From Arcobacter sp. F2176 (GTDB lineage: Bacteria > Campylobacterota > Campylobacteria > Campylobacterales > Arcobacteraceae): a stretch of DNA of 64,000 nt. Below, piece after piece: positions 1 to 64,000 of this stretch; the stretch's first letter is position 1; each line of letters begins with the position of its first letter. The position numbers and the translations under genes are program-made. Under the pieces are notes generated by a model. That model made no database searches, was not told the DNA's origin, and saw only the letters and a program-made list of their open reading frames with translations. The stretch covers positions 1-64,000 of the forward strand of contig NZ_PDJV01000005.1 in the NCBI RefSeq assembly GCF_004116465.1. Reading direction: 5' to 3'.

Positions 1-1
1 A

Positions 2-181
2 TATATTTATCATCTTATATCCTTTTTACAAATAAATTTTTTGATGAGAAATATTAGCAAAAATAAAAATGGATTCTTGGAAATATTACAAAATGTAAGA
101 AAAATAAAAAATGAATCTCAAAAGTATTTATTGAATAATTATATATTATCGTTAGTTTCTAGTTTAATCATTTCAAAATAA
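2..181 (+). CDS. possible 3' end of a gene entering from the left edge
   Basis: From base 2 the + strand stays open for 59 codons to a TAA at 179-181. In sequence this AT-rich such a run is somewhat longer than expected by chance. The predicted tail is hydrophobic and lysine/asparagine-rich with no motif I recognise. It overlaps by about 40 bases the 3' end of the convergent membrane-protein gene at 139-702. It may be the C-terminus of a gene that starts outside the window, or a chance ORF. Confidence 0.25.
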   Translation, partial: YIYHLISFLQINFLMRNISKNKNGFLEILQNVRKIKNESQKYLLNNYILSLVSSLIISK

Positions 182-702
182 TCAAAACCCAAAAAACCTG
201 ATTTCTTTATAAGTTCTAGTTCATCATTTACTTTAAATTTTGATGTTTCAGTATAGTATCTCTTAGTTTTTTTAGTTTTTTTAGTTTTTAAATTAACTAA
301 AATAAGATAATCTCCTCTTGCAGTTGATGTAAAATTATGAACACCTTTTGACGATACTTTATATATTTGTTTACTTATTATATTACTATCATAATTTTTA
401 TTTAAATATTTTGGCAAAGAAAATCCAATAATTGTAAATACAATTATACTTATAATATACAAATTGTCTTCTCTATTTATTTCTGAATATAATGGCTGAT
501 TTCGTTTCAAATACATTACCCGATTATTTTTAAAAAAATTTACTTTTATAAAAATGAATAAAGCAAAAAATATAATTGACACAAGAATTTGTAGACAACT
601 AAATAAGTAATAATCTATAATTTCAGAATTCCAACTACTAAACATAAAAAATGCACTTATGGAATAAGTAAGTAAAAGATAATAAGGGATTACTTTTCGC
701 AA
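139..702 (-). CDS. membrane protein of unknown function
   Basis: A 187-residue protein I do not recognise. Three hydrophobic segments are visible at about residues 5-22, 31-53 and 82-98, followed by a polar C-terminal domain of about 85 residues. That domain contains a Lys-Thr repeat (KTKKTKKTK near residue 140), encoded by an approximately 9-bp tandem repeat at about 264-290 that could expand or contract in frame. The start is TTG at 702, chosen because a GGAG Shine-Dalgarno (SD) sequence sits about 8 bases upstream. The ATG just upstream is out of frame. No functionally informative neighbour is present on either side. Confidence 0.6.
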   Translation of the reverse strand: MRKVIPYYLLLTYSISAFFMFSSWNSEIIDYYLFSCLQILVSIIFFALFIFIKVNFFKNNRVMYLKRNQPLYSEINREDNLYIISIIVFTIIGFSLPKYLNKNYDSNIISKQIYKVSSKGVHNFTSTARGDYLILVNLKTKKTKKTKRYYTETSKFKVNDELELIKKSGFLGFDYFEMIKLETNDNI

Positions 703-873
703 TACTTTTCTCCATTATATTAATTACATTATCATAACAAAAAGTATATAAAAAATTATAGGATTCAACAAGGGGCGTAGTCTCCTTTTACAAGTAGAAT
801 GAAATTCAATTTTCATTTAGATTAAGATTCTAAAATTTTTTGAGTTTTTTTGATAACTTAAGGAGTTGTTAAA

Positions 874-1005
874 ATGATAGTAAAATTTAAACTGCAAGAA
901 ACATATCAATTATTTAATGAAGATAAATATCAAAATCAAGAAATAAGTGTGAAGTTAATTTTTAAAGAAATAAAAAAAGCCCGACATAATCACTCAAATA
1001 AGTAA
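874..1005 (+). CDS. small hypothetical ORF, 43 aa
   Basis: An ATG at 874 is preceded by a strong SD sequence (AAGGAG at 860-865) at ideal spacing. The frame runs 43 codons to a TAA at 1003-1005. The product would be basic and polar (starting MIVKFKLQE), with no recognisable domain. Its last codons run through the terminator hairpin of the opposite-strand tRNA gene, which argues for either overlapping use of the DNA or a chance ORF. It is the only gene-like feature in the 703-1023 gap. It may be a remnant of a larger gene. Confidence 0.3.
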   Translation: MIVKFKLQETYQLFNEDKYQNQEISVKLIFKEIKKARHNHSNK

Positions 1006-1018
1006 TTATATCGGGCTT
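977..1018 (-). terminator. rho-independent terminator of tRNA-Arg
   Basis: Inverted repeat AAGCCCGA (977-984) and TCGGGCTT (1011-1018), extended inward past one mismatch by ATAAT/ATTAT. On the minus strand it is followed by a T run (complement of the A run at 972-978). It lies directly 3' of the tRNA gene. Confidence 0.8.
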
Positions 1019-1023
1019 CTTTA

Positions 1024-1100
1024 TGGCACGCCTGGTAGGATTCGAACCCACAACCACCCGGGCCGAAACCGGGAGCTCTATCCAGTTGAGCCACAGACGC
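1024..1100 (-). tRNA. tRNA-Arg (anticodon TCG)
   Basis: Read on the minus strand, 1100 to 1024 folds as a full cloverleaf. There is a 7-bp acceptor stem (GCGTCTG with CAGGCGT, two G-U pairs) and an anticodon stem CCCGG/CCGGG closing the 7-base loop TTTCGGC, so positions 34-36 read TCG. The T arm contains GGTTCGAATCC, the discriminator is G and CCA is encoded. TCG decodes CGA and possibly other CGN arginine codons. A terminator follows immediately. tRNA 3' ends are common integration sites and the sequence to the left is sparse, but no duplicated 3' end (attR) is visible in the window. Confidence 0.95.
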
Positions 1101-1166
1101 ATTTAAAAATGGATTGGAATAGTATCACAGCTTAGCTTATAATTGTTTTATAAAATAATTATATGC

Positions 1167-2027
1167 CTATTTTGTGATAGTATCGATTAGTATTAATATA
1201 AAGAAAATTATACCTAAATATCCATTTACAGTAAAAAATGCCTTATCTATTTTTCTAAAATCTTTATTTACTAAGTAGTGTTCATAACTTAACATTACAG
1301 CACTAACTATTACAGCTAAATATGCAAAAGCACCACTTCCAGAGTTTATTACAAATAAAAGCCAAAATAAAACTGTAAAACTATGTGCTATCTTTGAAAA
1401 TAGCATAGTATTTTTTGCCCCAAAAACACTTGGTACGGAATGAAGTCCTAGTTTTTTATCCACATCTATATCTTGTAGAGAGTAAAGTAAATCAAACCCA
1501 GCAACCCAAAACATAACCCCAATACTTAAACAAATAGACCATAAAGTAATAGTTTCACTAATGGCTACAACTCCAGCAATTGGAGCTAGTCCTAAAGAAA
1601 CACCTAAAATAAGGTGCGCAAGATAAGAAAATCTTTTAAAATATGAGTATGAACCAATCACTAGTAAAATAGGAACAGCTAAGATTAAAGCAAGTTTATT
1701 TACAAAAGCTGCAACAATTATAAATCCAAGGGCATTTAGAAGAGTAAAAGTCAAAATTGACTTAGCTGATAATCTTCCATCAACATTTGGTCTATTTTCT
1801 GTTCTTGGATTTAAAGAATCAATATCTCTATCTAGGTATCTGTTAAATGCCATCGCAAAATTTCTAGCTGTAACTGCTGCTAAAATTCCTAAAAAAAACA
1901 ATCTCCATCCAAACCAACCATTTGCTGCTACAACCATCGCTATAAATATAAAAGGTAGTGAGAAAATCGAGTGTTTGAACATAACTAGTTCACTAAAATC
2001 ATTAAGTTTTTTCAATATATTATTCAT
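1167..2027 (-). CDS. mqnP: UbiA-family prenyltransferase (MqnP type)
   Basis: An integral-membrane polyprenyltransferase that attaches a prenyl tail to an aromatic acid in quinone synthesis. Both Asp-rich prenyl-diphosphate/Mg motifs are present: NRYLDRDID near residue 65 and DLLYSLQDIDVDK near residue 178. Seven to nine hydrophobic helices follow the usual UbiA pattern. The frame extends upstream to a TTG at 2093, but I chose the ATG at 2027 (MNNILKKL). It gives 286 residues, the normal family length, and the extra 22 residues look like untranslated leader. In Campylobacterota, which make menaquinone by the futalosine route, this protein is MqnP. The exact substrate is an inference, and 4-hydroxybenzoate cannot be excluded from sequence alone. 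Confidence 0.85.
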   Translation of the reverse strand: MNNILKKLNDFSELVMFKHSIFSLPFIFIAMVVAANGWFGWRLFFLGILAAVTARNFAMAFNRYLDRDIDSLNPRTENRPNVDGRLSAKSILTFTLLNALGFIIVAAFVNKLALILAVPILLVIGSYSYFKRFSYLAHLILGVSLGLAPIAGVVAISETITLWSICLSIGVMFWVAGFDLLYSLQDIDVDKKLGLHSVPSVFGAKNTMLFSKIAHSFTVLFWLLFVINSGSGAFAYLAVIVSAVMLSYEHYLVNKDFRKIDKAFFTVNGYLGIIFFILILIDTITK

Positions 2028-2141
2028 GTGGCGTATTTTATCAAATAAATTATTTAAAAGATATTTTGTATTTAATTGTTTTATGAGTAACAATCAAATA
2101 TTATAATATAATCTTTTCATAATAAAAGGACGGAAATAATA

Positions 2142-3668
2142 ATGGATCCAAAACATATTGATAAAATTGAATTAGTTTATTTAAAAAAAGAAGATCACAA
2201 CTCTATTTGCTCTTTAATGGAAGATGAATATCGTCATCTTGATGAATCATCTTGGAGTAAAGAAGAGTTTGAATCCTTAATAGAAAAATTTCCAAATGGA
2301 CAAGTTGCAATAAAAATTGATGGGGAGTTTGCAGGTTTTGCCCTTAGTATTATAGTTGATTATACAAAGTTTGATGATACACATAGTTATAAAGAAATTA
2401 CTGGTAATTATACCTTTGACACTCATAATGATAATGGAAATATGCTCTATGGAGTAGATGTTTTTATTAATAAAAAGTATAGAGGTTTAAGACTTGGTCG
2501 AAGATTATATGATTTTAGAAAGGAGCTTTGTGAAGAGCTTAACTTAAAAGGAATAATTTTTGGAGGAAGAATTCCAAATTATGCTAAATATGCAGATGAA
2601 ATAACACCAAAAGAGTATATACAAAAAGTAAAAGAGCGAGAGATTTATGACCCAGTACTTAATTTTCAACTTTCTAATGACTTTTATGTAAAAAGAGTAA
2701 TAAAAAATTATCTTGAAGGTGATATTGATAGTAAAGAGTATGCTTGTTTATTAGCTTGGAATAACATCTATTATGCAAAACCAACGATAAAACCAATGGC
2801 ACAGAAAAAAGTCATAAGATTGGGACTTATTCAATGGCAAATGAGACTTTATAAAAACTACGAAGAAGTAATCGAACAAGCTGAATATTTTATAGATGCC
2901 GTATCTGGATATAGAAGTGACTTTGCACTTTTTCCAGAATTTTTCAATGCTCCATTAATGGCAGAATTTAATCACCTAAGTGAAGCAGACGCCATACGAG
3001 AACTTGCAAAATATACGGAGAGATTTAAAGAAGACTTCTCAAGACTTGCCATTGCATATAATATAAATATCATCACAGGAAGTATGCCAGAACTTATTGA
3101 TGGAACACTCAATAATGTAGGTTTTGTGTGTAAAAGAGATGGTGAAATAGAAAAATATGCCAAAATACATGTAACACCAGATGAACAAAAAGTTTGGGGA
3201 CTTAAAGGCTCAGATAAAATAAAAGCCTTTGATACAGATTGTGGGAAAATTGGAGTACTTATTTGTTATGATAGTGAGTTCCCAGAGTTAAGTAGACTTC
3301 TAGCAAAAGAAGGGATGGATATACTATTTGTACCATTTTTAACGGATACTCAAAATGGTTACTCAAGAGTAAAAATTTGTGCCCAAGCAAGAGCTATAGA
3401 AAATGAGTGTTATGTAGCAATCGCTGGTTGTGTAGGGAACTTGCCAAAAGTTGAAAATATGGATATCCAATACGCCCAATCAGCAGTATTTACCCCTTGT
3501 GATTTTGCATTTCCAGCAAATGGTATAAAAGCTGAATCAACACCAAATACTGAGATGATACTTATAGCTGATGTTGATTTAGAGCTTTTAACAGAACTTC
3601 ATAGTTTAGGTAGTGTAAACAACCTAAAAGATAGAAGAACAGATATTTATGATGTAATAAGAGTATAG
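2142..3668 (+). CDS. GNAT acetyltransferase fused to carbon-nitrogen hydrolase
   Basis: A 508-residue two-domain protein. Residues about 8-215 are a GNAT acetyltransferase fold, with the acetyl-CoA loop region at YRGLRLGRRLYDFR near residue 118. Residues about 226-508 are a nitrilase/omega-amidase-type hydrolase with the Glu-Lys-Cys triad: Glu in FPEFFNAPL, Lys in YAKIHVTPDE and Cys in VLICYDSEFPE. This fusion occurs as a known family in several phyla, and the substrate has not been established to my knowledge. The ATG start has a GGACGG SD-like sequence. miaA follows after 13 bases, so the two may be cotranscribed. A coupled acyl-transfer/amide-hydrolysis role is plausible but inferred. Confidence 0.85.
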   Translation: MDPKHIDKIELVYLKKEDHNSICSLMEDEYRHLDESSWSKEEFESLIEKFPNGQVAIKIDGEFAGFALSIIVDYTKFDDTHSYKEITGNYTFDTHNDNGNMLYGVDVFINKKYRGLRLGRRLYDFRKELCEELNLKGIIFGGRIPNYAKYADEITPKEYIQKVKEREIYDPVLNFQLSNDFYVKRVIKNYLEGDIDSKEYACLLAWNNIYYAKPTIKPMAQKKVIRLGLIQWQMRLYKNYEEVIEQAEYFIDAVSGYRSDFALFPEFFNAPLMAEFNHLSEADAIRELAKYTERFKEDFSRLAIAYNINIITGSMPELIDGTLNNVGFVCKRDGEIEKYAKIHVTPDEQKVWGLKGSDKIKAFDTDCGKIGVLICYDSEFPELSRLLAKEGMDILFVPFLTDTQNGYSRVKICAQARAIENECYVAIAGCVGNLPKVENMDIQYAQSAVFTPCDFAFPANGIKAESTPNTEMILIADVDLELLTELHSLGSVNNLKDRRTDIYDVIRV

Positions 3669-3681
3669 GAAACCAAGGTTT

Positions 3682-4560
3682 ATGAAAGAAATAGCAATCA
3701 TAGGCGCAACAGCTTCAGGAAAAACTGGTTTATCAATAGAGTTAGCCCATAAAACTAACTCTATAATCTTATCTTTAGATTCACTTTCTGTTTATAAAGA
3801 AATAGATATAGCCTCTGCTAAACCTACGCTTAAAGAGCGTGATGGAATCATACATTTTGGTATCGATGAAGTTTTTGTAAATGAGAGTTTTGATGTGGTT
3901 GAATTTTTGCAATGTTATAAGAAAGCTAAAGAATTCGCAAAACAAAATGAAAAAAATCTTATTATCGTAGGTGGGACAGGCTTTTACCTTAAAATATTAA
4001 TTGAAGGTATAAGTGAAGGTGTAGGAGAAGATGTAAAACTTGATATGCCCCATGAAGATATTTATAAAATGCTTTTTGATTTAGATAAAACATATATGGA
4101 AAAAATAGCTTCAAATGATAGATATCGTATACAAAAAGCTTATTCTATTTATAAAAAAAGTGGCTTGACTCCTAGCCAATATTTCATAGAAAATCCAAAA
4201 AAACCACTCTCCCCAGAGCTTAAACTTTTTGAGATATATTGGGATAGAGAAGAGTTAAAAAAAAGAATAGCTCTTCGTACAAAACAGATGATAAAAGATG
4301 GAGTAATAGATGAAGTTCTTTTTTTAGAGAAAAAATATACAAGAAAACCAAATGCGATGAGTTCTATTGGTATTCTTGAGACATTAGAATTCATTGATGG
4401 TAAACTTACAAAAGAACAACTAGAAGAAAAGATATCCTTAAATACTTCAAAACTAGCAAAAAGACAAAATACTTTTAACAAATCACAATTTAATCAATTA
4501 CAAGAGACAAATATTATAGAGAACTTAAATTCAGATATTCTTAAGTATTTTACAGTATAA
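3682..4560 (+). CDS. miaA: tRNA dimethylallyltransferase MiaA
   Basis: Transfers a dimethylallyl group to N6 of A37 in tRNAs that read UNN codons. The P-loop GATASGKT is at residues 8-15, followed by the conserved DSLSVYKEIDIASAKPT segment and VGGTGFYLK near residue 97. The RQNTFNK region near the C-terminus corresponds to the tRNA-contacting segment of the family. At 292 residues it is full length. It lies 13 bases after the GNAT-nitrilase gene and before rpmE. Confidence 0.95.
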   Translation: MKEIAIIGATASGKTGLSIELAHKTNSIILSLDSLSVYKEIDIASAKPTLKERDGIIHFGIDEVFVNESFDVVEFLQCYKKAKEFAKQNEKNLIIVGGTGFYLKILIEGISEGVGEDVKLDMPHEDIYKMLFDLDKTYMEKIASNDRYRIQKAYSIYKKSGLTPSQYFIENPKKPLSPELKLFEIYWDREELKKRIALRTKQMIKDGVIDEVLFLEKKYTRKPNAMSSIGILETLEFIDGKLTKEQLEEKISLNTSKLAKRQNTFNKSQFNQLQETNIIENLNSDILKYFTV

Positions 4561-4646
4561 TCCCAATCTTATTTTAAATATCTAATAAAGGGCGACAAAC
4601 GAGACTCGACCTTTTGTTAAATATTACATAATTAAAAGGAAACAAA

Positions 4647-4847
4647 GTGAGAAAAGAAATTCACCCAGACTACAAAGCTTGTGTTGTAACTTGTTCTTGT
4701 GGAAATACTTTCGAAACAAAATCAAATGTTGAAACAATGAGAATCGATATTTGTTCAGCTTGTCACCCATTCTTTACAGGTGAGCAAAAAATCGTTGATG
4801 CTGCTGGTAGAGTAGAGAAATTCAAAGCTAAATACGCACAAAAATAA
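4647..4847 (+). CDS. rpmE: 50S ribosomal protein L31
   Basis: A 66-residue L31 of the zinc-binding (C+) type: Cys16 and Cys18 (CSC) with Cys36 and Cys39 (CSACHPF). It starts at GTG 4647, behind an AAAGGAAAC SD, giving MRKEIHPDY, which matches the canonical L31 N-terminus. The 86-base leader (4561-4646) contains a patch richer in G and C around 4592-4611 that might be a regulatory leader, but I see no clear stem. rsmI follows 16 bases downstream. Confidence 0.95.
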
Positions 4848-4863
4848 GACAACAAGTCTTATA

Positions 4864-5679
4864 ATGCTAACTTTAGTTCCAACTCCAATAGGAAACTTAG
4901 AAGATATTTCTAAGCGTGCACTTGATGCCCTATTGGAAGCGGAACTTATTTTTTGTGAAGATACAAGAGTAACAAAAAAACTTCTAACACTTTTTGCTTC
5001 AAAATACAATCTAATTTTTCCTTGTACAGATTTTAAATCATTTCATTCACATAATGAACAACAAGTTTTAAAAACATTATCAAAAGATATGTTTGATAAA
5101 AATATTGTATATGTAAGTGATGCTGGTATGCCTTGTGTTTCAGACCCAGGAGCAACTTTGGTAGAATATGCCATACAAAATGATATAAAATATGATGTTA
5201 TCCCAGGAGCCAATGCAGTTTTAACAGCCTTTGCCATGAGTGGATTTGAACATACAGAATTTACTTTTTTTGGTTTCTTAGCCCATAAAGGTGTTGAGAG
5301 AAAAGAGAAACTACAAAAAGTAATGAATAGTGAAATCCTACCAATTTTATATGAATCACCACATAGACTTTTGAAACTTTTAGAAGAGTTAAAAGATATT
5401 GATGAAAATAGAACTATTTTTTTAGCAAAAGAGTTAACAAAACAATACCAAACAACTTTTAAAGATAGTGCAATAAATCTTTATACTAAAATTAAAGAAA
5501 CAACTATAAAAGGTGAATGGGTAGTAATCATTGAACCCATTTCAACTACTGGGAAAAATCTAAGTTTAGAAGATATAAAAGAGCTTGATTTAGCACCAAA
5601 AGTAAAAGCAAAACTTTTATCTAAATTAACTGGTGAAAAAATCAAAGATATCTATCAAAAACTTTTAGACGAAAACTAA
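4864..5679 (+). CDS. rsmI: 16S rRNA (cytidine(1402)-2'-O)-methyltransferase RsmI
   Basis: 2'-O-methylates C1402 in the ribosomal P site. The tetrapyrrole-methylase fold is evident: LVPTPIGNLEDIS at the N-terminus, EDTRVTKKLL near residue 33, SDAGMPCVSDPGATLV near residue 86, and the GANAVLTAFAMSGF SAM region near residue 117. It has 271 residues, the usual length. It follows rpmE closely and is convergent with the chemoreceptor gene, with only two bases between the stop codons. Confidence 0.93.
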   Translation: MLTLVPTPIGNLEDISKRALDALLEAELIFCEDTRVTKKLLTLFASKYNLIFPCTDFKSFHSHNEQQVLKTLSKDMFDKNIVYVSDAGMPCVSDPGATLVEYAIQNDIKYDVIPGANAVLTAFAMSGFEHTEFTFFGFLAHKGVERKEKLQKVMNSEILPILYESPHRLLKLLEELKDIDENRTIFLAKELTKQYQTTFKDSAINLYTKIKETTIKGEWVVIIEPISTTGKNLSLEDIKELDLAPKVKAKLLSKLTGEKIKDIYQKLLDEN

Positions 5680-5681
5680 TT

Positions 5682-7661
5682 TTAAAAACCTTTTTCTAAT
5701 ATCTCCAATTCATGTTGTATATCTTCAATTGCTTTTATACTTTGAATTAATTTATCGAAACTACCTTTTTTCTCTTCAATAAAATTATTACTATGAGTAG
5801 AGCTATCATTAATTTTATCAATTGAAATATTTATTTTTTCCATATTTGAAGATATGTCTCGTAATTTTTCACTTGTGGTTGTTATTGAATTAGATATGGT
5901 ATCGATACCTTTTATTGCTACATCAACTGATTTATTACTATCAGTAAGACTTAATTGACTTCTTTGGGCAAGTTTTTTTACCTCATCAGCAACAACTTTA
6001 AAACCTCTTCCAAACTCTCCTGCACGAGAAGCCTCTATTGCTGCGTTTAATGCTAAAAGATTTGTTTGAATCGCAACTTCAGAGATTGCATATAAAACAT
6101 TTTTGATATCTGCAGCATTTTTTGTCAACACTTCCATATCTGCAACTAATTTAATATTTGAATCAACATTATTTAATATTTCTTTTGTAAAAGCTTCAAA
6201 TCTTTTTGTAACATCATCTATTACTATCGCTTCTTCTTTTGTATTATCATAAATAAAGTTTAATATATTTACCATATCTTGAATTAATGGAAATGTATTT
6301 TTAAGATTATCTACAACAGTAGTTCTTACTCTTGAAAAAAGTTGATATTGGTTTATCTCCCTTTGTTTAAAATAACAACAATATGAAGCATATTTATCAA
6401 CAAAATTATCAGCATACTCATCACTGAAATTATTATCATCTTCTACATTATAAAAGAAAAGTGCTGTCAAAGTTTGATTTATATTTAATCCTAATAATTC
6501 TCCAAAAGTGGAACTTCCTGCTAATGGAATATCATTGAATGTTTTTATACCATTTAAATTATCTGCATTTAATAATCTTCTTAAAATACAATCATTAAAT
6601 ATAGCACCTATTGGTTTTTCTTTTTTCTTCGAAGAAAACTTTCGATAGTCACTTTCTGTTTGAGAAGTAAACTCTTTATTTTTTACAAGGTATAAAATAT
6701 CTCCAAATGCTATATCACAGAAAAAAGAGATGTTTTTATTTTCTATATCTACATTAGATACTGATCTAATATATATTTCATCTTCAACTTTAATAGCAAA
6801 AGTATATTGACTAAGTAAGTTTGGTAAATCTTCTAATGTACAATTTAATCTTGAACATAGAGCATCAACAAAATTTATAATTTTATTATCACTTGTTTTT
6901 AAAACACTTTGTACACTTCTATTTAATACATTTGATTGGGCTATCAAAAATGCCATATCTGTTAAATCACCACTTTGTGATTTAAATACACCATACTTAA
7001 TGTTTGGTTTTAATTTTATCAAGGTAACAACAGCGCTATGTCTTACTGGCTGTGCATTATTATAAATATATGTTTCTTTAAAATCTAATTTACCTCCAGC
7101 TGATCCACCTATTAATAAACAAGGTAGTTTCCCACTTGCGTAAACAGCTTCAGTAAAAAAACTTTCACTATTTGATAAACCATCTACTAAAGTAAATGCC
7201 AAACTATCAGTATGGTTTATTTTAAAAGAAATATTGAATCTATCTATTTCATTTTTGATTTTTTCAATTCGCTCTTTATGAGATATTGTTTGAGAAGCAA
7301 TACTTTCACTATATAATGGTACGGTAAATACTTCAACTTTATCAATAATTTCATCACTAAAACTTTGTAAAACAATATTATTCCAACCCTCATTTGTCTC
7401 ATGATACAAAGAGTCTCTTTTTTCATTTAGATTAAATGTACAAAGTTCCCCCGCTGTTGTTGATAAGACTACTTTTGTAGAATTAGGAAAAAAGTTTCTT
7501 ATTTTTGAAGAAATCTCTTGAAAGTCTATATTTGGAGAGATAAATCCTAATACTAATTTCGGAGCATTTTCTTCAAAAAATAACTCACTTATAAGTAAAT
7601 CACTTAAATTAGTATTATCAGTAGTTAGAATTTTTATAAAATTTGTGTTTAACTTTTCCAT
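5682..7661 (-). CDS. soluble chemoreceptor with N-terminal FIST sensor
   Basis: A 659-residue methyl-accepting chemotaxis protein without any membrane segment. Residues about 30-240 and 250-415 match FIST_N and FIST_C sensory domains ([13 protein letters not shown] near residue 188; [14 protein letters not shown] near 381). FIST domains are proposed to sense small ligands, possibly amino acids. Residues about 480-659 are the signalling coiled coil, with the very conserved hairpin tip [21 protein letters not shown] near residue 535. It ends [11 protein letters not shown] and I see no CheB/CheR-tethering pentapeptide. A TATAAT-like -10 (7698-7703, minus strand) lies upstream. Divergent from rlmB. 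Confidence 0.88.
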
Positions 7662-7697
7662 TACTTGTATCCCTTTTTTATTTGTAAGTCTACTCTA

Positions 7698-7703
7698 ATT
7701 ATA
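7698..7703 (-). promoter_or_regulatory. candidate -10 box for the FIST chemoreceptor gene
   Basis: Perfect TATAAT on the minus strand 36 bases upstream of the start codon. No convincing -35 is seen, which is usual for Campylobacterota housekeeping promoters. No transcript data support it. Confidence 0.4.
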
Positions 7704-7778
7704 TAGCCTGATTAAAGCAAAATGTTAAAATAATTTTACAAAAGATATTTATCAACATATTTTAGATAAAATCCCCCT

Positions 7779-8471
7779 ATGATAATATATGGCAAACAAA
7801 TAGTTTTATACGTTTTAGACAATCACCCTTCAATCATTGAAGAGGTTATGTTTTCTAAAGAATTAGATAAAAAGATTTTTTCAAAGTTTTTAAAACTTGG
7901 TAAAAAAATAATCAGACTTGATAACAAAAAAGCCCAATCTTTGGCAAAAGGTGGGAATCATCAAGGATTTTTTCTAAAACTTAAAGAAGAGTTCGATTAC
8001 ACTCCAATAAACGAAATGAAACAAAACAATTTTATAGTAGTACTTGATGGTCTTACAGATGTAGGTAACATAGGAGCAATTACAAGAACTGCTTATGCAC
8101 TTGGAGTAGATGGAATAGTTGCAGCTGGAGTAAAATCTCTTAATGAATCAGGGGTTATACGAACTAGTTCTGGTGCTATGCTTGACATGCCCTTTTCTTT
8201 GTATCCCAACTCTTTGGATCTTGCAAATGAGCTAAAGCAGTGTGGTTATGCACTTATTGGTGCAACTATGAATGGGACAGATTTAAAAAAATATGGAACG
8301 ATAACAAAAGAAGATAAAGTTGCTCTTTTCTTAGGAAGTGAAGGGGAAGGTTTATCTAATAAAATTATTAGTAAATTGGATTTAAAAGTATCAATTGGTA
8401 TGGAAAATAATTTTGATTCTTTAAATGTATCTGTTGCAGCTGGTATTTTAATATATAATTTAATGAAATAA
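7779..8471 (+). CDS. rlmB: 23S rRNA 2'-O-methyltransferase, TrmH/RlmB family
   Basis: A SPOUT-class RNA 2'-O-methyltransferase. The N-terminal RNA-binding segment (residues 1-75) includes GGNHQGFFLK, typical of RlmB. The three SPOUT motifs are clear: DVGNIGAITRTA near residue 95, LFLGSEGEGLS near 188 and NNFDSLNVSVAAGILIYN at 207-224. The 230 residues fit RlmB, which modifies G2251 in the P loop of 23S rRNA. It is the first gene of a + strand run continuing to the aminotransferase and hom. Confidence 0.88.
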   Translation: MIIYGKQIVLYVLDNHPSIIEEVMFSKELDKKIFSKFLKLGKKIIRLDNKKAQSLAKGGNHQGFFLKLKEEFDYTPINEMKQNNFIVVLDGLTDVGNIGAITRTAYALGVDGIVAAGVKSLNESGVIRTSSGAMLDMPFSLYPNSLDLANELKQCGYALIGATMNGTDLKKYGTITKEDKVALFLGSEGEGLSNKIISKLDLKVSIGMENNFDSLNVSVAAGILIYNLMK

Positions 8472-8488
8472 AGTAAAAGAGTAAACTG

Positions 8489-9310
8489 ATGATAAAAAAA
8501 ATTTTAATTTCTGTTTTTTTAGTGATAAGTCTTAATGCAAATGAATTGTTAAATCAAAAAATTGAAAACTTCATTGGTACTCATAGCTATCTTACACATA
8601 AAAATTTAGTAAATTTTATTTTTAAAAAAGAGTACTTGTTTACTACAGTTGATGGACTTAACTATCAAACTATTTTAAAAACTTTAAAAGAGAATGGTTT
8701 ATTAACTCTTGCATTTAATGCACCTAAAGATATAGAAGTTACTTTTAAAATAAATAGTAGCCCAACTAAATCTTTAAAAATTTTAAAAGATACATTAAAG
8801 TCACTTGGATACTACTACTATTTTACAAAGCATACGGTTTATGATGGAACTGAAACTTTAACTTGGACAATAAAGTTAAAAACAGAAGCCGCCATTGATC
8901 CTTTAGTCTTATCAAATGAGCTATTTCAACATGATTGTAAAGTATTAAATATAACTAAAGAAGAAAATGATAAATGGGTATATGAATTAGATACAACAAA
9001 TGCATCTTTATATGATGCGACATATGTATCAACAAATGAAAAAGTATCTTTTTCTAAACCTTTATCTCCATATTTTATAAAAATTGATAAAGCAAGTAAT
9101 ATATTCATAGCAAGTAAAACACTTAATAGTTGGCTTCCTTATGTAGTATTTTATGATGATCATTTGAATATACTAAAGGTATCCAAAGAAGAAAAAGTAT
9201 ATAGAAATATAACACTTTCTATACCAGAAAATACAAGATATATTAAAATAACAGATTTGTACACGCTATTTAATATAAAGCGTGGATTAACAGTACTAAT
9301 CAAGGAGTAG
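8489..9310 (+). CDS. secreted or periplasmic protein of unknown function
   Basis: A 273-residue protein with a signal peptide (MIKKILISVFLVISLNANE, probable cleavage after LNA). The mature part is rich in Lys and Tyr with no recognised catalytic motif. The region LKTLKENGLLTLAF suggests a small alpha/beta domain. It sits 17 bases after rlmB and two bases before the aminotransferase, so it is probably in the same operon. I recognise the general look of a Campylobacterota conserved hypothetical but cannot assign a role. Confidence 0.75.
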   Translation: MIKKILISVFLVISLNANELLNQKIENFIGTHSYLTHKNLVNFIFKKEYLFTTVDGLNYQTILKTLKENGLLTLAFNAPKDIEVTFKINSSPTKSLKILKDTLKSLGYYYYFTKHTVYDGTETLTWTIKLKTEAAIDPLVLSNELFQHDCKVLNITKEENDKWVYELDTTNASLYDATYVSTNEKVSFSKPLSPYFIKIDKASNIFIASKTLNSWLPYVVFYDDHLNILKVSKEEKVYRNITLSIPENTRYIKITDLYTLFNIKRGLTVLIKE

Positions 9311-9312
9311 TC

Positions 9313-10521
9313 GTGTTCCCAGAAATTGAATTTGAAAGAATGAAAAGACTTCCAAACTATGTGTTTGCAGAAGTAAATAATATAAAAATGGAAGCTAGAA
9401 GAAAAGGTGAAGATATCATAGATTTCTCAATGGGAAATCCAGATGGTCCAGCACCTCAACATATAACTGACAAGTTAAAAGAAACAGCTGATAAACCAAA
9501 AAATCATGGTTATAGTGCAAGTGCAGGTATTTATAAACTAAGACTTGCTATTTGTAATTGGTATAAAAGAAAATATGGTGTTGATTATTTAGACCCAAAT
9601 AAACATGCAGTTGCTACAATGGGAAGTAAAGAGGGATATGTTCACTTAGTACAAGCTATTGTAAATGTTGGTGATGTCGCAGTAGTTCCAGATCCTACAT
9701 ATCCTATTCACTCATATGCTTTTATGCTAGCTGGTGGATGTATTCATAATTTTGAATTACCATTTGGTAGAGACTTTAAAGTTGATGAAGATGAATTCTT
9801 TGTAAGATTAAATAAAACATTAAGAGAGTCAATACCAAAAGTTAAATATGTAGTAGTAAATTTTCCACACAATCCAACTTGTGCAACAGTTAGACCTGAG
9901 TTTTATCAAAGATTAGTTGATCTTGCAAAAAAAGAGAGATTTTATATTATCTCTGATATTGCATACGCTGATATTACTTTTGATGGATATGTTACTCCAT
10001 CTATTTTCCAAGCTGAGGGTGCTTTAGATGTTGCTGTTGAATCATTTACTTTAAGTAAATCTTATAACATGGCAGGATGGAGAGTTGGGTTTATTGTTGG
10101 AAATGAAAAACTAGTAGGGGCTTTAAAAAGAATCAAATCATGGCTTGATTATGGTATGTTTACACCTATTCAAGTAGCTGCAACTATTGCACTTGATGGA
10201 CCACAAGAGTGTGTTAAACAACATACAGAAAAGTACCATTATAGAAGAAATGTTATGATTGAAGCTTTTAAAGATGCTGGATGGAATATGGATATACCAA
10301 ATGCATCTATGTTTATTTGGGCAAAAATCCCTGAAAAAGCTGCACACTTAGGAAGTATGGAGTTCTCTAAACAACTTCTTACAGAAGCCAAAGTGGCAGT
10401 AAGTCCTGGTATTGGATTTGGTCAATATGGAGACCAATATGTAAGAATTGCTTTAATTGAAAATGAAAAAAGAATTAGACAAGCAGCAAAAAATATAAAG
10501 AAATATTTAAATAGTTTATAG
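9313..10521 (+). CDS. class I/II pyridoxal-phosphate aminotransferase (AlaC/DapL-like)
   Basis: A fold-type I aminotransferase of 402 residues. The PLP lysine is in SFTLSKSYNMAGWR near residue 248. NFPHNPTCATV near residue 181 carries the substrate/PLP Asn, and the C-terminal arginine is in YVRIALIEN. The family includes glutamate-pyruvate aminotransferase AlaC and LL-diaminopimelate aminotransferases. Sequence alone does not decide between them. GTG start behind AAGGAG. It lies nine bases before hom, which suggests a role in aspartate-family or alanine metabolism. Confidence 0.85.
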   Translation: MFPEIEFERMKRLPNYVFAEVNNIKMEARRKGEDIIDFSMGNPDGPAPQHITDKLKETADKPKNHGYSASAGIYKLRLAICNWYKRKYGVDYLDPNKHAVATMGSKEGYVHLVQAIVNVGDVAVVPDPTYPIHSYAFMLAGGCIHNFELPFGRDFKVDEDEFFVRLNKTLRESIPKVKYVVVNFPHNPTCATVRPEFYQRLVDLAKKERFYIISDIAYADITFDGYVTPSIFQAEGALDVAVESFTLSKSYNMAGWRVGFIVGNEKLVGALKRIKSWLDYGMFTPIQVAATIALDGPQECVKQHTEKYHYRRNVMIEAFKDAGWNMDIPNASMFIWAKIPEKAAHLGSMEFSKQLLTEAKVAVSPGIGFGQYGDQYVRIALIENEKRIRQAAKNIKKYLNSL

Positions 10522-10529
10522 GAAAAGAA

Positions 10530-11792
10530 ATGTTAAAAATCGCAATTATTGGTGTAGGAACTGTTGGAGCAAGTGTTGCAAATATATTAAAAGATAATAA
10601 AGATATTATTACTTCGCGTGCTGGAATTGAAATTGTTCCTACTATTGGTGTTGTAAATGATTTAAACAAAAAAAGAGATGTAACTATTGAATTAACAGAT
10701 GATTTAGATAAAGCTTTAAATGATGATTCTATTGATATCATTGTTGAACTTATGGGTGGTGTTGAAAGACCATACGAAATCATTAAAAGAGCGCTATTAA
10801 AAGGTAAACCAGTAGTTACAGCTAATAAAGCTCTTCTTGCATATCATAGATATGATTTAGAAAAACTAGCTGGTGATATTCCATTTGAATATGAAGCAGC
10901 AGTTGCTGGTGGGATTCCTATTATCAATGCTTTAAGGGATGGATTATCTGCAAATAATATAGAATCAATTAGAGGTATTTTAAATGGTACTTGTAATTAT
11001 ATGCTAACTAGAATGATAAATAATGGTGTTGATTATGATTCTATATTAAGAGAATCTCAAGAGTTAGGTTATGCAGAAGCTGATCCAACTTTTGATGTTG
11101 GTGGATTTGATGCAGCCCATAAACTTCTAATCTTAGCTTCAATTGCTTATGATGTTGATGCTAAACCTGAAGATATATTAATAGAAGGAATTCAAGATAT
11201 TGATACTCCAGATATTGATTTTGCCAATGAGTTTAACTATTCTATCAAACTATTAGCTATTGCAAAAAGAGTTGGTAAACAAATAGAATTAAGAGTTCAT
11301 CCTGCATTTATTCCAAAAAGTGAAATGATTGCAAAAGTTGATGGAGTAATGAATGGTATATCTGTAATTGGTGATAAAGTTGGTGAAACTATGTATTATG
11401 GACCAGGAGCTGGTGGAAATGCAACTGCAAGCGCCGTTATTGCAAATATTGTAGATATTGCAAGAAGAGGTAAAGGTGCACCAATGTTAGGATTTGAGTT
11501 TGATTATAAAGCAAACCTAACAATCATGCCAAAAGATGAAATTGAGACAAAATACTATTTAAGACTTAGAATTGAAGATAAAGTAGGTGTTTTAGCAAAA
11601 GTTACTAAAATATTAGGTGAACATGAGATTTCTATTGAAAAAATGATTCAAAAACCATACAATACAACTTGTGCCCATCTTTTACTTTCTACTCATGTTT
11701 GTATAGAGAAAAATATAAATAAAGCACTAAAAGAAATAGAAAATTCTGGTGTTGCAACTACTAAACCAGTTATGATCAGAATAGAAGATTAA
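10530..11792 (+). CDS. hom: homoserine dehydrogenase with ACT domain
   Basis: Reduces aspartate semialdehyde to homoserine, the branch towards threonine and methionine. NAD(P)-binding GVGTVGASVA is at residues 7-16. The catalytic/substrate region GILNGTCNYMLTRM is near residue 150, followed by DVGGFDAAHKL near 190. Residues about 345-420 form an ACT domain (LRLRIEDKVGVLAKVTKIL), which usually gives feedback control by threonine. It follows the aminotransferase by eight bases, suggesting cotranscription. Confidence 0.95.
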   Translation: MLKIAIIGVGTVGASVANILKDNKDIITSRAGIEIVPTIGVVNDLNKKRDVTIELTDDLDKALNDDSIDIIVELMGGVERPYEIIKRALLKGKPVVTANKALLAYHRYDLEKLAGDIPFEYEAAVAGGIPIINALRDGLSANNIESIRGILNGTCNYMLTRMINNGVDYDSILRESQELGYAEADPTFDVGGFDAAHKLLILASIAYDVDAKPEDILIEGIQDIDTPDIDFANEFNYSIKLLAIAKRVGKQIELRVHPAFIPKSEMIAKVDGVMNGISVIGDKVGETMYYGPGAGGNATASAVIANIVDIARRGKGAPMLGFEFDYKANLTIMPKDEIETKYYLRLRIEDKVGVLAKVTKILGEHEISIEKMIQKPYNTTCAHLLLSTHVCIEKNINKALKEIENSGVATTKPVMIRIED

Positions 11793-11815
11793 TAAAATTT
11801 AAATAAAGGCTTCAA

Positions 11816-13171
11816 TTGAATAAGACTCAATATTTAATTGAAGAACCTATTCCAAAACTTATAAAAGAATTAGCAATACCTGCAAGTACTGGTATGTTTT
11901 TTAATACAATGTACAATGTTGTAGATACATTTTACGCAGGCTTAATTTCCACAGAAGCAATTGCTGCATTATCCCTATCATTTATGATATATTTTTTAAT
12001 TACAGGTTTTGGATATGGTTTTTCATCGGCAATTAGCGCACTAATTGGTAACTCTTTTGGAAAAAAGAAAAATCACCTTGCATCAATCTATGCCCATAAA
12101 GGAATTGGTTTCTTAGTTATTCTAGGAGTTATATTCTCTATACTTGGATATTTTGCTTCTCCTATGTTATTTAAACTACTTGGAGCAACAGATGCTTATC
12201 TTGATATTTGTTTACAATATATCAATGTAATACTTTTTGGTACTATTTTTTTTATGGCCAATTTTGCACTTAATGCAATACTTGTATCAAAAGGAGATAC
12301 AAAAACATATAGAAACTCTTTGATTTTTGGTTTTTTTGCAAACTTAATATTAAATCCTTTGTTTATGTATGGTTTTTGGATTATTCCAGAAATGGGAATA
12401 GCAGGTATTGCCTTCGCAACTGTTTTAGTTCAATTTATAAACATGTTTTATATGCTTTATAAAGTGCTACAAACAAAGATAATCCACTTTGATAGGTTAG
12501 AGTACTATTTACCTAATTTAAGAGTTTATAAGGCTTTCTTTAAGCAAGGAATACCTTCTAGTTTAAATATGCTAACTATGGCTTTTGGTTCTATTATTCT
12601 AACTTACTATGTAACACAATATGGGTATAAAGCAGTTGCAGGATATGGAATTGGATTTAGAGTTGAACAACTTATGTTACTACCAGCACTTGGACTTAGT
12701 ACTGCTGTTCTTTCACTTGTATCAAATAATTATGGAGCAAAACAATTTAATAGAGTAAAAGAGATTGTTATGTTGTCATTAAAATATGGCTTTATGATAT
12801 CAACATTTGGAATTATATTTTTATATGTTTTTGGGAAAATTATAGTTGCTCAATTTGATGATGATATAACAGTTATCGAATATGGCTTTAATTACTTACT
12901 TGTTGAAGTATGGATATTTTATGCTTATATTATTTTATTTATTTGTGTATCAACTCTTCAAGCTATAAAACAACCTAAGATGATATTTTATATAGGAATA
13001 TATAGACAACTTATAGCTAAAGCAATAGTTTCATATATCATTGTAAGCTATTTTAAACTTGATTATATTTATTTGTTTGTGGGTATGTTACTTATGATTT
13101 ATAGTGCAGCTATATTTGCTTATTTTTATACTATGTATAAGTTAAGAGTATTATGTAATATAAGAGTGTAG
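11816..13171 (+). CDS. MATE-family multidrug/Na+ antiporter
   Basis: A 451-residue membrane protein with about 12 hydrophobic helices in two similar halves, as in MatE transporters. The N-terminus (EEPIPKLIKELAIPASTGMFFNTMYNVVDTFYAG) matches the DinF/NorM pattern. The start is TTG at 11816 behind AAAGG; no in-frame ATG occurs before the first membrane helix. The substrate cannot be told from sequence. The stop codon lies inside a hairpin (13162-13185). Confidence 0.9.
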   Translation: MNKTQYLIEEPIPKLIKELAIPASTGMFFNTMYNVVDTFYAGLISTEAIAALSLSFMIYFLITGFGYGFSSAISALIGNSFGKKKNHLASIYAHKGIGFLVILGVIFSILGYFASPMLFKLLGATDAYLDICLQYINVILFGTIFFMANFALNAILVSKGDTKTYRNSLIFGFFANLILNPLFMYGFWIIPEMGIAGIAFATVLVQFINMFYMLYKVLQTKIIHFDRLEYYLPNLRVYKAFFKQGIPSSLNMLTMAFGSIILTYYVTQYGYKAVAGYGIGFRVEQLMLLPALGLSTAVLSLVSNNYGAKQFNRVKEIVMLSLKYGFMISTFGIIFLYVFGKIIVAQFDDDITVIEYGFNYLLVEVWIFYAYIILFICVSTLQAIKQPKMIFYIGIYRQLIAKAIVSYIIVSYFKLDYIYLFVGMLLMIYSAAIFAYFYTMYKLRVLCNIRV

Positions 13172-13185
13172 AAGACTACACTCTT
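13162..13185. terminator. hairpin overlapping the MATE stop codon, possible convergent terminator
   Basis: A perfect 10-bp inverted repeat, AAGAGTGTAG/CTACACTCTT with loop AAGA, which includes the MATE stop codon. It lies between the convergent MATE gene and the 108-residue Cys-rich gene. There is no T tract on the + strand side, so termination efficiency is uncertain. Confidence 0.5.
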
Positions 13186-13203
13186 TAAAAAAAATAGATT
13201 TTA

Positions 13204-13530
13204 TTATTTCATCTCTTTTTTCTTCATACCTTTCATATCTTCACCACCACATTTACCTGCTCCACAAGAACCTGTAGCTTTATTTCCAGATTTCTTCATC
13301 ATATCATTATTCATATGATCTTTTTTCATCATCTGTTTTTTAGAATCACCACATTTACCAGTTCCACAAGAACCAACTTTTTTCATCTCTTCTGAGCTCA
13401 TGCCTTTTTTCATCATAGTTTTGTTAGAGTCTCCACATTTACCCGCCCCACAAGAACCAGTTTTACCATCTGCAAAAGATACACCAGCTGTAAATAGTAG
13501 TCCAGCTACTAACATAATAATATTTTTCAT
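13204..13530 (-). CDS. periplasmic Cys/Met-rich protein with CGxGKCG repeats
   Basis: A 108-residue protein with a signal peptide (cleavage probable after residue 20, GVSFA). The mature part has three near-identical repeats, GSCGAGKCG (25-33), GSCGTGKCG (53-61) and GSCGAGKCG (87-95). They are separated by MMKK-rich linkers containing 12 methionines. Cys and Met clusters of this kind bind Cu(I). The repeats resemble the EGKCG repeats of HvfA-type RiPP precursors, whose cysteines are modified by a DUF692 (MNIO) enzyme, but no such enzyme lies in this window. It follows cusA by 68 bases and has its own candidate operator, so a periplasmic copper buffer is the best inference. Confidence 0.75.
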   Translation of the reverse strand: MKNIIMLVAGLLFTAGVSFADGKTGSCGAGKCGDSNKTMMKKGMSSEEMKKVGSCGTGKCGDSKKQMMKKDHMNNDMMKKSGNKATGSCGAGKCGGEDMKGMKKKEMK

Positions 13531-13570
13531 TCTTAAATCCTTTATTGTTTTTTTATTTTATAAAATCTTT

Positions 13571-13586
13571 GTGTAATTTATGTGTA
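13571..13586 (-). promoter_or_regulatory. candidate copper-regulator operator (site 1)
   Basis: On the minus strand, TACAC-N6-TACAC, i.e. half-sites exactly 11 bp apart, ending 40 bases upstream of the CGxGKCG gene. The same geometry appears at three other promoters of this copper island. Confidence 0.5.
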
Positions 13587-13598
13587 GAGTTATCTATT

Positions 13599-16500
13599 TT
13601 AATGTGACAACTCTTGTTCTAATATTTTATCTCTTTTTTTTAATGCTAATATAAAAAATACAGATGGAATAATGATAAGTGTAAGAAAGGCTGAACTTAT
13701 CATTCCTCCTATCATAGGTGCTGCAATTCTTTGCATAACTTCACTTCCTACTCCATCAATGTACATAATAGGAACCAAGCCTCCTAAAATAGCAAATAAG
13801 GTCATAAGCTTTGGACGAAGCCTTAAAACAGCTCCCTTATAAATAGCATGAAAAATATGTTTATCATCATCTAAAGAAATGCACTTATCTTTTAACTCAA
13901 GCATTGCTTCATGTAAATATACAAGCATCACAATTGAAGTCTCTGCAGCTACACCAAGCAAGGCCAAAAATCCAACAATTACAGCAATAGAGATATTAAA
14001 ATCTAAATAATCCAAATAAAATATCCCACCAGTTAAAGCAAAAGGAAGTGTAAAAAAGATTATCACTGTATATGTGATATTTCTTAGTGCAAAAAAGATA
14101 AGTATAAATATAATCACAAAAGTCAAAGGTATAATATAACTTAACTTTTTCATTGCTGATTCCAAATACTCACTTTGTCCTGCCCACTCATAATAAAAAC
14201 CAGTTGGTAGTTTTATCTCTTTTAGTAATGCTTGAGCTTTATCTTTATACTCTTTAACTGATACATCATTTTTAGGAGTTATATATATAAAGTTTACATT
14301 TAATCCCTTTTCAGACTTTATTACAGATGGTCCCTCTTCATATTTAAGTTCTGCAAACATTCTTAGGGGTTGGAAACCTAATTTTGTCTTCACTTGAAGA
14401 CTTTTCAAGGAAGTGATGTCTTCTCTTTGTGTTGTTTCATATCTCAAACTAATAGGATATCTCTCTAAGGCATCAAGATATGTAGATATTTTAGCTCCTG
14501 CAACACCTAAAGATACAGTTGATAAAATATCATTTTTTGTAATTCCATATCGAGATAACATCTCTTCATCTAAATCTATATTTAAATAGTATCCTGAATT
14601 TATTTTATCAGATGATACAGATAGTGTTTTATCAAATTTTTTAAGCTTTTGCTCTATTTTTAAAGCTACAGATTCTAACTTTTGATGATCATTTCCATAT
14701 AATTTTATTCCTAAAGGAGTTCTAATCCCTGTTAAAAGCATATCAATTCTTCCTCTAATTGGATATGTCCATGAATTAACTAATCCTGTAACTCTTAATT
14801 TATCATCCATTTCTTGCATTAACTTTTTATAAGTCATTCCCTCTCGCCATTGGTCTTGGGGTTTAAATTGTACTATTGTTTCTATCATGGCTAAGGGTGC
14901 TGGGTCTGTCGCACTATCTGCTCGCCCAGCTTTTCCAAATACTGTTTGTACTTCTGGAAATGATTTTAAAATCTTGTCTGTCTTTTGTGTAAGCTCTTTT
15001 GCTAAATCAATACCAATACCATAAGGAGTTACAGGCATGTACATAAAAGTTTGTTCATTCATCATTGGCATAAATTCCCAATTTTGTTTTTTATAAACGG
15101 GGTATGCCAAAATCAAAGTTCCTATAAATAAGGCAACTACCACATATCTAAATCTAAGTGAAAGTTTTAACAAGGGAGAATATAGAGCTATAAAAAACTT
15201 ATTTAAGTAATTTCTCTTTTCATCCATGATTTTTCCACGAATGAAAAATATCATAAGAATGGGTACCAGTGTAATAGATAAAACGGCACCTGAAATCATT
15301 GCAAAGGATTTAGTAAAAGCTAAAGGAGAGAATAATCTTCCCTCTTGTCCTGTTAAAGCAAAGATTGGTAAAAATGAAACAACAACTAAAAGCAAGGCAA
15401 AAAAGATTGGTCGCCCTACTTGTTTTGCTGATTTTATTATGATTTTTATTCGCTCTTCATTACTTATGTTTTCTTTGCCTTGTAGATATTTATGGGCATT
15501 TTCTACCATCACAATAGTTGCATCAACCATCGCACCAATTGCAATGGCTATTCCACCTAGACTCATAATATTTGAACCCATTGAAAAAAACTTCATACAA
15601 AGAAAAGTAAATAGCACAGTTATTGGCAATGTTATGATTATAATCAAGGCGCTTCTAAAATGAAATAAAAATAAAGCAGTAACCACTATGACAATAATTG
15701 ATTCTTCTAGTAAGGTGTGTTTTAATGTATCTATAGCTTTATCTATTAATGAACTTCTATCATAAGTCTCAACTACTTCAACATCATCCACATGAAGTGT
15801 TTTTAACTTCTCTTTTACTGCTTTTATAACCTTGTATGGATTTTCTCCAAATCTTACAACTACGATTCCACCAACAGTTTCACCTTCTCCATTTAAATCA
15901 GCCATTCCTCGTCTATTTGATGAAGTAATATTTACATCTGCTATATCTTTTATTTTTAAAGGAGTTGAGCCAAAAGTTTTTACTGTAATATTTTCTATAT
16001 CAACTACACTTTTTAAATAACCCCTTGCTTGAATCATGTGTTCATAACCATTTTCTAAAATGATTCGACCACCTTTTTCATCATTATTTGCTGTTATTGC
16101 TTTTTTTACATCATTTATACTTAAATTATATTGCACTAATTTATCTTGATTTAGTGTTATTTCATAATTTTTAATAAAACCACCAACTGAAGCTATTTCA
16201 GATACTCCATCTACTCCTAAAAGAGCATACTTATAGTAATAATCTTGCAATGTTTTTAATTCATCCAATGACTTGGTTTTTGATTTTAAAGCATATTCAT
16301 AAGCCCAACCAACACCTGTAGCATCAGGACCAATTGCCACATTAACACCATCAGGAAAAGTACCTTGAAGTTGAGACAACTGTTCTAATATTCTATTTCT
16401 AGAATCATAAATATCAGTTCCATCTTTAAATATTATATAAATAAGAGCATTTTGAAATGAACTCATAGCTCTTACTGTATCAATATTTGGTAGACTCATC

Positions 16501-16718
16501 AAATTTGAAATAAGAGGATAAGAGACTTGCTCTTCTATAGTCTTTGGACTTTGTCCTGCCCATTTTACTTGTACAATTACCTGTGGAGGTGAGAGGTCAG
16601 GTAAGGCATCTAAAGAACTATTTTTTACTGCCCAAATAGAAGCAACTGTTAAAATCAGTACAGAAAAAAGAACTAAAAATTTATTTTGTACACTTTTGTT
16701 TATTATATATTCAACCAT
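13599..16718 (-). CDS. cusA: CusA/CzcA-type heavy-metal RND efflux pump
   Basis: Inner-membrane proton-driven pump of 1039 residues. It has 12 membrane helices in the RND layout and two large periplasmic loops. Family markers include GIAIAIGAMVDATIVMVENAHK (TM4 with the proton-relay acidic residue), PMMNEQTFMYMPVTPYG, GRADSATDPAPLAMIETI, and TGIRTPLGIKLYG before the second loop. Met-rich porter segments and the neighbours (TolC, adaptor, copper two-component system, CopA) favour Cu(I)/Ag(I) rather than Co/Zn/Cd. It is six bases from the adaptor gene and last in the cotranscribed efflux set. Confidence 0.92.
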   Translation of the reverse strand: MVEYIINKSVQNKFLVLFSVLILTVASIWAVKNSSLDALPDLSPPQVIVQVKWAGQSPKTIEEQVSYPLISNLMSLPNIDTVRAMSSFQNALIYIIFKDGTDIYDSRNRILEQLSQLQGTFPDGVNVAIGPDATGVGWAYEYALKSKTKSLDELKTLQDYYYKYALLGVDGVSEIASVGGFIKNYEITLNQDKLVQYNLSINDVKKAITANNDEKGGRIILENGYEHMIQARGYLKSVVDIENITVKTFGSTPLKIKDIADVNITSSNRRGMADLNGEGETVGGIVVVRFGENPYKVIKAVKEKLKTLHVDDVEVVETYDRSSLIDKAIDTLKHTLLEESIIVIVVTALFLFHFRSALIIIITLPITVLFTFLCMKFFSMGSNIMSLGGIAIAIGAMVDATIVMVENAHKYLQGKENISNEERIKIIIKSAKQVGRPIFFALLLVVVSFLPIFALTGQEGRLFSPLAFTKSFAMISGAVLSITLVPILMIFFIRGKIMDEKRNYLNKFFIALYSPLLKLSLRFRYVVVALFIGTLILAYPVYKKQNWEFMPMMNEQTFMYMPVTPYGIGIDLAKELTQKTDKILKSFPEVQTVFGKAGRADSATDPAPLAMIETIVQFKPQDQWREGMTYKKLMQEMDDKLRVTGLVNSWTYPIRGRIDMLLTGIRTPLGIKLYGNDHQKLESVALKIEQKLKKFDKTLSVSSDKINSGYYLNIDLDEEMLSRYGITKNDILSTVSLGVAGAKISTYLDALERYPISLRYETTQREDITSLKSLQVKTKLGFQPLRMFAELKYEEGPSVIKSEKGLNVNFIYITPKNDVSVKEYKDKAQALLKEIKLPTGFYYEWAGQSEYLESAMKKLSYIIPLTFVIIFILIFFALRNITYTVIIFFTLPFALTGGIFYLDYLDFNISIAVIVGFLALLGVAAETSIVMLVYLHEAMLELKDKCISLDDDKHIFHAIYKGAVLRLRPKLMTLFAILGGLVPIMYIDGVGSEVMQRIAAPMIGGMISSAFLTLIIIPSVFFILALKKRDKILEQELSH

Positions 16719-16724
16719 TATTTT

Positions 16725-17708
16725 TTACCAATCATTGTCTTCATCTTCATACAAATTATTTGTCACAGCATCTGAATCTAGTAAAAATAAGGCATTATCT
16801 ATTACCTCATCACCAACTTTTAGACCATCTTCTATCTCATATTTTCCAGAACTTATCTGTTTTGCGTCTATTAATACTGGTTCAAATTCATCTTTTGATA
16901 TGTATTTAAATACATAATATTTTGCACCTTTTCTTAAAACTGCTGTTTTAGGCAGTGTTAATACCTTTTTAGAACTTGTTTTTATTATAGCTTTACCAAA
17001 CATATTAGGGAAAAGTGTTTTATCTTTGTTTTCTATTACAAATCGTACATCTATAGTTTTACTCTGTTTATTTGCATAAGGATAGATATAGTCAACTTTA
17101 GTTTTAAAGATCATATCTCTTCCATCAATTTTGATTTTAGCATCCATATTATTAGTTAAAAATGCCAAATCACTTTGATAAACTTTTGAGATAAACCAAA
17201 GCTTATTTATATTTGCTATTTGCATAATAAGTGAGCCTGTTTTGACATAAGAGCCTTCATTTATTTTCTTATTTAAGATTATTCCATCAAAAGGAGCATA
17301 AAAAGATATATCTTTACTTTTTAATTGAGAAAGGTTGACATCTAAAGAATCAAGCTTTTCAAGGGAACTTTTGTACATAGCTTTATTTATAGATCTTGTG
17401 ACTTCTATCTCTTTTTTTATGCTTTGGATTTTATCTGAGTACAAAGAAAAAAGTTTATCTGCTTTTTTCACTTCCATAAGATTTTTATTTGCATCTAGCT
17501 TTGTGATATAACCATCAAATCTAAGAACTATGTCTTTTATACTCTCTTCTGCAAATAAAGTCTCACCATAAAAGCTTTTTGTCTCATAAACACTCTCATC
17601 TTTTACTTTAACAATCTTTTTATTGAATAGTTGATTTGCATCTAAAATCTTCGCATCTAGTGAACTTAGGTATAACAATAATAAAAGTAATTTAAATATA
17701 TTTTTCAT
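16725..17708 (-). CDS. cusB: RND periplasmic adaptor (CusB-like)
   Basis: Membrane-fusion protein of 327 residues linking the pump to the outer-membrane channel. It has a signal peptide (MKNIFKLLLLLLYLSSLDA). An alpha-helical hairpin (about 95-135) is flanked by split lipoyl halves, with FYAPFDGIILNKKINEGSYVKTG near residue 136. Beta-barrel segments follow. It is shorter than E. coli CusB (about 400 residues), with little N-terminal metal-binding extension. Its start overlaps the stop of the TolC-family gene (ATGA), indicating translational coupling. Confidence 0.88.
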   Translation of the reverse strand: MKNIFKLLLLLLYLSSLDAKILDANQLFNKKIVKVKDESVYETKSFYGETLFAEESIKDIVLRFDGYITKLDANKNLMEVKKADKLFSLYSDKIQSIKKEIEVTRSINKAMYKSSLEKLDSLDVNLSQLKSKDISFYAPFDGIILNKKINEGSYVKTGSLIMQIANINKLWFISKVYQSDLAFLTNNMDAKIKIDGRDMIFKTKVDYIYPYANKQSKTIDVRFVIENKDKTLFPNMFGKAIIKTSSKKVLTLPKTAVLRKGAKYYVFKYISKDEFEPVLIDAKQISSGKYEIEDGLKVGDEVIDNALFLLDSDAVTNNLYEDEDNDW

Positions 17709-18901
17709 CTAATTTTTCCTTGATTATAATAATAAGCTTGCGAATAAGCATCAAAGTAGTTTTTTACCTCGTCATATTGAGCAATTTTGTTTTGTATGAT
17801 TTTGTTTAGATTTTTTAGTATTTCATCTGATTTTATAAGTTCTAGACTATTGTATTTTTCTATTGTTTTTTGATTTTCTTCTTGTAAAGGTATAATTAGA
17901 TCTTTTAAAAGTTTATATTTCTTGATTGAGCTATCTAAGTCATTTTGCAAAGAAGCAATTTTTATCTCAAATCTCTTTTTAGTATCATCAAGTTTATCTT
18001 TAAATTCTCTTGATTTAATCTTTGCTTGTAATATCTTTATATTCTCTTTTCCATAAAAAGCAAGGGGAATACTAAGTGATATATTTGCATAATCCTTATA
18101 CTTGTCATCCCTTTGAAAATATACAGCGCTTACTTTTATATCTGATAATTTTTTTGCATCTTCTAGTTGTGCTTGTTTATTAAATTTTTCATTATTTTGT
18201 TCTAGTATCTTTATTATTGGGTGGGTAGAGATATCTTTTGAGAAAATTAACTCTTTTACATCTAAAGAAACATCTATACTTGTGATTTTTTCGTATGTTA
18301 TTTCTTCTAGTTTTAAGTAATTGTTTTTGATAATATTTTGCAAATTTTCTTTTTGTATTTCTATTTTTAAATAATCTGTTTTTAGATTTATAATCATACT
18401 TTGATTTGATTTATTGCTTTCATATAAAGAAGTTGTCAGATCTTCTAGGCTTTTTATATTTTTTTGATATTGATTAAGTAGTAAATATTTGTTTTCTAAG
18501 ATTTTTATACTATATAAATACTCTATAAGTTTTGATTTTAATTTTAGTTTTGCATCTTCGTAATTTAGATTTGAGATAGCTTTATCTTTCAGGGCTATCT
18601 CTTCTTGTAGTTTGATTTTCCCATTTATAGGTATATTCTGTGAGAAACCTATATATTGTGCTTGCATTGGCTCCAGATCTCTTCGAGAAGTGTCAAACTG
18701 CAAGTCGTTGGCACCAATGGTCAAAATAGGATTATCCCACTTATTTGATAGCTTAATTTGCTCATTTGCTATTTGTATAGATTTTTCAATAGCTTGTAGG
18801 TTTTTATTATTTACTATTGCACTATTTATTATATTTTCTAAGCTTGTAGAAAATGAGCTTGTAATTATCAAACAAGTTAGAATAAAACTATTTCTTAACA
18901 T
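17705..18901 (-). CDS. TolC-family outer-membrane efflux channel (CusC-like)
   Basis: A 398-residue protein with a signal sequence at the N-terminus and long alpha-helical stretches in two similar halves, as in TolC/OEP proteins (for example NKWDNPILTIGANDLQFD near residue 52 and YKDYANISLSIPLAFYG near 270). It presumably forms the outer-membrane duct of the efflux complex. Its ATG shares one base with the stop of the upstream FixH/YtkA-like gene, and its stop overlaps the adaptor start. Confidence 0.88.
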   Translation of the reverse strand: MLRNSFILTCLIITSSFSTSLENIINSAIVNNKNLQAIEKSIQIANEQIKLSNKWDNPILTIGANDLQFDTSRRDLEPMQAQYIGFSQNIPINGKIKLQEEIALKDKAISNLNYEDAKLKLKSKLIEYLYSIKILENKYLLLNQYQKNIKSLEDLTTSLYESNKSNQSMIINLKTDYLKIEIQKENLQNIIKNNYLKLEEITYEKITSIDVSLDVKELIFSKDISTHPIIKILEQNNEKFNKQAQLEDAKKLSDIKVSAVYFQRDDKYKDYANISLSIPLAFYGKENIKILQAKIKSREFKDKLDDTKKRFEIKIASLQNDLDSSIKKYKLLKDLIIPLQEENQKTIEKYNSLELIKSDEILKNLNKIIQNKIAQYDEVKNYFDAYSQAYYYNQGKIR

Positions 18902-19284
18902 TAGATGTTTACACTCCCTCTTACAGTATGAACTTTCCCATCTTCTGTTTTAAATTTTAGTTGGTACTGCCAAGTTCCACCCATAGCAAAATTTACACTT
19001 GCTTTAAATTTACCATCAACAATTTTTCCTTTTACTTCACTCTCCATATATGGCATTCCAGGCATCTCTGGCATAAAGAACTTTATTTTTACTTTTGTAT
19101 CTGAAAGATTTGCACCATCTTTTGCTAACTCTATAATGATTTCATTGCTTCCCATTACTAGTGATTTTTCACTACTTAGTTTTACATCATACCCATCTTT
19201 ACTTCCTTCTTGAAGTAGTGGATCTGCATGAACTAAGTTAAATGCTATTAGCAAACCAGCGAATAATTTAAAGATATTTTTCAT
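18901..19284 (-). CDS. periplasmic FixH/YtkA-like protein
   Basis: A 127-residue exported protein (signal peptide ending near LVHA). The mature part has an immunoglobulin-like beta fold, with the pattern seen in YtkA/FixH domains: GYDVKLSSEKSLVMGSN, the Met-rich turn FFMPEMPGMPYM and the ending GGTWQYQLKFKTEDGK. Such proteins often lead RND metal-efflux operons and may deliver copper to the adaptor. That function is inferred from the Met cluster and context. First gene of the efflux operon. Its SD sits in a hairpin (19293-19313). Confidence 0.75.
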   Translation of the reverse strand: MKNIFKLFAGLLIAFNLVHADPLLQEGSKDGYDVKLSSEKSLVMGSNEIIIELAKDGANLSDTKVKIKFFMPEMPGMPYMESEVKGKIVDGKFKASVNFAMGGTWQYQLKFKTEDGKVHTVRGSVNI

Positions 19285-19292
19285 TTTTGAAC

Positions 19293-19313
19293 TCCTAAAT
19301 TTTAAGTTTAGGA
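19293..19313 (-). promoter_or_regulatory. hairpin that may sequester the SD of the efflux operon
   Basis: A 7-bp perfect inverted repeat, TCCTAAA/TTTAGGA with a 7-base loop. On the minus strand the 3' arm TTTAGGA contains the AGGA ribosome-binding site of the FixH/YtkA-like gene. If transcribed, it would hide the SD. It could equally be a DNA palindrome next to the operator at 19328-19343. Confidence 0.4.
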
Positions 19314-19327
19314 ATTCTAGCTGTATT

Positions 19328-19343
19328 GTGTGGAGTGTGTGTG
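19328..19343 (-). promoter_or_regulatory. candidate copper-regulator operator (site 2)
   Basis: On the minus strand, CACAC-N6-CACAC within a 9-bp perfect direct repeat (CTCCACACA twice, 11 bp apart). It is GC-rich against a very AT-rich background and ends 43 bases upstream of the first efflux gene. OmpR-family regulators bind direct repeats spaced 10-11 bp. Confidence 0.6.
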
Positions 19344-19347
19344 GAGA

Positions 19348-20442
19348 TTAGAAGTTTAGAGTTATTGTTGTACTTTCATCATAAATAGAGTTAATATCTA
19401 TTTTTATATTGTATTTTTTACTTATCTCATTGACTATACTTAATCCAATACCAAAGCCACCTTGATAGGAAGTTGCTCTATAGTATCTTTTAAATATATC
19501 ATTTATTTTTGTCTGTTGTATTCCTATTCCTGTATCTTTTATAATAAGTTTATTATTATTTAGAGTAATAAAGATTGTTCCATTTATTTTATTATATTTT
19601 ATTGCATTTGAAATTAGATTATTAAATACTCTAATAAAGTCTTCTTTGAGTATTTTATAACTATATTCTTGGATATCTAAATTGATTTTTATTTTCTTTT
19701 TATTTGCTAAAGGCTCAAAATACAGTAGTTGTTCTTTTATAACTTCACCAAGAGATATCTCTTTTAAATCTTCTTTTTCAAAATCTTTTTGTAAAAAAAC
19801 ATATGTCAAGTCTTTGTAAATCTCAGAGACTCTTTTTGCGCTTAATCTTACACGCTCAATTTGTTTTGAATTTAAATCTTTACCTTCTGTAGACATAAGT
19901 ATTGCACTAATTGGTGTGTTTAATTCATGTGTTGTATCTTTTATAAAGTTATTTAACTTATCTCTTTCTTCTTTTATTGGCTTAATAAAGAGTTTTGCTA
20001 AATAAAATCCAATAAGAGCAATAATTGAATAAATAAGAAAGAAAAGTACTATTATGTTTATTTCTAACTCTTTTATTTGTTTAGAATACAGATGTTCTTT
20101 TATGGCAATTGCATATATTCCTAAGTGCCCAAAAGTAGACTTATCAACCAATACAAAGCTATTTTTTTCTTCTATAATATCTTTTTTTAAATCTATTTTT
20201 TCATCAATATTACCATAAACTTTTTTCCCACTATTATCATAAAAAGCCAATTTATAATCTTTTGGTTCAAAGTCTCCTGATATATCTATTTTTGTTCCAT
20301 TCATATGTGCAACTATTATTTTTGAAGCAATTTTTGAAGCAATATTTTGCATTCTTGATTTTGTTAAATCAAAATAGAGTTTTTGTTGGTTTTCAAAATA
20401 CAAAAAAGCTATCAAAGTCATTAATATAAAAGATGATCCCAA
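19348..20442 (-). CDS. copper-type sensor histidine kinase
   Basis: Membrane sensor kinase. There are two membrane helices (about residues 1-15 and 125-150 from the TTG) around a periplasmic sensor of about 105 residues. The H-box is DTTHELNTPISAIL, the N-box NLISNAIKYN, and the ATP-lid motifs IKDTGIGI and GGFGIGLSI. It pairs with the adjacent regulator and probably senses periplasmic copper. The only in-frame start here is TTG at 20442, which cuts into the first helix. The natural ATG at 20480 overlaps the regulator stop (ATGA) but is one base out of frame across an A6 run. One extra A would restore a typical N-terminus (MKKSTFYKFLSLYLGSS). Confidence 0.8.
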   Translation of the reverse strand: MGSSFILMTLIAFLYFENQQKLYFDLTKSRMQNIASKIASKIIVAHMNGTKIDISGDFEPKDYKLAFYDNSGKKVYGNIDEKIDLKKDIIEEKNSFVLVDKSTFGHLGIYAIAIKEHLYSKQIKELEINIIVLFFLIYSIIALIGFYLAKLFIKPIKEERDKLNNFIKDTTHELNTPISAILMSTEGKDLNSKQIERVRLSAKRVSEIYKDLTYVFLQKDFEKEDLKEISLGEVIKEQLLYFEPLANKKKIKINLDIQEYSYKILKEDFIRVFNNLISNAIKYNKINGTIFITLNNNKLIIKDTGIGIQQTKINDIFKRYYRATSYQGGFGIGLSIVNEISKKYNIKIDINSIYDESTTITLNF

Positions 20443-20476
20443 ATATAAAGATAAAAACTTATAAAATGTACTTTTT

Positions 20477-21139
20477 TCATTTGCTGTTAAATCTATAACC
20501 TACTCCTCTTATATTTGTAATCATATTTTCCTCTAGAATTTTTCTAAGATTTTTTATATATGTTCTTATGGTAGAGGCATTGGGGCTCTCTTCATATACC
20601 CAAACATTTGAAGACAACTCTTCTACACTTATTATTTTATTTTTATTTCTTATAAAATACATCAACACTTCTATCTCTTTTTTTGATAAATGTATCTCTT
20701 CGTTTTCTTTTATTACAAGTAAATTATTTGCATCAAGAATCATATTATTTGATAATTCTAATTGAGTTGAAGAAGAGATATTGAAGAGTCTTTTTATGTT
20801 ATTTATTCGTAAATCAAGTTCTTTTAACTCAAAAGGTTTTTTTATATAATCATCACAACCACTTTGAAAACCTTTTTCTATGTCATCAGTTAAATTTAAC
20901 GATGTTAAAAAGATTGCAGGAGTTTTAATATTGTTTTTTCTTAAGTCAGATAGAAGATCAAAACCCTTTATTTCTGGTACATTTACATCTAAAAGTAATA
21001 AATCAAATTTTTGAGAATACAATAATTCCTCTGCTTCGTTACCTGTAAAAGTAGTTATAACTTTATGTCCCATTTCCAATAAATGTTCTTCTATAATCTC
21101 ATTTAAAATCAAATCATCTTCCATCAAAAGTATTTTCAT
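20477..21139 (-). CDS. OmpR-family response regulator (copper island)
   Basis: A 220-residue regulator. The receiver domain has the phospho-acceptor Asp in LLLLDVNVPEIKG and Lys in KKPFE. The C-terminal winged helix ends IRTYIKNLRKIL and NIRGVGYRFN. I chose the ATG at 21139 (MKILLMEDD) rather than the upstream extension because AAGGAACT lies just before it and it matches the family N-terminus. Its stop overlaps the apparent ATG of the kinase. It probably binds the 11-bp-spaced ACAC repeats described at four promoters of this island, and is divergent from the DUF411 gene. Confidence 0.9.
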   Translation of the reverse strand: MKILLMEDDLILNEIIEEHLLEMGHKVITTFTGNEAEELLYSQKFDLLLLDVNVPEIKGFDLLSDLRKNNIKTPAIFLTSLNLTDDIEKGFQSGCDDYIKKPFELKELDLRINNIKRLFNISSSTQLELSNNMILDANNLLVIKENEEIHLSKKEIEVLMYFIRNKNKIISVEELSSNVWVYEESPNASTIRTYIKNLRKILEENMITNIRGVGYRFNSK

Positions 21140-21209
21140 CGAGTTCCTTTTAAAAAAGTAATTGTAGCATAATATATTTTTTTGCATTTTATTTCTCTTA
21201 TTCTATTTG

Positions 21210-21225
21210 CACACTTTTTACACAT
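21210..21225 (+). promoter_or_regulatory. candidate copper-regulator operator (site 3)
   Basis: CACAC-N6-CACAT on the + strand in the divergent region between the response regulator and the DUF411 gene, ending 62 bases before the latter. One half-site has a mismatch, so this is the weakest of the four sites. Two copies of CTCTTGATA (21227 and 21245, 18 bp apart) lie directly beside it. Confidence 0.4.
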
Positions 21226-21287
21226 ACTCTTGATAACATTACTCCTCTTGATATCTTAAAAAAGAAAAAAATTATAGAGGAATACAA

Positions 21288-21716
21288 ATGAAAAAGACAA
21301 TATTATTTTTAATATTTATTGCCATAACTACTTTTGCAAATGGGAATAAGACAATGACTGTTTACAAATCACCTTATTGTGAGTGTTGTGAAAATTGGAT
21401 CAATATTATGAAAACAAAAGGCTTTGATATAAAAGTCTACCAAACAAACAATATGAATGAAATCAAAAAGAAAGCAGGTCTTCAAGCTGAACAAACTTCA
21501 TGTCACACAGCCTTTGTAGATGGTTACTTTATTGAAGGACATGTTGATTATTCGGCTATTGAAAAAATGTTGGCTGAGAAACCTGATATTTTAGGTATTT
21601 CTACTCCTGGCATGCCTTTAGGAAGTCCAGGCATGGAACAAGATAATATTAAACAACACTACAATATTATTTATGTGAAAAAAGATGGTTCGCAAGGAAT
21701 TTATGAAAAACATTAA
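21288..21716 (+). CDS. DUF411 metal-binding protein
   Basis: A 142-residue exported protein (signal peptide about residues 1-19). The DUF411 signature is the Cys cluster YCECCENW at 30-37, a further Cys in SCHTAFVDGYFIEGHV near residue 66, and the Met/Gly-rich tail ISTPGMPLGSPGME. DUF411 proteins are regularly encoded with copper-resistance genes and are thought to bind or deliver copper in the periplasm. It is transcribed away from the two-component genes and converges on copA over a shared terminator. Confidence 0.88.
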   Translation: MKKTILFLIFIAITTFANGNKTMTVYKSPYCECCENWINIMKTKGFDIKVYQTNNMNEIKKKAGLQAEQTSCHTAFVDGYFIEGHVDYSAIEKMLAEKPDILGISTPGMPLGSPGMEQDNIKQHYNIIYVKKDGSQGIYEKH

Positions 21717-21746
21717 AAAAGTTGTAAATTATATTTACAACTTTTT
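21716..21746. terminator. bidirectional terminator between the DUF411 gene and copA
   Basis: A 14-bp perfect inverted repeat (21716-21729 with 21733-21746; loop TAT) whose arms begin with five A and end with five T. It therefore has a T run on both strands. It overlaps the last bases of both convergent genes. Confidence 0.85.
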
Positions 21747-23915
21747 AATTTTTAGTCTCAATGAATTTAAAACAACACTCACTGAAGAAAAACTCATCGC
21801 AATACCTGCATACATTGGATTTAACATCAATCCAAAGATTGGGTATAAAATCCCTGCTGCAAGTGGTATTCCTAATATATTATAAGTAAATGCCCAAAAT
21901 AAGTTTTGTTTCACTATTTTCATTGTCTCAATAGATAAATTAATACTTTTAATAATAGAACTTAGTTCATTATGTACTAAAATTATATCTCCAGCATCTT
22001 TAGTAATATCAGAACCAGAGTTTAAAGTAATCCCTATATTTGCTTGTTTTATAGAGGGAGCATCATTTATTCCATCTCCTATAAACATCACTTTTGATTT
22101 CTTTTGCAACTCTTTTATTACTTCATATTTTTCTGTAGGTAAGACTTCACTATAAATCTTTTTGATCCCTAATTTATCAGCTATTTTAGCAGCTGTGATT
22201 TTATTATCACCTGTTAATAAGATAGGCTCTATATTTAGCTGTTTTAGCTCTTTTATCACAGTTATAGCATCATCTTTTAGCTTATCTTCTAAAGAAAAAG
22301 AGCCTATTGTTTTTTTATTTATGGCTACATAAATTAGCCCATTTGATTTTTCTAACTCTTCTAAATAGAATTCTTCATGGTTTTTGTCTATTTGAACACT
22401 GTTTTCATCTAATAACTTTTTATTACCTAAAACTATCTCATCACCATCAAAAGATACTTTTATGCCTTTTCCAGGGATAATATCTATATCTTTTATCTCT
22501 TTGTTTATATCATACTTTTTATCTTTGATAAAACTCACTATTGCTTTTGAAATAGGATGTTCACTATAGTTTTCAATTGAGCCTATTAGTTCAAAATATT
22601 TTTCATCAATATTTGTTTTTGAAACAGTTATTTCCCCTTTTGTCAATGTTCCTGTTTTATCAAATACTGCATATTTTATCTCTTTTATCTCTTCTAGTAT
22701 TTCTGGATTTTTAATCAAAATCCCCTCTTTTGCACCACGACTAACAGAACTTACTATTGCAATTGGTGTTGCTAGTCCTAAAGCACAAGGGCATGAGATA
22801 ATCAAAACACTAATTGCAGCTATTATTGCTTTTTGGAAATCTCCAAATACAAAACCCCAAACCAAAAATGCTAAAACAGAGATAACAATAACAGAAGGTA
22901 CAAATATATTTGCTACTTTATCTGCAAATCTACTAATTGGTATTTGTTTACTTTGTGCAGTTTTCAAAAGTGTAATTATTTTAGATAGTGTTGTATCAGA
23001 AGACTCTTTACTAACCTCTATTTTTATAGTTCCATTGCTATTTAAAGTTCCAGATAATACCTCATCTCCAAGTTTTTTAAAAATAGGCATTGATTCACCT
23101 GTTATCATTGAAGTATCAATATCAGCATTACCTTCAATGATAATACCATCTGTTGGTATTTTCTCTCCACTTTTTACAAGTACTATATCTTTTGGTTTTA
23201 AACTACTTGCTAGCACAGTTTTTATATTTTTGTTTTCATCTATCAAATTAGCATTTACAGGGGCTAAATTCATAAGTTTTTTTAAAAAATCACTCGCTTT
23301 TAGTTTTGAGTTTTCTTCTAAGTATCTTCCTAAAAGTACAAAAGTAATAATTACAGAGGCCCCATCAAAATATAAAAATCTCAAATTCTCAGGGAATAAG
23401 TGTGGAAAAAAGACTACAACTGTTGAGTAAAAGTATGCAGCACTAGTTCCTAGTGCAACTAAAACATTCATATCATAATTTCTATTTATAACGGACTTTA
23501 TTCCAAGTTTATAAAATCGTAATCCACAATAAAACTGAACAATAGAAGCTATTAAAAACACTACATATTTTGTCATTTGTTCATTAAATATATTTAAAAA
23601 CATTAGGCAAAACATAACAATAGTTAAGGTAATAGAGGTAAAAAATATTTTTTTTAGTTTTTTAAAAGAGAGTAATTGTTCTTCTTCTAAGGCTTTTAAA
23701 TCTTCTTCTGCCTTATAGCCTAATTTTTGTATATCACTAGCTAGTTTTTCTTTAGAATAAAGGGAATCATCAATAATAAACTCCCCTTCACTTGAAGCAA
23801 AGCTTACATTAGCAGAGATTACTCCCTTTTTTTTATTTAAAAATTTTTCTATTCCACCTGAACAATTGACACAAGTCATACCTGATATATTTAAATTAAT
23901 TTTTTCTTTTGCCAT
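21735..23915 (-). CDS. copA: Cu(I)-exporting P1B-type ATPase CopA
   Basis: A 726-residue copper ATPase. There is one N-terminal heavy-metal domain with GMTCVNC (Cys15, Cys18). The membrane metal site is CPCALGLATP near residue 375. The phosphorylation loop is DKTGTLTKGE, with SEHPIS in the nucleotide domain and GDGINDAPSI as the hinge. Eight membrane helices are expected. It exports cytoplasmic Cu(I) across the inner membrane, complementing periplasmic export by the RND system. It lies ten bases after the CopZ-like gene and is probably cotranscribed with it. Confidence 0.95.
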   Translation of the reverse strand: MAKEKINLNISGMTCVNCSGGIEKFLNKKKGVISANVSFASSEGEFIIDDSLYSKEKLASDIQKLGYKAEEDLKALEEEQLLSFKKLKKIFFTSITLTIVMFCLMFLNIFNEQMTKYVVFLIASIVQFYCGLRFYKLGIKSVINRNYDMNVLVALGTSAAYFYSTVVVFFPHLFPENLRFLYFDGASVIITFVLLGRYLEENSKLKASDFLKKLMNLAPVNANLIDENKNIKTVLASSLKPKDIVLVKSGEKIPTDGIIIEGNADIDTSMITGESMPIFKKLGDEVLSGTLNSNGTIKIEVSKESSDTTLSKIITLLKTAQSKQIPISRFADKVANIFVPSVIVISVLAFLVWGFVFGDFQKAIIAAISVLIISCPCALGLATPIAIVSSVSRGAKEGILIKNPEILEEIKEIKYAVFDKTGTLTKGEITVSKTNIDEKYFELIGSIENYSEHPISKAIVSFIKDKKYDINKEIKDIDIIPGKGIKVSFDGDEIVLGNKKLLDENSVQIDKNHEEFYLEELEKSNGLIYVAINKKTIGSFSLEDKLKDDAITVIKELKQLNIEPILLTGDNKITAAKIADKLGIKKIYSEVLPTEKYEVIKELQKKSKVMFIGDGINDAPSIKQANIGITLNSGSDITKDAGDIILVHNELSSIIKSINLSIETMKIVKQNLFWAFTYNILGIPLAAGILYPIFGLMLNPMYAGIAMSFSSVSVVLNSLRLKIKKL

Positions 23916-23925
23916 AATTTAGCCT

Positions 23926-24129
23926 TTAATTTAAGATATCAAATCCTAAATCTTTCATCTCATTTTTGAAGTTATTTTCTTGTTCATCAGAATCTATGTC
24001 TACTGTTACTTCTTTTGGAGTTTTTGTTAAATCAACATCTATTGGTCCAAAGTCATCTTCTAAAGATACTTTTATTAGATTTTCACATTTTGCACAATTT
24101 ATTTTTTCTGATTTGTATGTTCTTTTCAT
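23926..24129 (-). CDS. copZ: small heavy-metal-associated domain protein (CopZ-like)
   Basis: A 67-residue single HMA-fold protein with the metal-binding CxxC as NCAKCENLIK (Cys12 and Cys15) and the ending KDLGFDI typical of the last HMA strand. The canonical GMTC is replaced by KINC, so it is a divergent member. It probably hands Cu(I) to CopA, encoded ten bases downstream. AAGGAC SD before the ATG. A candidate regulator site lies 44 bases upstream. Confidence 0.8.
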   Translation of the reverse strand: MKRTYKSEKINCAKCENLIKVSLEDDFGPIDVDLTKTPKEVTVDIDSDEQENNFKNEMKDLGFDILN

Positions 24130-24173
24130 TTTATGTCCTTTTTGTTATATTTTAACATGAAAGTATGGAAGCA

Positions 24174-24189
24174 GTGTGTAGTAAGTGTT
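24174..24189 (-). promoter_or_regulatory. candidate copper-regulator operator (site 4)
   Basis: On the minus strand, AACAC-N6-CACAC, half-sites 11 bp apart, ending 44 bases upstream of copZ. It shares the longer pattern ACAC-N2-ACT-N-CACAC with site 2 at the efflux operon. Confidence 0.5.
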
Positions 24190-24190
24190 T

Positions 24191-24216
24191 AATAAAGAGT
24201 AAAACTACTCTTTATT
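24191..24216 (-). terminator. hairpin overlapping the gltX stop codon
   Basis: A perfect 11-bp inverted repeat, AATAAAGAGTA/TACTCTTTATT with a four-base loop, which includes the gltX stop (24205-24207). The stem is AT-rich and no long T tract follows, so it may be a weak terminator or a 3'-end stabilising hairpin. Confidence 0.5.
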
Positions 24217-25617
24217 AAAGTTTTTCTCGCATGCTATTTTAATTCTCTCACAAACAGTTTCTACACCTAAAACTCCCATGATATCATATACTGATGGAGC
24301 TTGTGTAGAACCAGTAAGAGCCAATCTTATTGGTTGAAAAAGTTGAGGAAATTTTAATTCAAACTCTTCAATAAATGGTTTTGTAACTCCTTCATAATCA
24401 ATGCTAATATTTAAATTATCCGCATTTTCTTCAAGTAATTTTACATAATTATTTAGAATTTTTAAAATAGTTTCATCTTTAATAAACTTTTTAACACCTT
24501 TTGCTTCATAGTCACTTGGTGCATCTAAAATAGCTCCAATCGCATTTTTTAATTCAACTAAAGTTTGAGCTCTCTCTTTTGTCAAGTCTAAGATTATCTC
24601 TTTTTTATCATGTCCACTAATATGGCAATCAAAAAATTCTAACTCTTTTGCTAATCTTTCATTTGATACATTCTTTATATAGTGTGAATTTAGCCATAAA
24701 AGTTTCTCTTCATTAAATGCAGAAGCAGACTTATTAATATGCGTTGGATCAAACAGTTCTAGCATCTCTTCCATTGAAAAGATCTCTTGATCTTTATTTG
24801 ACCAACCAAGTCTTACTAAGAAGTTTAGAAGTGCTTCTGGAAGAAAACCATCTCTTTTGTATTGCATTACATCCATAGCACCATCTCTTTTAGATAGTTT
24901 TTTACCTGATGGATTATTTATCATAGGGATATGGTAAAACTTTGGTGGTTTCCACCCAAGCGCTTCATATATAACTATTTGTTTTGGTGTATTACTTAAG
25001 TGGTCATCACCTCTAATTACATCAGTCATTCCCATCAAAGCATCATCAATTGCAACAACAAAATTATATGTAGGAACTCCATTACTTCTAGCTATAACGA
25101 AATCATCAACTTCATTACTACTAAAATTCATGATAGATCTAACTCCATCAATAAAAGTTATTATTCCATCTTTTGGTGCTTTTATTCTAACAACTGGCTC
25201 TATACCTTCTGGAATAGCAGGTAAAACTTTACCCTCTTCTGGTCGCCATGTTCCATCATATCGAGGAGTTTGCTTATTTGCCATTTGAGTTTCTCTTAAA
25301 GTTTCTAACTCTTCTTTACTCATATAACAAAGGTATGCCTTACCTTCATCTAATAGTTGGTCTATGTATTTTTTGTAAACATCATTTCTTTTTGATTGAT
25401 ACTCTACTGTTCCATCATAATCTAATCCAACCCATTCAAATGCTTCCATAATAGCACTTAAGGCATCTTCATTATTTCTTGCTGTATCTGTATCTTCGAT
25501 TCTTAGTCTAAATTCACCTTTATTTCTTCTTGCCCATAAATAGCTGTATAAAGCTGTTCTTAATCCACCAATATGTAAATATCCTGTTGGACTTGGAGCA
25601 AATCTTGTAACTGTCAT
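24205..25617 (-). CDS. gltX: glutamate--tRNA ligase
   Basis: Class I aminoacyl-tRNA synthetase of 470 residues. The HIGH-type signature is FAPSPTGYLHIGG at the N-terminus and the KMSKS-type motif is KLSKRDGA near residue 239. RLRIEDTD is the usual Glu-binding segment. Campylobacterota commonly have two GluRS paralogues and use GatCAB to convert misacylated tRNAs. gatB is at the right end of this window. From this sequence I cannot say which paralogue this is. Confidence 0.95.
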   Translation of the reverse strand: MTVTRFAPSPTGYLHIGGLRTALYSYLWARRNKGEFRLRIEDTDTARNNEDALSAIMEAFEWVGLDYDGTVEYQSKRNDVYKKYIDQLLDEGKAYLCYMSKEELETLRETQMANKQTPRYDGTWRPEEGKVLPAIPEGIEPVVRIKAPKDGIITFIDGVRSIMNFSSNEVDDFVIARSNGVPTYNFVVAIDDALMGMTDVIRGDDHLSNTPKQIVIYEALGWKPPKFYHIPMINNPSGKKLSKRDGAMDVMQYKRDGFLPEALLNFLVRLGWSNKDQEIFSMEEMLELFDPTHINKSASAFNEEKLLWLNSHYIKNVSNERLAKELEFFDCHISGHDKKEIILDLTKERAQTLVELKNAIGAILDAPSDYEAKGVKKFIKDETILKILNNYVKLLEENADNLNISIDYEGVTKPFIEEFELKFPQLFQPIRLALTGSTQAPSVYDIMGVLGVETVCERIKIACEKNFNKE

Positions 25618-25632
25618 TAATCTATTCCTTAC

Positions 25633-25719
25633 TTATTTAAAATTTTTTAAAAAAAATATTCCTGTTGCGATAACAAATACTGCCAAAAATATAACCATTG
25701 CATAATCAGATACTCTCAT
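25633..25719 (-). CDS. 28-aa single-helix membrane miniprotein
   Basis: ATG at 25719 with a strong AAAGGACT SD at good spacing. The 28-codon frame encodes a hydrophilic start (MRVSDYA), one membrane helix (MVIFLAVFVIATGIFFL) and a basic end (KNFK). It overlaps the last 14 bases of rlmN and fills the rlmN-gltX gap. Its hydrophobicity pattern and SD look like a genuine small membrane protein, but no homologue is known to me. Confidence 0.5.
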   Translation of the reverse strand: MRVSDYAMVIFLAVFVIATGIFFLKNFK

Positions 25720-26773
25720 TTGAGTCCTTTTCTTTGAGTTGTCCACATGCAGCAGAGATATCTAAGCCTTTTGATTCTCGTATTGTGCAAAGCAAACCTT
25801 TACTTATTAAGTAGTTTTGGAATTCTACCATTTTTTTGCTTTCTGGTCTTTGATATGTAGTACCTGGATATGGATTAAAGTATATAAGATTTACTTTCGC
25901 TTTTATTCCATCAAGTAATGATAAAAGTTTTTTAGCACTTGCGATATCATCATTTTTGTCTTTTATAACTAAATATTCAAACATCACCTTTTTTCTAGCA
26001 TCTACAGGAAACTTTTTAACAGCATCAATAATTGATTTTATATTGTAAGCTTTATTCATAGGAATTAATTCACTTCTTAATTCATCATCAACTGCATGTA
26101 ATGAAATTGCAAGTTGTATTCCTAAGTTTTCATTTCCTAGTTTCTCTATTTTTGAAGATATTCCTGAAGTAGAAACTGTTTGTCTTCTTCTATTTATGTA
26201 TAAACCTTCTTCTTCAGAGAAAACTTTTACAGAGTGGACAAAATTTTTATAATTGTCTAATGGTTCACCCATTCCCATAAATACTATATTTAATGATTTG
26301 TTTTCATCAATATTATTATCTCTTTTCATATTTACAATTTGAGCTACTATTTCACCAACTGTAAGATTTCTAACAAATCCACCTTTTGCTGTTAGACAAA
26401 AAGTACAGCCAACTTTACAGCCAACTTGAGTAGATATACAAACTGTATGCTTTTCACCTTTTTCAATAACTCCATCATCACCGATTTGTTTTTCACGCAT
26501 TAGTAAAAATACTGTTTCAACCGTATGTCCATCATGAAGTTTAAAAAGATACTTTATACTTCCATCACTACTTTTTTCTTTTTTTATAATCTTTAATATA
26601 TCGATTGCATAGTTTTCTTTTAAATCTTTTTTTAAATCATTTGGTATGTTTTTCATCTCATCATAAGATGTAGCATATTTTTTATATATCCAATTATAAA
26701 CCTGTTTTGCTCTAAATGATGGTTTTAATTTCTCTTTTAATTCATCTAAAGTAAAGTCATATATTGATTGCAA
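25706..26773 (-). CDS. rlmN: 23S rRNA/tRNA adenine-C2 methyltransferase RlmN
   Basis: Radical-SAM enzyme of 355 residues that methylates C2 of A2503 in 23S rRNA and A37 in some tRNAs. The cluster motif CxxxCxxC is GCKVGCTFCLTAKGGF near residue 122. VFMGMGEPLDNY is the conserved GEP motif near 164. The C-terminal catalytic Cys is in CTIRESKGLDISAACGQL. Its start lies 17 bases 3' of a parS-like site (26791-26806). Confidence 0.95.
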   Translation of the reverse strand: MQSIYDFTLDELKEKLKPSFRAKQVYNWIYKKYATSYDEMKNIPNDLKKDLKENYAIDILKIIKKEKSSDGSIKYLFKLHDGHTVETVFLLMREKQIGDDGVIEKGEKHTVCISTQVGCKVGCTFCLTAKGGFVRNLTVGEIVAQIVNMKRDNNIDENKSLNIVFMGMGEPLDNYKNFVHSVKVFSEEEGLYINRRRQTVSTSGISSKIEKLGNENLGIQLAISLHAVDDELRSELIPMNKAYNIKSIIDAVKKFPVDARKKVMFEYLVIKDKNDDIASAKKLLSLLDGIKAKVNLIYFNPYPGTTYQRPESKKMVEFQNYLISKGLLCTIRESKGLDISAACGQLKEKDSNESI

Positions 26774-26790
26774 ATTTTTCCTTTTTTAAA

Positions 26791-26806
26791 TGTTTCACAT
26801 GAAACA
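26791..26806. other. parS-like site A
   Basis: TGTTTCACATGAAACA lies in the rlmN-nucleosidase gap. It matches the bacterial parS consensus (arms TGTTTCA/TGAAACA, centre CACGTG) at 15 of 16 positions. It is the exact reverse complement of the copies at 33951 and 38861. Confidence 0.6.
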
Positions 26807-26817
26807 TGAAACATTTT

Positions 26818-27354
26818 TTATTTGATTATATTTTTCTCTAATAAATACTTCGTGATTGATTCCATTGCTTTTTTATGGTTTTGTTTAAAATCTTCATGGG
26901 CATTTTTATTTGTATAGTTTGTCACAGCAAATATCCCTGCAACTGGTATTTCAAACTCACGAGCAACTTTTACAACAGAAAAGAACTCCATGTTTTCAAT
27001 TCCTATTCCATATTCATTATACTTTTTAGCTATTTCTTCATTTGTAGTAATATAATTTGAACTATTTACTATAGTGTCATTTCTAGTCATCTTGTTTTCT
27101 GACTCTAATACATTATCAAGTGGAGTATAAGAGTTGTTTTCCAAAAAAGACAATTCTAAATTTGCAGCACGCTTTGATTCTATAATATCTAAAATATTAT
27201 GATTCCCATAACTACCTGCTGTTCCTATAAATAAAATGAAATCAGGTTTATTAAACAGACATCTTCTTGTAAGATTTATAGCTATATCAACTAGCCCTAT
27301 TCCCATAGGTTCAGCGAATTTGAAACTTTCAATGTTTCCTGCACAAATAATCAT
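26818..27354 (-). CDS. nucleoside phosphorylase/nucleosidase-family protein
   Basis: A 178-residue protein of the PNP/UDP phosphorylase superfamily. Visible motifs are FIGTAGSYG near residue 43 and the substrate-binding GIENMEFFSVVKVA near residue 117, with the conserved Met-Glu. The catalytic Asp is uncertain: the usual SD pair appears as VTNYT. At about 178 residues it is shorter than MTA/SAH nucleosidases (about 230). It overlaps the start of the SIMPL gene (27351) by four bases, so the two are coupled. Specific substrate not assignable. Confidence 0.7.
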   Translation of the reverse strand: MIICAGNIESFKFAEPMGIGLVDIAINLTRRCLFNKPDFILFIGTAGSYGNHNILDIIESKRAANLELSFLENNSYTPLDNVLESENKMTRNDTIVNSSNYITTNEEIAKKYNEYGIGIENMEFFSVVKVAREFEIPVAGIFAVTNYTNKNAHEDFKQNHKKAMESITKYLLEKNIIK

Positions 27355-28022
27355 TTACACTCCAATTTGTAATTTGTAAGTATAGAAAGCTTTTGATGTG
27401 ATACTTCAGGGACGGGTACATCTTCTTTTTTTAAAGATGAACTAAGTTTCATTGAGGTCATTTGGGCTCTATAAGTATGCATAATATTATTTTCTAAACT
27501 TATAGTTTTTATTTCACAGTCCTTGTGTAAATCATTTGAAAGGACTTTTACATAATTTTCTACCCAATTAATTGCTTCAAGTCTTACTAAGTCTAAAATT
27601 ACATTATAACTATCATCTTTAACTCTCCATGATAAATTATTCAAAGTAACAGAAGTATCTCTATTCTCTTTCATATTAGTTATCATAGAGATGAATTCTC
27701 CCATAGAAAAAGCATCATCTGTTTCTATTTTATAACTAAGTTCTCCACTATATCCATATATTTTTGGTGTATTACTAGCTTTTTGGTATAAAGGTCTTAC
27801 ATTAAATGTTCCTAGTTGTTTTTCAACTTTATTGTAAGCTTTTATCTCTTTGTTAAAAACTTCTAATCTTTCTATAACATTTTTTTCTTTTTCATCTTCA
27901 ATTATTATTGAAATATCTGCACTCAAAACATTGGGAATCAAATCTTTTGTAAATTCTTTACTAAAATCAACTTCAAATGCATAAAGAAAAAATGGTAAAA
28001 ATAAAAATAAAATCTTTCTCAT
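27351..28022 (-). CDS. periplasmic SIMPL (DUF541) domain protein
   Basis: A 223-residue exported protein (signal MRKILFLFLPFFLYAFE). The pattern ADISIIIEDEKEKNVIERLEVFNKEIKAY, then YGYSGELSYKIET and LNNLSWRV, corresponds to the SIMPL/DUF541 fold. These proteins are envelope-associated, with roles reported in stress and adhesion in other bacteria. The function here is unknown. It lies between hisF (one base away) and the nucleosidase-family gene. Confidence 0.75.
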   Translation of the reverse strand: MRKILFLFLPFFLYAFEVDFSKEFTKDLIPNVLSADISIIIEDEKEKNVIERLEVFNKEIKAYNKVEKQLGTFNVRPLYQKASNTPKIYGYSGELSYKIETDDAFSMGEFISMITNMKENRDTSVTLNNLSWRVKDDSYNVILDLVRLEAINWVENYVKVLSNDLHKDCEIKTISLENNIMHTYRAQMTSMKLSSSLKKEDVPVPEVSHQKLSILTNYKLECK

Positions 28023-28023
28023 A

Positions 28024-28785
28024 TTAAATCCTTACTGGTATATTATTATCTCTTAAATAATGTTTTAAATCCATAATATCTATTTCTTTAAAGTGGAAAA
28101 TTGAAGCAGCTAAGGCAGCACTTGCTCCATGTTCAAAGGCTTCTTTCATGTGCTTCATAGTCCCAGCACCACCACTTGCAATAACTGGGATATCAACTAT
28201 GCTTGAAATTTGTTGTGTAATATTTAATTCAAATCCACTTTTTGCACCATCTGTGTCCATAGAAGTTAGAAGTATTTCTCCTGCTCCTCTATTGTAAACC
28301 TCTTTTGCCCAAACAAGTGCGTCAAGTCCAGTATCTTCTCTACCACCTTTAACAAAAACATGGTAAGAACCATCAGAAACTTTTTTAACATCAATTGCCA
28401 CAACTATGCATTGACTACCAAATCTTTTAGAACTTTCATCTATAAACCCTGGATTTACAACTGCACTTGAGTTTACAGAAACTTTATCACAGCCTACATT
28501 TAAAAGTTTATAAATATCATCTAAAGTTCTTATCCCACCACCTACAGTTAGGGGAATAAAAACTTCTTTTGCCACATCTTTTACTATATGAACTATTGTA
28601 TCTCTATTTTCATGACTAGCTGTTATATCTAAAAAAGTAATTTCATCTGCACCTTCATTGTTATATCGTTTTGCAACTTCTACAGGGTCACCTGCATCTT
28701 TTAATCCTACGAAATTAACACCTTTTACAACTCTTCCATCTTTTACATCTAAACATGGAATTATTCTCTTTGCAAAATTGCTCAC
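28024..28785 (-). CDS. hisF: imidazole glycerol phosphate synthase subunit HisF
   Basis: The cyclase subunit of histidine biosynthesis, a 253-residue (beta/alpha)8 barrel. The catalytic Asp near the N-terminus is in [31 protein letters not shown] near residue 79 and the second Asp in [16 protein letters not shown] near 173 are standard. The other his genes are not in this window. It is divergent from rsmA. Confidence 0.96.
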
Positions 28786-28859
28786 TTTTTGTCCTTATTC
28801 ATTATTAAGTTTTTATCTTATCTAAATGTAAGTTAAGTTCATATATAATCTTTGCTCTT

Positions 28860-29672
28860 ATGGAAAAAATAAAAGCTAAAAAAAAATATGGTCAAAACTT
28901 TTTAAAAGATGACACAGTCTTATCAATGATCATCCAATCGATGCCCAACAACAATAATCATATTGTAGAAATTGGGCCTGGATTAGGTGATTTGACAAAA
29001 AATTTAGTCAAATGCAAAGATGTAACGGCCTATGAAGTTGATACAGATCTATTTGCTATACTAAAAACGAAGTTTGCTATCCCAATAGATAGTGGTTCTT
29101 TAACACTCATCCACGCTGATGTTTTAGAGTCATGGACAAAGCAAAAAAGTTTACATAATAGTAAATATGATCTTATCGCTAATTTACCGTATTATATTGC
29201 GACAAATATAATACTAAGAGCATTTGAAGATGAAGCTTGTGAACACATTATTGTAATGGTTCAAAAAGAGGTAGCTGAAAAGTTTTCTGCCAATGAAGGG
29301 GATAAAGAGTTCTCTGCATTGGGTGTGATATCAAAACTTTGCTCAATAGAGTCAAAGATTTTGTTTGATGTTCCACCAGAATCTTTTGATCCACCTCCTA
29401 AAGTTACATCTTCTATTCTTTATATAAAAAAGGATATGTCAAAAACAATGGATAAGAATTTTAATAGTTTTCTAAAGGCTTGTTTTCAACAACAAAGAAA
29501 AAAATTATCTAAGAATATCTCATCTATTGTTCCTAAAGAGACTATTTCTTCTTTATTTGAAGAGCTTGAAATCAGTGATAACATTCGACCTCATGAGCTT
29601 AGTGCATCTTTGTATAGCCAAATATATACAAAGGCAATAATAGATGGAAGAAAACAAAACAGTACAGAATGA
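28860..29672 (+). CDS. rsmA: 16S rRNA dimethyladenosine transferase RsmA (KsgA)
   Basis: Dimethylates A1518 and A1519 of 16S rRNA. The motifs are KKKYGQNFLKDD, VEIGPGLGDLTKNL (SAM motif I, residue 37 onward), and the catalytic NLPYYIATNIIL near residue 107. The C-terminal small domain includes FQQQRKKLSKN. At 270 residues it is full length. Its end overlaps the RNase J start by 29 bases in another frame, an arrangement I also associate with Helicobacter and Campylobacter. Confidence 0.95.
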   Translation: MEKIKAKKKYGQNFLKDDTVLSMIIQSMPNNNNHIVEIGPGLGDLTKNLVKCKDVTAYEVDTDLFAILKTKFAIPIDSGSLTLIHADVLESWTKQKSLHNSKYDLIANLPYYIATNIILRAFEDEACEHIIVMVQKEVAEKFSANEGDKEFSALGVISKLCSIESKILFDVPPESFDPPPKVTSSILYIKKDMSKTMDKNFNSFLKACFQQQRKKLSKNISSIVPKETISSLFEELEISDNIRPHELSASLYSQIYTKAIIDGRKQNSTE

Positions 29673-31578
29673 TACTCAAGTTGTAGAAAAGAGTGCTCCA
29701 GAAGCAAATAACACTACTGCAAAACAAGAAACTACAGGACCTAGCCCTAAAAAGCCAAAACCAAAAAGACCAATTAATAAAAGAAAAAAGACTGTTGTTC
29801 CTAAAATGGAAGATAAATCAGGTGAAGGTTGGATAACAGACCTTAGAAAAGCGCATGTAATAAATGAAAGAATTCATAAAGAGAGATTAAATCCACATAA
29901 TAAACTAAACCTTTCTAGTACTCAAAAAGTTAGAATTACTCCACTTGGAGGATTAGGTGAAATTGGTGGAAATATGATGGTAATTGAAACTGAGAAAAGT
30001 GCAATTATCGTTGATGTTGGTATGAGTTTCCCTGATGAAGATATGCATGGAGTTGATATTTTAATCCCTGATTTTACTTATATTAGAGAAATCAAAGATA
30101 AAATCGCAGCTGTTATTATTACTCACGGTCATGAAGATCATATTGGTGCTATGCCATATCTATTTAAAGAGATGCAATTTCCTGTTTATGGAACATCATT
30201 ACCACTAGAAATGATTGGTTCAAAATTTGATGAACACAAGATGAGACAACATAGAAGTTATTTTCATGCGATTCAAAAAAGAACTCCTATTAAAATTGGT
30301 GATTTTGAAATTGAATGGATGCATATTACTCACTCAATTATTGATGCTTCATCTTTAGCTATTACTACTGATGCTGGTACAATTATTCATACCGGTGACT
30401 TTAAAATAGACCACACTCCAATTGATGGTTTCCCATCTGATTTACATAGATTTGCTCATTATGGTGAAAAAGGTGTTTTACTTTTAATGTCAGATTCTAC
30501 TAACTCGCATACACCAGGATTTACAAAATCAGAATCAACAGTTGGTCCAACTTTTGATACTCTATTTTCAAAAGCAAAAGGTAGAGTTATCATGTCTACT
30601 TTCTCTTCGAATACACACAGAGTTGCACAAGCAATTGAACATGGATTAAAATATGGTAGAAAAGTATGTGTTATCGGAAGATCTATGGAGAAAAACTTAG
30701 AGTTAGCAATGGCATTAGGATATATCAAATTCCCAAGAGATCAATTTATTGAGCCACATGAAGTTCATAAATATGATGACAACCAAATTTTAATTGTAAC
30801 AACTGGTTCTCAAGGTGAATCTATGAGTGCTCTTTATAGAATGTCAATACATGAACATAGACATATTAAAATTAAGCCAGGTGATCAAATTATACTTTCG
30901 GCTAAAGCAATTCCAGGAAATGAAGCAAGTGTTTCTCAAATCATTAATCATCTGTTAAAAGCTGGTGCTGAAGTTGCATATCAAAACTTCTCAGAAATAC
31001 ATGTTTCAGGACATGCTGCTCAAGAAGAACAAAAACTTATGCTAAGACTTGTTAAACCTAAGTTCTTTATGCCAATTCATGGTGAATATAACCATGCTGT
31101 TAAACACCAGCAAACAGGTATTTCATGTGGTGTTTTAGAGAGAAATACTTACATTATGAGTGATGGTGAACAAATAGAAGTTACTCCAAAATATCTTAAA
31201 AAAGTTAAAACTGTAAAAAGTGGTAAAACTTATATAGATAATCAACTTAACAATAAAATTGCAGATGACATTATTCTTGATAGACAAACAATGGCAAACG
31301 AAGGTGTTGTTATGATTGTTGCACAAATCAATGAAAATGATAGAAAACTTTCAGATAAAACTAGAGTTACATCATTTGGTTTAGTTCCAGATAATCAGGA
31401 TAGATTCTTTGCAAAAGAGATTGAAGACTTATTAGAAACTTTCTTTACTAATGCAAAAGAAGGCATCTTTAAAAATAATAAATATTTGGAAGATGAGATT
31501 AGAAAAGTTGTGAGAAAACATTGTGTTAGAAAGTTCAAAAAATACCCTATGATTGTTCCTACTATTTTTGTTTATTAA
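29644..31578 (+). CDS. rnj: ribonuclease J
   Basis: Metallo-beta-lactamase/beta-CASP ribonuclease with 5'-exonuclease and endonuclease activity. Residues 1-60 form a Lys/Pro-rich extension (SPKKPKPKRPINKRKK), as in the Campylobacterota enzyme. Zn ligands: ITHGHEDHIGAM near residue 160, HTGDFKID near 250, and a later HVSGHAAQEE in the beta-CASP part. The C-terminal domain ends KYPMIVPTIFVY. In Helicobacter it partners the RhpA helicase. The DEAD-box helicase at 45696 is a candidate partner here, which is inference only. Confidence 0.93.
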   Translation: MEENKTVQNDTQVVEKSAPEANNTTAKQETTGPSPKKPKPKRPINKRKKTVVPKMEDKSGEGWITDLRKAHVINERIHKERLNPHNKLNLSSTQKVRITPLGGLGEIGGNMMVIETEKSAIIVDVGMSFPDEDMHGVDILIPDFTYIREIKDKIAAVIITHGHEDHIGAMPYLFKEMQFPVYGTSLPLEMIGSKFDEHKMRQHRSYFHAIQKRTPIKIGDFEIEWMHITHSIIDASSLAITTDAGTIIHTGDFKIDHTPIDGFPSDLHRFAHYGEKGVLLLMSDSTNSHTPGFTKSESTVGPTFDTLFSKAKGRVIMSTFSSNTHRVAQAIEHGLKYGRKVCVIGRSMEKNLELAMALGYIKFPRDQFIEPHEVHKYDDNQILIVTTGSQGESMSALYRMSIHEHRHIKIKPGDQIILSAKAIPGNEASVSQIINHLLKAGAEVAYQNFSEIHVSGHAAQEEQKLMLRLVKPKFFMPIHGEYNHAVKHQQTGISCGVLERNTYIMSDGEQIEVTPKYLKKVKTVKSGKTYIDNQLNNKIADDIILDRQTMANEGVVMIVAQINENDRKLSDKTRVTSFGLVPDNQDRFFAKEIEDLLETFFTNAKEGIFKNNKYLEDEIRKVVRKHCVRKFKKYPMIVPTIFVY

Positions 31579-31587
31579 GGAAATAAA

Positions 31588-32547
31588 ATGAATTATAACG
31601 AGATTGCAAAAGAGGTTTTACTAACTGAAGCGAAGGAGTTAGAAAGAGCCTCTAGGGATAATTCTTTTGATATGAATGCTGCAGTTGAACTTGTTTATAA
31701 TACAAAAGGCAAACTAATAGTTACAGGTGTTGGAAAATCTGGATTAGTTGGTACAAAAATAGCTGCAACACTAGCAAGCACAGGAACTAGTTCTTTTTTC
31801 TTACATCCTACAGAAGCTATGCATGGTGATTTAGGAATGATTGGCAAAGATGATACAGTTTTAGCTATATCATACTCTGGGGAGAGTGAAGAATTAATTC
31901 AAATTCTTCCTCATCTAAAAAGATTTGATATACCAATGATTGCTATGGCAAAAAATCCAAACTCTACTTTAGCTAAATATGCTGACATATTTTTTGATAT
32001 AAATGTTACAAAAGAGGCTTGTCCATTAGACACAGCTCCAACTTCTTCTACAACTTTAACAATGGCTATGGGTGATGCATTAGCTGTTTGTTTGATGAAA
32101 AAAAGAAATTTTCAAAAAAGTGATTTTGCTTCATTTCACCCAGGTGGAAGTTTAGGAAAAAAACTATTTATTAAAGTTTCTGATTTAATTAGAACAGAAG
32201 AATTACCAATTGTTTCACGTGGAACTCTTTTAAAAGATGCTATTATAAAAATGAGTGAAGGTAGACTTGGAAATGTTATAATTACAGATGATGATAAAGT
32301 CATTGGTGTATTAAGTGATGGAGATTTAAGAAGAGCTTTAATGAATGATAATTTTTCATTAGAGTGTAAAGTTGAAGAAATCGCAACTATAAATCCAAAA
32401 GTTTTAAACAATAAAGATTTATTGGCTAGCGATGCATTGAAAATTATAGAAGATTATAAGATACAACTTTTAGTTGTTGTTGATGATAGTAATAAACTTG
32501 TTGGTGTATTACATATTCATGATTTAATAGAAGCAGGAATAAAGTAG
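31588..32547 (+). CDS. kdsD: arabinose-5-phosphate isomerase (KpsF/GutQ family)
   Basis: Interconverts ribulose- and arabinose-5-phosphate, the first step to KDO for lipopolysaccharide. The N-terminal SIS domain has GVGKSGLVGTKIAATLASTG near residue 47 and FLHPTEAMHGDLGM near 71. Two CBS modules occupy about residues 200-319. 319 residues is the family norm. The gene contains the best parS match in the window (32211-32226). Confidence 0.92.
   Translation: MNYNEIAKEVLLTEAKELERASRDNSFDMNAAVELVYNTKGKLIVTGVGKSGLVGTKIAATLASTGTSSFFLHPTEAMHGDLGMIGKDDTVLAISYSGESEELIQILPHLKRFDIPMIAMAKNPNSTLAKYADIFFDINVTKEACPLDTAPTSSTTLTMAMGDALAVCLMKKRNFQKSDFASFHPGGSLGKKLFIKVSDLIRTEELPIVSRGTLLKDAIIKMSEGRLGNVIITDDDKVIGVLSDGDLRRALMNDNFSLECKVEEIATINPKVLNNKDLLASDALKIIEDYKIQLLVVVDDSNKLVGVLHIHDLIEAGIK
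32211..32226. other. parS-like site B (intact CACGTG centre)
   Basis: TGTTTCACGTGGAACT inside kdsD. The core GTTTCACGTGGAAC fits the degenerate bacterial parS consensus (GTTNCACGTGNAAC) completely. Confidence 0.65.
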
Positions 32548-32552
32548 GTACC

Positions 32553-33353
32553 ATGAAAAATCAAACAGAAACAAAAGAAGACAATACGAGATTAAACAAA
32601 TTTATATCACACAATAGTAAATACTCAAGAAGAGAAGCTGATGCAATTATTGCAGAAGGTAGAGTAAAAGTTAATAAGAAAACAATTACTGATTTATCTA
32701 CAAAAGTATTAGATAGTGATATTGTTGCAATTGATAATAAACCTATCAAATTTGAAAAAAACAAGATGTATACTGTTCTAGTTTATAACAAACCAAAGGG
32801 TGAACTTGTAACTAAAAATGATCCCCAAGGTAGAAGAATCATATTCGACACTCTAGGAGCTAAATATAAGCACTTTTTACCTATAGGTAGACTTGACTAT
32901 GCAAGTGAGGGAGTTTTGCTTCTCACGGACAGCGTAGACGTTGCAAATGGGCTTATGCATTCTGACTTACAAAGAGTATATAAAATAAAAGTAAGTGGTC
33001 CTATAAATAAACAAGTTGAAGATGCTATGTTACATGGCCTTGAACTTGAAGATGCAACTAAAGGTGCTTGGAAAGATAGTAAAGTAAAATCAATGAACTT
33101 TGCACCTTTCTTAGGATATAAAATTGATTCGGTTAAAGATACTTTTTCTAAATTAAAAGTTGCAATTACAGAAGGTAAAAATAGAGAATTGAGAAGATTT
33201 TTTGCTCACTTTGGACTTGATGTAATGGATTTAAAAAGAGTTGAGTACGGTGGAATTAGTTTAAATAATTTACCCACTGGTAAAAGCAGATATCTTACAA
33301 GAGAAGAGTACAAAAACTTAAAAGATTATTTGCATTCAAAAGATAATGACTAA
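32553..33353 (+). CDS. rluB: 23S rRNA pseudouridine synthase, RluB/RsuA family
   Basis: A 266-residue RNA pseudouridine synthase. An S4 domain at about 13-60 (RLNKFISHNSKYSRREADAI) is followed by the RsuA/RluB catalytic domain, with the nucleophilic Asp in GRLDYASEGVLLLT near residue 113 and the KNRELRRFFAHFGL motif near 209. The family modifies helix 89 of 23S rRNA. Sequence does not separate RluB from close paralogues with certainty. It overlaps rarA by eight bases. Confidence 0.88.
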   Translation: MKNQTETKEDNTRLNKFISHNSKYSRREADAIIAEGRVKVNKKTITDLSTKVLDSDIVAIDNKPIKFEKNKMYTVLVYNKPKGELVTKNDPQGRRIIFDTLGAKYKHFLPIGRLDYASEGVLLLTDSVDVANGLMHSDLQRVYKIKVSGPINKQVEDAMLHGLELEDATKGAWKDSKVKSMNFAPFLGYKIDSVKDTFSKLKVAITEGKNRELRRFFAHFGLDVMDLKRVEYGGISLNNLPTGKSRYLTREEYKNLKDYLHSKDND

Positions 33354-34527
33354 TCTAAGTTCTATTCTTCGTCCAAATACTCTTCAAGACTTTGTAGGAC
33401 AAGATCATATAATATCAAAAAATAAAGTCTTATATAAACTAATCATAAAAGGTGAGATTCCTCACCTTTTTTTTTATGGTAAACCTGGAACTGGAAAAAC
33501 TACTTTAGCAAAGATTATCGCAAAAACTATCAACACAGATTACTTCTATTTCAATGCAACATCTTTAAAAATTGAAGACTTAAGAAAAGTATTTAGTAAA
33601 TATGATAATAGTCTTATTAAACCAATTGTATTTATAGATGAAGTACATAGATTATCAAAAAATCAACAAGAAGTCTTACTTCCAATTATGGAAAGTTATC
33701 AAGCAATAATTATAGGAGCTAGTACAGAAAACCCATTTTTCACTTTAACAAGTGCAATAAGATCCAGAAGTTTCTTATTTGAATTTTTACCTCACTCAAG
33801 AGAAGATTTAACAAAAATATTAGAAGTTGCACAAATAAAACTAGATACAAAACTTAATGATGAAACAAAAGAGTATTTAATAAATAGTTCATCAGGTGAT
33901 GCAAGAGCTATGCTAAATCTCCTTGAATTTGCTTTTAAAGTTGATACTAGTGTTTCATGTGAAACATTAAAGGAATTAAGACAGAATGTAATAGGAGATG
34001 GAGTATCATCTTCAAATACACATTATGACTTAGCAAGTGCAATGATTAAATCAATTCGTGGTTCAGATGTTGATGCAGCGCTTTATTATCTATCACGACT
34101 AATAGAGGGTGGAGAAAGTGTAGAGTTCATCACAAGGAGATTGGTCATACATGCCAGTGAAGATATTGGAAATGCAAATCCAAATGCACTCAATCTTGCT
34201 GTTAGCACTATGCTTGCAACTTCAAAAATTGGTTATCCAGAAAGTAAAATTATATTATCTCAATGCATTATTTATTTAACTTCATCCCCAAAATCAAATT
34301 CAGCATATGAAGCAATAAATAAAGGAATAAGTGAAGTTAAAAATGGTAAAATCTTAGATATACCAAAAAATATAGACTCTTTTCACAAAGATTATTTGTA
34401 TCCCCATAACTTTGGTGGTTATGTTGAACAAAAGTATTTAAGTGAACCTTTGAGCTTATATGAATCAAAAGGTATAGGTTTTGAAAAAACCCTTGATGAT
34501 TGGATAAAAAAAATAAAGGATAAGTAA
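33346..34527 (+). CDS. rarA: replication-associated recombination AAA+ ATPase RarA (MgsA)
   Basis: Clamp-loader-like AAA+ ATPase acting at stalled forks. Walker A is FYGKPGTGKTTLA near residue 45 and Walker B FIDEVHRLSKNQQ near 97, then sensor 1 IIGASTENPFF and arginine finger SAIRSRSF. The C-terminal tetramerisation domain ends GFEKTLDDWIKK. 393 residues, slightly shorter than E. coli RarA. The gene contains parS-like site C at 33951. Confidence 0.92.
   Translation: MTNLSSILRPNTLQDFVGQDHIISKNKVLYKLIIKGEIPHLFFYGKPGTGKTTLAKIIAKTINTDYFYFNATSLKIEDLRKVFSKYDNSLIKPIVFIDEVHRLSKNQQEVLLPIMESYQAIIIGASTENPFFTLTSAIRSRSFLFEFLPHSREDLTKILEVAQIKLDTKLNDETKEYLINSSSGDARAMLNLLEFAFKVDTSVSCETLKELRQNVIGDGVSSSNTHYDLASAMIKSIRGSDVDAALYYLSRLIEGGESVEFITRRLVIHASEDIGNANPNALNLAVSTMLATSKIGYPESKIILSQCIIYLTSSPKSNSAYEAINKGISEVKNGKILDIPKNIDSFHKDYLYPHNFGGYVEQKYLSEPLSLYESKGIGFEKTLDDWIKKIKDK
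33951..33966. other. parS-like site C
   Basis: TGTTTCATGTGAAACA within rarA, encoding Val-Ser-Cys-Glu-Thr. One mismatch to the parS consensus, and identical to the copy at 38861. Confidence 0.6.
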
Positions 34528-35046
34528 TTGGAATATTATAGTTGGATATTGGCGTTTCATGTTATATCAGTTTTGTCTTGGATGGCAATGTTGTTTTATC
34601 TACCTAGGCTTTTTGTTTACCATGTTGAAAACAGTGAAAAAAAAGATTTTGTTGATGTAGTAAAAATTCAAGAATATAAAATATATAAATATATTGGTAT
34701 GCCAGCAATGTGGACAACTATTATAAGTGGTGCTGCAATGATATATTTAGCTCCAGAACTTTTTAAATCAGGTCCTTGGTTACATGCTAAATTAACTGTC
34801 GTATTTTTACTTATTATGTACTCATTTTCTTTAGAGTATTTTAGAAAACAATTAGAAGAAAACAAGTGTAAAAGAAGTGGTAAATTTTTTAGAGCTTACA
34901 ATGAAATACCAACTTTATTATCAATACTAATTGTAACTTATGTAATTGTAAAAGTTGTTTCAATTACATTTACACTAGCTATGATACTTTTATTTTCATT
35001 TATAATTTATATGATAATGAAACCAAAAAGAGTAAAAAATGCATAA
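34528..35046 (+). CDS. hemJ: protoporphyrinogen IX oxidase HemJ
   Basis: A 172-residue membrane protein of the HemJ/UPF0093 family, the oxygen-independent-type oxidase of the penultimate haem step. Conserved features: the first helix AFHVISVLSWMAMLFYLPRLFVYH with the essential His, and WLHAKLTVVFLLIMY with the conserved Lys. Four to five helices in total. The start is TTG at 34528 behind AAAGGA, directly after the rarA stop. It overlaps phoH by eight bases. Confidence 0.88.
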   Translation: MEYYSWILAFHVISVLSWMAMLFYLPRLFVYHVENSEKKDFVDVVKIQEYKIYKYIGMPAMWTTIISGAAMIYLAPELFKSGPWLHAKLTVVFLLIMYSFSLEYFRKQLEENKCKRSGKFFRAYNEIPTLLSILIVTYVIVKVVSITFTLAMILLFSFIIYMIMKPKRVKNA

Positions 35047-36457
35047 TGACAACTTTGATAAATATTATGTACTTGATACAAATATATTATTAGAAGATGC
35101 AAATAATATATTTAAATTATCTGATGATAATAAAAATCTTATTATCCTTCCTGAAACAGTTTTGGACGAAATTGATGCTAAAAAAAGTGGTTTTGACGAG
35201 ATAAATTTTCAAGCTAGAGAGTTTGCAAGAATCTTAGAAAACTCAACTATTCTTTTTACAAAAAGTGAAGATGACTTCAAAATTGTAAGATTAAGAATAG
35301 ATAACGAATCTCCTATTTCTATAGATGTAATTTCAAAACTTGAATATCAATTTGTTACAAAAACAACAGCTCCTAATATTGCAAATGATAGAAGAATATT
35401 AGAAATAGCAAAGTTTACTACAAAATTTTATAATAAAAATTCAACATTTCTCTCTATGGATATCATGGCAAGAACTAGAGCAATATCTTTAGATATAAAA
35501 GCTGAATCATTAATTGGTTCAAATAAAGATGAATTTATTCATGAATTTATAAAAACTATTCAAATAAAATTTGAAGATTTAGAGACTATAGAAAATAGAG
35601 ATATCAAAGAACTTGATAATGAATATAAAGTTTCAAATTTCTCTTATTGCTTTAAAGTTAAAGGTTCAGATCAAGTTGTACTTGCATCAATTCAAAATGA
35701 AAAGATAAGAGTATTAAATGAAGATGAAGTAAGAAATCAAATAATAGCTCCATTAAATAAAGAGCAACTATTTTTTTCAAATGCAATTATTCAACACTAC
35801 TTTAATGTTTTAATTATAGAAGCCAAAGCTGGTTCTGGTAAAACACTTTTAGCATTAAGTGGAGCATTAAAATTAGTAAAAAATAAACAATACCAAAGAA
35901 TCATCTATATAAGAAATTCAATTGAATCATTAGACAAAGGTGAAGATGTCGGATACTTACCCGGACTTGAAGAAAAGTTCAAAATTTACAATCATCCACT
36001 AATGGATAGTATTGATCATATAGTTCGTTCTGAATACAAAAAAAGAAGAGCAACTAAAAGTAAAGAAGAGCAAGAAATAGATGAGCAAGAACTAAAAACT
36101 AGAGTTGATCAAATGGTACAAAACTATTTTATTGAAACTATGTGGGTAGGAGAAATGAGAGGAAGAACATTATCAAATGCATTTGTAATTATTGATGAAG
36201 CACAAAACATGTCAAATAAAACAATGCAAATGGTTCTTTCAAGAATAGACAATACTTGCAAAGTTGTAATACTTGGAAGTAACAAACAAATAGATAACTT
36301 TTATGTAAATAAATACACCAACTCACTAACTACACTTTTAAAGTCTACAAAAACAGAATCTTCATTAGTAAATATATTTGCTATTGAGTTACAAAAAGTA
36401 CTTAGAGGTCCTATTACTGAATGGGCTGAAAACATATTTTCTACTAAAAATAAATAA
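35039..36457 (+). CDS. PIN-PhoH (PhoH2/YlaK-type) RNA helicase-nuclease
   Basis: A 472-residue two-domain protein. The N-terminal PIN nuclease (residues 5-150) has YVLDTNILLED and further acidic residues. The C-terminal PhoH ATPase has Walker A EAKAGSGKTLLAL near residue 265 and Walker B VIIDEAQNMSNKTM near 382. Such PIN-PhoH fusions act as RNA unwinding nucleases. Links to phosphate stress come from the family name and are not shown here. Its stop is followed after about 20 bases by the palindromic promoter of the next operon. Confidence 0.88.
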   Translation: MHNDNFDKYYVLDTNILLEDANNIFKLSDDNKNLIILPETVLDEIDAKKSGFDEINFQAREFARILENSTILFTKSEDDFKIVRLRIDNESPISIDVISKLEYQFVTKTTAPNIANDRRILEIAKFTTKFYNKNSTFLSMDIMARTRAISLDIKAESLIGSNKDEFIHEFIKTIQIKFEDLETIENRDIKELDNEYKVSNFSYCFKVKGSDQVVLASIQNEKIRVLNEDEVRNQIIAPLNKEQLFFSNAIIQHYFNVLIIEAKAGSGKTLLALSGALKLVKNKQYQRIIYIRNSIESLDKGEDVGYLPGLEEKFKIYNHPLMDSIDHIVRSEYKKRRATKSKEEQEIDEQELKTRVDQMVQNYFIETMWVGEMRGRTLSNAFVIIDEAQNMSNKTMQMVLSRIDNTCKVVILGSNKQIDNFYVNKYTNSLTTLLKSTKTESSLVNIFAIELQKVLRGPITEWAENIFSTKNK

Positions 36458-36479
36458 TCAAATTTTTAGCTTAATTTTG

Positions 36480-36511
36480 ATACCTTTACATACTATAATA
36501 TGTAAAGGTAT
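36480..36511. promoter_or_regulatory. 13-bp palindrome spanning a -10 box and SD
   Basis: A perfect 13-bp inverted repeat (36480-36492 with 36499-36511; arms ATACCTTTACATA). A consensus TATAAT (36494-36499) starts in the six-base loop, and the AAGG ribosome site of the next gene is in the right arm. It could be a repressor operator over the promoter or an RNA hairpin hiding the SD. No T tract follows, so it is unlikely to be a terminator for phoH. Confidence 0.55.
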
Positions 36512-36516
36512 ACAAA

Positions 36517-37446
36517 ATGAAAGTTGTAATTTTAGATAGATCTACTTTAGGTTCAGATATGGACTTAAGTGTTTTAAATCAATTTGGGGAACTCGTTTGC
36601 TACGATTACACAAATGAAGAAGAAACAATAGCACGATTGAAGGATTGTGATATTGCAATTACCAATAAAGTTCTTATAACAAAAGAAGTTATTGATGCTA
36701 CTGAGTTAAAATTGATTTGCATAAGTGCAACTGGTATGAATAATGTTGATGTAGAGTACGCTAAACATAAAGGTATAGAAGTTAAAAATGTAGCTGGGTA
36801 TTCAACGTCAAGTGTTGCACAATTAACAATATCTTTTGCACTTAACTTTATACAAAAAATGGATTATTATTCTTCTTATGTAAAAGATGGTAATTGGCAT
36901 AAATCAAAGATTTTTACTCATATAGATAACCCATTCATGGAACTTGATGGAAAAACTTGGGGAGTTATTGGTTTAGGAAATATTGGTGAAAAAGTCGCAC
37001 AGATTGCAAGTGCATTTGGCTGTAACATAAAATATTACTCAACTTCTGGTATGAATTATAATGCGAATTATGATGCAACTAATCTCACAACATTAATATC
37101 AGAATCAGATATTATTTCAATTCACTCACCATTAAATGAAAAAACAAAAGATTTGTTAAACTATGAAAACATGAAATTATTAAAAAATGATGCAATTGTT
37201 ATAAATGTTGCCCGTGGTGGAATAATAAATGAATATGACATAGTAAAAATATTAAAGGAAAAAAATATTTACTTTGCAATAGATACGGTTACAACTGAAC
37301 CAATAGAAGAAGATTCTCCTCTTAATGAAGTTCTTGAAAATGATAATGTAATTATTACACCACATATTGCTTGGTCTTCTATTGAATCAAGAAAAAAACT
37401 TATAGAAGGTATTTATAATAATATAAAAGGATTTATTGATGAATAA
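36517..37446 (+). CDS. D-2-hydroxyacid dehydrogenase (hydroxypyruvate/glycerate type)
   Basis: A 309-residue NAD(P)-dependent oxidoreductase of the D-isomer-specific family. The dinucleotide motif is GVIGLGNIGEKVA near residue 149. The catalytic triad is Arg in NVARGGIINE, Glu in TEPIEEDSP and His in ITPHIAWSS. It interconverts a 2-oxo acid and a D-2-hydroxy acid such as glycerate or lactate; the specific acid is not evident. First gene of an operon with a Phd-like protein and a fumarate/succinate-type oxidoreductase. Expression is probably governed by the palindrome just upstream. Confidence 0.88.
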   Translation: MKVVILDRSTLGSDMDLSVLNQFGELVCYDYTNEEETIARLKDCDIAITNKVLITKEVIDATELKLICISATGMNNVDVEYAKHKGIEVKNVAGYSTSSVAQLTISFALNFIQKMDYYSSYVKDGNWHKSKIFTHIDNPFMELDGKTWGVIGLGNIGEKVAQIASAFGCNIKYYSTSGMNYNANYDATNLTTLISESDIISIHSPLNEKTKDLLNYENMKLLKNDAIVINVARGGIINEYDIVKILKEKNIYFAIDTVTTEPIEEDSPLNEVLENDNVIITPHIAWSSIESRKKLIEGIYNNIKGFIDE

Positions 37447-37858
37447 AGATACTTTAAAATCATTGTTACAATATAAGTCAAATGAAATGATTCCTTCAAC
37501 ACAATTAATAAGAAAAAGTAAACTAGTATTTGATTCTATACACAATGATAAGATAGAAAAAGCTGTTATATTAAGAGATGGGAAACCATCTTTTATTTTA
37601 ATGGACTTTAAAAAATATGAAGAAATTGTTAATTACTTTTTAAATAATAACATAAGTATTGATAATGAACTAGATATGTTAGAAGAAATCACAACTGTAA
37701 ATAAAGAGATAAATTTACCTAAAGAAGTTGATAAATCTTTTAATAAAGTAAAAGAAGAAAAAAAATCATCTCTGTTAGAAAAACTTGATAGCATTGAGGG
37801 AATAATAATCAACGATAAAACAGATGTACAAGAGAATTTAAAAGACTTTTGGGAATAA
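37439..37858 (+). CDS. Phd/YefM-like N-terminal domain protein
   Basis: A 139-residue protein. Residues about 12-65 (MIPSTQLIRKSKLVFDSI, then KAVILRDGKPSFILMDFKKYE) resemble the DNA-binding fold of Phd/YefM antitoxins. The C-terminal half is a charged, probably disordered or coiled segment. No toxin gene accompanies it. I chose the ATG at 37439, overlapping the previous stop, over a TTG three bases earlier. Lying between two metabolic genes, it could be a regulator of the operon, perhaps of the palindrome at 36480. That is inference. Confidence 0.6.
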   Translation: MNKDTLKSLLQYKSNEMIPSTQLIRKSKLVFDSIHNDKIEKAVILRDGKPSFILMDFKKYEEIVNYFLNNNISIDNELDMLEEITTVNKEINLPKEVDKSFNKVKEEKKSSLLEKLDSIEGIIINDKTDVQENLKDFWE

Positions 37859-37859
37859 C

Positions 37860-39449
37860 ATGTATGACGTAATAATTGTAGGTTCTGGTGGTGCTGGATT
37901 AAGTGCAGCATTAAGTGCTAAAGAAAAAACAAATAAAGTACTTGTTATATCAAAAACCTACCCTACTCACTCACAAACAGTTCAAGCACAAGGTGGAATA
38001 AATTGTGTTTTAGACTATGAAAATGATTCTATTTCTAATCATATAAATGATACTTACAAATCTTCAAAAGAATTAGGCAATATTAATACTATAAAAAAAA
38101 TGTGTGAAAGTGCTCAAAAAACTATAATTTGGTTAGATAAATTAGGAGTACCATTTTCAAGAGATAATAGTGGGAAAATAGCGCAAAGATATTTTGGTGG
38201 AACAAAGGCTAAAAGAACTTGTTATTCTTCTGATTATACTGGTCTTAAAATTATTCATACTTTATATGATAATTGTATTAAAAATAATATAGAATTTTTA
38301 AATGAACACACTTTAATTGATCTAATTATAAATGAAAATAAATACTTAGGAATAAACGTTTTTAATCTACTAAGTGGTGAAGTAATTGATTTATATTCCA
38401 AAACTCTTATAATTGCAACAGGAGGCTATGGGAATATATATTCAACCCATACAACAAATAGTGTCTCAACTACAGGTGATGGGCTTGCAATTGCTTTTAA
38501 ACATGGAATTAAACTATCAAATCTAGAATTCATACAATTTCACCCTACTGCACTTAAAGGTACTAATACTTTAATTAGTGAAAGTGCTAGAGCAGAAGGT
38601 GCTTTTTTGATTGATGATGAAGGAAATAGATTTGTCGATGAATTAACTACAAGAGATGAAGTGGCAAGAGCTATTAAGATAAAAATAGATAATGGGGAAA
38701 ATGTATATTTAGATATGCGACATATTAATGCTAATATAATAAAAGAGAAAATGCCCCAAGAACAAAAACTTATAAAAGATATTATGAATCTAGATGTTCA
38801 TAAGGATTTGATTCCTATTGTTCCTGCAGTGCATTATACAATGGGTGGCATTTTAACTGATGTTTCATGTGAAACATCAATAAAAGATATCTATGCCTGT
38901 GGAGAAGTCGCGCAGAATAATACACATGGTGCAAATAGACTAGGAGGAAATTCCCTATTAGAAATTATAACTTTTGGCAAAATAGCGGGAAATAATGCTG
39001 CTGAAATATCATTAAAAAAAGAGACAAATATTCCTAATAAAATAGAATTCAATGTAATAAATCTCATACTAGAAAAAAAGCTTGGAAAGTCTATTTATAA
39101 AATAAAAAATGATTTAAGTGAAGCAATGTTTAATTATGCAGGATTATATAGAACAAATAATGATTTAAAAAAACTTCATCTTTTGATTAAAAAATTTGAA
39201 GAAGAATATAAAAATACTGGAATAGAAAATAAAAGCAAAAAATATAATAAAAATATCGTTGATTATATTGAATTAGGTAATTTATTAATTTTATCAAAAC
39301 TTGTATGCCAATCTGCACTAAAAAGAAGAGAATCAAGAGGTTCACATTTTAGAAAAGACTATAAACAAATAAATAAAGAATATCAAAAGATATCAACTAT
39401 TCAAAATATTAAAGAGAGAGTTGAATATAAGCTTGAGGAAGCATTATGA
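37860..39449 (+). CDS. succinate dehydrogenase/fumarate reductase-type flavoprotein subunit
   Basis: A 529-residue FAD protein of the SdhA/FrdA/MfrA/NadB superfamily. Dinucleotide motif VGSGGAGLSAAL is near residue 7. THSQTVQAQGGIN near 37 has the His used for covalent FAD. SESARAEGAFL near 237 and VPAVHYTMGGI near 316 carry substrate/catalytic residues, with HGANRLGGNSLLE near 353. It is shorter than MfrA (about 610 residues), mostly at the C-terminus. An Fe-S subunit follows with an ATGA overlap, which argues against aspartate oxidase. The gene contains parS-like site D. Confidence 0.8.
   Translation: MYDVIIVGSGGAGLSAALSAKEKTNKVLVISKTYPTHSQTVQAQGGINCVLDYENDSISNHINDTYKSSKELGNINTIKKMCESAQKTIIWLDKLGVPFSRDNSGKIAQRYFGGTKAKRTCYSSDYTGLKIIHTLYDNCIKNNIEFLNEHTLIDLIINENKYLGINVFNLLSGEVIDLYSKTLIIATGGYGNIYSTHTTNSVSTTGDGLAIAFKHGIKLSNLEFIQFHPTALKGTNTLISESARAEGAFLIDDEGNRFVDELTTRDEVARAIKIKIDNGENVYLDMRHINANIIKEKMPQEQKLIKDIMNLDVHKDLIPIVPAVHYTMGGILTDVSCETSIKDIYACGEVAQNNTHGANRLGGNSLLEIITFGKIAGNNAAEISLKKETNIPNKIEFNVINLILEKKLGKSIYKIKNDLSEAMFNYAGLYRTNNDLKKLHLLIKKFEEEYKNTGIENKSKKYNKNIVDYIELGNLLILSKLVCQSALKRRESRGSHFRKDYKQINKEYQKISTIQNIKERVEYKLEEAL
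38861..38876. other. parS-like site D
   Basis: TGTTTCATGTGAAACA in the flavoprotein gene, again encoding Val-Ser-Cys-Glu-Thr. Identical to site C and reverse complementary to site A. Confidence 0.6.
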
Positions 39450-40186
39450 TAATAAGTATAAATAGAAGAAACGATAAAGAAAATTATATGAAACAATATA
39501 AAATTGATAAAGAGAATATTTCTACTCTTGAAGCCCTAGAATATATAAAAGAAAATATAGATTCTACCTTAACTTACAGAAGTGGATGTAAAAGTGGAAG
39601 TTGTGGTTCATGTAGTATTTTGGTAAATGATAAAGAAGTTTTAGCCTGTAAATGCAAATTAAATGATGATATCACAATAAAACCTCTAAAAAATGGCACT
39701 ATTATAAAGGATTTAGTTGTAGATTTAGAACAAACAGCAAAACTTTTATTTAAAAGTAAGGCATTTATTGAAAAATTTCAAGATATTAATATAAAAAAAG
39801 AAGATGAAGAACTAATAGATTTGCAAAGTACCTGTATTTTATGTCAAAGTTGTTATAGTACTTGTCCAGTATATAGTGTAAATAAGGACTTTCTAGGCCC
39901 ATTTGCCCTTACAAGAGTTCTCAGATATACAAATGACAAAAAAGAAGCTAATAACACAAAAAAACTCGATGCAATTCAAGTAAATGGAATCTGGGACTGT
40001 ACTTTATGTGGTAATTGTACGATTGCTTGTCCCCAATTTATAGATTCTAAAACTGATATTATGAATCTTAGAATGAAATCAGTACAAAATGGATATTCTG
40101 ATCCAACAATTCAAAGCAATGATTTTTTAAATGAGTTCAATAATTATAATGATTTCAATACTGGATTTAATCCAAATTCTTTTTAA
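39446..40186 (+). CDS. iron-sulfur subunit of the succinate/fumarate-type oxidoreductase
   Basis: A 246-residue protein with the SdhB/FrdB arrangement. The plant-type 2Fe-2S site is CKSGSCGSC then Cys 12 residues on (C-x4-C-x2-C-x11-C) near residue 50. Two cubane-type motifs follow, CILCQSCYSTCP near 130 and CTLCGNCTIACP near 184. Start ATG overlaps the flavoprotein stop. No membrane anchor (SdhC/D) or CCG-type SdhE/MfrE subunit follows. The next gene is convergent with no gap, so the electron acceptor is unknown. Confidence 0.82.
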   Translation: MIISINRRNDKENYMKQYKIDKENISTLEALEYIKENIDSTLTYRSGCKSGSCGSCSILVNDKEVLACKCKLNDDITIKPLKNGTIIKDLVVDLEQTAKLLFKSKAFIEKFQDINIKKEDEELIDLQSTCILCQSCYSTCPVYSVNKDFLGPFALTRVLRYTNDKKEANNTKKLDAIQVNGIWDCTLCGNCTIACPQFIDSKTDIMNLRMKSVQNGYSDPTIQSNDFLNEFNNYNDFNTGFNPNSF

Positions 40187-40450
40187 TTATTTATCTAAAG
40201 ATTTTTTTAAAACATCTCTAATATGAAAATAAGGATCATCTTTTAACTTATTTGCCATTATAATTTTATCTTGTAATTCTTTATTATTTTCATAATACAT
40301 TGCAATGGATTCTTCTAATATTTTACTCTTAGTTTTACCACTATTTATGCTTAATTCTGTCAAATAATCATTAGTCTTTCCATCAATCGACATTCCAATT
40401 TTTACACGGCCAATTTTTTGGATTGGTCTTCCTACTTTTCTTTTTTCCAT
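40187..40450 (-). CDS. ribbon-helix-helix-like small DNA-binding protein
   Basis: An 87-residue basic protein. Residues about 15-50 (VKIGMSIDGKTNDYLTELSINSGKTKSKILEESI) fit the ribbon-helix-helix pattern: one strand then two helices. The N-terminal KRKVGRPIQKIGR resembles an AT-hook-like GRP tail. It could autoregulate through the TAGATA repeats 20-60 bases upstream. No toxin partner is adjacent. It abuts the convergent Fe-S subunit gene with no spacing. Confidence 0.65.
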   Translation of the reverse strand: MEKRKVGRPIQKIGRVKIGMSIDGKTNDYLTELSINSGKTKSKILEESIAMYYENNKELQDKIIMANKLKDDPYFHIRDVLKKSLDK

Positions 40451-40474
40451 AATTTAAGCCCTAAATATAGTAAT

Positions 40475-40514
40475 TAGATAATTATAGCTAGATATATCTA
40501 AATATAACTAGACA
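40475..40514. promoter_or_regulatory. TAGATA repeats and palindrome upstream of the RHH gene
   Basis: Copies of TAGATA/TAGACA at 40475, 40489 and 40509, the middle one within the perfect 12-bp palindrome TAGATATATCTA (40489-40500). Repeats like this upstream of a ribbon-helix-helix gene are typical of autoregulatory operators. The AT-rich background weakens the case. Confidence 0.4.
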
Positions 40515-40571
40515 TAATTATAAATAGTATTTTTTTTAATTAAAATAAGAAAAAATATAAAATTCTTTTTC

Positions 40572-40877
40572 TTATTTATGAGTATATAAAAAAAGCTTAT
40601 TTAGAAGAAAAGATTCAACTATTTCATCAATACTTTTTTCGTTATTTGATATAAGAACTTTAATGTTTTCACTAAGAAAAGGCCAAATATATTCTTTATC
40701 ATTTAAAACAATTACATAATCAATCCATTCTATAACATCTTCTTTTCTATCAAAAAAATCACAAGAAATAATTTGCCCATCATTTAAAATCACATAAGCC
40801 CATGAATTATTTTCTTCAATACTTGAAATAATACATTCATGTCTATTATTAGAATCAGTAGGAATAAGTAGCGTCAT
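40572..40877 (-). CDS. hypothetical protein, 101 aa
   Basis: I do not recognise this acidic 101-residue protein. The order (MTLLIPTDSN, a strand-rich middle SWAYVILNDGQIISCDFF, then VIEWIDYVIV) is loosely like the NifX/NifB-type cofactor-binding fold, but the key motifs are not clear. It has a good SD (GAAAGGTT) and begins ten bases after the asnB stop, so it is probably the last gene of the AEC-asnB operon. Confidence 0.6.
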   Translation of the reverse strand: MTLLIPTDSNNRHECIISSIEENNSWAYVILNDGQIISCDFFDRKEDVIEWIDYVIVLNDKEYIWPFLSENIKVLISNNEKSIDEIVESFLLNKLFLYTHK

Positions 40878-40887
40878 TTATAACCTT

Positions 40888-42669
40888 TCAAATAAGATAA
40901 TTTTTATTAAACCAGTAAGAAAAAATATACAAAGACCAAAAATGTTGTTTGAATTTATTTTTTTTAGCAAGATTATAAATCATAATAACATAATCATCAT
41001 TGAATAAATTTGTTTCACGATTAACATTTAAAATAGTTTTTAATAAATCTTCACCATGACTATTAAAAATCCATTCATTGTAAGGAGAATTAAATCCTTT
41101 TTTGCTTCTGTTAATAATCTTTTCAGGAATATATTTATTAGCAATCTTTTTTAACAAATACTTATTAGTATCTCCAGTTTTTAATTTAGTATCAACACTG
41201 AATAAATAATCAACTAATCTGTAATCCAAAAATGGAGTTCTAACTTCAATAGAGTTAGACATTGATATTCTATCAACTTTAGAAAGTAATGATTGTCCTA
41301 ACCAAATTTTCAAATCAATATAACTCATCCAATCAACAGGGTCTTTTTTTGCTTTTTCTTGTTTAAAAGTAGGAAGTCGTTTAAATAAACGCTTTTTTTG
41401 TATAGTAGTATATATTTCACCAAAAGAGTTATAAATATTTTCATCGGTAACCACTCTTCGTAAATATTCACTCTCTTTAGTATTATTTTGCAAAGCAGAA
41501 ATGATATCTTTTAAAAAGCCATCTTGATCGTTTGATAAAGATTCTTTAAACTTATAGTATTTTAGAAACTTAGAATAATTATCATATCCTAAAAAAAGTT
41601 CATCACTACCCTCACCGCTTAAAACAACTTTTATTCCTTTTTTATTAATTAATTTAGTAAGACAATATAAAGGAAAAGCAGCACTATCAGCATGTGGTTC
41701 TTCTAAGGCATCAATAACTTCATCAAATACATCAATAAAATCATTTCTAGATACCTCTAAGGGATGATGTATAGAATTAATATCTTTAGATACTAAAGAA
41801 GCATAATCAAGCTCAGAATAGCTTTTATAATCACTATATCCAACAGAGAAAGTGTGAATACGCTTACTTGTTATATTTGTGTACAGAGCAGAGATAAGTG
41901 AACTATCAATTCCACCACTTAACAAACTCCCTACTTCCACATCGCCTACAAGTCTAGATTCAACACTATTAAATAAAAGCTCTTCAATATCATTTAAAGC
42001 TTGTTTTTCATCAACAACTTTTTTGTAAGTATTGATTTTATAATATTTTTTGATAAATAACTCATTATTAGACACAATCATATAAGAAGAGGCTTCTAAT
42101 TTATTAATATCATTATAAAAAGTTAAATCATTTAAAGAAACAAAATATTGTAAATACTGAGACAAAGCGACCTTGTTTAATTTTGGAGTAAAACCCAATA
42201 TTTTTATTATAGATTTAATAGAAGAAGAAAAGATAAATTTATTCTCTTTGAAGTAATAAAAAAACGGTTTTTTCCCATATCTATCTCTGGCACAAAAATA
42301 CTTCTCCTGCTTTAAATCAAAAATCACAAAAGAAAACATACCATTTAATTTATTTAAAAAATCAATACCATACTTTTGATATAACCTAATAATCACTTCA
42401 GTATCAGAGGATGTTTTACAAATAAGATTTTCAACTTTTATTAACTCTTTGTAATTATAAATTTCACCATTAAAAACAATCAAAATATCATCAAATATCA
42501 TAGGCTGATTGGCTTCATCATCAACATCAATAATAGACAATCTTGTATGACCAAATTGGTAATTCTTATGATTGAAAACCATAGAATAATCTGGCCCTCT
42601 ATTATTCATAATAGCTAAGGCTGAGTCAAAATTATTTGAAATAAAATTAGAACCTAATATTCCACACAT
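40888..42669 (-). CDS. asnB: asparagine synthase (glutamine-hydrolysing)
   Basis: A 593-residue amidotransferase. The nucleophile Cys2 is in MCGILG. The glutaminase domain (1-190) has NHGRGPD-like NNRGPDYS and FNGEIYNY. The synthetase domain has the PP-motif SLLSGGIDSSLIS near residue 249 and VLSGEGSDELFLGY near 345. It makes asparagine or an amidated surface sugar or peptide, as AsnB paralogues vary. It is one base downstream of the AEC carrier gene, suggesting cotranscription. Confidence 0.9.
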   Translation of the reverse strand: MCGILGSNFISNNFDSALAIMNNRGPDYSMVFNHKNYQFGHTRLSIIDVDDEANQPMIFDDILIVFNGEIYNYKELIKVENLICKTSSDTEVIIRLYQKYGIDFLNKLNGMFSFVIFDLKQEKYFCARDRYGKKPFFYYFKENKFIFSSSIKSIIKILGFTPKLNKVALSQYLQYFVSLNDLTFYNDINKLEASSYMIVSNNELFIKKYYKINTYKKVVDEKQALNDIEELLFNSVESRLVGDVEVGSLLSGGIDSSLISALYTNITSKRIHTFSVGYSDYKSYSELDYASLVSKDINSIHHPLEVSRNDFIDVFDEVIDALEEPHADSAAFPLYCLTKLINKKGIKVVLSGEGSDELFLGYDNYSKFLKYYKFKESLSNDQDGFLKDIISALQNNTKESEYLRRVVTDENIYNSFGEIYTTIQKKRLFKRLPTFKQEKAKKDPVDWMSYIDLKIWLGQSLLSKVDRISMSNSIEVRTPFLDYRLVDYLFSVDTKLKTGDTNKYLLKKIANKYIPEKIINRSKKGFNSPYNEWIFNSHGEDLLKTILNVNRETNLFNDDYVIMIYNLAKKNKFKQHFWSLYIFSYWFNKNYLI

Positions 42670-42670
42670 A

Positions 42671-43588
42671 TTATAATCCGAAGAAATAATTGATTAAAAG
42701 AATATAAGCATAAGTTAAAATCACAAATATAAGAGAACTAACTAGAACTGAAAAAGTTGCATCAATTGGCTTACATTTATATAAAGATGCAAGATTTACA
42801 TTATTAACAGCAAGGGGAACAAGTAATTCCATAAATATAATCGCACTAACCATAGCTGGTAAATCAAATAAAAAGATAACACAAAGACCAACAGAAGGTA
42901 AAATAAAGTGTTTAAATAAAGATATATTAAGTGCCAAATGCCAATTAGCCGATTTGATTTTAACGTCGGACATAAAGATTCCAAATATTACTAACTGCAT
43001 AACAATAGCTGTATATGCACCCATAGTAAAAAACTTCTCAAAATCTGCATTAATATGTAAATCATAATAATTAAATAGTATGGCAATAAAAGTAACATGA
43101 ATTGCAGGCATTTTAAAAATTGCTTTTAAAGAAGATTTTATATTAAATTTTTCACCTGTAAAAAAATAAACAGAAAATATATACATATAAAATACATTGA
43201 CAATATTGATAATAGAAGTATAAGGAACACTTTGTAAACCAAAAATAGCTATTCCTAATGGAATACCTAAATTACCAGTATTACCAACTAAAGATGAAGC
43301 CAAAAAAATAGATTTATTTTGAACATCTTTTTTAAAAAACTTCAAAGAATAAAAATATACAATAACTAAAACAAGTAAAAGAGATATTCCACTAACTACA
43401 GGTGTAAGAAGAAAATCTTTACTAATAGGAGCTCTAGTTAATCCCCAAAACACAAGTAAAGGCTGAAGAAAATATAAATTTAATAATACTAAAGTTCTTT
43501 CATTTACTTCACCTTTAAAAGATTTTTTAAAAACAAAACCAATTAAAATAAACAAATAAATAGTAGCAACTGAGATTAAAGCTTGAAT
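42671..43588 (-). CDS. AEC-family transporter
   Basis: Auxin-efflux-carrier family permease with about ten helices in two five-helix repeats. SLVGNTGNLGIPLGIAIFG near the middle is the broken-helix Asn/Pro motif. The first conventional start, TTG at 43555, leaves only half of helix 1. The frame continues upstream, and an ATT at 43588 is preceded by GAGGA at seven bases and completes helix 1 (ALISVATIYLFILIGFVF). I therefore favour this rare ATT start, giving 305 residues. Substrate unknown; family members carry organic anions or amino acids. Confidence 0.75.
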   Translation of the reverse strand: MQALISVATIYLFILIGFVFKKSFKGEVNERTLVLLNLYFLQPLLVFWGLTRAPISKDFLLTPVVSGISLLLVLVIVYFYSLKFFKKDVQNKSIFLASSLVGNTGNLGIPLGIAIFGLQSVPYTSIINIVNVFYMYIFSVYFFTGEKFNIKSSLKAIFKMPAIHVTFIAILFNYYDLHINADFEKFFTMGAYTAIVMQLVIFGIFMSDVKIKSANWHLALNISLFKHFILPSVGLCVIFLFDLPAMVSAIIFMELLVPLAVNNVNLASLYKCKPIDATFSVLVSSLIFVILTYAYILLINYFFGL

Positions 43589-43654
43589 GAAATGTTCCTC
43601 ATGATAATTTCTGAAATATTATCATAAGGTACATTAATTAAGAAAATTTAGAAA

Positions 43655-45235
43655 TTAAAGCATCATACCTTTTATCATAAAAAAGATAGTAGCAGATACA
43701 AATGCAGCAGCAGGAACAGTAATTATCCAAGCTGCAATAATTTTTTTAATTGCATCTCTTTTAACATATTTTATTCGTTTAGCTGATTTGAACTCTTTTC
43801 TCTCTAGTTTAACTTTTTCATCTTTTTCATCAATCAAATTGTATAATTCAACTATTCTTTTATAATCAATTTTTGACTTAGAATCTTTAGCAGCAAGTTG
43901 ATTTAACTCCAATTGATATTTATCAAGTTGATTTTTATCTTTTTTAAACTTACCTCTGATTTCTTTTAAGAATTTTTCTTCAGATGAATCTAACCATTCC
44001 CTTAAAAAACCAACTCCAAATACACCACCAACAGCAATATGAGTAGAAGAGACTGGAAGTCCTAGTTGAGAAGCAATAATAACAGTAATTGCAGCTGCCA
44101 TTGCAATAGAAAAAGCTCTTACTTGATCAAGCTCTGTAATTTCTGAACCAACTGTTTTTATAAGTCTAGGACCATAAAGTGCTAAACCAATAGCAATACC
44201 AATAGCACCAACAGCCATAACCCATAATGGAATACCAACTTTTGATGAAATTGTAGCATTCATTACAGCATCATTAATAGCAGCCAATGGACCAATAGCA
44301 TTTGCAACATCATTTGCACCATGGGCAAAAGATAATAAAGCAGCAGCAAAAATCAAAGGAATATTAAACAAACTATTTACACTTATTCTATTATCTGTTA
44401 ATTTTAATGATTTTTTTGCAATCAAAGGTTTAACAAGAATAAAAACAACAATTGAAATAATAAGACCAAGAATTAAAGCAGTAACAAAATCTACTTTAAT
44501 AAGATGTTTTAAACCTTTTAAAATAATATATGTAGAAAAAGCCCATGTCATAAAGGCAATTAATAAAGGAACAAATTTCTTTGCTGAATCTAATTTCTCA
44601 TCTTTAAACATAATATTTTTTTTAATAAAATATAAAAACAGTGCAGCGATAACACCACCTAAAATCGGTGAAATAACCCAAGATGCGGCAATCTTACCCA
44701 TTGTTTCCCATGAAACAATGTCAAAACCAGCAGCTGCAATACCAGCACCCATAACTCCACCAACAATTGAGTGAGTAGTAGAAACAGGAGCACCAATTGA
44801 TGTCGCAAAATTAAGCCACAAAGCAGCAGATAATAAAGCAGCTGTCATAGCCCAAACAAAAATTTGTGGATTAGAGATTAGAGCTGGATTAATAATTCCT
44901 TTTTTTATAGTATTAACAACATCACCACCAGCAACTAAAGCACCCAGAGCTTCAAAAATAGCTGCAATAACAATAGCCCACATAAGTGTCATAGCTTTGG
45001 CACCAACAGCTGGCCCCACATTATTAGCAACATCATTTGCACCAATATTCATTGCCATGTAAGCACCAAATACAGCACCAATAATCAAAAAGCTGTTATT
45101 AGGTAGTTCCTCATGTGAAGAATAACTCCACAAAAATACAATAACTATAAACAATAATGCAAGAGAAAGTTTTGCAAAACTAGGAAGAGACTTGTCTCTT
45201 GCATCATCCATTTTTTTTATGGTATTAAAATCCAA
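43655..45235 (-). CDS. Pit-family inorganic phosphate transporter
   Basis: A 526-residue PHO4-family permease. The two diagnostic repeats are GANDVANNVGPAVGAKAMT near residue 65 and GANDVANAIGPLAAI near 305, each followed by STTHS/SSTHI motifs. About ten to twelve helices and a charged cytoplasmic loop at about 430-490 (KKDKNQLDKYQLEL) are present. TTG start behind AAGGAT. Transports metal-phosphate with protons or sodium. The upstream region has 11-bp-spaced repeats. The gene carries degenerate parS-like site E. Confidence 0.92.
   Translation of the reverse strand: MDFNTIKKMDDARDKSLPSFAKLSLALLFIVIVFLWSYSSHEELPNNSFLIIGAVFGAYMAMNIGANDVANNVGPAVGAKAMTLMWAIVIAAIFEALGALVAGGDVVNTIKKGIINPALISNPQIFVWAMTAALLSAALWLNFATSIGAPVSTTHSIVGGVMGAGIAAAGFDIVSWETMGKIAASWVISPILGGVIAALFLYFIKKNIMFKDEKLDSAKKFVPLLIAFMTWAFSTYIILKGLKHLIKVDFVTALILGLIISIVVFILVKPLIAKKSLKLTDNRISVNSLFNIPLIFAAALLSFAHGANDVANAIGPLAAINDAVMNATISSKVGIPLWVMAVGAIGIAIGLALYGPRLIKTVGSEITELDQVRAFSIAMAAAITVIIASQLGLPVSSTHIAVGGVFGVGFLREWLDSSEEKFLKEIRGKFKKDKNQLDKYQLELNQLAAKDSKSKIDYKRIVELYNLIDEKDEKVKLERKEFKSAKRIKYVKRDAIKKIIAAWIITVPAAAFVSATIFFMIKGMML
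44702..44717. other. parS-like site E (degenerate)
   Basis: TGTTTCCCATGAAACA in the Pit gene. It is two mismatches from the parS consensus and one from the variant at sites A, C and D. On the coding strand it reads Val-Ser-Trp-Glu-Thr. Confidence 0.35.
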
Positions 45236-45304
45236 AGATATCCTTTTGTAACCATTTTGTAATTTTTAGTAGTTAAAATATTACCCACTCTCTAGTTACA
45301 TAAA

Positions 45305-45322
45305 ACTTAAACTAAACTTAAA
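45305..45322. promoter_or_regulatory. 11-bp-spaced ACTTAAA repeats upstream of the phosphate transporter
   Basis: ACTTAAA at 45305 and again at 45316, exactly 11 bp apart, in the divergent region between the Pit gene and the 74-residue gene. The spacing suits a PhoB/PhosR- or other OmpR-type regulator, but the sequence is AT-rich and could be chance. Confidence 0.35.
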
Positions 45323-45474
45323 TTTTTATACCTTTTAGTATTAACTTATAATTAAAGTATATAAATTATTCTAAAATAAATCTATATTAATAAATTGTTA
45401 ATAAAAAATTTACTTAAGTACTATTTAAGTGCTTTTATATATAATAGTAATAAATTATAGATAAAGGAAAGAAT

Positions 45475-45699
45475 ATGACTATAAGAATTATTACAGAAAA
45501 TGAATTTCCAGAAGTATCTAAAATGAAAAAAAAATTTAATATTTTTAGCGTTGTAGGTATAAAAAATGGAGAATTAGAAAGTGTTGAGTTTTTTGGTAAA
45601 AATGGAGTGTTTAGAGCATTTGGTAGAAATACTCAAGAAGCTTATAAAAAAGCAACGAAAGTTGTTAAAAGATACTATAAAGAGAAGAGAAGAGATTAA
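45475..45699 (+). CDS. hypothetical protein, 74 aa
   Basis: A small basic protein of unknown function with an AAAGGAAAG SD and ATG start. One alpha/beta unit is suggested (VVGIKNGELESVEFFGKNG), followed by a very basic helix (AYKKATKVVKRYYKEKRRD) that might bind nucleic acid. The stop codon overlaps the stop of the convergent DEAD-box helicase gene by four bases. It is divergent from the Pit gene across a 239-base region. Confidence 0.65.
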   Translation: MTIRIITENEFPEVSKMKKKFNIFSVVGIKNGELESVEFFGKNGVFRAFGRNTQEAYKKATKVVKRYYKEKRRD

Positions 45700-47168
45700 T
45701 CTCTTCTTCTTCCTCCACCGTTTCTATCTCCACCGCCACTTCTGTTTCGGTTTCCACCGCCACCATTTCGGTTTCGATTACCTCCACCAAATCTTCCTCT
45801 TCTTTGACCACCTCGACCTCTTGAATCATCGCCTCTGTCGTCTTTTAATCTTTCGAAAAGTTTTTTAATATCAATTTCTGATTTACCAATATAATTGTTA
45901 CCTTTTACAATAGTTGCATCAGATAAAATTGACGCTAATTTAAAAGCAATAGTTGATAAATCAAATTCTTCTTTTAAACTTTCTACTAGTGAAATACCAG
46001 AATCATAAACTTTTTGTTCAGAAATTTTACCTCGTAAAGTACTAGTTTTTTTCTCTTTAACAGAGTCAATATTAGGAATAACTTTCGCTTCCATTTTTCC
46101 ACCAGTAGTTTTTTGAATCTTTTGAATCATTCTAAACTCATGTGGAGTTACAATTGAAATAGCAACACCCTCTTTTCCAGCTCTCCCTGTTCTACCAATT
46201 CTATGTACATAAGATTCAGAATCAAATGGTAAATGATAATTAAATACATGAGATACATCATTTACATCTAATCCTCTTGCCGCCACATCTGTAGCAATAA
46301 GTACATCTAAAGCACCTTTTTTGAAAGATCTAATTACTTCTTCTCTTTGTCTTTGTTCCATATCTCCATGAAGACCTTTAGCCATATGTCCTTGAGATAC
46401 TAGGTAAGTTGATAATCTATCAACTTCCTTTTTAGTGCGACAGAATATGATAGATTTTTCAGGATTTTTGAAATCAAAAAGTCTGATTAATGCATCATCT
46501 CTCTCATATTCATCAACTACATAAAATAATTGAGTAATTTTAGAGTTAGTCATTTCTGCTTTTGTAACAGTAATAAACTCTGGTTCTTTTAAAATGTTTT
46601 GTGCAAGTTTTTTAATTGCAGGAGGCATTGTTGCTGAGAAAAGAAGAGTTTGTCTATCTTTTGGTAAATAAGTAAAGATTTCTTTAATATCATCAAGAAA
46701 TCCCATATCTAACATCTCATCAGCTTCATCTAAAACTACGAAAGATGGTTTAATATCAATCTTTTTACCTTTTAATAAATCAATTAATCTACCAGGAGTA
46801 GCAACAATAATTGATGCTCTATCTATATTTTTTAACTGCATAGAGTAAGATTGACCACCATAAACAGTTGCTGTGTTCATTCCTGAACTTTTACCGAATC
46901 TAAATAATTCGTCAGAAACTTGCATTGCAAGTTCTCTTGTTGGAACAATAACTACAGCTTCAACACCAGAGTTACCTTTCATCATATTAATCATTGGAAG
47001 ACCAAATGCAGCTGTTTTACCAGTACCAGTTTGCGCTTGACCAACCATATCTTTACCACTTAAAACTACAGGAATAGCATCTTCTTGAATAGGACTTGGT
47101 TGTATAAAACCTGCGTCATCAATAGCCTTTTGTAGTTCTTGTTTAAAATTGAAATCTGAGAAATTCAT
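45696..47168 (-). CDS. DEAD-box RNA helicase with Gly/Arg-rich tail
   Basis: ATP-dependent RNA helicase of 490 residues. Q motif FIQPSPIQEDAIP, Walker A AQTGTGKTAA, VLDEADEML, SAT (LFSATMP) and HRIGRTGRAG are all present. Residues about 450-490 form a low-complexity RGG-like tail (GGQRRGRFGGGNRNRN) that binds RNA nonspecifically. It belongs to the RhlE/CsdA/RhpA group and is a candidate RNase J partner by analogy with Helicobacter RhpA (inference). A small hairpin (GTGTA/TACAC) lies just 5' of the SD. Confidence 0.93.
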   Translation of the reverse strand: MNFSDFNFKQELQKAIDDAGFIQPSPIQEDAIPVVLSGKDMVGQAQTGTGKTAAFGLPMINMMKGNSGVEAVVIVPTRELAMQVSDELFRFGKSSGMNTATVYGGQSYSMQLKNIDRASIIVATPGRLIDLLKGKKIDIKPSFVVLDEADEMLDMGFLDDIKEIFTYLPKDRQTLLFSATMPPAIKKLAQNILKEPEFITVTKAEMTNSKITQLFYVVDEYERDDALIRLFDFKNPEKSIIFCRTKKEVDRLSTYLVSQGHMAKGLHGDMEQRQREEVIRSFKKGALDVLIATDVAARGLDVNDVSHVFNYHLPFDSESYVHRIGRTGRAGKEGVAISIVTPHEFRMIQKIQKTTGGKMEAKVIPNIDSVKEKKTSTLRGKISEQKVYDSGISLVESLKEEFDLSTIAFKLASILSDATIVKGNNYIGKSEIDIKKLFERLKDDRGDDSRGRGGQRRGRFGGGNRNRNGGGGNRNRSGGGDRNGGGRRRD

Positions 47169-47333
47169 TAATTACCTTTGTGTATTTTATATACACGTAT
47201 ATATTTAAAACTAAAAGTTTGAAACTTGATAAAACAGTTTAGTTATAAAAGTGTACAGTAACTAAATGAGTGAGTAATAAGTATAATTGTGTATATTTGC
47301 TGGATTATACATAAATTTGTATTAGTTTAAGCT

Positions 47334-47364
47334 TTAACAAAAGAGTTTTATGCTCTTTTGTTAA
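47334..47364 (-). terminator. hairpin overlapping the accC stop codon
   Basis: A perfect 12-bp inverted repeat (TTAACAAAAGAG/CTCTTTTGTTAA, seven-base loop) that includes the accC stop. The 3' arm on the minus strand contains TTTT but no separate T tract follows. Probable weak terminator. Confidence 0.55.
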
Positions 47365-48713
47365 ATATCACCTAAACCTTTGTAGTGTTCTAAGTATTTT
47401 GTATCGTAATTATTATCATTGAAATCTTTATTTCCCATCATCTTAATGTGAAAAGGAATAGTTGTCTTGATTCCATATACTTCAAACTCATTTAAAGCTC
47501 TTTTCATAATTTTGATAGCTTTTTCTCTATCTCTTCCCCATACAATTAGTTTTCCAATCATAGAGTCATAATAAGGAGGTACTACATAGTTTGTATAAAT
47601 ATGAGAATCAACTCTTACATTTCTTCCACCAGGAACCATCCATTGTGTGATTTTTCCAGGACTTGGTAAAAATGTATTTGGATCTTCTGCTGTAATTCTA
47701 CACTCTATTGCATGACCTCTAAATTTGATTTTTTCTTGAGGAGGTAAAACATCACCCTCTGCAACTTTAATCATAAGCTCAACAATATCAATTCCTGAAA
47801 CCATTTCAGAAACTGGATGTTCAACTTGAAGTCTAGTATTCATCTCCATAAAATAAATATTTTGTTTATCATCAGCTAAAAACTCAAAAGTTCCAGCACC
47901 TTCATATTTTAAATATTTAGTAGCTTTAACTGCAACATCATGAAGTTTCGCTCTAGTTTCATCATTTAATAAAATAGCTGGTGATTCTTCAATAACTTTT
48001 TGATGTCTTCTTTGTAAAGAACAATCTCTTTCACCTATATGAATGGCATTTCCATGAGAGTCCCCTACTACTTGAACTTCAATATGTCTTGGATTATTAA
48101 TAAATCTCTCTAAATACATAGTACCATCACCAAAAGCTGCTAAAGCTTCACTAGAAGCTGCTGTAAATAGTTGGTCGAATTTATCTTCTGATTCAATAAG
48201 TCTCATACCTCTACCACCACCACCAGCTGATGCTTTTGCCATGATTGGATAACCTATTTCACGAGCTACTTTTCTTCCTTCTTCCACATTATGAACAGCA
48301 CCAGTAGATCCAGGAACAACAGGAACCCCTGCTCTTACCATCTCTTCTTTTGCTTTAGATTTATCAGCCATTTTTTCCATTACTTCAACAGAAGGACCTA
48401 TAAATTTAATATTGTGCAATCTACAAATTTCTACAAAATCTTGATTTTCAGATAAAAACCCATATCCTGGGAAAATTGCATCACAGCCAGTCATTTCAGC
48501 TGCTGTAATAATTGCAGGAATATTTAAGTATGATTCACTTGATTTTGCACCACCAATACAAACTGCTTCATCAGCATGTTTTAAATATGAAGCTTCTTTA
48601 TCCCCTGCACTATAAACTGCAACTGATTTCTTACCCATTTCTCTAATAGTTCGAACTGCTCTTTGAACAATTTCTCCCCTATTAGCTATTAAGATTTTTT
48701 TTATTTCTGCCAT
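47361..48713 (-). CDS. accC: biotin carboxylase subunit of acetyl-CoA carboxylase
   Basis: A 450-residue ATP-grasp enzyme that carboxylates biotin on AccB. It has KILIANRGEIVQRAVRTIRE at the N-terminus and KASAGGGGRGMRL (glycine-rich ATP loop) near residue 162. EMNTRLQVEHPVSEMVSG near 289 carries the catalytic Glu and Arg. It lies 12 bases downstream of accB, with which it forms the usual operon. The carboxyltransferase subunits are not in this window. Confidence 0.96.
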   Translation of the reverse strand: MAEIKKILIANRGEIVQRAVRTIREMGKKSVAVYSAGDKEASYLKHADEAVCIGGAKSSESYLNIPAIITAAEMTGCDAIFPGYGFLSENQDFVEICRLHNIKFIGPSVEVMEKMADKSKAKEEMVRAGVPVVPGSTGAVHNVEEGRKVAREIGYPIMAKASAGGGGRGMRLIESEDKFDQLFTAASSEALAAFGDGTMYLERFINNPRHIEVQVVGDSHGNAIHIGERDCSLQRRHQKVIEESPAILLNDETRAKLHDVAVKATKYLKYEGAGTFEFLADDKQNIYFMEMNTRLQVEHPVSEMVSGIDIVELMIKVAEGDVLPPQEKIKFRGHAIECRITAEDPNTFLPSPGKITQWMVPGGRNVRVDSHIYTNYVVPPYYDSMIGKLIVWGRDREKAIKIMKRALNEFEVYGIKTTIPFHIKMMGNKDFNDNNYDTKYLEHYKGLGDI

Positions 48714-48725
48714 ACTTAATCTTTC

Positions 48726-49184
48726 TTATAATTTTTCTACAACAAATAGTGGCATATCATATTCTACTGGATTAGAATCTTCAACTAATACTTTCACAAT
48801 TTTACAATCAAATTCTGCTTCAACTTCATTCATGATTTTCATAGCTTCTAAAATACATAAAGTTTGTCCAGCTTTTACAGTATCCCCTACTTTTACAAAT
48901 GCAGCAGACTCAGGAGATGGTGAAGCATAAAAAGTTCCAATCATTGGAGAATTAATTGTATCTCCTGTAATAGGTGCTGTTGTTTCATTAGTAACAGAAG
49001 TACTTGCAGCAATAGGCGCAGGTGCTTGAGCTACTTGAACTGCAGGTGCAGTAGTTGTTACAATTGATCCTCCATCAAAACCAGTTTGCATACTAATTTC
49101 AAATTCGCCATCTTTGATTTTTAATTTATTTAAATCACTTTTATCAAAAACTCTAATTAATTCTTTTATATCTTTGAATTCCAT
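48726..49184 (-). CDS. accB: biotin carboxyl carrier protein
   Basis: A 152-residue carrier. The N-terminal dimerisation segment is followed by an Ala/Pro/Val-rich linker at about 40-70. The biotinyl domain has the biotinylated Lys in LEAMKIMNEVEAEF near residue 118 and the conserved thumb region IGTFYASPSPES. It precedes accC. Its upstream region is shared with the divergent dCMP deaminase gene. Confidence 0.95.
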   Translation of the reverse strand: MEFKDIKELIRVFDKSDLNKLKIKDGEFEISMQTGFDGGSIVTTTAPAVQVAQAPAPIAASTSVTNETTAPITGDTINSPMIGTFYASPSPESAAFVKVGDTVKAGQTLCILEAMKIMNEVEAEFDCKIVKVLVEDSNPVEYDMPLFVVEKL

Positions 49185-49320
49185 CTCTAGCCTTTATTTT
49201 GAAAATTTTAGGGTATAATACACAAATAACTATAAAAATGTAATAAATTAAAAATTTATAAAATTTGACAATTTTTAACATAATTTGTACATTTTTAATG
49301 AAAATTTTAAGAAAACTACT

Positions 49321-49356
49321 GATTTTTTAGAAAAATTGTTGATTTTTTAGAAAAAT
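49321..49356 (+). repeat. 16-bp direct repeat with 20-bp period
   Basis: GATTTTTTAGAAAAAT occurs at 49321-49336 and 49341-49356, so two perfect copies start 20 bases apart. More degenerate T-rich copies at about 20-21-bp spacing lie further upstream. It is located 23 bases before the dCMP deaminase gene and may be promoter-associated or a curved-DNA element. Confidence 0.6.
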
Positions 49357-49378
49357 AAAAAATGCTTTAGGATAAAAA

Positions 49379-49813
49379 ATGATAAGTGATAAAAACTTTA
49401 TAAATATTGCACATGAGATAGCAAGTGCTTCAAAATGTGTATCAAAACAAGTAGGTGCAGTAATAGTAAAAGATGGAAGAATTTTATCAACAGGTTATAA
49501 TGGAACACCAGCTGGATATATAAATTGCAAAGAACATTGGAATGATGAATATACAAAGGACCATCATGATTGGTCAAAAACCTATGAAATACATGCAGAA
49601 ATGAATGCACTAATTTGGGCTGCAAGAAAAGGTATAAGTATAGAAGGAGCAACTATTTATGTAACCTTAGAGCCTTGCAGTGAGTGCTCAAAAAACTTAA
49701 TCGCAGCAGGAATTAAAAGAATTGTTTTCCAAAAAGCATATGAGCATACAGCTTCAGATATTGTTTCAAAATTCTTAAAAGACAACAAAGTAGTAATAGA
49801 ACAAATAAATTAA
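49379..49813 (+). CDS. deoxycytidylate (dCMP) deaminase
   Basis: A 144-residue zinc deaminase. The catalytic HAE is in YEIHAEMNALIWAARKG near residue 71. The Cys ligands are in LEPCSECSKNL near residue 99. The insertion between the VGAVIVKDGRILSTGYNGTP motif and HAE is typical of dCMP/ComEB-type deaminases. It provides dUMP for thymidylate synthesis. The methyltransferase gene starts at the base after its stop. Confidence 0.9.
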   Translation: MISDKNFINIAHEIASASKCVSKQVGAVIVKDGRILSTGYNGTPAGYINCKEHWNDEYTKDHHDWSKTYEIHAEMNALIWAARKGISIEGATIYVTLEPCSECSKNLIAAGIKRIVFQKAYEHTASDIVSKFLKDNKVVIEQIN

Positions 49814-50383
49814 ATGGCTCACAAAGACAACAATACATTTTATAATAAAACCATTAAAAAATATGGCATAAGTGCAAGGGGAGTTCACTGGAATTCTGAA
49901 TTTTCCCAATATAAAAGGTTTGAGATTTTAACAGAGTTTATAAAAGATGAAATTAAAAACTCAACTATAATAGATGCAGGATGTGGTTTTGGAGAGTATT
50001 ATAACTATTTATTTGATAATAATTTAAAACCAAAATCTTACATTGGTATTGATTGTGAAAAACAAATGATAGAGTTAGCTAGTAAAAGATTTTTGAATGT
50101 TAACTTCTATCTTGCAGATATTCTTATAGATGAATTAGAAGAAGCAGATTATTATGTATGTAGTGGAGCTTTAAGTATTCTAACAAAAAATGAAATTAAA
50201 ACATTTATTAATAAGTGCTTTAATTCATCAAAAAAAGGATTTATTTTTAACTTTTTAAAAAATGATTCCTTGACTAATATTAAACCAAAAGATATATTAT
50301 CACACATCAAAACATTAACAGAAGATATAACAATAAAGGATAATTATTTAGACAATGACTTTTCAATTTTTATGAAAAAATAG
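49814..50383 (+). CDS. class I SAM-dependent methyltransferase
   Basis: A 189-residue Rossmann-fold methyltransferase. Motif I is IIDAGCGFGEYYNYL near residue 55, the acidic residue after strand beta2 is in SYIGIDCEKQM, and motif IV is in DYYVCSGALSIL. There are no extra domains, so the substrate cannot be assigned. It starts immediately after the dCMP deaminase stop, indicating cotranscription. Confidence 0.8.
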   Translation: MAHKDNNTFYNKTIKKYGISARGVHWNSEFSQYKRFEILTEFIKDEIKNSTIIDAGCGFGEYYNYLFDNNLKPKSYIGIDCEKQMIELASKRFLNVNFYLADILIDELEEADYYVCSGALSILTKNEIKTFINKCFNSSKKGFIFNFLKNDSLTNIKPKDILSHIKTLTEDITIKDNYLDNDFSIFMKK

Positions 50384-50442
50384 AAATATCATATTATTGT
50401 TATACCAATTTTATATAATTTACCATCAAAAGAGGAGTTTTT

Positions 50443-51186
50443 ATGACTATAGGACTATTTATACCTTGCTTTATGAATGAGCTTTATCCGCAAAGCTGTA
50501 TGGCAACTTTAAAGCTTTTAGAAAAATTAAAATTTAATGTAGAATATCCAATGGAGCAAACTTGCTGTGGACAACCAATGGCAAACTCAGGTTGTAGCCA
50601 AGATATTGAAAAATTAGCACACAGATTTGTAAATACTTTTAAAAAATATGACTATGTAGTAGCACCTAGTGGTTCATGTGTAACCATGGTAAAAGAGCAT
50701 TATGAGCCATTTTTTAATGACAATAAAGATTATAATAAAATCAAAACATCAATATATGAAATAACAGAATTTTTACATGACATTGCAAAAATTGATAAAT
50801 TGGATTCAAAATTTAATTATAAAGTTGGAGTTCATAATTCATGTCATGGACATAGAGTTTTAAAACTTGGAAGTGCAAGTGAACTTAACATCCCACATTT
50901 TAATAAACTAGAAAATCTTTTATCACTTGTTGAGGGAATAGAACTAGTTAAATTAAATAGAGAAGATGAGTGCTGTGGTTTTGGTGGAACTTTTTGTGTA
51001 ACAGAAGAAGCAATATCTGTTGCAATGGGAAAAGATAGAATAAAAGACCATATGGATTCAAATGTTCAAATTATGACAGGTGCAGATATGTCATGTTTGA
51101 TGCATATGCAAGGAATAATGAATAGGGACAAAAATCCTATCAAAGTTATGCATATAAGTGAAATACTTTTAGGAGAAACGATATGA
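50443..51186 (+). CDS. lutA: L-lactate utilisation protein LutA
   Basis: A 247-residue protein with two CCG (cysteine-rich) domains: QTCCGQPMANSGC near residue 42, and a second with NSCHGH plus DECCGFGGTFC near residue 180. It matches LutA/LldE, part of the LutABC iron-sulfur L-lactate dehydrogenase. AGAGGAG SD. ATGA overlap with lutB shows translational coupling. It opens the lactate island that continues to dld. Confidence 0.92.
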   Translation: MTIGLFIPCFMNELYPQSCMATLKLLEKLKFNVEYPMEQTCCGQPMANSGCSQDIEKLAHRFVNTFKKYDYVVAPSGSCVTMVKEHYEPFFNDNKDYNKIKTSIYEITEFLHDIAKIDKLDSKFNYKVGVHNSCHGHRVLKLGSASELNIPHFNKLENLLSLVEGIELVKLNREDECCGFGGTFCVTEEAISVAMGKDRIKDHMDSNVQIMTGADMSCLMHMQGIMNRDKNPIKVMHISEILLGETI

Positions 51187-52547
51187 GTCATCCCCAAGAA
51201 GCAGCAAAATTTGTAGCCAATGATGAGAGAATGCATTGGCATGACAAAGCATTATGGTTTGTAAGAGAAAAAAGAGATGTCTCAAGTAAAGGAATACCTG
51301 AATGGGAAAAATTAAGAGAATATGCAAATAATATAAAAACACATACTATGCATAAACTTGATTTTTACCTAGAAGAGTTTGAAAAAAATGCAATAAAAAA
51401 AGGTATAAAAGTTCATTGGGCAAAAGATGCCCAAGAACATAATAAAATAGTTCATGAAATCTTAGCTTCACACAATGTAACAAAACTTGTAAAATCAAAA
51501 TCAATGCTAACAGAAGAGTGTCATTTAAATCCTTATCTAGAAAGTAAAGGGATTGAAGTAATTGATACAGATTTAGGTGAAAGAATTGTTCAACTTAGAA
51601 ATGAACCACCTTCACATATAGTACTACCAGCGATTCACCTTAAAAAATCTGATGTAAGTGATACTTTTCACGAACACTTAGGAACTGAGAAAGGCAATGA
51701 TGATCCTACTTATCTTACACGTGCAGCAAGAGCTAGTTTAAGAGAAGATTTCCTAACAGCGCAAGCAGGACTCACTGGTGTAAACTTTGCAATAAGTGAA
51801 ACAGGTGGAATAGTTGTTTGTACAAATGAAGGAAATGCAGATATGGGGGCAAGTGTTCCTAAACTTCATATTGCGTCTATGGGTATAGAAAAAACTATTC
51901 CAAGACTTAAAGATTTATCAGTATTTACAAGATTACTAGCAAGAAGTGCAACTGGTCAAGCTATTACTTCTTATACATCACATTACCATGGTCCAGTAGA
52001 AGGTGGAGAGATGCATATTGTAATAGTAGATAACCAAAGAACTCCAATATTAGCTGATGTTACTTATCAAAAATCACTTAATTGTATTAGATGTGGTGCA
52101 TGTATGAATACTTGTCCAATCTATAGAAGAAGTGGTGGTCACTCTTATAAATATACAATTCCAGGACCTATTGGTTCAAATTTAGCAGCATTTAGAAATC
52201 CTAAAGAGCATAAATCATTACCTTTTGCTTGTACACTTTGTGCTTCATGTACAAATGTATGCCCTGTAAAAATTGATTTGGATTCTCAACTTTACGCCCA
52301 TAGACAAGACCTTGCTAAAAAGCATTTAATAGACACAAAAAAAGCAGTAGCTATGAAAATAACTTCATGGGTAATGGATCACCCTACACTATTTAATATA
52401 GGTGGGAAAATCATGAGAAAAGTAATTCCGATGTTACCTGATTCTATTATTTACTCAAAAGCAAATGTTTGGGGAAAACAAAGGGATATTCCAAAGATGC
52501 CAAAAAACTCTTTTAAAGAGTTATATAAACAAAGAAAGGATTCATAA
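51183..52547 (+). CDS. lutB: L-lactate utilisation iron-sulfur protein LutB
   Basis: A 454-residue protein. The N-terminal LUD-type domain (residues about 60-300) includes ISETGGIVVCTNEGNADM. Two 4Fe-4S motifs follow, CIRCGACMNTCP near residue 308 and CTLCASCTNVCP near 355. It is the central electron-transfer subunit of LutABC. It overlaps lutA by four bases and shares one base with lutC. Confidence 0.94.
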   Translation: MSHPQEAAKFVANDERMHWHDKALWFVREKRDVSSKGIPEWEKLREYANNIKTHTMHKLDFYLEEFEKNAIKKGIKVHWAKDAQEHNKIVHEILASHNVTKLVKSKSMLTEECHLNPYLESKGIEVIDTDLGERIVQLRNEPPSHIVLPAIHLKKSDVSDTFHEHLGTEKGNDDPTYLTRAARASLREDFLTAQAGLTGVNFAISETGGIVVCTNEGNADMGASVPKLHIASMGIEKTIPRLKDLSVFTRLLARSATGQAITSYTSHYHGPVEGGEMHIVIVDNQRTPILADVTYQKSLNCIRCGACMNTCPIYRRSGGHSYKYTIPGPIGSNLAAFRNPKEHKSLPFACTLCASCTNVCPVKIDLDSQLYAHRQDLAKKHLIDTKKAVAMKITSWVMDHPTLFNIGGKIMRKVIPMLPDSIIYSKANVWGKQRDIPKMPKNSFKELYKQRKDS

Positions 52548-53134
52548 TGTCAAGTAGAGATGAGATATTAAATGCTATTAAATCAAATAATGTAGTAAAA
52601 GATGAAATCCTTCCTGAATATGATCATTTTGGAATAACTTTTGAAAATAAATTAGAAAAATATGCCCAAGTCATAAAAACTGTAGGCGGAGAATCTATTA
52701 TAACAACAAAAGAGAAACTTGATGAAACTATAAAAAATCTATATAAAGATGAGTTAGGGCAAGTTTATTCAAATGTGGAATTTTGTTCATTAAGTAATTT
52801 TGATGCAAATGCACAAGATGATGCTCACAACTTAAAAGATATAGATTTAGCAATAGTTAAAGGAAATTTTGCAGTTGCTGAAAATGGTGCAGTTTGGTTA
52901 AAAGATGAGAATAATAGACATAGAAGTCTTTATTTCATAGCTCAAAATATCATAATAGTAGTAAATAAAAATGATATTGTAAATAATATGCATGAAGCTT
53001 ATACAAAAATAGAGTTTGAAAATAGTGGATATGGTGTATTTGTTTCAGGGCCTTCAAAAACAGCAGACATAGAACAATCACTTGTAATAGGAGCACATGG
53101 TCCAAAATCTGGATATATCATTTTTGTAGATTAA
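52547..53134 (+). CDS. lutC: L-lactate utilisation protein LutC
   Basis: A 195-residue LUD-domain protein. Typical elements are FAVAENGAVWLKDENN near residue 109 and the ending GPSKTADIEQSLVIGAHGPKS. LutC works with LutA and LutB in oxidising L-lactate to pyruvate. It starts on the last base of the lutB stop codon (TAATG). A sensor kinase gene follows 18 bases later. Confidence 0.92.
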   Translation: MSSRDEILNAIKSNNVVKDEILPEYDHFGITFENKLEKYAQVIKTVGGESIITTKEKLDETIKNLYKDELGQVYSNVEFCSLSNFDANAQDDAHNLKDIDLAIVKGNFAVAENGAVWLKDENNRHRSLYFIAQNIIIVVNKNDIVNNMHEAYTKIEFENSGYGVFVSGPSKTADIEQSLVIGAHGPKSGYIIFVD

Positions 53135-53152
53135 TGATATAATCAGAACAAT

Positions 53153-55351
53153 ATGAAAAAACTTTTATTACTATACTTTATAATCTTTCTTACATCTTCT
53201 TTTGCGAACAATAATAAAGAAGTTTTATTACTCCATTCGTATCATAAAGGGTATAAATGGAGTGATGACATATCAAAAGCAATCGAAGATAAATTTGCCT
53301 CATATGGTAATATAGAACTTACAACTAGATATATGGATACCAAAAGAGTTGTTGGAGGCATATATCTAAATGAACTTGCTGAACTCTACAAAAAACAATT
53401 TGAAAATAGAAAATTTGATTTAATCCTTGTAAGTGATAATAATGCCTTTGAATTTATTATAAAGTATCATGATTATCTCTTTCCTAATACTCCTGTACTC
53501 TTTTGTGGTATCAATAACTTTGATAAAACTCTTTTAGAAGAAAAGAATATAAAAGAGTATATGTCAGGAGTAGTAGAACAAGTTGATTTAGAGAATAACT
53601 TTAAATTGATACATGAACTTCACCCTAAGATGAAGAATCTTGTTATTATAAATGATAAGTCAAAAACAGGTTATGCAATAAAAAGAGATTTAAGACTTAT
53701 AATAAAAAAATACAAAGATCAATTTAACATAGAATACATAGATCAATTAGATATGGAGACTTTAAAAAATAAAGTTAAAAATTTAAATAAAGATGATGTT
53801 TTACTTTTTTTGCTTCTTTTTAAAGATAAAGCAGGGAAAAACTTTACTTATAAAGAGGGTTTAAAACAAATAAAAGAAATAAGTCATAACCCTATTTATG
53901 GACTGTGGGATTTTTATCTAAATTATGGAATTGTAGGTGGATTAGTAACATCAGCAACCGCACAAGGTAATAGTGTTGCAAATATGGCTTTACAAGTTTT
54001 AAATGGAAAAGATATAAAAGATATTCCTATTTTAGAAAAATCTCCCAATCGATATATTTTTGATTATAACGAACTAAAGAAATTTGATATTTCACTGAAT
54101 AATATCCATGAAAAATATACAATTTTAAATGAACCAAGCTCATTTTATAAAAAATATACAAAATTTATAGTTATTGTTTTTTCTATAATTTTTATTCTTT
54201 CAATCATGGTTATTAGTATGAGAGCCAATATAAATAGAAGAAAAAAACTTGAAAATGACCTTTCAAATCGACTAAAGTTTGAGAAAGTTTTATTAGACAC
54301 CCTACCTAATGCAATATACTATAAAAATAAAGATGGTAAGTTTATTGGTTCAAACTTAGCTTTTGCAAAATTATTTAACATCACAAAACAAGAAGTTATT
54401 GGAAAAACTGCCTTTGACTTTTTTCCAAAAGATATAGCTATAAAAAACATAGAAATAGATGAAAAGATTCAAAAAAGCCAAGAAACAGATACCTCAGAGA
54501 TAGTCTTACACTTTGCAAACTTACAAATGAAATATTTTATTTTAAATAAAGCTCCATATGAAAATATAAATGGAGAAGTTGGGGGTATTGTTTGTATTAT
54601 GGATGATATTACAGAGAGAGTTCAACAAAAACAATTCTTAATACAACAAACAAAATTAGCAGAAATGGGAGATATGGTAGCAGCCATTGCACATCAATGG
54701 AATGAACCACTAGTTGAACTCTCAGCCTTAGTTCAAGATATACAAACTTCACACATGCTTGAAGAACTACAAACGCAGGATGTGCAAAGTTTTGTAAAAG
54801 ATTCAATGGTTCAAATTCAATACATGTCACAAACTTTAAGTGATTTTAGAAACTTTTTAAAACCCTCAACTAAAAAAACAAATTTTTCTGTAAAACAATC
54901 TTTTGAAGATATATTAGAAATTGTAGGAAAACAACTCTTCTATTTGAATATTAATATTGAAATAAATTACCAAGAAAATAATAATGATTTTCTAGTATAT
55001 GGGTATAAAAATGAATTTAAACAAGTATTATTAAACCTTTTAAATAATGCAAAAAATAAAATATCAGACAATTCTTTAGAAAATAAATGCAAAATAATAG
55101 TTAATGTTTACACAAATAATAATTACACTATAATAGAAGTAATAGATGATGCAGGTGGAATAGATGAAAAAATAATACACTCTATTTTTGACCCCTATTT
55201 CACTACAAAAAAAGATGGTACAGGGATTGGATTATACATGGCAAAAGTAATTATTGAAGATAAAATGAAAGGACAAATGTTTGTCAAAAATGATGAAAAC
55301 AAAGTTATATTTACAATAAAAATTCCCAAAATGAAAAAGGTTTTACAATGA
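53153..55351 (+). CDS. sensor histidine kinase with ABC-type periplasmic sensor and PAS domain
   Basis: A 732-residue membrane kinase. It has a signal sequence at 1-19, then a periplasmic ABC_sub_bind-like sensor to about residue 335 (LLHSYHKGYKW near 27; GLWDFYLNYGIVGG near 248). A membrane helix follows at about 342-362 (FIVIVFSIIFILSIMVIS), then a PAS domain at about 375-490. The H-box is IAHQWNEPLVEL, with ATP motifs LLNLLNNAKNKI, DDAGGID and GTGIGLYMAK. It overlaps its regulator by ATGA. Position between lutC and the TRAP genes suggests it senses lactate or a related acid (inference). Confidence 0.88.
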   Translation: MKKLLLLYFIIFLTSSFANNNKEVLLLHSYHKGYKWSDDISKAIEDKFASYGNIELTTRYMDTKRVVGGIYLNELAELYKKQFENRKFDLILVSDNNAFEFIIKYHDYLFPNTPVLFCGINNFDKTLLEEKNIKEYMSGVVEQVDLENNFKLIHELHPKMKNLVIINDKSKTGYAIKRDLRLIIKKYKDQFNIEYIDQLDMETLKNKVKNLNKDDVLLFLLLFKDKAGKNFTYKEGLKQIKEISHNPIYGLWDFYLNYGIVGGLVTSATAQGNSVANMALQVLNGKDIKDIPILEKSPNRYIFDYNELKKFDISLNNIHEKYTILNEPSSFYKKYTKFIVIVFSIIFILSIMVISMRANINRRKKLENDLSNRLKFEKVLLDTLPNAIYYKNKDGKFIGSNLAFAKLFNITKQEVIGKTAFDFFPKDIAIKNIEIDEKIQKSQETDTSEIVLHFANLQMKYFILNKAPYENINGEVGGIVCIMDDITERVQQKQFLIQQTKLAEMGDMVAAIAHQWNEPLVELSALVQDIQTSHMLEELQTQDVQSFVKDSMVQIQYMSQTLSDFRNFLKPSTKKTNFSVKQSFEDILEIVGKQLFYLNINIEINYQENNNDFLVYGYKNEFKQVLLNLLNNAKNKISDNSLENKCKIIVNVYTNNNYTIIEVIDDAGGIDEKIIHSIFDPYFTTKKDGTGIGLYMAKVIIEDKMKGQMFVKNDENKVIFTIKIPKMKKVLQ

Positions 55352-55989
55352 AAATCTTACTTCTAGAAGATAATACAAAACTTAGTCAAACCATATCTAA
55401 AAGACTAGGACTAAAAGGATATAGAGTTGATTCATTTTCTGATGGACAAAAAGCATATGATTCTATATCAAATGGTTATAATTGTTTTTTATTAGATATA
55501 AATGTTCCAAATATAGATGGAATAAAAATTCTCAAAAAAATTAGAGAATATTATATAGAAGTACCTATTATAATAATCAGTTCAACTGTAGAACTTGATA
55601 TTATTAAAGAAGCATATGATTATGGATGTAATGACTATTTAAAAAAGCCTTTTTTTATAGATGAATTAGAAATAAAGATTGAAAAATTATGTAAAATTAC
55701 AAATAATATTATTATGTTTGATGAAGAGTATTATTTTGATTTTAAATCCTCTTTATTAAAAATAGATAAAGAAGAAGTAAGACTTACAAAAAAAGAGAGA
55801 CTTCTATTAAATCTTTTTTTAACTAAAAAAAATGAAGTAATTACCTATGCTGCGATAGAAAACTATGTTTGGGAAGGAAACTTTGTTTCACTTGAATCAA
55901 TAAGAAGCTTGATAAGACGACTTAGAAAAATATTAATAAAAGATTATATCCATACAGTAGTCGATACAGGCTATATATTTAAAATATAA
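55348..55989 (+). CDS. OmpR-family response regulator (lactate island)
   Basis: A 213-residue regulator. The receiver has the acceptor Asp in CFLLDINVPNIDG and Lys in LKKPFF. The winged-helix output domain at about 125-213 includes RLTKKERLLLNLFL and SLIRRLRKIL. Paired with the kinase upstream; probably controls the TRAP and possibly lut genes. Candidate 11-bp-spaced repeats lie upstream of dctP. The gene carries degenerate parS-like site F. Confidence 0.9.
   Translation: MKILLLEDNTKLSQTISKRLGLKGYRVDSFSDGQKAYDSISNGYNCFLLDINVPNIDGIKILKKIREYYIEVPIIIISSTVELDIIKEAYDYGCNDYLKKPFFIDELEIKIEKLCKITNNIIMFDEEYYFDFKSSLLKIDKEEVRLTKKERLLLNLFLTKKNEVITYAAIENYVWEGNFVSLESIRSLIRRLRKILIKDYIHTVVDTGYIFKI
55884..55899. 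other. parS-like site F (degenerate)
   Basis: TGTTTCACTTGAATCA in the regulator gene, two mismatches from the parS consensus. Weak on its own; it is listed because it has the same codon phase as the other coding copies. Confidence 0.25.
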
Positions 55990-56023
55990 ATTTTAGCCTA
56001 CTTTAAAAAATTAAACTTAAAAT

Positions 56024-56045
56024 ATCATTTCATTATCATATTCAC
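56024..56045 (+). promoter_or_regulatory. candidate 11-bp-spaced repeat upstream of dctP
   Basis: ATCATTTCATT followed directly by ATCATATTCAC (8 of 11 identical), about 40 bases before dctP. ATCATATT also occurs at 50388-50395 upstream of lutA. The composition is AT-rich, so this is tentative. Confidence 0.3.
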
Positions 56046-56084
56046 AAGTTACAATTTATATGAACAAATAAAAAAGGAGAATAT

Positions 56085-57158
56085 ATGAAAATGTTTGGAA
56101 AAACAACGAAGTTAATAGTGGCTTCAGTACTACTTGCGGGGATGAGTACTGCTTCATTAGCTGCTGATAAAGTATATAAGTGGAAATTAGCGACAACTTG
56201 GGGACCAACGCTACATCCATTTATTGACTCGCCTACAAAAATGGCAGAGTTGGTAGAAAAAATGTCTAATGGGAGACTACAAATTAGAGTAGATGCTGCC
56301 AATAAACATAAAGCCGCTCTTGGCATTTTAGATATGGTTAAAGGGGGTCAATATGAGATGGGGCACTCTGCATCATATTATTGGAAAGGTAAAGATATCA
56401 ATCTTTTACCATTTACAACAATGCCATTTGGTATGACTGCACCTGAGCAATATGCATGGTTCTATTACGGTGGGGGAATGGAATTAATGGAAAAAGCTTA
56501 TGCACCACATAAAATGCTATCTTTTCCTGGGGGAAATTCAGGAAACCAAATGGGTGGATGGTTTAGAAAAGAAATCAAATCTCTTGATGACCTAAAAGGT
56601 CTTAAAATGAGAATCCCAGGTTTTGCAGGGGAAATTATGGCAAAACTAGGTCTTACAGTTACTAACATTGCTCCAGGTGAACTATATACTTCACTTGAAA
56701 GAGGAACAATTGATGCATTGGAATGGGTTGGACCTGGAATGGATATAAAAATGGGATTCCATAAAATTGCACCTTATTACTATACAGGTTGGCATGAACC
56801 AGCAACTGAATTACAATTTTTAGTAAATAAAAGAGCATATGATAAACTTCCAAAAGATTTACAAGAGATTTTAGTAACAGCAATGAAATTAAGTTCATAT
56901 GATATGTATATCCAAAACTATGATATGAGTGCAACAGCTTGGGAAGAAATGAAAAAAGATTACCCAAATATTCAAATTAAAACTTTTCCAAAACCAGTTA
57001 TGGATGCTATGAAAAAAGCAAACAAAGAATTAAGAGAAGAAATGGTTAAAGGACATCCTTTATTAAAAGAAGTTTTAGATTCTCAAGATGCTTATCAAAA
57101 GAAAGTTAGAGAATGGACAAAAATGTCAGACTACTTATACTTAAAAGATAATTTATAA
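56085..57158 (+). CDS. dctP: TRAP transporter solute-binding protein (TakP/lactate type)
   Basis: A 357-residue periplasmic binding protein with a signal peptide cleaved near residue 27 (MSTASLAA). WKLATTWGPTLHPF at the N-terminus and PGELYTSLERGTIDALEWVGP near residue 205 are typical of the subgroup that includes TakP and the calcium-lactate binder TTHA0766, which bind 2-oxo or 2-hydroxy acids. The lactate genes on both sides support lactate as the ligand. A strong terminator-like hairpin separates it from dctQ, which would give more binding protein than permease. Confidence 0.92.
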   Translation: MKMFGKTTKLIVASVLLAGMSTASLAADKVYKWKLATTWGPTLHPFIDSPTKMAELVEKMSNGRLQIRVDAANKHKAALGILDMVKGGQYEMGHSASYYWKGKDINLLPFTTMPFGMTAPEQYAWFYYGGGMELMEKAYAPHKMLSFPGGNSGNQMGGWFRKEIKSLDDLKGLKMRIPGFAGEIMAKLGLTVTNIAPGELYTSLERGTIDALEWVGPGMDIKMGFHKIAPYYYTGWHEPATELQFLVNKRAYDKLPKDLQEILVTAMKLSSYDMYIQNYDMSATAWEEMKKDYPNIQIKTFPKPVMDAMKKANKELREEMVKGHPLLKEVLDSQDAYQKKVREWTKMSDYLYLKDNL

Positions 57159-57165
57159 GAAGTTT

Positions 57166-57193
57166 GTTTAATCCCTTTTTTAAGGGATTAAAC
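57166..57193 (+). terminator. attenuating terminator between dctP and dctQ
   Basis: A perfect 12-bp inverted repeat, GTTTAATCCCTT/AAGGGATTAAAC with a four-base T loop, followed by CTTTT. It lies seven bases after the dctP stop. It probably causes partial termination and raises the DctP to permease ratio. Confidence 0.75.
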
Positions 57194-57266
57194 CTTTTAT
57201 ATATTTAGATAAATGTACTTATAAAGTATATTTATCTGACTTATTTAAAAAACCCAAAGGAATTTT

Positions 57267-57875
57267 ATGCTGTTAAAACTAGAAAAAGGTTTCGATAAAT
57301 TTGCTGATTTAATTGGAACTATTACTTCTATTGCTATGGTACTTATGATTTTAAATGTCTTTTATGATGTTGTCATGAGATACTTTTTTAGAGATGGAAG
57401 TATTGCAATGCAGGAGATGGAGTGGCATCTATTCTCTGTAGTTATACTTTTAGGAATGTCATATACTTTAAAAGAAGATGGACATGTAAGAGTAGACTTA
57501 ATCTATGATAGATTAACTGATAGAAAAAAAGCTATGATTAATATGACTGGTGTTATTGCTTTTATATTACCAATCGCAATACTTGTAGGATTAAGTTCAA
57601 TTAATAATGCCCATGAAGCATACTTGTCAATGGAGCAAAGTGGCGATCCGGGGGGATTACCTTATAGATGGATTGTTAAATCTCTAATTCCTTTATCATT
57701 CTTACTTTTAATAATAACATCAATTGGATACTTTATTAAAAATTTAAACATATATAAAGGACTTCACCCATCAGATGACTATAACCTAAAAGGTGAAATA
57801 TCAAACCTAAAATGTGATTTAGAACAACATAAATTTCACACTATTGATATCGATGAAAGAGGAGATTCTAAATGA
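57267..57875 (+). CDS. dctQ: TRAP transporter small permease
   Basis: A 202-residue protein with four membrane helices in the DctQ layout. EMEWHLFSVVILLGMSYTLKEDGHVRVDLI near residue 50 and PYRWIVKSLIPLSFLLL near 130 are diagnostic. An unusually long charged C-terminal tail of about 35 residues follows. ATGA overlap with dctM. Confidence 0.92.
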   Translation: MLLKLEKGFDKFADLIGTITSIAMVLMILNVFYDVVMRYFFRDGSIAMQEMEWHLFSVVILLGMSYTLKEDGHVRVDLIYDRLTDRKKAMINMTGVIAFILPIAILVGLSSINNAHEAYLSMEQSGDPGGLPYRWIVKSLIPLSFLLLIITSIGYFIKNLNIYKGLHPSDDYNLKGEISNLKCDLEQHKFHTIDIDERGDSK

Positions 57876-59233
57876 TTGGTGTAATAATGTTTTTTACAGC
57901 ATTATTTATGCTGTTGATTGGATTTCCCGTTGCTTTTACATTTGCTGCTGTTTCAGTATTTTTTGGAATAATAGCAGGAATAGTAGAAATAGGTTTTGAT
58001 GGTAGTTTACATAGCTTGATTGAAGGTGTTCATGAAGGTATCTTGATGTTTGATTATATGCCCTTTAGAATTTTTGCAATTCAACAAAATACTATTTTGA
58101 TGGCTATTCCTATGTTTATTTTTATGGGTATTGTTTTACAAAAAACTGGTCTTGCTGAAAAATTACTTGAATCTATGGGATTTTTATTTGGAGAGATTAG
58201 AGGTGGAGTTGCAATCTCTACTGTACTTGTAGGAACACTACTTGCTGCTTCTACTGGTGTTGTTGGGGCTTCTGTTGTGGCTATGGGAGTTATTTCACTT
58301 CCAGTTATGATGAAATATAAATATAATGTTCCTCTTGCTGCTGGAACAATATGTGCTTCTGGAACATTAGGACAAATTATTCCTCCTTCTTTAGTATTAA
58401 TCATATTAGGTGATGTATTCCAAGTTCCTGTTGGTGATCTGTTTTCATCTGCTGTTTGGCCAGGACTTGCTCTTGTTGGGGCTTATATTCTTTTTATATT
58501 AATTGTTTCATATTTTAAAAAAGATATGGCACCAGCTATTCCAAAACATGCAGATATGGGAACAAAAAAACAACAAATAATACAGGCACTTATTGCTATT
58601 ATTCCTTCACTTACTCTTATTGTTTTAGTTTTAGGTTCTATTTTTGAAGGTGTTGCAACACCAACAGAATCTGCTGCAGTTGGATGTTTAGGGGCAATCT
58701 TTCTATCTTTTATGTATAGAACTTTTACAACTGCTATGGTAAAAGAAGCCGCTTTAGAATCTGTTAAAATTACATCAATGGTATTTGCTATTTTAATTGG
58801 AGCAACAGCGTTTTCTATGGTATTTTCATATACAGGTGGAGAAGATATTGTTCATGACTTTATGTTGAACTTACCAGGTGGTGATGGAAAATGGTCATTT
58901 ATAATATTTACAATGTTAGCTATATTATTTTTAGGTTTTTTTATTGATTTTATAGAAATTTCATATATAATAGTACCAATATTAATTCCTGTTTCACAAA
59001 CATTAGGAATTGACCCAGTATGGTTTGCTATTTTAATAGCTATGAATTTACAAACATCATTCTTAACCCCACCATTTGGATTTGCACTCTTTTATTTAAA
59101 AGGTTGTGCCCCAGATGGAGTGAGGACAATAGATATTTATAAAGGTGTTTTACCATTTATTTTAATACAAATAGTTGTATTAGCACTAGTTGCATTCTAT
59201 CCACAAATATTTGGAATGAGTATTACAAACTAA
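57872..59233 (+). CDS. dctM: TRAP transporter large permease
   Basis: A 453-residue permease with about 12 hydrophobic segments. Family hallmarks are LIGFPVAFTFAAVS at the N-terminus, AIPMFIFMGIVLQKTGLAEKLL near residue 73, CASGTLGQIIPPSLVLIILG near 167 and the C-terminal NLQTSFLTPPFGFALFYLKG. It forms the sodium-driven transport channel with DctQ. A possible 37-residue ORF follows before dld. Confidence 0.95.
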   Translation: MIGVIMFFTALFMLLIGFPVAFTFAAVSVFFGIIAGIVEIGFDGSLHSLIEGVHEGILMFDYMPFRIFAIQQNTILMAIPMFIFMGIVLQKTGLAEKLLESMGFLFGEIRGGVAISTVLVGTLLAASTGVVGASVVAMGVISLPVMMKYKYNVPLAAGTICASGTLGQIIPPSLVLIILGDVFQVPVGDLFSSAVWPGLALVGAYILFILIVSYFKKDMAPAIPKHADMGTKKQQIIQALIAIIPSLTLIVLVLGSIFEGVATPTESAAVGCLGAIFLSFMYRTFTTAMVKEAALESVKITSMVFAILIGATAFSMVFSYTGGEDIVHDFMLNLPGGDGKWSFIIFTMLAILFLGFFIDFIEISYIIVPILIPVSQTLGIDPVWFAILIAMNLQTSFLTPPFGFALFYLKGCAPDGVRTIDIYKGVLPFILIQIVVLALVAFYPQIFGMSITN

Positions 59234-59245
59234 CAAAGAGGGATT

Positions 59246-59359
59246 ATGTCACAATTTTTAGAACTGTTATTAAATATAATTTTAAAGCATCGTGACATAA
59301 TGCACTCATTTATTAATGACCCACAACAAAGAATATACACAGTACCCAGACTAGAGTAG
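59246..59359 (+). CDS. small ORF between dctM and dld, 37 aa
   Basis: ATG at 59246 with GAGGG five bases upstream, 12 bases after the dctM stop; TAG at 59357-59359. The peptide starts with an amphipathic or hydrophobic helix (MSQFLELLLNIILKH) and ends DPQQRIYTVPRLE. No domain recognised. Placement and SD suggest translation as part of the lactate operon. It may also act as a leader for dld, 50 bases downstream. Confidence 0.4.
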   Translation: MSQFLELLLNIILKHRDIMHSFINDPQQRIYTVPRLE

Positions 59360-59409
59360 ATAACTCTTTTTGATTTATTAAAGTTATAAAAAATTAAAAA
59401 GGATTTCGA

Positions 59410-62241
59410 ATGTTAGAGGGGAAATACAAAGATTTTTTAGAAAGCATTTCTAAAAATATTGAACATAATAGGATTTTTACAGATAAACTACATACTTTAG
59501 TTTATGGGACTGATGCATCATTTTATAGACTACTTCCAAAAATTGTAATAAAAGCAGACAATTCAGATGAAGTGCAAGCTATCATAAAAGAAGCGTATAA
59601 AAGAGAATTACCAATCACTTTTAGAGCAGGGGGAACATCTTTATCAGGACAAGCAATTAGTGATTCTATTTTGATAATTACATCAAGAAAATTTACTAAT
59701 TTTAAATTGGCAGAAGATAAAAGTTATATAAGCTTAGAACCAGCAATTACAGGGGAACAAGCAAATAATATATTAAAAGAATTTAATAAAAAAATAGGTC
59801 CAGATCCAGCAAGTATAAATGCCGCTATGATAGGTGGAATTGCTGCAAATAATGCTTCAGGTATGTGTTGTGGAACTGCACAAAACTCATATAAAACACT
59901 AAAATCAATAAAACTTATTATGGCAGATGGAACAAGACTTGATACTGCTAGTGAAAAATCAAAAAAAGAGTTTAAAAAAGAGCATGGAAAACTTTTAAAT
60001 GATTTAAAAGAATTATCAAAAATCACTAAAGATAATAAAGAGTTAAGTAAACTTATTGAAAAAAAATATAAGATAAAAAATACCTGTGGTTACTCTTTAA
60101 ATGCCCTTATTGATTATGAAGATGAATTTGATATTTTGTCTCATTTAATAATTGGAAGTGAAGGTACTTTAGCCTTTATTGAAGAGGTAACTTATAACAC
60201 AGTTGAAGATTATCCAAATAAAGCAAGTGCTTTAATATTTTTTGAAAATATCAAAGATGCCTGTGATGCTGTATCAAAAATAAAATTAGCAAAAGATGCT
60301 AAAAAAATAGTTGTAGATGCTGTTGAACTTATGGATAATAAGGCCTTAAAATCTGTACAAGATAAAGAGGGTATGCCAGAGTATTTAAAAGAGTTCAATA
60401 ATGAAGTAACAGCTTTATTAGTGGAAACAAGAGCTAGTAAAAAAACACTCTTGACAAAACAAACAAAAGAGATAGAGACTCTTTTAAGTGAATTTACAAC
60501 TGTAAGAGAGATAGAGTTTACTTCAAAAGTAGAAGAATATACACTATTTTGGAAAATAAGAAAAGGTCTTTTCCCTGCTGTGGGAGCTGTGAGAAAAATA
60601 GGAACAACAGTTATTATTGAAGATGTTGCTTATCCAATAGAATCTTTGTCAGAAGCAACATTAGAACTTCAATCTATGTTTGAAAAACATGGTTACCATG
60701 AAGCACTTATTTTTGGACATGCCTTAGATGGAAATTTTCACTTTGTATTTACACAAGATTTTAATGATGAAAAAGAGATTAAAAGATACGATGAATTTAT
60801 GAATGATGTTACTAATTCGGTTGCATTAAAATACCAAGGAAGCTTAAAAGCTGAGCATGGTACAGGTAGAAATATGGCTGCATTTATAGAGTTAGAATGG
60901 GGAAAAACTGCTTTTGATTTGATGGAAAGTATTAAAAATATCTTTGATCCAAATGGTATTTTAAATCCAGGTGTAATTATAAATCATAATAAACAAGCCC
61001 ATTTAAAAAACCTAAAGCCATTGCCACAAACTAATGATTTAGTTGATACTTGTATTGAGTGTGGATTCTGTGAGCCGATGTGTCCTTCAAATGCCATTAC
61101 TTTTACTCCAAGACATAGAATTGTTGCAAATAGAGAAATAAGTAGACTAGAATCAATTGGTGAACAAAAAGAAGCAGATGAGTTAAAAGAAGCATATGTA
61201 TATGATGGTATAGAAACTTGTGCAACATGTAGTTTATGTTCAACTGCCTGTCCAGTAGGAATTGATACAGGAGCTCTTACGAAGTATTTAAGACATGAAA
61301 GAATAACTCCAACGCAAGATAAAATTGCTACATTTATAGCAAATAACTTTTCTACTACATTAAGTGGCATGAGAGTAGGGCTAAAAGGTGCAAACCTTGT
61401 TCACAATTTAGTAGGAACTTCTTTAATGAGTGGAATGACAAGTAGCTTTAGAAAACTATTAGGAACACCAAAATGGAGTGCAACACTACCAAGTGGCTTA
61501 AGTATAAATAAAAAATTTGCAAATAAAGCAAGTGATAAAAAAGTAGTCTATTTCCCTTCTTGTTTAAGTAGAACTATGGGACAAAGTAGTTTTTCTCAAG
61601 AAGAAAAAACCTTATATGATACAACAGTTGAAGTTCTTCAAAAAGCAGGTTTTGAAATTATATTACCAAAAGAGCTTGAAGAGTTATGTTGTGGTATGCC
61701 TTTTTCATCAAAAGGATTCAAAAAACAAGCTGAACATAAATCAATACAACTTGAACAAGCTTTAATAGATGCAAGTGCTAATGGCGAATATCCAATTTTA
61801 TGTGATACAAGTCCTTGTACTAAAAAAATGCATGAGAGTTTTATTAGTGATATTAAAATTTATGAACCTATTGAATTTTGTTTAGACTATGTAGTAAATG
61901 AATTGGAACTTACTAAAATAGATGAACCAATAACAATACACTCAACATGTAGTTCAAGAAAAATGGGTATACATGAAAAATTTATTGATCTTGCAAAACT
62001 ATGTGCCAATGAAGTAATAGTTCCAACAGATGTTAAATGTTGTGGATTTGCGGGAGATAGGGGATTTAATTTTCCTGAACTAAATGATTCAGCCCTCAGT
62101 AAACTAAAAGAACAAACCTCAAAAGCAAAACTTGCATTTTCTACATCAAAGACTTGTGAAATAGGGTTAAGTGAGCATTCAGGACTTGACTATAATTCAA
62201 TTTTATATTTAGTAAATAGATGTAGTTCTACTAAAGTTTAA
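59410..62241 (+). CDS. dld: D-lactate dehydrogenase, FAD and Fe-S fused type
   Basis: A 943-residue fusion of a GlcD-like flavoprotein and a GlcF-like Fe-S/CCG protein. FAD_binding_4 has FRAGGTSLSGQAISD near residue 75 and IGGIAANNASGMCCG near 142. The FAD-oxidase C domain has FGHALDGNFHFVF near 435. Two 4Fe-4S motifs are CIECGFCEPMCP near 547 and CATCSLCSTACP near 602. CCG motifs are at ELCCGMPFS near 759 and VKCCGFAGDRG near 874. Matches the quinone-linked Dld of Campylobacter. It ends the lactate module, with a hairpin after its stop. Confidence 0.9.
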   Translation: MLEGKYKDFLESISKNIEHNRIFTDKLHTLVYGTDASFYRLLPKIVIKADNSDEVQAIIKEAYKRELPITFRAGGTSLSGQAISDSILIITSRKFTNFKLAEDKSYISLEPAITGEQANNILKEFNKKIGPDPASINAAMIGGIAANNASGMCCGTAQNSYKTLKSIKLIMADGTRLDTASEKSKKEFKKEHGKLLNDLKELSKITKDNKELSKLIEKKYKIKNTCGYSLNALIDYEDEFDILSHLIIGSEGTLAFIEEVTYNTVEDYPNKASALIFFENIKDACDAVSKIKLAKDAKKIVVDAVELMDNKALKSVQDKEGMPEYLKEFNNEVTALLVETRASKKTLLTKQTKEIETLLSEFTTVREIEFTSKVEEYTLFWKIRKGLFPAVGAVRKIGTTVIIEDVAYPIESLSEATLELQSMFEKHGYHEALIFGHALDGNFHFVFTQDFNDEKEIKRYDEFMNDVTNSVALKYQGSLKAEHGTGRNMAAFIELEWGKTAFDLMESIKNIFDPNGILNPGVIINHNKQAHLKNLKPLPQTNDLVDTCIECGFCEPMCPSNAITFTPRHRIVANREISRLESIGEQKEADELKEAYVYDGIETCATCSLCSTACPVGIDTGALTKYLRHERITPTQDKIATFIANNFSTTLSGMRVGLKGANLVHNLVGTSLMSGMTSSFRKLLGTPKWSATLPSGLSINKKFANKASDKKVVYFPSCLSRTMGQSSFSQEEKTLYDTTVEVLQKAGFEIILPKELEELCCGMPFSSKGFKKQAEHKSIQLEQALIDASANGEYPILCDTSPCTKKMHESFISDIKIYEPIEFCLDYVVNELELTKIDEPITIHSTCSSRKMGIHEKFIDLAKLCANEVIVPTDVKCCGFAGDRGFNFPELNDSALSKLKEQTSKAKLAFSTSKTCEIGLSEHSGLDYNSILYLVNRCSSTKV

Positions 62242-62260
62242 AAACACAACTTTCATCAAA

Positions 62261-62294
62261 CAAATATTTTACCAACTTTGTGGTAGAATATTTG
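62261..62294 (+). terminator. hairpin after dld
   Basis: A 14-bp helix including one G-T pair (62261-62274 with 62281-62294, six-base loop), starting about 20 bases after the dld stop and followed by CTTTAT. Probable terminator of the lactate operon, also close to the promoter of the next gene. Confidence 0.65.
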
Positions 62295-62316
62295 CTTTAT
62301 AAAAAAGGATTAAACG

Positions 62317-63168
62317 ATGAAAGATAAGCAAATTAAACTTTTTGCTAAAAAAGTTCTTTTTACTTTGATGGCAACATTTACATTTTCAAATGCACAAATG
62401 ATAGATGCCTTAGCTTTAACAGTAAACGATGAACCAATAACTACAAATGATATAAATGAAAAAATGGCAGAAACTAAATTGAAGAAAGCAGATGCTGTTA
62501 GTGAATTGATTGATGAAATTTTGTATAATCAAGAGCTTGAAAAACAAAATATAACAGTTGATATTTTTGAAGTTAATGATTATTTGGAAAAATTAGCTGC
62601 ATCTAATGGTATGGATTTATATACATTCAAATCAATCCTTAGACAAAAGAATAAAGACTTTGATAAGTTTGAAGAAAACATAAAAAAAGAGATTATGAAG
62701 AAAAAACTTGCAGCAAAGCTAGTAAGAGGGAATATTCCAGTTGCTACAGAAGAAGATTTAAAGATTTATTATGACAATAACCAAGCAATGTTTACGACTG
62801 CATCAAAGATAAATGTAACACAATATGCTAGTAAGAATAAAAGATCTTTAATAACAATATCTCAAAACCCAATGGCAATTTTAAATGATGTTGTAAAAAA
62901 AGACTTTACTTTAGAACAAGATAAATTAAATCCACAATTAAAATTCCTTTTAAATGATACACAAGATGGTACATTTACACCAATTTTTACAGCAGATAGA
63001 ACCTTTGTAATGTTTTTTGTAAAAAATAAAAGTGGAGTTACAACTCTAAAATTTGATGAAGTAAAAGAGAAAATTTTTAATGCACTAATGGGTGAAAGAG
63101 AACAAAAATTCTTAAAAGAATATTTTGAAAAATTAAAATTAACAGCTGATATAAAAGTGATAAGATAA
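62317..63168 (+). CDS. SurA-like periplasmic chaperone/peptidyl-prolyl isomerase
   Basis: A 283-residue exported protein (signal peptide ending near FSNAQ). A SurA_N-like chaperone domain begins MIDALALTVNDEPITTNDINEKM and is helical to about residue 150. A degenerate parvulin-type domain follows, then a C-terminal helix (LKFDEVKEKIFNALMGEREQKFLKEYF, written here in two parts: LKFDEVKEKIF and NALMGEREQKF). It resembles the Campylobacter Cj1289-type chaperone more than PEB4. Isomerase activity is uncertain because parvulin catalytic motifs are not clear. It is nine bases before gatB. Confidence 0.8.
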   Translation: MKDKQIKLFAKKVLFTLMATFTFSNAQMIDALALTVNDEPITTNDINEKMAETKLKKADAVSELIDEILYNQELEKQNITVDIFEVNDYLEKLAASNGMDLYTFKSILRQKNKDFDKFEENIKKEIMKKKLAAKLVRGNIPVATEEDLKIYYDNNQAMFTTASKINVTQYASKNKRSLITISQNPMAILNDVVKKDFTLEQDKLNPQLKFLLNDTQDGTFTPIFTADRTFVMFFVKNKSGVTTLKFDEVKEKIFNALMGEREQKFLKEYFEKLKLTADIKVIR

Positions 63169-63177
63169 AGGAAATAG

Positions 63178-64000
63178 ATGTTTGAAGTAATAATAGGTCT
63201 TGAGGTACATGTACAACTGAACACAAATAGTAAACTTTTTTGTTCGTGTGCAACTAGTTTTGGAGAAGATCCAAATACAAATGTATGTCCTACTTGTTTA
63301 GGTCTTCCAGGTGCTCTTCCTGTCTTAAATAAAGAAGCAGTGCATAAAGCAATTATGCTAGGAACTGCATTAAAATCAAAAATTAACCAAAAATCTATTT
63401 TCAATAGAAAAAATTACTTCTATCCCGACTTACCATCTGGTTACCAAATATCTCAATTTGAAGTTCCAGTTGTAGGGCTTGGAGAATTAGTTATTGATTT
63501 TCCTGATGGAAGCCAAAAAACTATTGGAGTAACAAGAGCTCACCTAGAAAATGATGCGGGTAAAAGTATTCATGCAGGAAGTGAATCTCATGTGGATTTA
63601 AATAGAGCTGGAACACCTTTACTTGAAATAGTAAGTGAACCAGATATGAGAACTGCACAAGAGGCAATTTTATATCTTAAAAAACTTCACTCAATAGTAA
63701 GATACCTTGGAATTAGTGATGCTAATATGCAAGAGGGAAGCTTTAGATGTGATGTTAATGTTTCTATTAGACCAAAAGGTGATACAAATCTTTATACAAG
63801 ATGTGAAATTAAAAATATGAACTCATTCAAGTTTATTGAAAAAGCAATTGCTTATGAAGTAAATAGACATATTGAAGCTTGGGAAGATGGTATTCATGAT
63901 ACTGAGATAGTACAAGAAACAAGACTATTTGATCCAGAAAAGGGTGAAACTAGATCTATGAGAGGTAAAGAAGATGCTGCTGATTATAGATATTTTCCAG
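63178..64000 (+). CDS. gatB: Asp/Glu-tRNA amidotransferase subunit B (partial, runs off the right edge)
   Basis: The first 274 codons of GatB; the frame is open at base 64000. Signature elements are [19 protein letters not shown] at residues 4-22, [34 protein letters not shown] near residue 77, and the later [15 protein letters not shown]. GatB binds the misacylated tRNA and, with GatC and GatA, makes Gln-tRNA(Gln) and/or Asn-tRNA(Asn). The ATG is at 63178 behind AAAGGAAAT. Confidence 0.96.

Follow-up and report, generated by a model that had tools for sequence, protein, structure and literature searches.

An HvfA-derived, probably unmodified CGxGKCG protein at the copper-efflux locus of an Arcobacter genome without MNIO enzymes

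HvfA-type precursors and the copper locus of Arcobacter sp. F2176

The closest described relatives of the protein considered here are the HvfA/oxazolin precursors (Buf_EGKCG; NCBIfam NF050137 and NF050188), small secreted low-complexity chains with a Sec signal peptide and repeated C-x4-C units containing GKCG. The family arrangement consists of the precursor, an MNIO enzyme and a PME-type partner. In H. influenzae, modification requires HvfB as well as HvfC, and the signal peptide serves as the leader for HvfBC (PMC13419390). The signal peptide is probably the leader for BufBC too (PMC12452194). HvfA-type chemistry has been reassigned to 5-thiooxazole (PMC13097082, PMC13419390). In a survey of MNIO precursors, those without an enzyme were rare (67 of 2,583 in complete bacterial genomes), and the survey left open the question of whether such precursors function without modification or are defunct (PMC12452194).

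The DNA analysed here (the window) is a stretch of 64,000 nucleotides from contig NZ_PDJV01000005.1 of Arcobacter sp. F2176. An open reading frame on its minus strand, designated hvfA, is the final gene of a same-strand block comprising a response regulator, a kinase, YtkA and CusC-CusB-CusA. The features of the locus are listed below.

Beyond 13172–13203: convergent MATE gene facing the 3′ end of hvfA (gene order)
13172–13203, no strand: 32-bp gap between hvfA and MATE, the site of MNIO and partner in sister genera (gene order, gap sequences)
13204–13530, minus: hvfA, HvfA-like CGxGKCG protein gene, 108 aa, ATG start (ORF and translation, NF050137, locus orthologs)
13246–13272, minus: core motif 3, GSCGAGKCG (pattern match 13247–13266)
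13348–13374, minus: core motif 2, GSCGTGKCG (pattern match 13349–13368)
13432–13458, minus: core motif 1, GSCGAGKCG (pattern match 13433–13452)
13471–13530, minus: Sec-type signal peptide without the KxKLAGxxLGAALxxT signature, predicted cleavage between SFA and D (sequence)
13571–13586, minus: direct-repeat operator candidate TACAC-N6-TACAC, TACACATAAATTACAC, between cusA and hvfA, 56 bp upstream of the hvfA start codon
13599–16718, minus: CusA/CzcA-family heavy-metal RND transporter (TIGR00914, 1024 bits)
16725–17708, minus: CusB-type membrane fusion protein (PF16576, TIGR01730)
17705–18901, minus: outer-membrane efflux protein, CusC-like (PF02321)
18901–19284, minus: YtkA-like periplasmic protein (PF13115)
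19328–19343, minus: direct-repeat operator candidate at the YtkA-cusCBA promoter (strict pattern match)
19348–20442, minus: sensor histidine kinase (PF02518, PF00512)
20477–21187, minus: OmpR-type response regulator (translation and conserved synteny only)
21208–21224, plus: relaxed direct-repeat operator TGCACACTTTTTACACA, between the response regulator gene and DUF411
21288–21716, plus: DUF411 copper-associated protein (PF04214)
21735–23915, minus: CopA-type Cu(I) P1B-ATPase (translation by inspection: N-terminal CxxC, CPC, DKTGT)

The translation of hvfA reads MKNIIMLVAGLLFTAGVSFA up to the predicted cleavage and DGKTGSCGAGKCGDSNKTMMKKGMSSEEMKKVGSCGTGKCGDSKKQMMKKDHMNNDMMKKSGNKATGSCGAGKCGGEDMKGMKKKEMK after it. 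The mature chain has 88 aa, among them 6 Cys, 12 Met and 21 Lys, with Lys/Met-rich linkers between the motifs. Its calculated mass is about 9,215 Da when unmodified with reduced cysteines, and conversion of all six to 5-thiooxazole, at −4 Da each, would take off about 24 Da. At the DNA level the CGxGKCG pattern was matched three times in the window, every time inside this ORF, where 0 matches were expected from 100 dinucleotide shuffles. A reading made earlier from the sequence only, without searches, had described three GSC-G(A/T)GKCG units behind a signal peptide, and the ORF, its translation and the pattern count agree with it.

The likeness to HvfA has limits. The hvfA product scored 20.0 bits against the 19.5-bit cut-off of the HvfA family domain NF050137, a marginal match that fell under the cut-off in the genome scan, and did not match the HvfA equivalog NF050188. 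The KCGEGKCG type of EGKCG 5-mer repeat was not found in it; its units are SCG[A/T]GKCG, with no E at the variable position, and each long Met/Lys linker goes with a single unit. Bufferin 1 (DUF2282) and Bufferin 2 share with it the idea of periplasmic copper buffering by Sec-exported Cys peptides but have another Cys pattern, and the Pfam scan of the hvfA product matched neither DUF2282 nor any family above its cut-off (the only match being DUF7016, E 0.35). Unmodified Cys/Met-rich periplasmic copper binders, whether metallothionein-like or CopM/CusF-like, resemble it in the proposed thiolate and thioether binding of Cu(I), whereas Pfam and PDB searches revealed no sequence relationship to them; the PDB search gave no relative at all. 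The AlphaFold2 model has no fold (pLDDT 44), and so offers no site geometry; disorder is predicted, in keeping with a flexible chain.

The copper context noted in the sequence-only reading, which placed the gene beside a Cu(I) efflux system, is upheld by the domain matches. The gene is more than the loose neighbour implied there: it closes the block, and its orthologs in sister genera are MNIO-linked precursors. The copper-type operator named in the same reading corresponds to a conserved direct repeat, for which a copper response would be a plausible property. The direct repeat TACACATAAATTACAC has a period of 11 bp, and an AT-rich stretch, GATTTTATAAAAT, comes after it. The strict pattern TACAC-N6-TACAC occurs twice in the window against 0.15 expected, and the repeat lies at the equivalent position upstream of hvfA in Arcobacter nitrofigilis and Arcobacter sp. 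BM504. In many related genomes it precedes hvfA or a yceI-hvfA unit, and random 200-bp windows carry it in 0.5–0.8% of cases. Most simply, it would be the binding site of the OmpR-type regulator of the locus itself. A gene for a YceI-family periplasmic protein (L057:7015-7593 and similar) frequently separates cusA from hvfA or immediately precedes hvfA, and the direct repeat stands ahead of yceI in many genera.

Occurrence of the MNIO-partner pair

The 3.27-Mb assembly of the window genome is 99.98% complete in 98 contigs. No match to PF05114 (MNIO) was found across it, and tblastn with an Arcobacteraceae MNIO gave a best E value of 0.2. The partner domain PF22106 (PME/DUF2063-type) had no matches in this genome, in A. 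nitrofigilis or in strain BM504, and the window genome has no YcaO gene. A. nitrofigilis (genome of DSM 7299: PMC3035288) carries the equivalent locus on a closed, single contig of 3,192,235 bp, and searches with PF05114, PF22106 and tblastn found MNIO and partner likewise absent. Thus, what had been said of the window, that it encodes no DUF692/MNIO enzyme, extends to the whole genome: the suggested genome search for MNIO and DUF2063/HvfC-like genes, carried out with PF05114, PF22106 and tblastn, returned none.

One half-length PF05114 match in strain BM504 (50 bits, positions 109–216; L042:8561-9349) was rejected as an MNIO. The protein has only 25% identity to a true MNIO, also matches the TIM barrel PF01261 (xylose-isomerase-like), and its gene cluster is unrelated by neighbourhood. 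It appears to be a TIM-barrel protein in a polysaccharide-type cluster and a possible false positive of the PF05114 model.

Loci were compared side by side in 104 Arcobacteraceae genomes, 37 of which have PF05114 and 50 a homolog of the hvfA product. Orthologs of hvfA occupy the equivalent locus in about 45 Arcobacteraceae, and in about 30 genomes other than that of the window hvfA is followed by MNIO, partner and MATE. The shared gene order is cusCBA, sometimes yceI, then hvfA, MNIO, partner, the convergent MATE, hom and aspC. Some genera have their cus block at another place, with yceI-hvfA-MNIO-partner-MATE intact. By locus and sequence, hvfA is the ortholog of the MNIO-linked precursors of sister genera, which conform to the HvfA family arrangement. 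The CGAGKCG precursors of the Halarcobacter, Poseidonibacter and Malaciobacter type, orthologous on the same two grounds, differ from the window protein in that they have kept the enzymes and a KxKLAGxxLGAAL signal peptide and contain fewer Met.

At several loci the MNIO-partner pair alone is missing. These are the loci of the window genome, A. nitrofigilis, strain BM504, 13 genomes of a second genus (g2, mostly Aliarcobacter) and genome G080. No remnant of MNIO or partner was seen on inspection of the sequences of the 32-bp gap between hvfA and MATE. On a HOM, AspC and MATE tree, which has no reliable root, the enzyme state changes at least four times, three of the changes being forced by starred branches. 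The MNIO-partner tree is broadly like the species tree without being identical to it, and departs from it for G077/G078. For the window genus, loss of the pair is a simpler reading than gain, short of proof, because the pair occupies the equivalent place in several distant genera.

Core motifs and signal peptides with and without the enzymes

The window genome and A. nitrofigilis represent the pair of species nearest to each other. Between them, all 6 changes in motif codons are synonymous (0 nonsynonymous), and dN/dS in the linkers is 0.17. The absence of amino-acid change in the motifs indicates purifying selection on a core whose enzymes are missing.

The signal peptide has a different history. 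The signature KxKLAGxxLGAALxxT is common to all 34 MNIO-linked precursors, which come from at least nine genera. Signal peptides were scored by a best-register profile from which the protein's own genus was left out, with the following results.

MNIO-linked precursors (34): 25.6 to 57.4
Window genus, at the level of the controls: −9.3, −2.3 and 2.3 (the window protein −2.3, the other two from A. nitrofigilis and strain BM504)
MNIO-less members of genus g2: 10.5 to 30.1
G080: 31.0
Control signal peptides (unrelated, from the same loci): median −7.8, 95th percentile 1.9, maximum 7.5

A rank test within the family, which ignores relatedness, separated MNIO-linked from MNIO-less signal peptides with p = 3e-9. 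In other families, outside the profile set, five MNIO-linked precursors scored 7.8 to 35.0 as against −18.4 to 16.5 in twelve MNIO-less genomes (p = 0.007). Loss of the signature is expected for a protein no longer handed to an MNIO-type enzyme. The intermediate scores in genus g2 and the 31.0 of G080 would fit a later loss of the enzymes. Genome G034 provides a good internal control as it has two HvfA-like copies (L123, L124), one in an MNIO-partner-DoxX cluster elsewhere and one without enzymes at the cus locus; the MNIO-linked copy scored 31.3 and the enzyme-less one −4.1.

Within the family, Thr fills the variable position of 21 out of 58 motifs that lack an MNIO and of 0 out of 130 that have one. 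Met makes up a fraction of 0.108 where MNIO is absent and 0.064 where it is present, the 14% of the window protein being the family maximum. In another family, Thr at this position is found beside an MNIO (G125). The links of Thr and Met to MNIO loss are treated as leads, not proof, because the independent contrasts number just three to four and cannot reach significance.

Taken by descent, the window protein is placed by its locus orthologs in the HvfA/oxazolin lineage; of the features of a modified RiPP, the enzyme, the partner and the leader-like signature of the signal peptide are all lacking. It should fittingly be named an HvfA-derived, MNIO-independent CGxGKCG protein and not an 'oxazolone/thioamide-modified RiPP'. 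Some of the orthologous loci have the enzymes and others lack them, with the core and the copper-type switch kept, which makes a clean natural experiment. It lets one ask what modification gains for copper tolerance, and examine the signal peptide as a recognition handle. The case is also a warning that automatic annotation labels unmodified proteins as modified RiPPs.

Role of the hvfA product and spread of the CGxGKCG module

The hvfA product is best explained as an orphaned HvfA/oxazolin-type precursor that has probably been kept as an unmodified thiol/thioether periplasmic Cu(I) buffer, a reading to which we assign a probability of about 0.68. An ancestor would have had a cus copper-efflux locus ending in hvfA, MNIO and partner, and in the lineage of the window MNIO and partner would have been lost and the precursor kept. 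Exported by Sec, the product would most likely act as a periplasmic, unmodified and disordered buffer, in which the six Cys of the C-x4-C units and the 12 linker Met could hold Cu(I) as thiolates and thioethers. A CusRS-like system would induce the locus, and the buffer would ease the load on CusCBA. We infer copper as ligand and inducer, and buffering as the role. Of the two options left side by side in the sequence-only reading, an unmodified sponge and a precursor whose processing enzyme is encoded at another place, the sponge is strongly favoured, because the enzymes are absent genome-wide and in the closed congener and the leader-like signature has been lost; copper binding and the unmodified state themselves would follow from this reading.

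With regard to function, the main rival is a metallochaperone, a substitute for CusF that would pass periplasmic Cu(I) to CusB/CusA. In its favour, hvfA comes immediately behind cusCBA at a locus in which no cusF gene of its own was recognised, and the CGxGKCG module is fused to PCuAC, a copper chaperone, as well as to YtkA, a member of the locus. However, low-complexity units in variable number (1–5) suit bulk binding more than a defined hand-over site, and the product is disordered in the AlphaFold2 model, so that we regard a chaperone as unlikely. A ligand other than copper (Ag, Hg, Au or Cd), or thiols acting as a redox sink, is more doubtful still. RND systems of the CusA/CzcA family are also exporters of Ag, and a MerTP protein in Campylobacterales has the same CGxGKCG tail, both of which count towards another soft metal, but PCuAC, YtkA and the cus setting indicate copper first.

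The main rival on chemistry is modification in trans by an enzyme that the searches failed to recognise; an MNIO hidden in an assembly gap would have the same effect. It has been suggested that a single MNIO may serve several precursors (PMC12452194), and the core of the hvfA product still fits the NF050137 family model. On the other side, the closed genome of A. nitrofigilis is likewise without MNIO, the partner genes and YcaO are missing as well, and the signal peptide, which is the leader in HvfA (PMC13419390), is here without its signature. Trans modification is accordingly given little weight, about that of a different ligand. It is very improbable that hvfA is decaying and no longer has a function: the enzymes are gone, but the frame is open, dN of the motif codons is 0, the signal peptide and promoter repeat are kept, and the gene is retained in three Arcobacter genomes and in the 13 of genus g2.

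Raw CGxGKCG counts were rejected as a measure of the family, at least one match (CGVGKCGAC, L100) looking like a [2Fe-2S] molybdenum-hydroxylase small subunit. Since such counts overstate the family, the census of 399 Campylobacterales genomes was carried out with the NF050137 cut-off. An NF050137-positive protein was present in 65 genomes and a true MNIO in 37, with 22 shared (odds ratio 11). MNIO is absent from 43 of the 65 positive genomes, and from 33 of 53 when near-complete genomes only are taken. Campylobacterales thus departs strongly from the published 67 of 2,583, the counts resting on different models and genome sets.

The motif also occurs fused to other proteins. A PCuAC tail with CGxGKCG is found in the window genome, A. 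nitrofigilis, strain BM504 (two units) and G035. In L160:1158-1634 (G225) and L163:1429-1875 (G203), both from MNIO-less genomes, a CGAGKCG module stands behind a signal peptide and before YtkA; as YtkA belongs to the cus locus of the window, this constitutes a fusion link. CGxGKCG follows cytochrome c in G118, G431 and G396, and CGxGKCG repeats end a MerTP protein (L199:3308-4042, G411) and a DsbD_2 protein (L197:2800-3591, G374). The genomes with fused modules are without MNIO, G035 excepted, the PF05114 match of strain BM504 being discounted.

CGxGKCG could be a general MNIO-independent soft-metal-binding module in Campylobacterota, used either as free repeats or fused to one end of proteins such as PCuAC, YtkA, cytochrome c, MerTP and DsbD-like proteins. 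The thiooxazole would then be an optional upgrade that lineages lose, compensating by a higher Met content, a Thr within the motif and a freely drifting signal peptide. We consider the chances of this proposal evenly balanced. If it is true, the label 'oxazolone/thioamide-modified RiPP metallophore' is wrong for most carriers in Campylobacterales.

Some further observations were made on the proteins and models concerned. The product name of NF050137 asserts oxazolone/thioamide modification, and most Campylobacterales carriers are without MNIO. The second CGTGKCG protein of the window genome is the copper chaperone PCuAC, whose Met-rich tail ends in SCGTGKCGSN (G000:C4:181313-181332; L058:8304-8819, minus strand). 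L198, L203 and L204 belong, like L197 and L199, to the MerTP, DsbD_2-type and c-type cytochrome proteins with terminal CGxGKCG repeats in genomes without PF05114. Outside Campylobacterota, the genome scan found a CGAGKCG-repeat protein in Thiotrichales bacterium 19S9-11 (L082).
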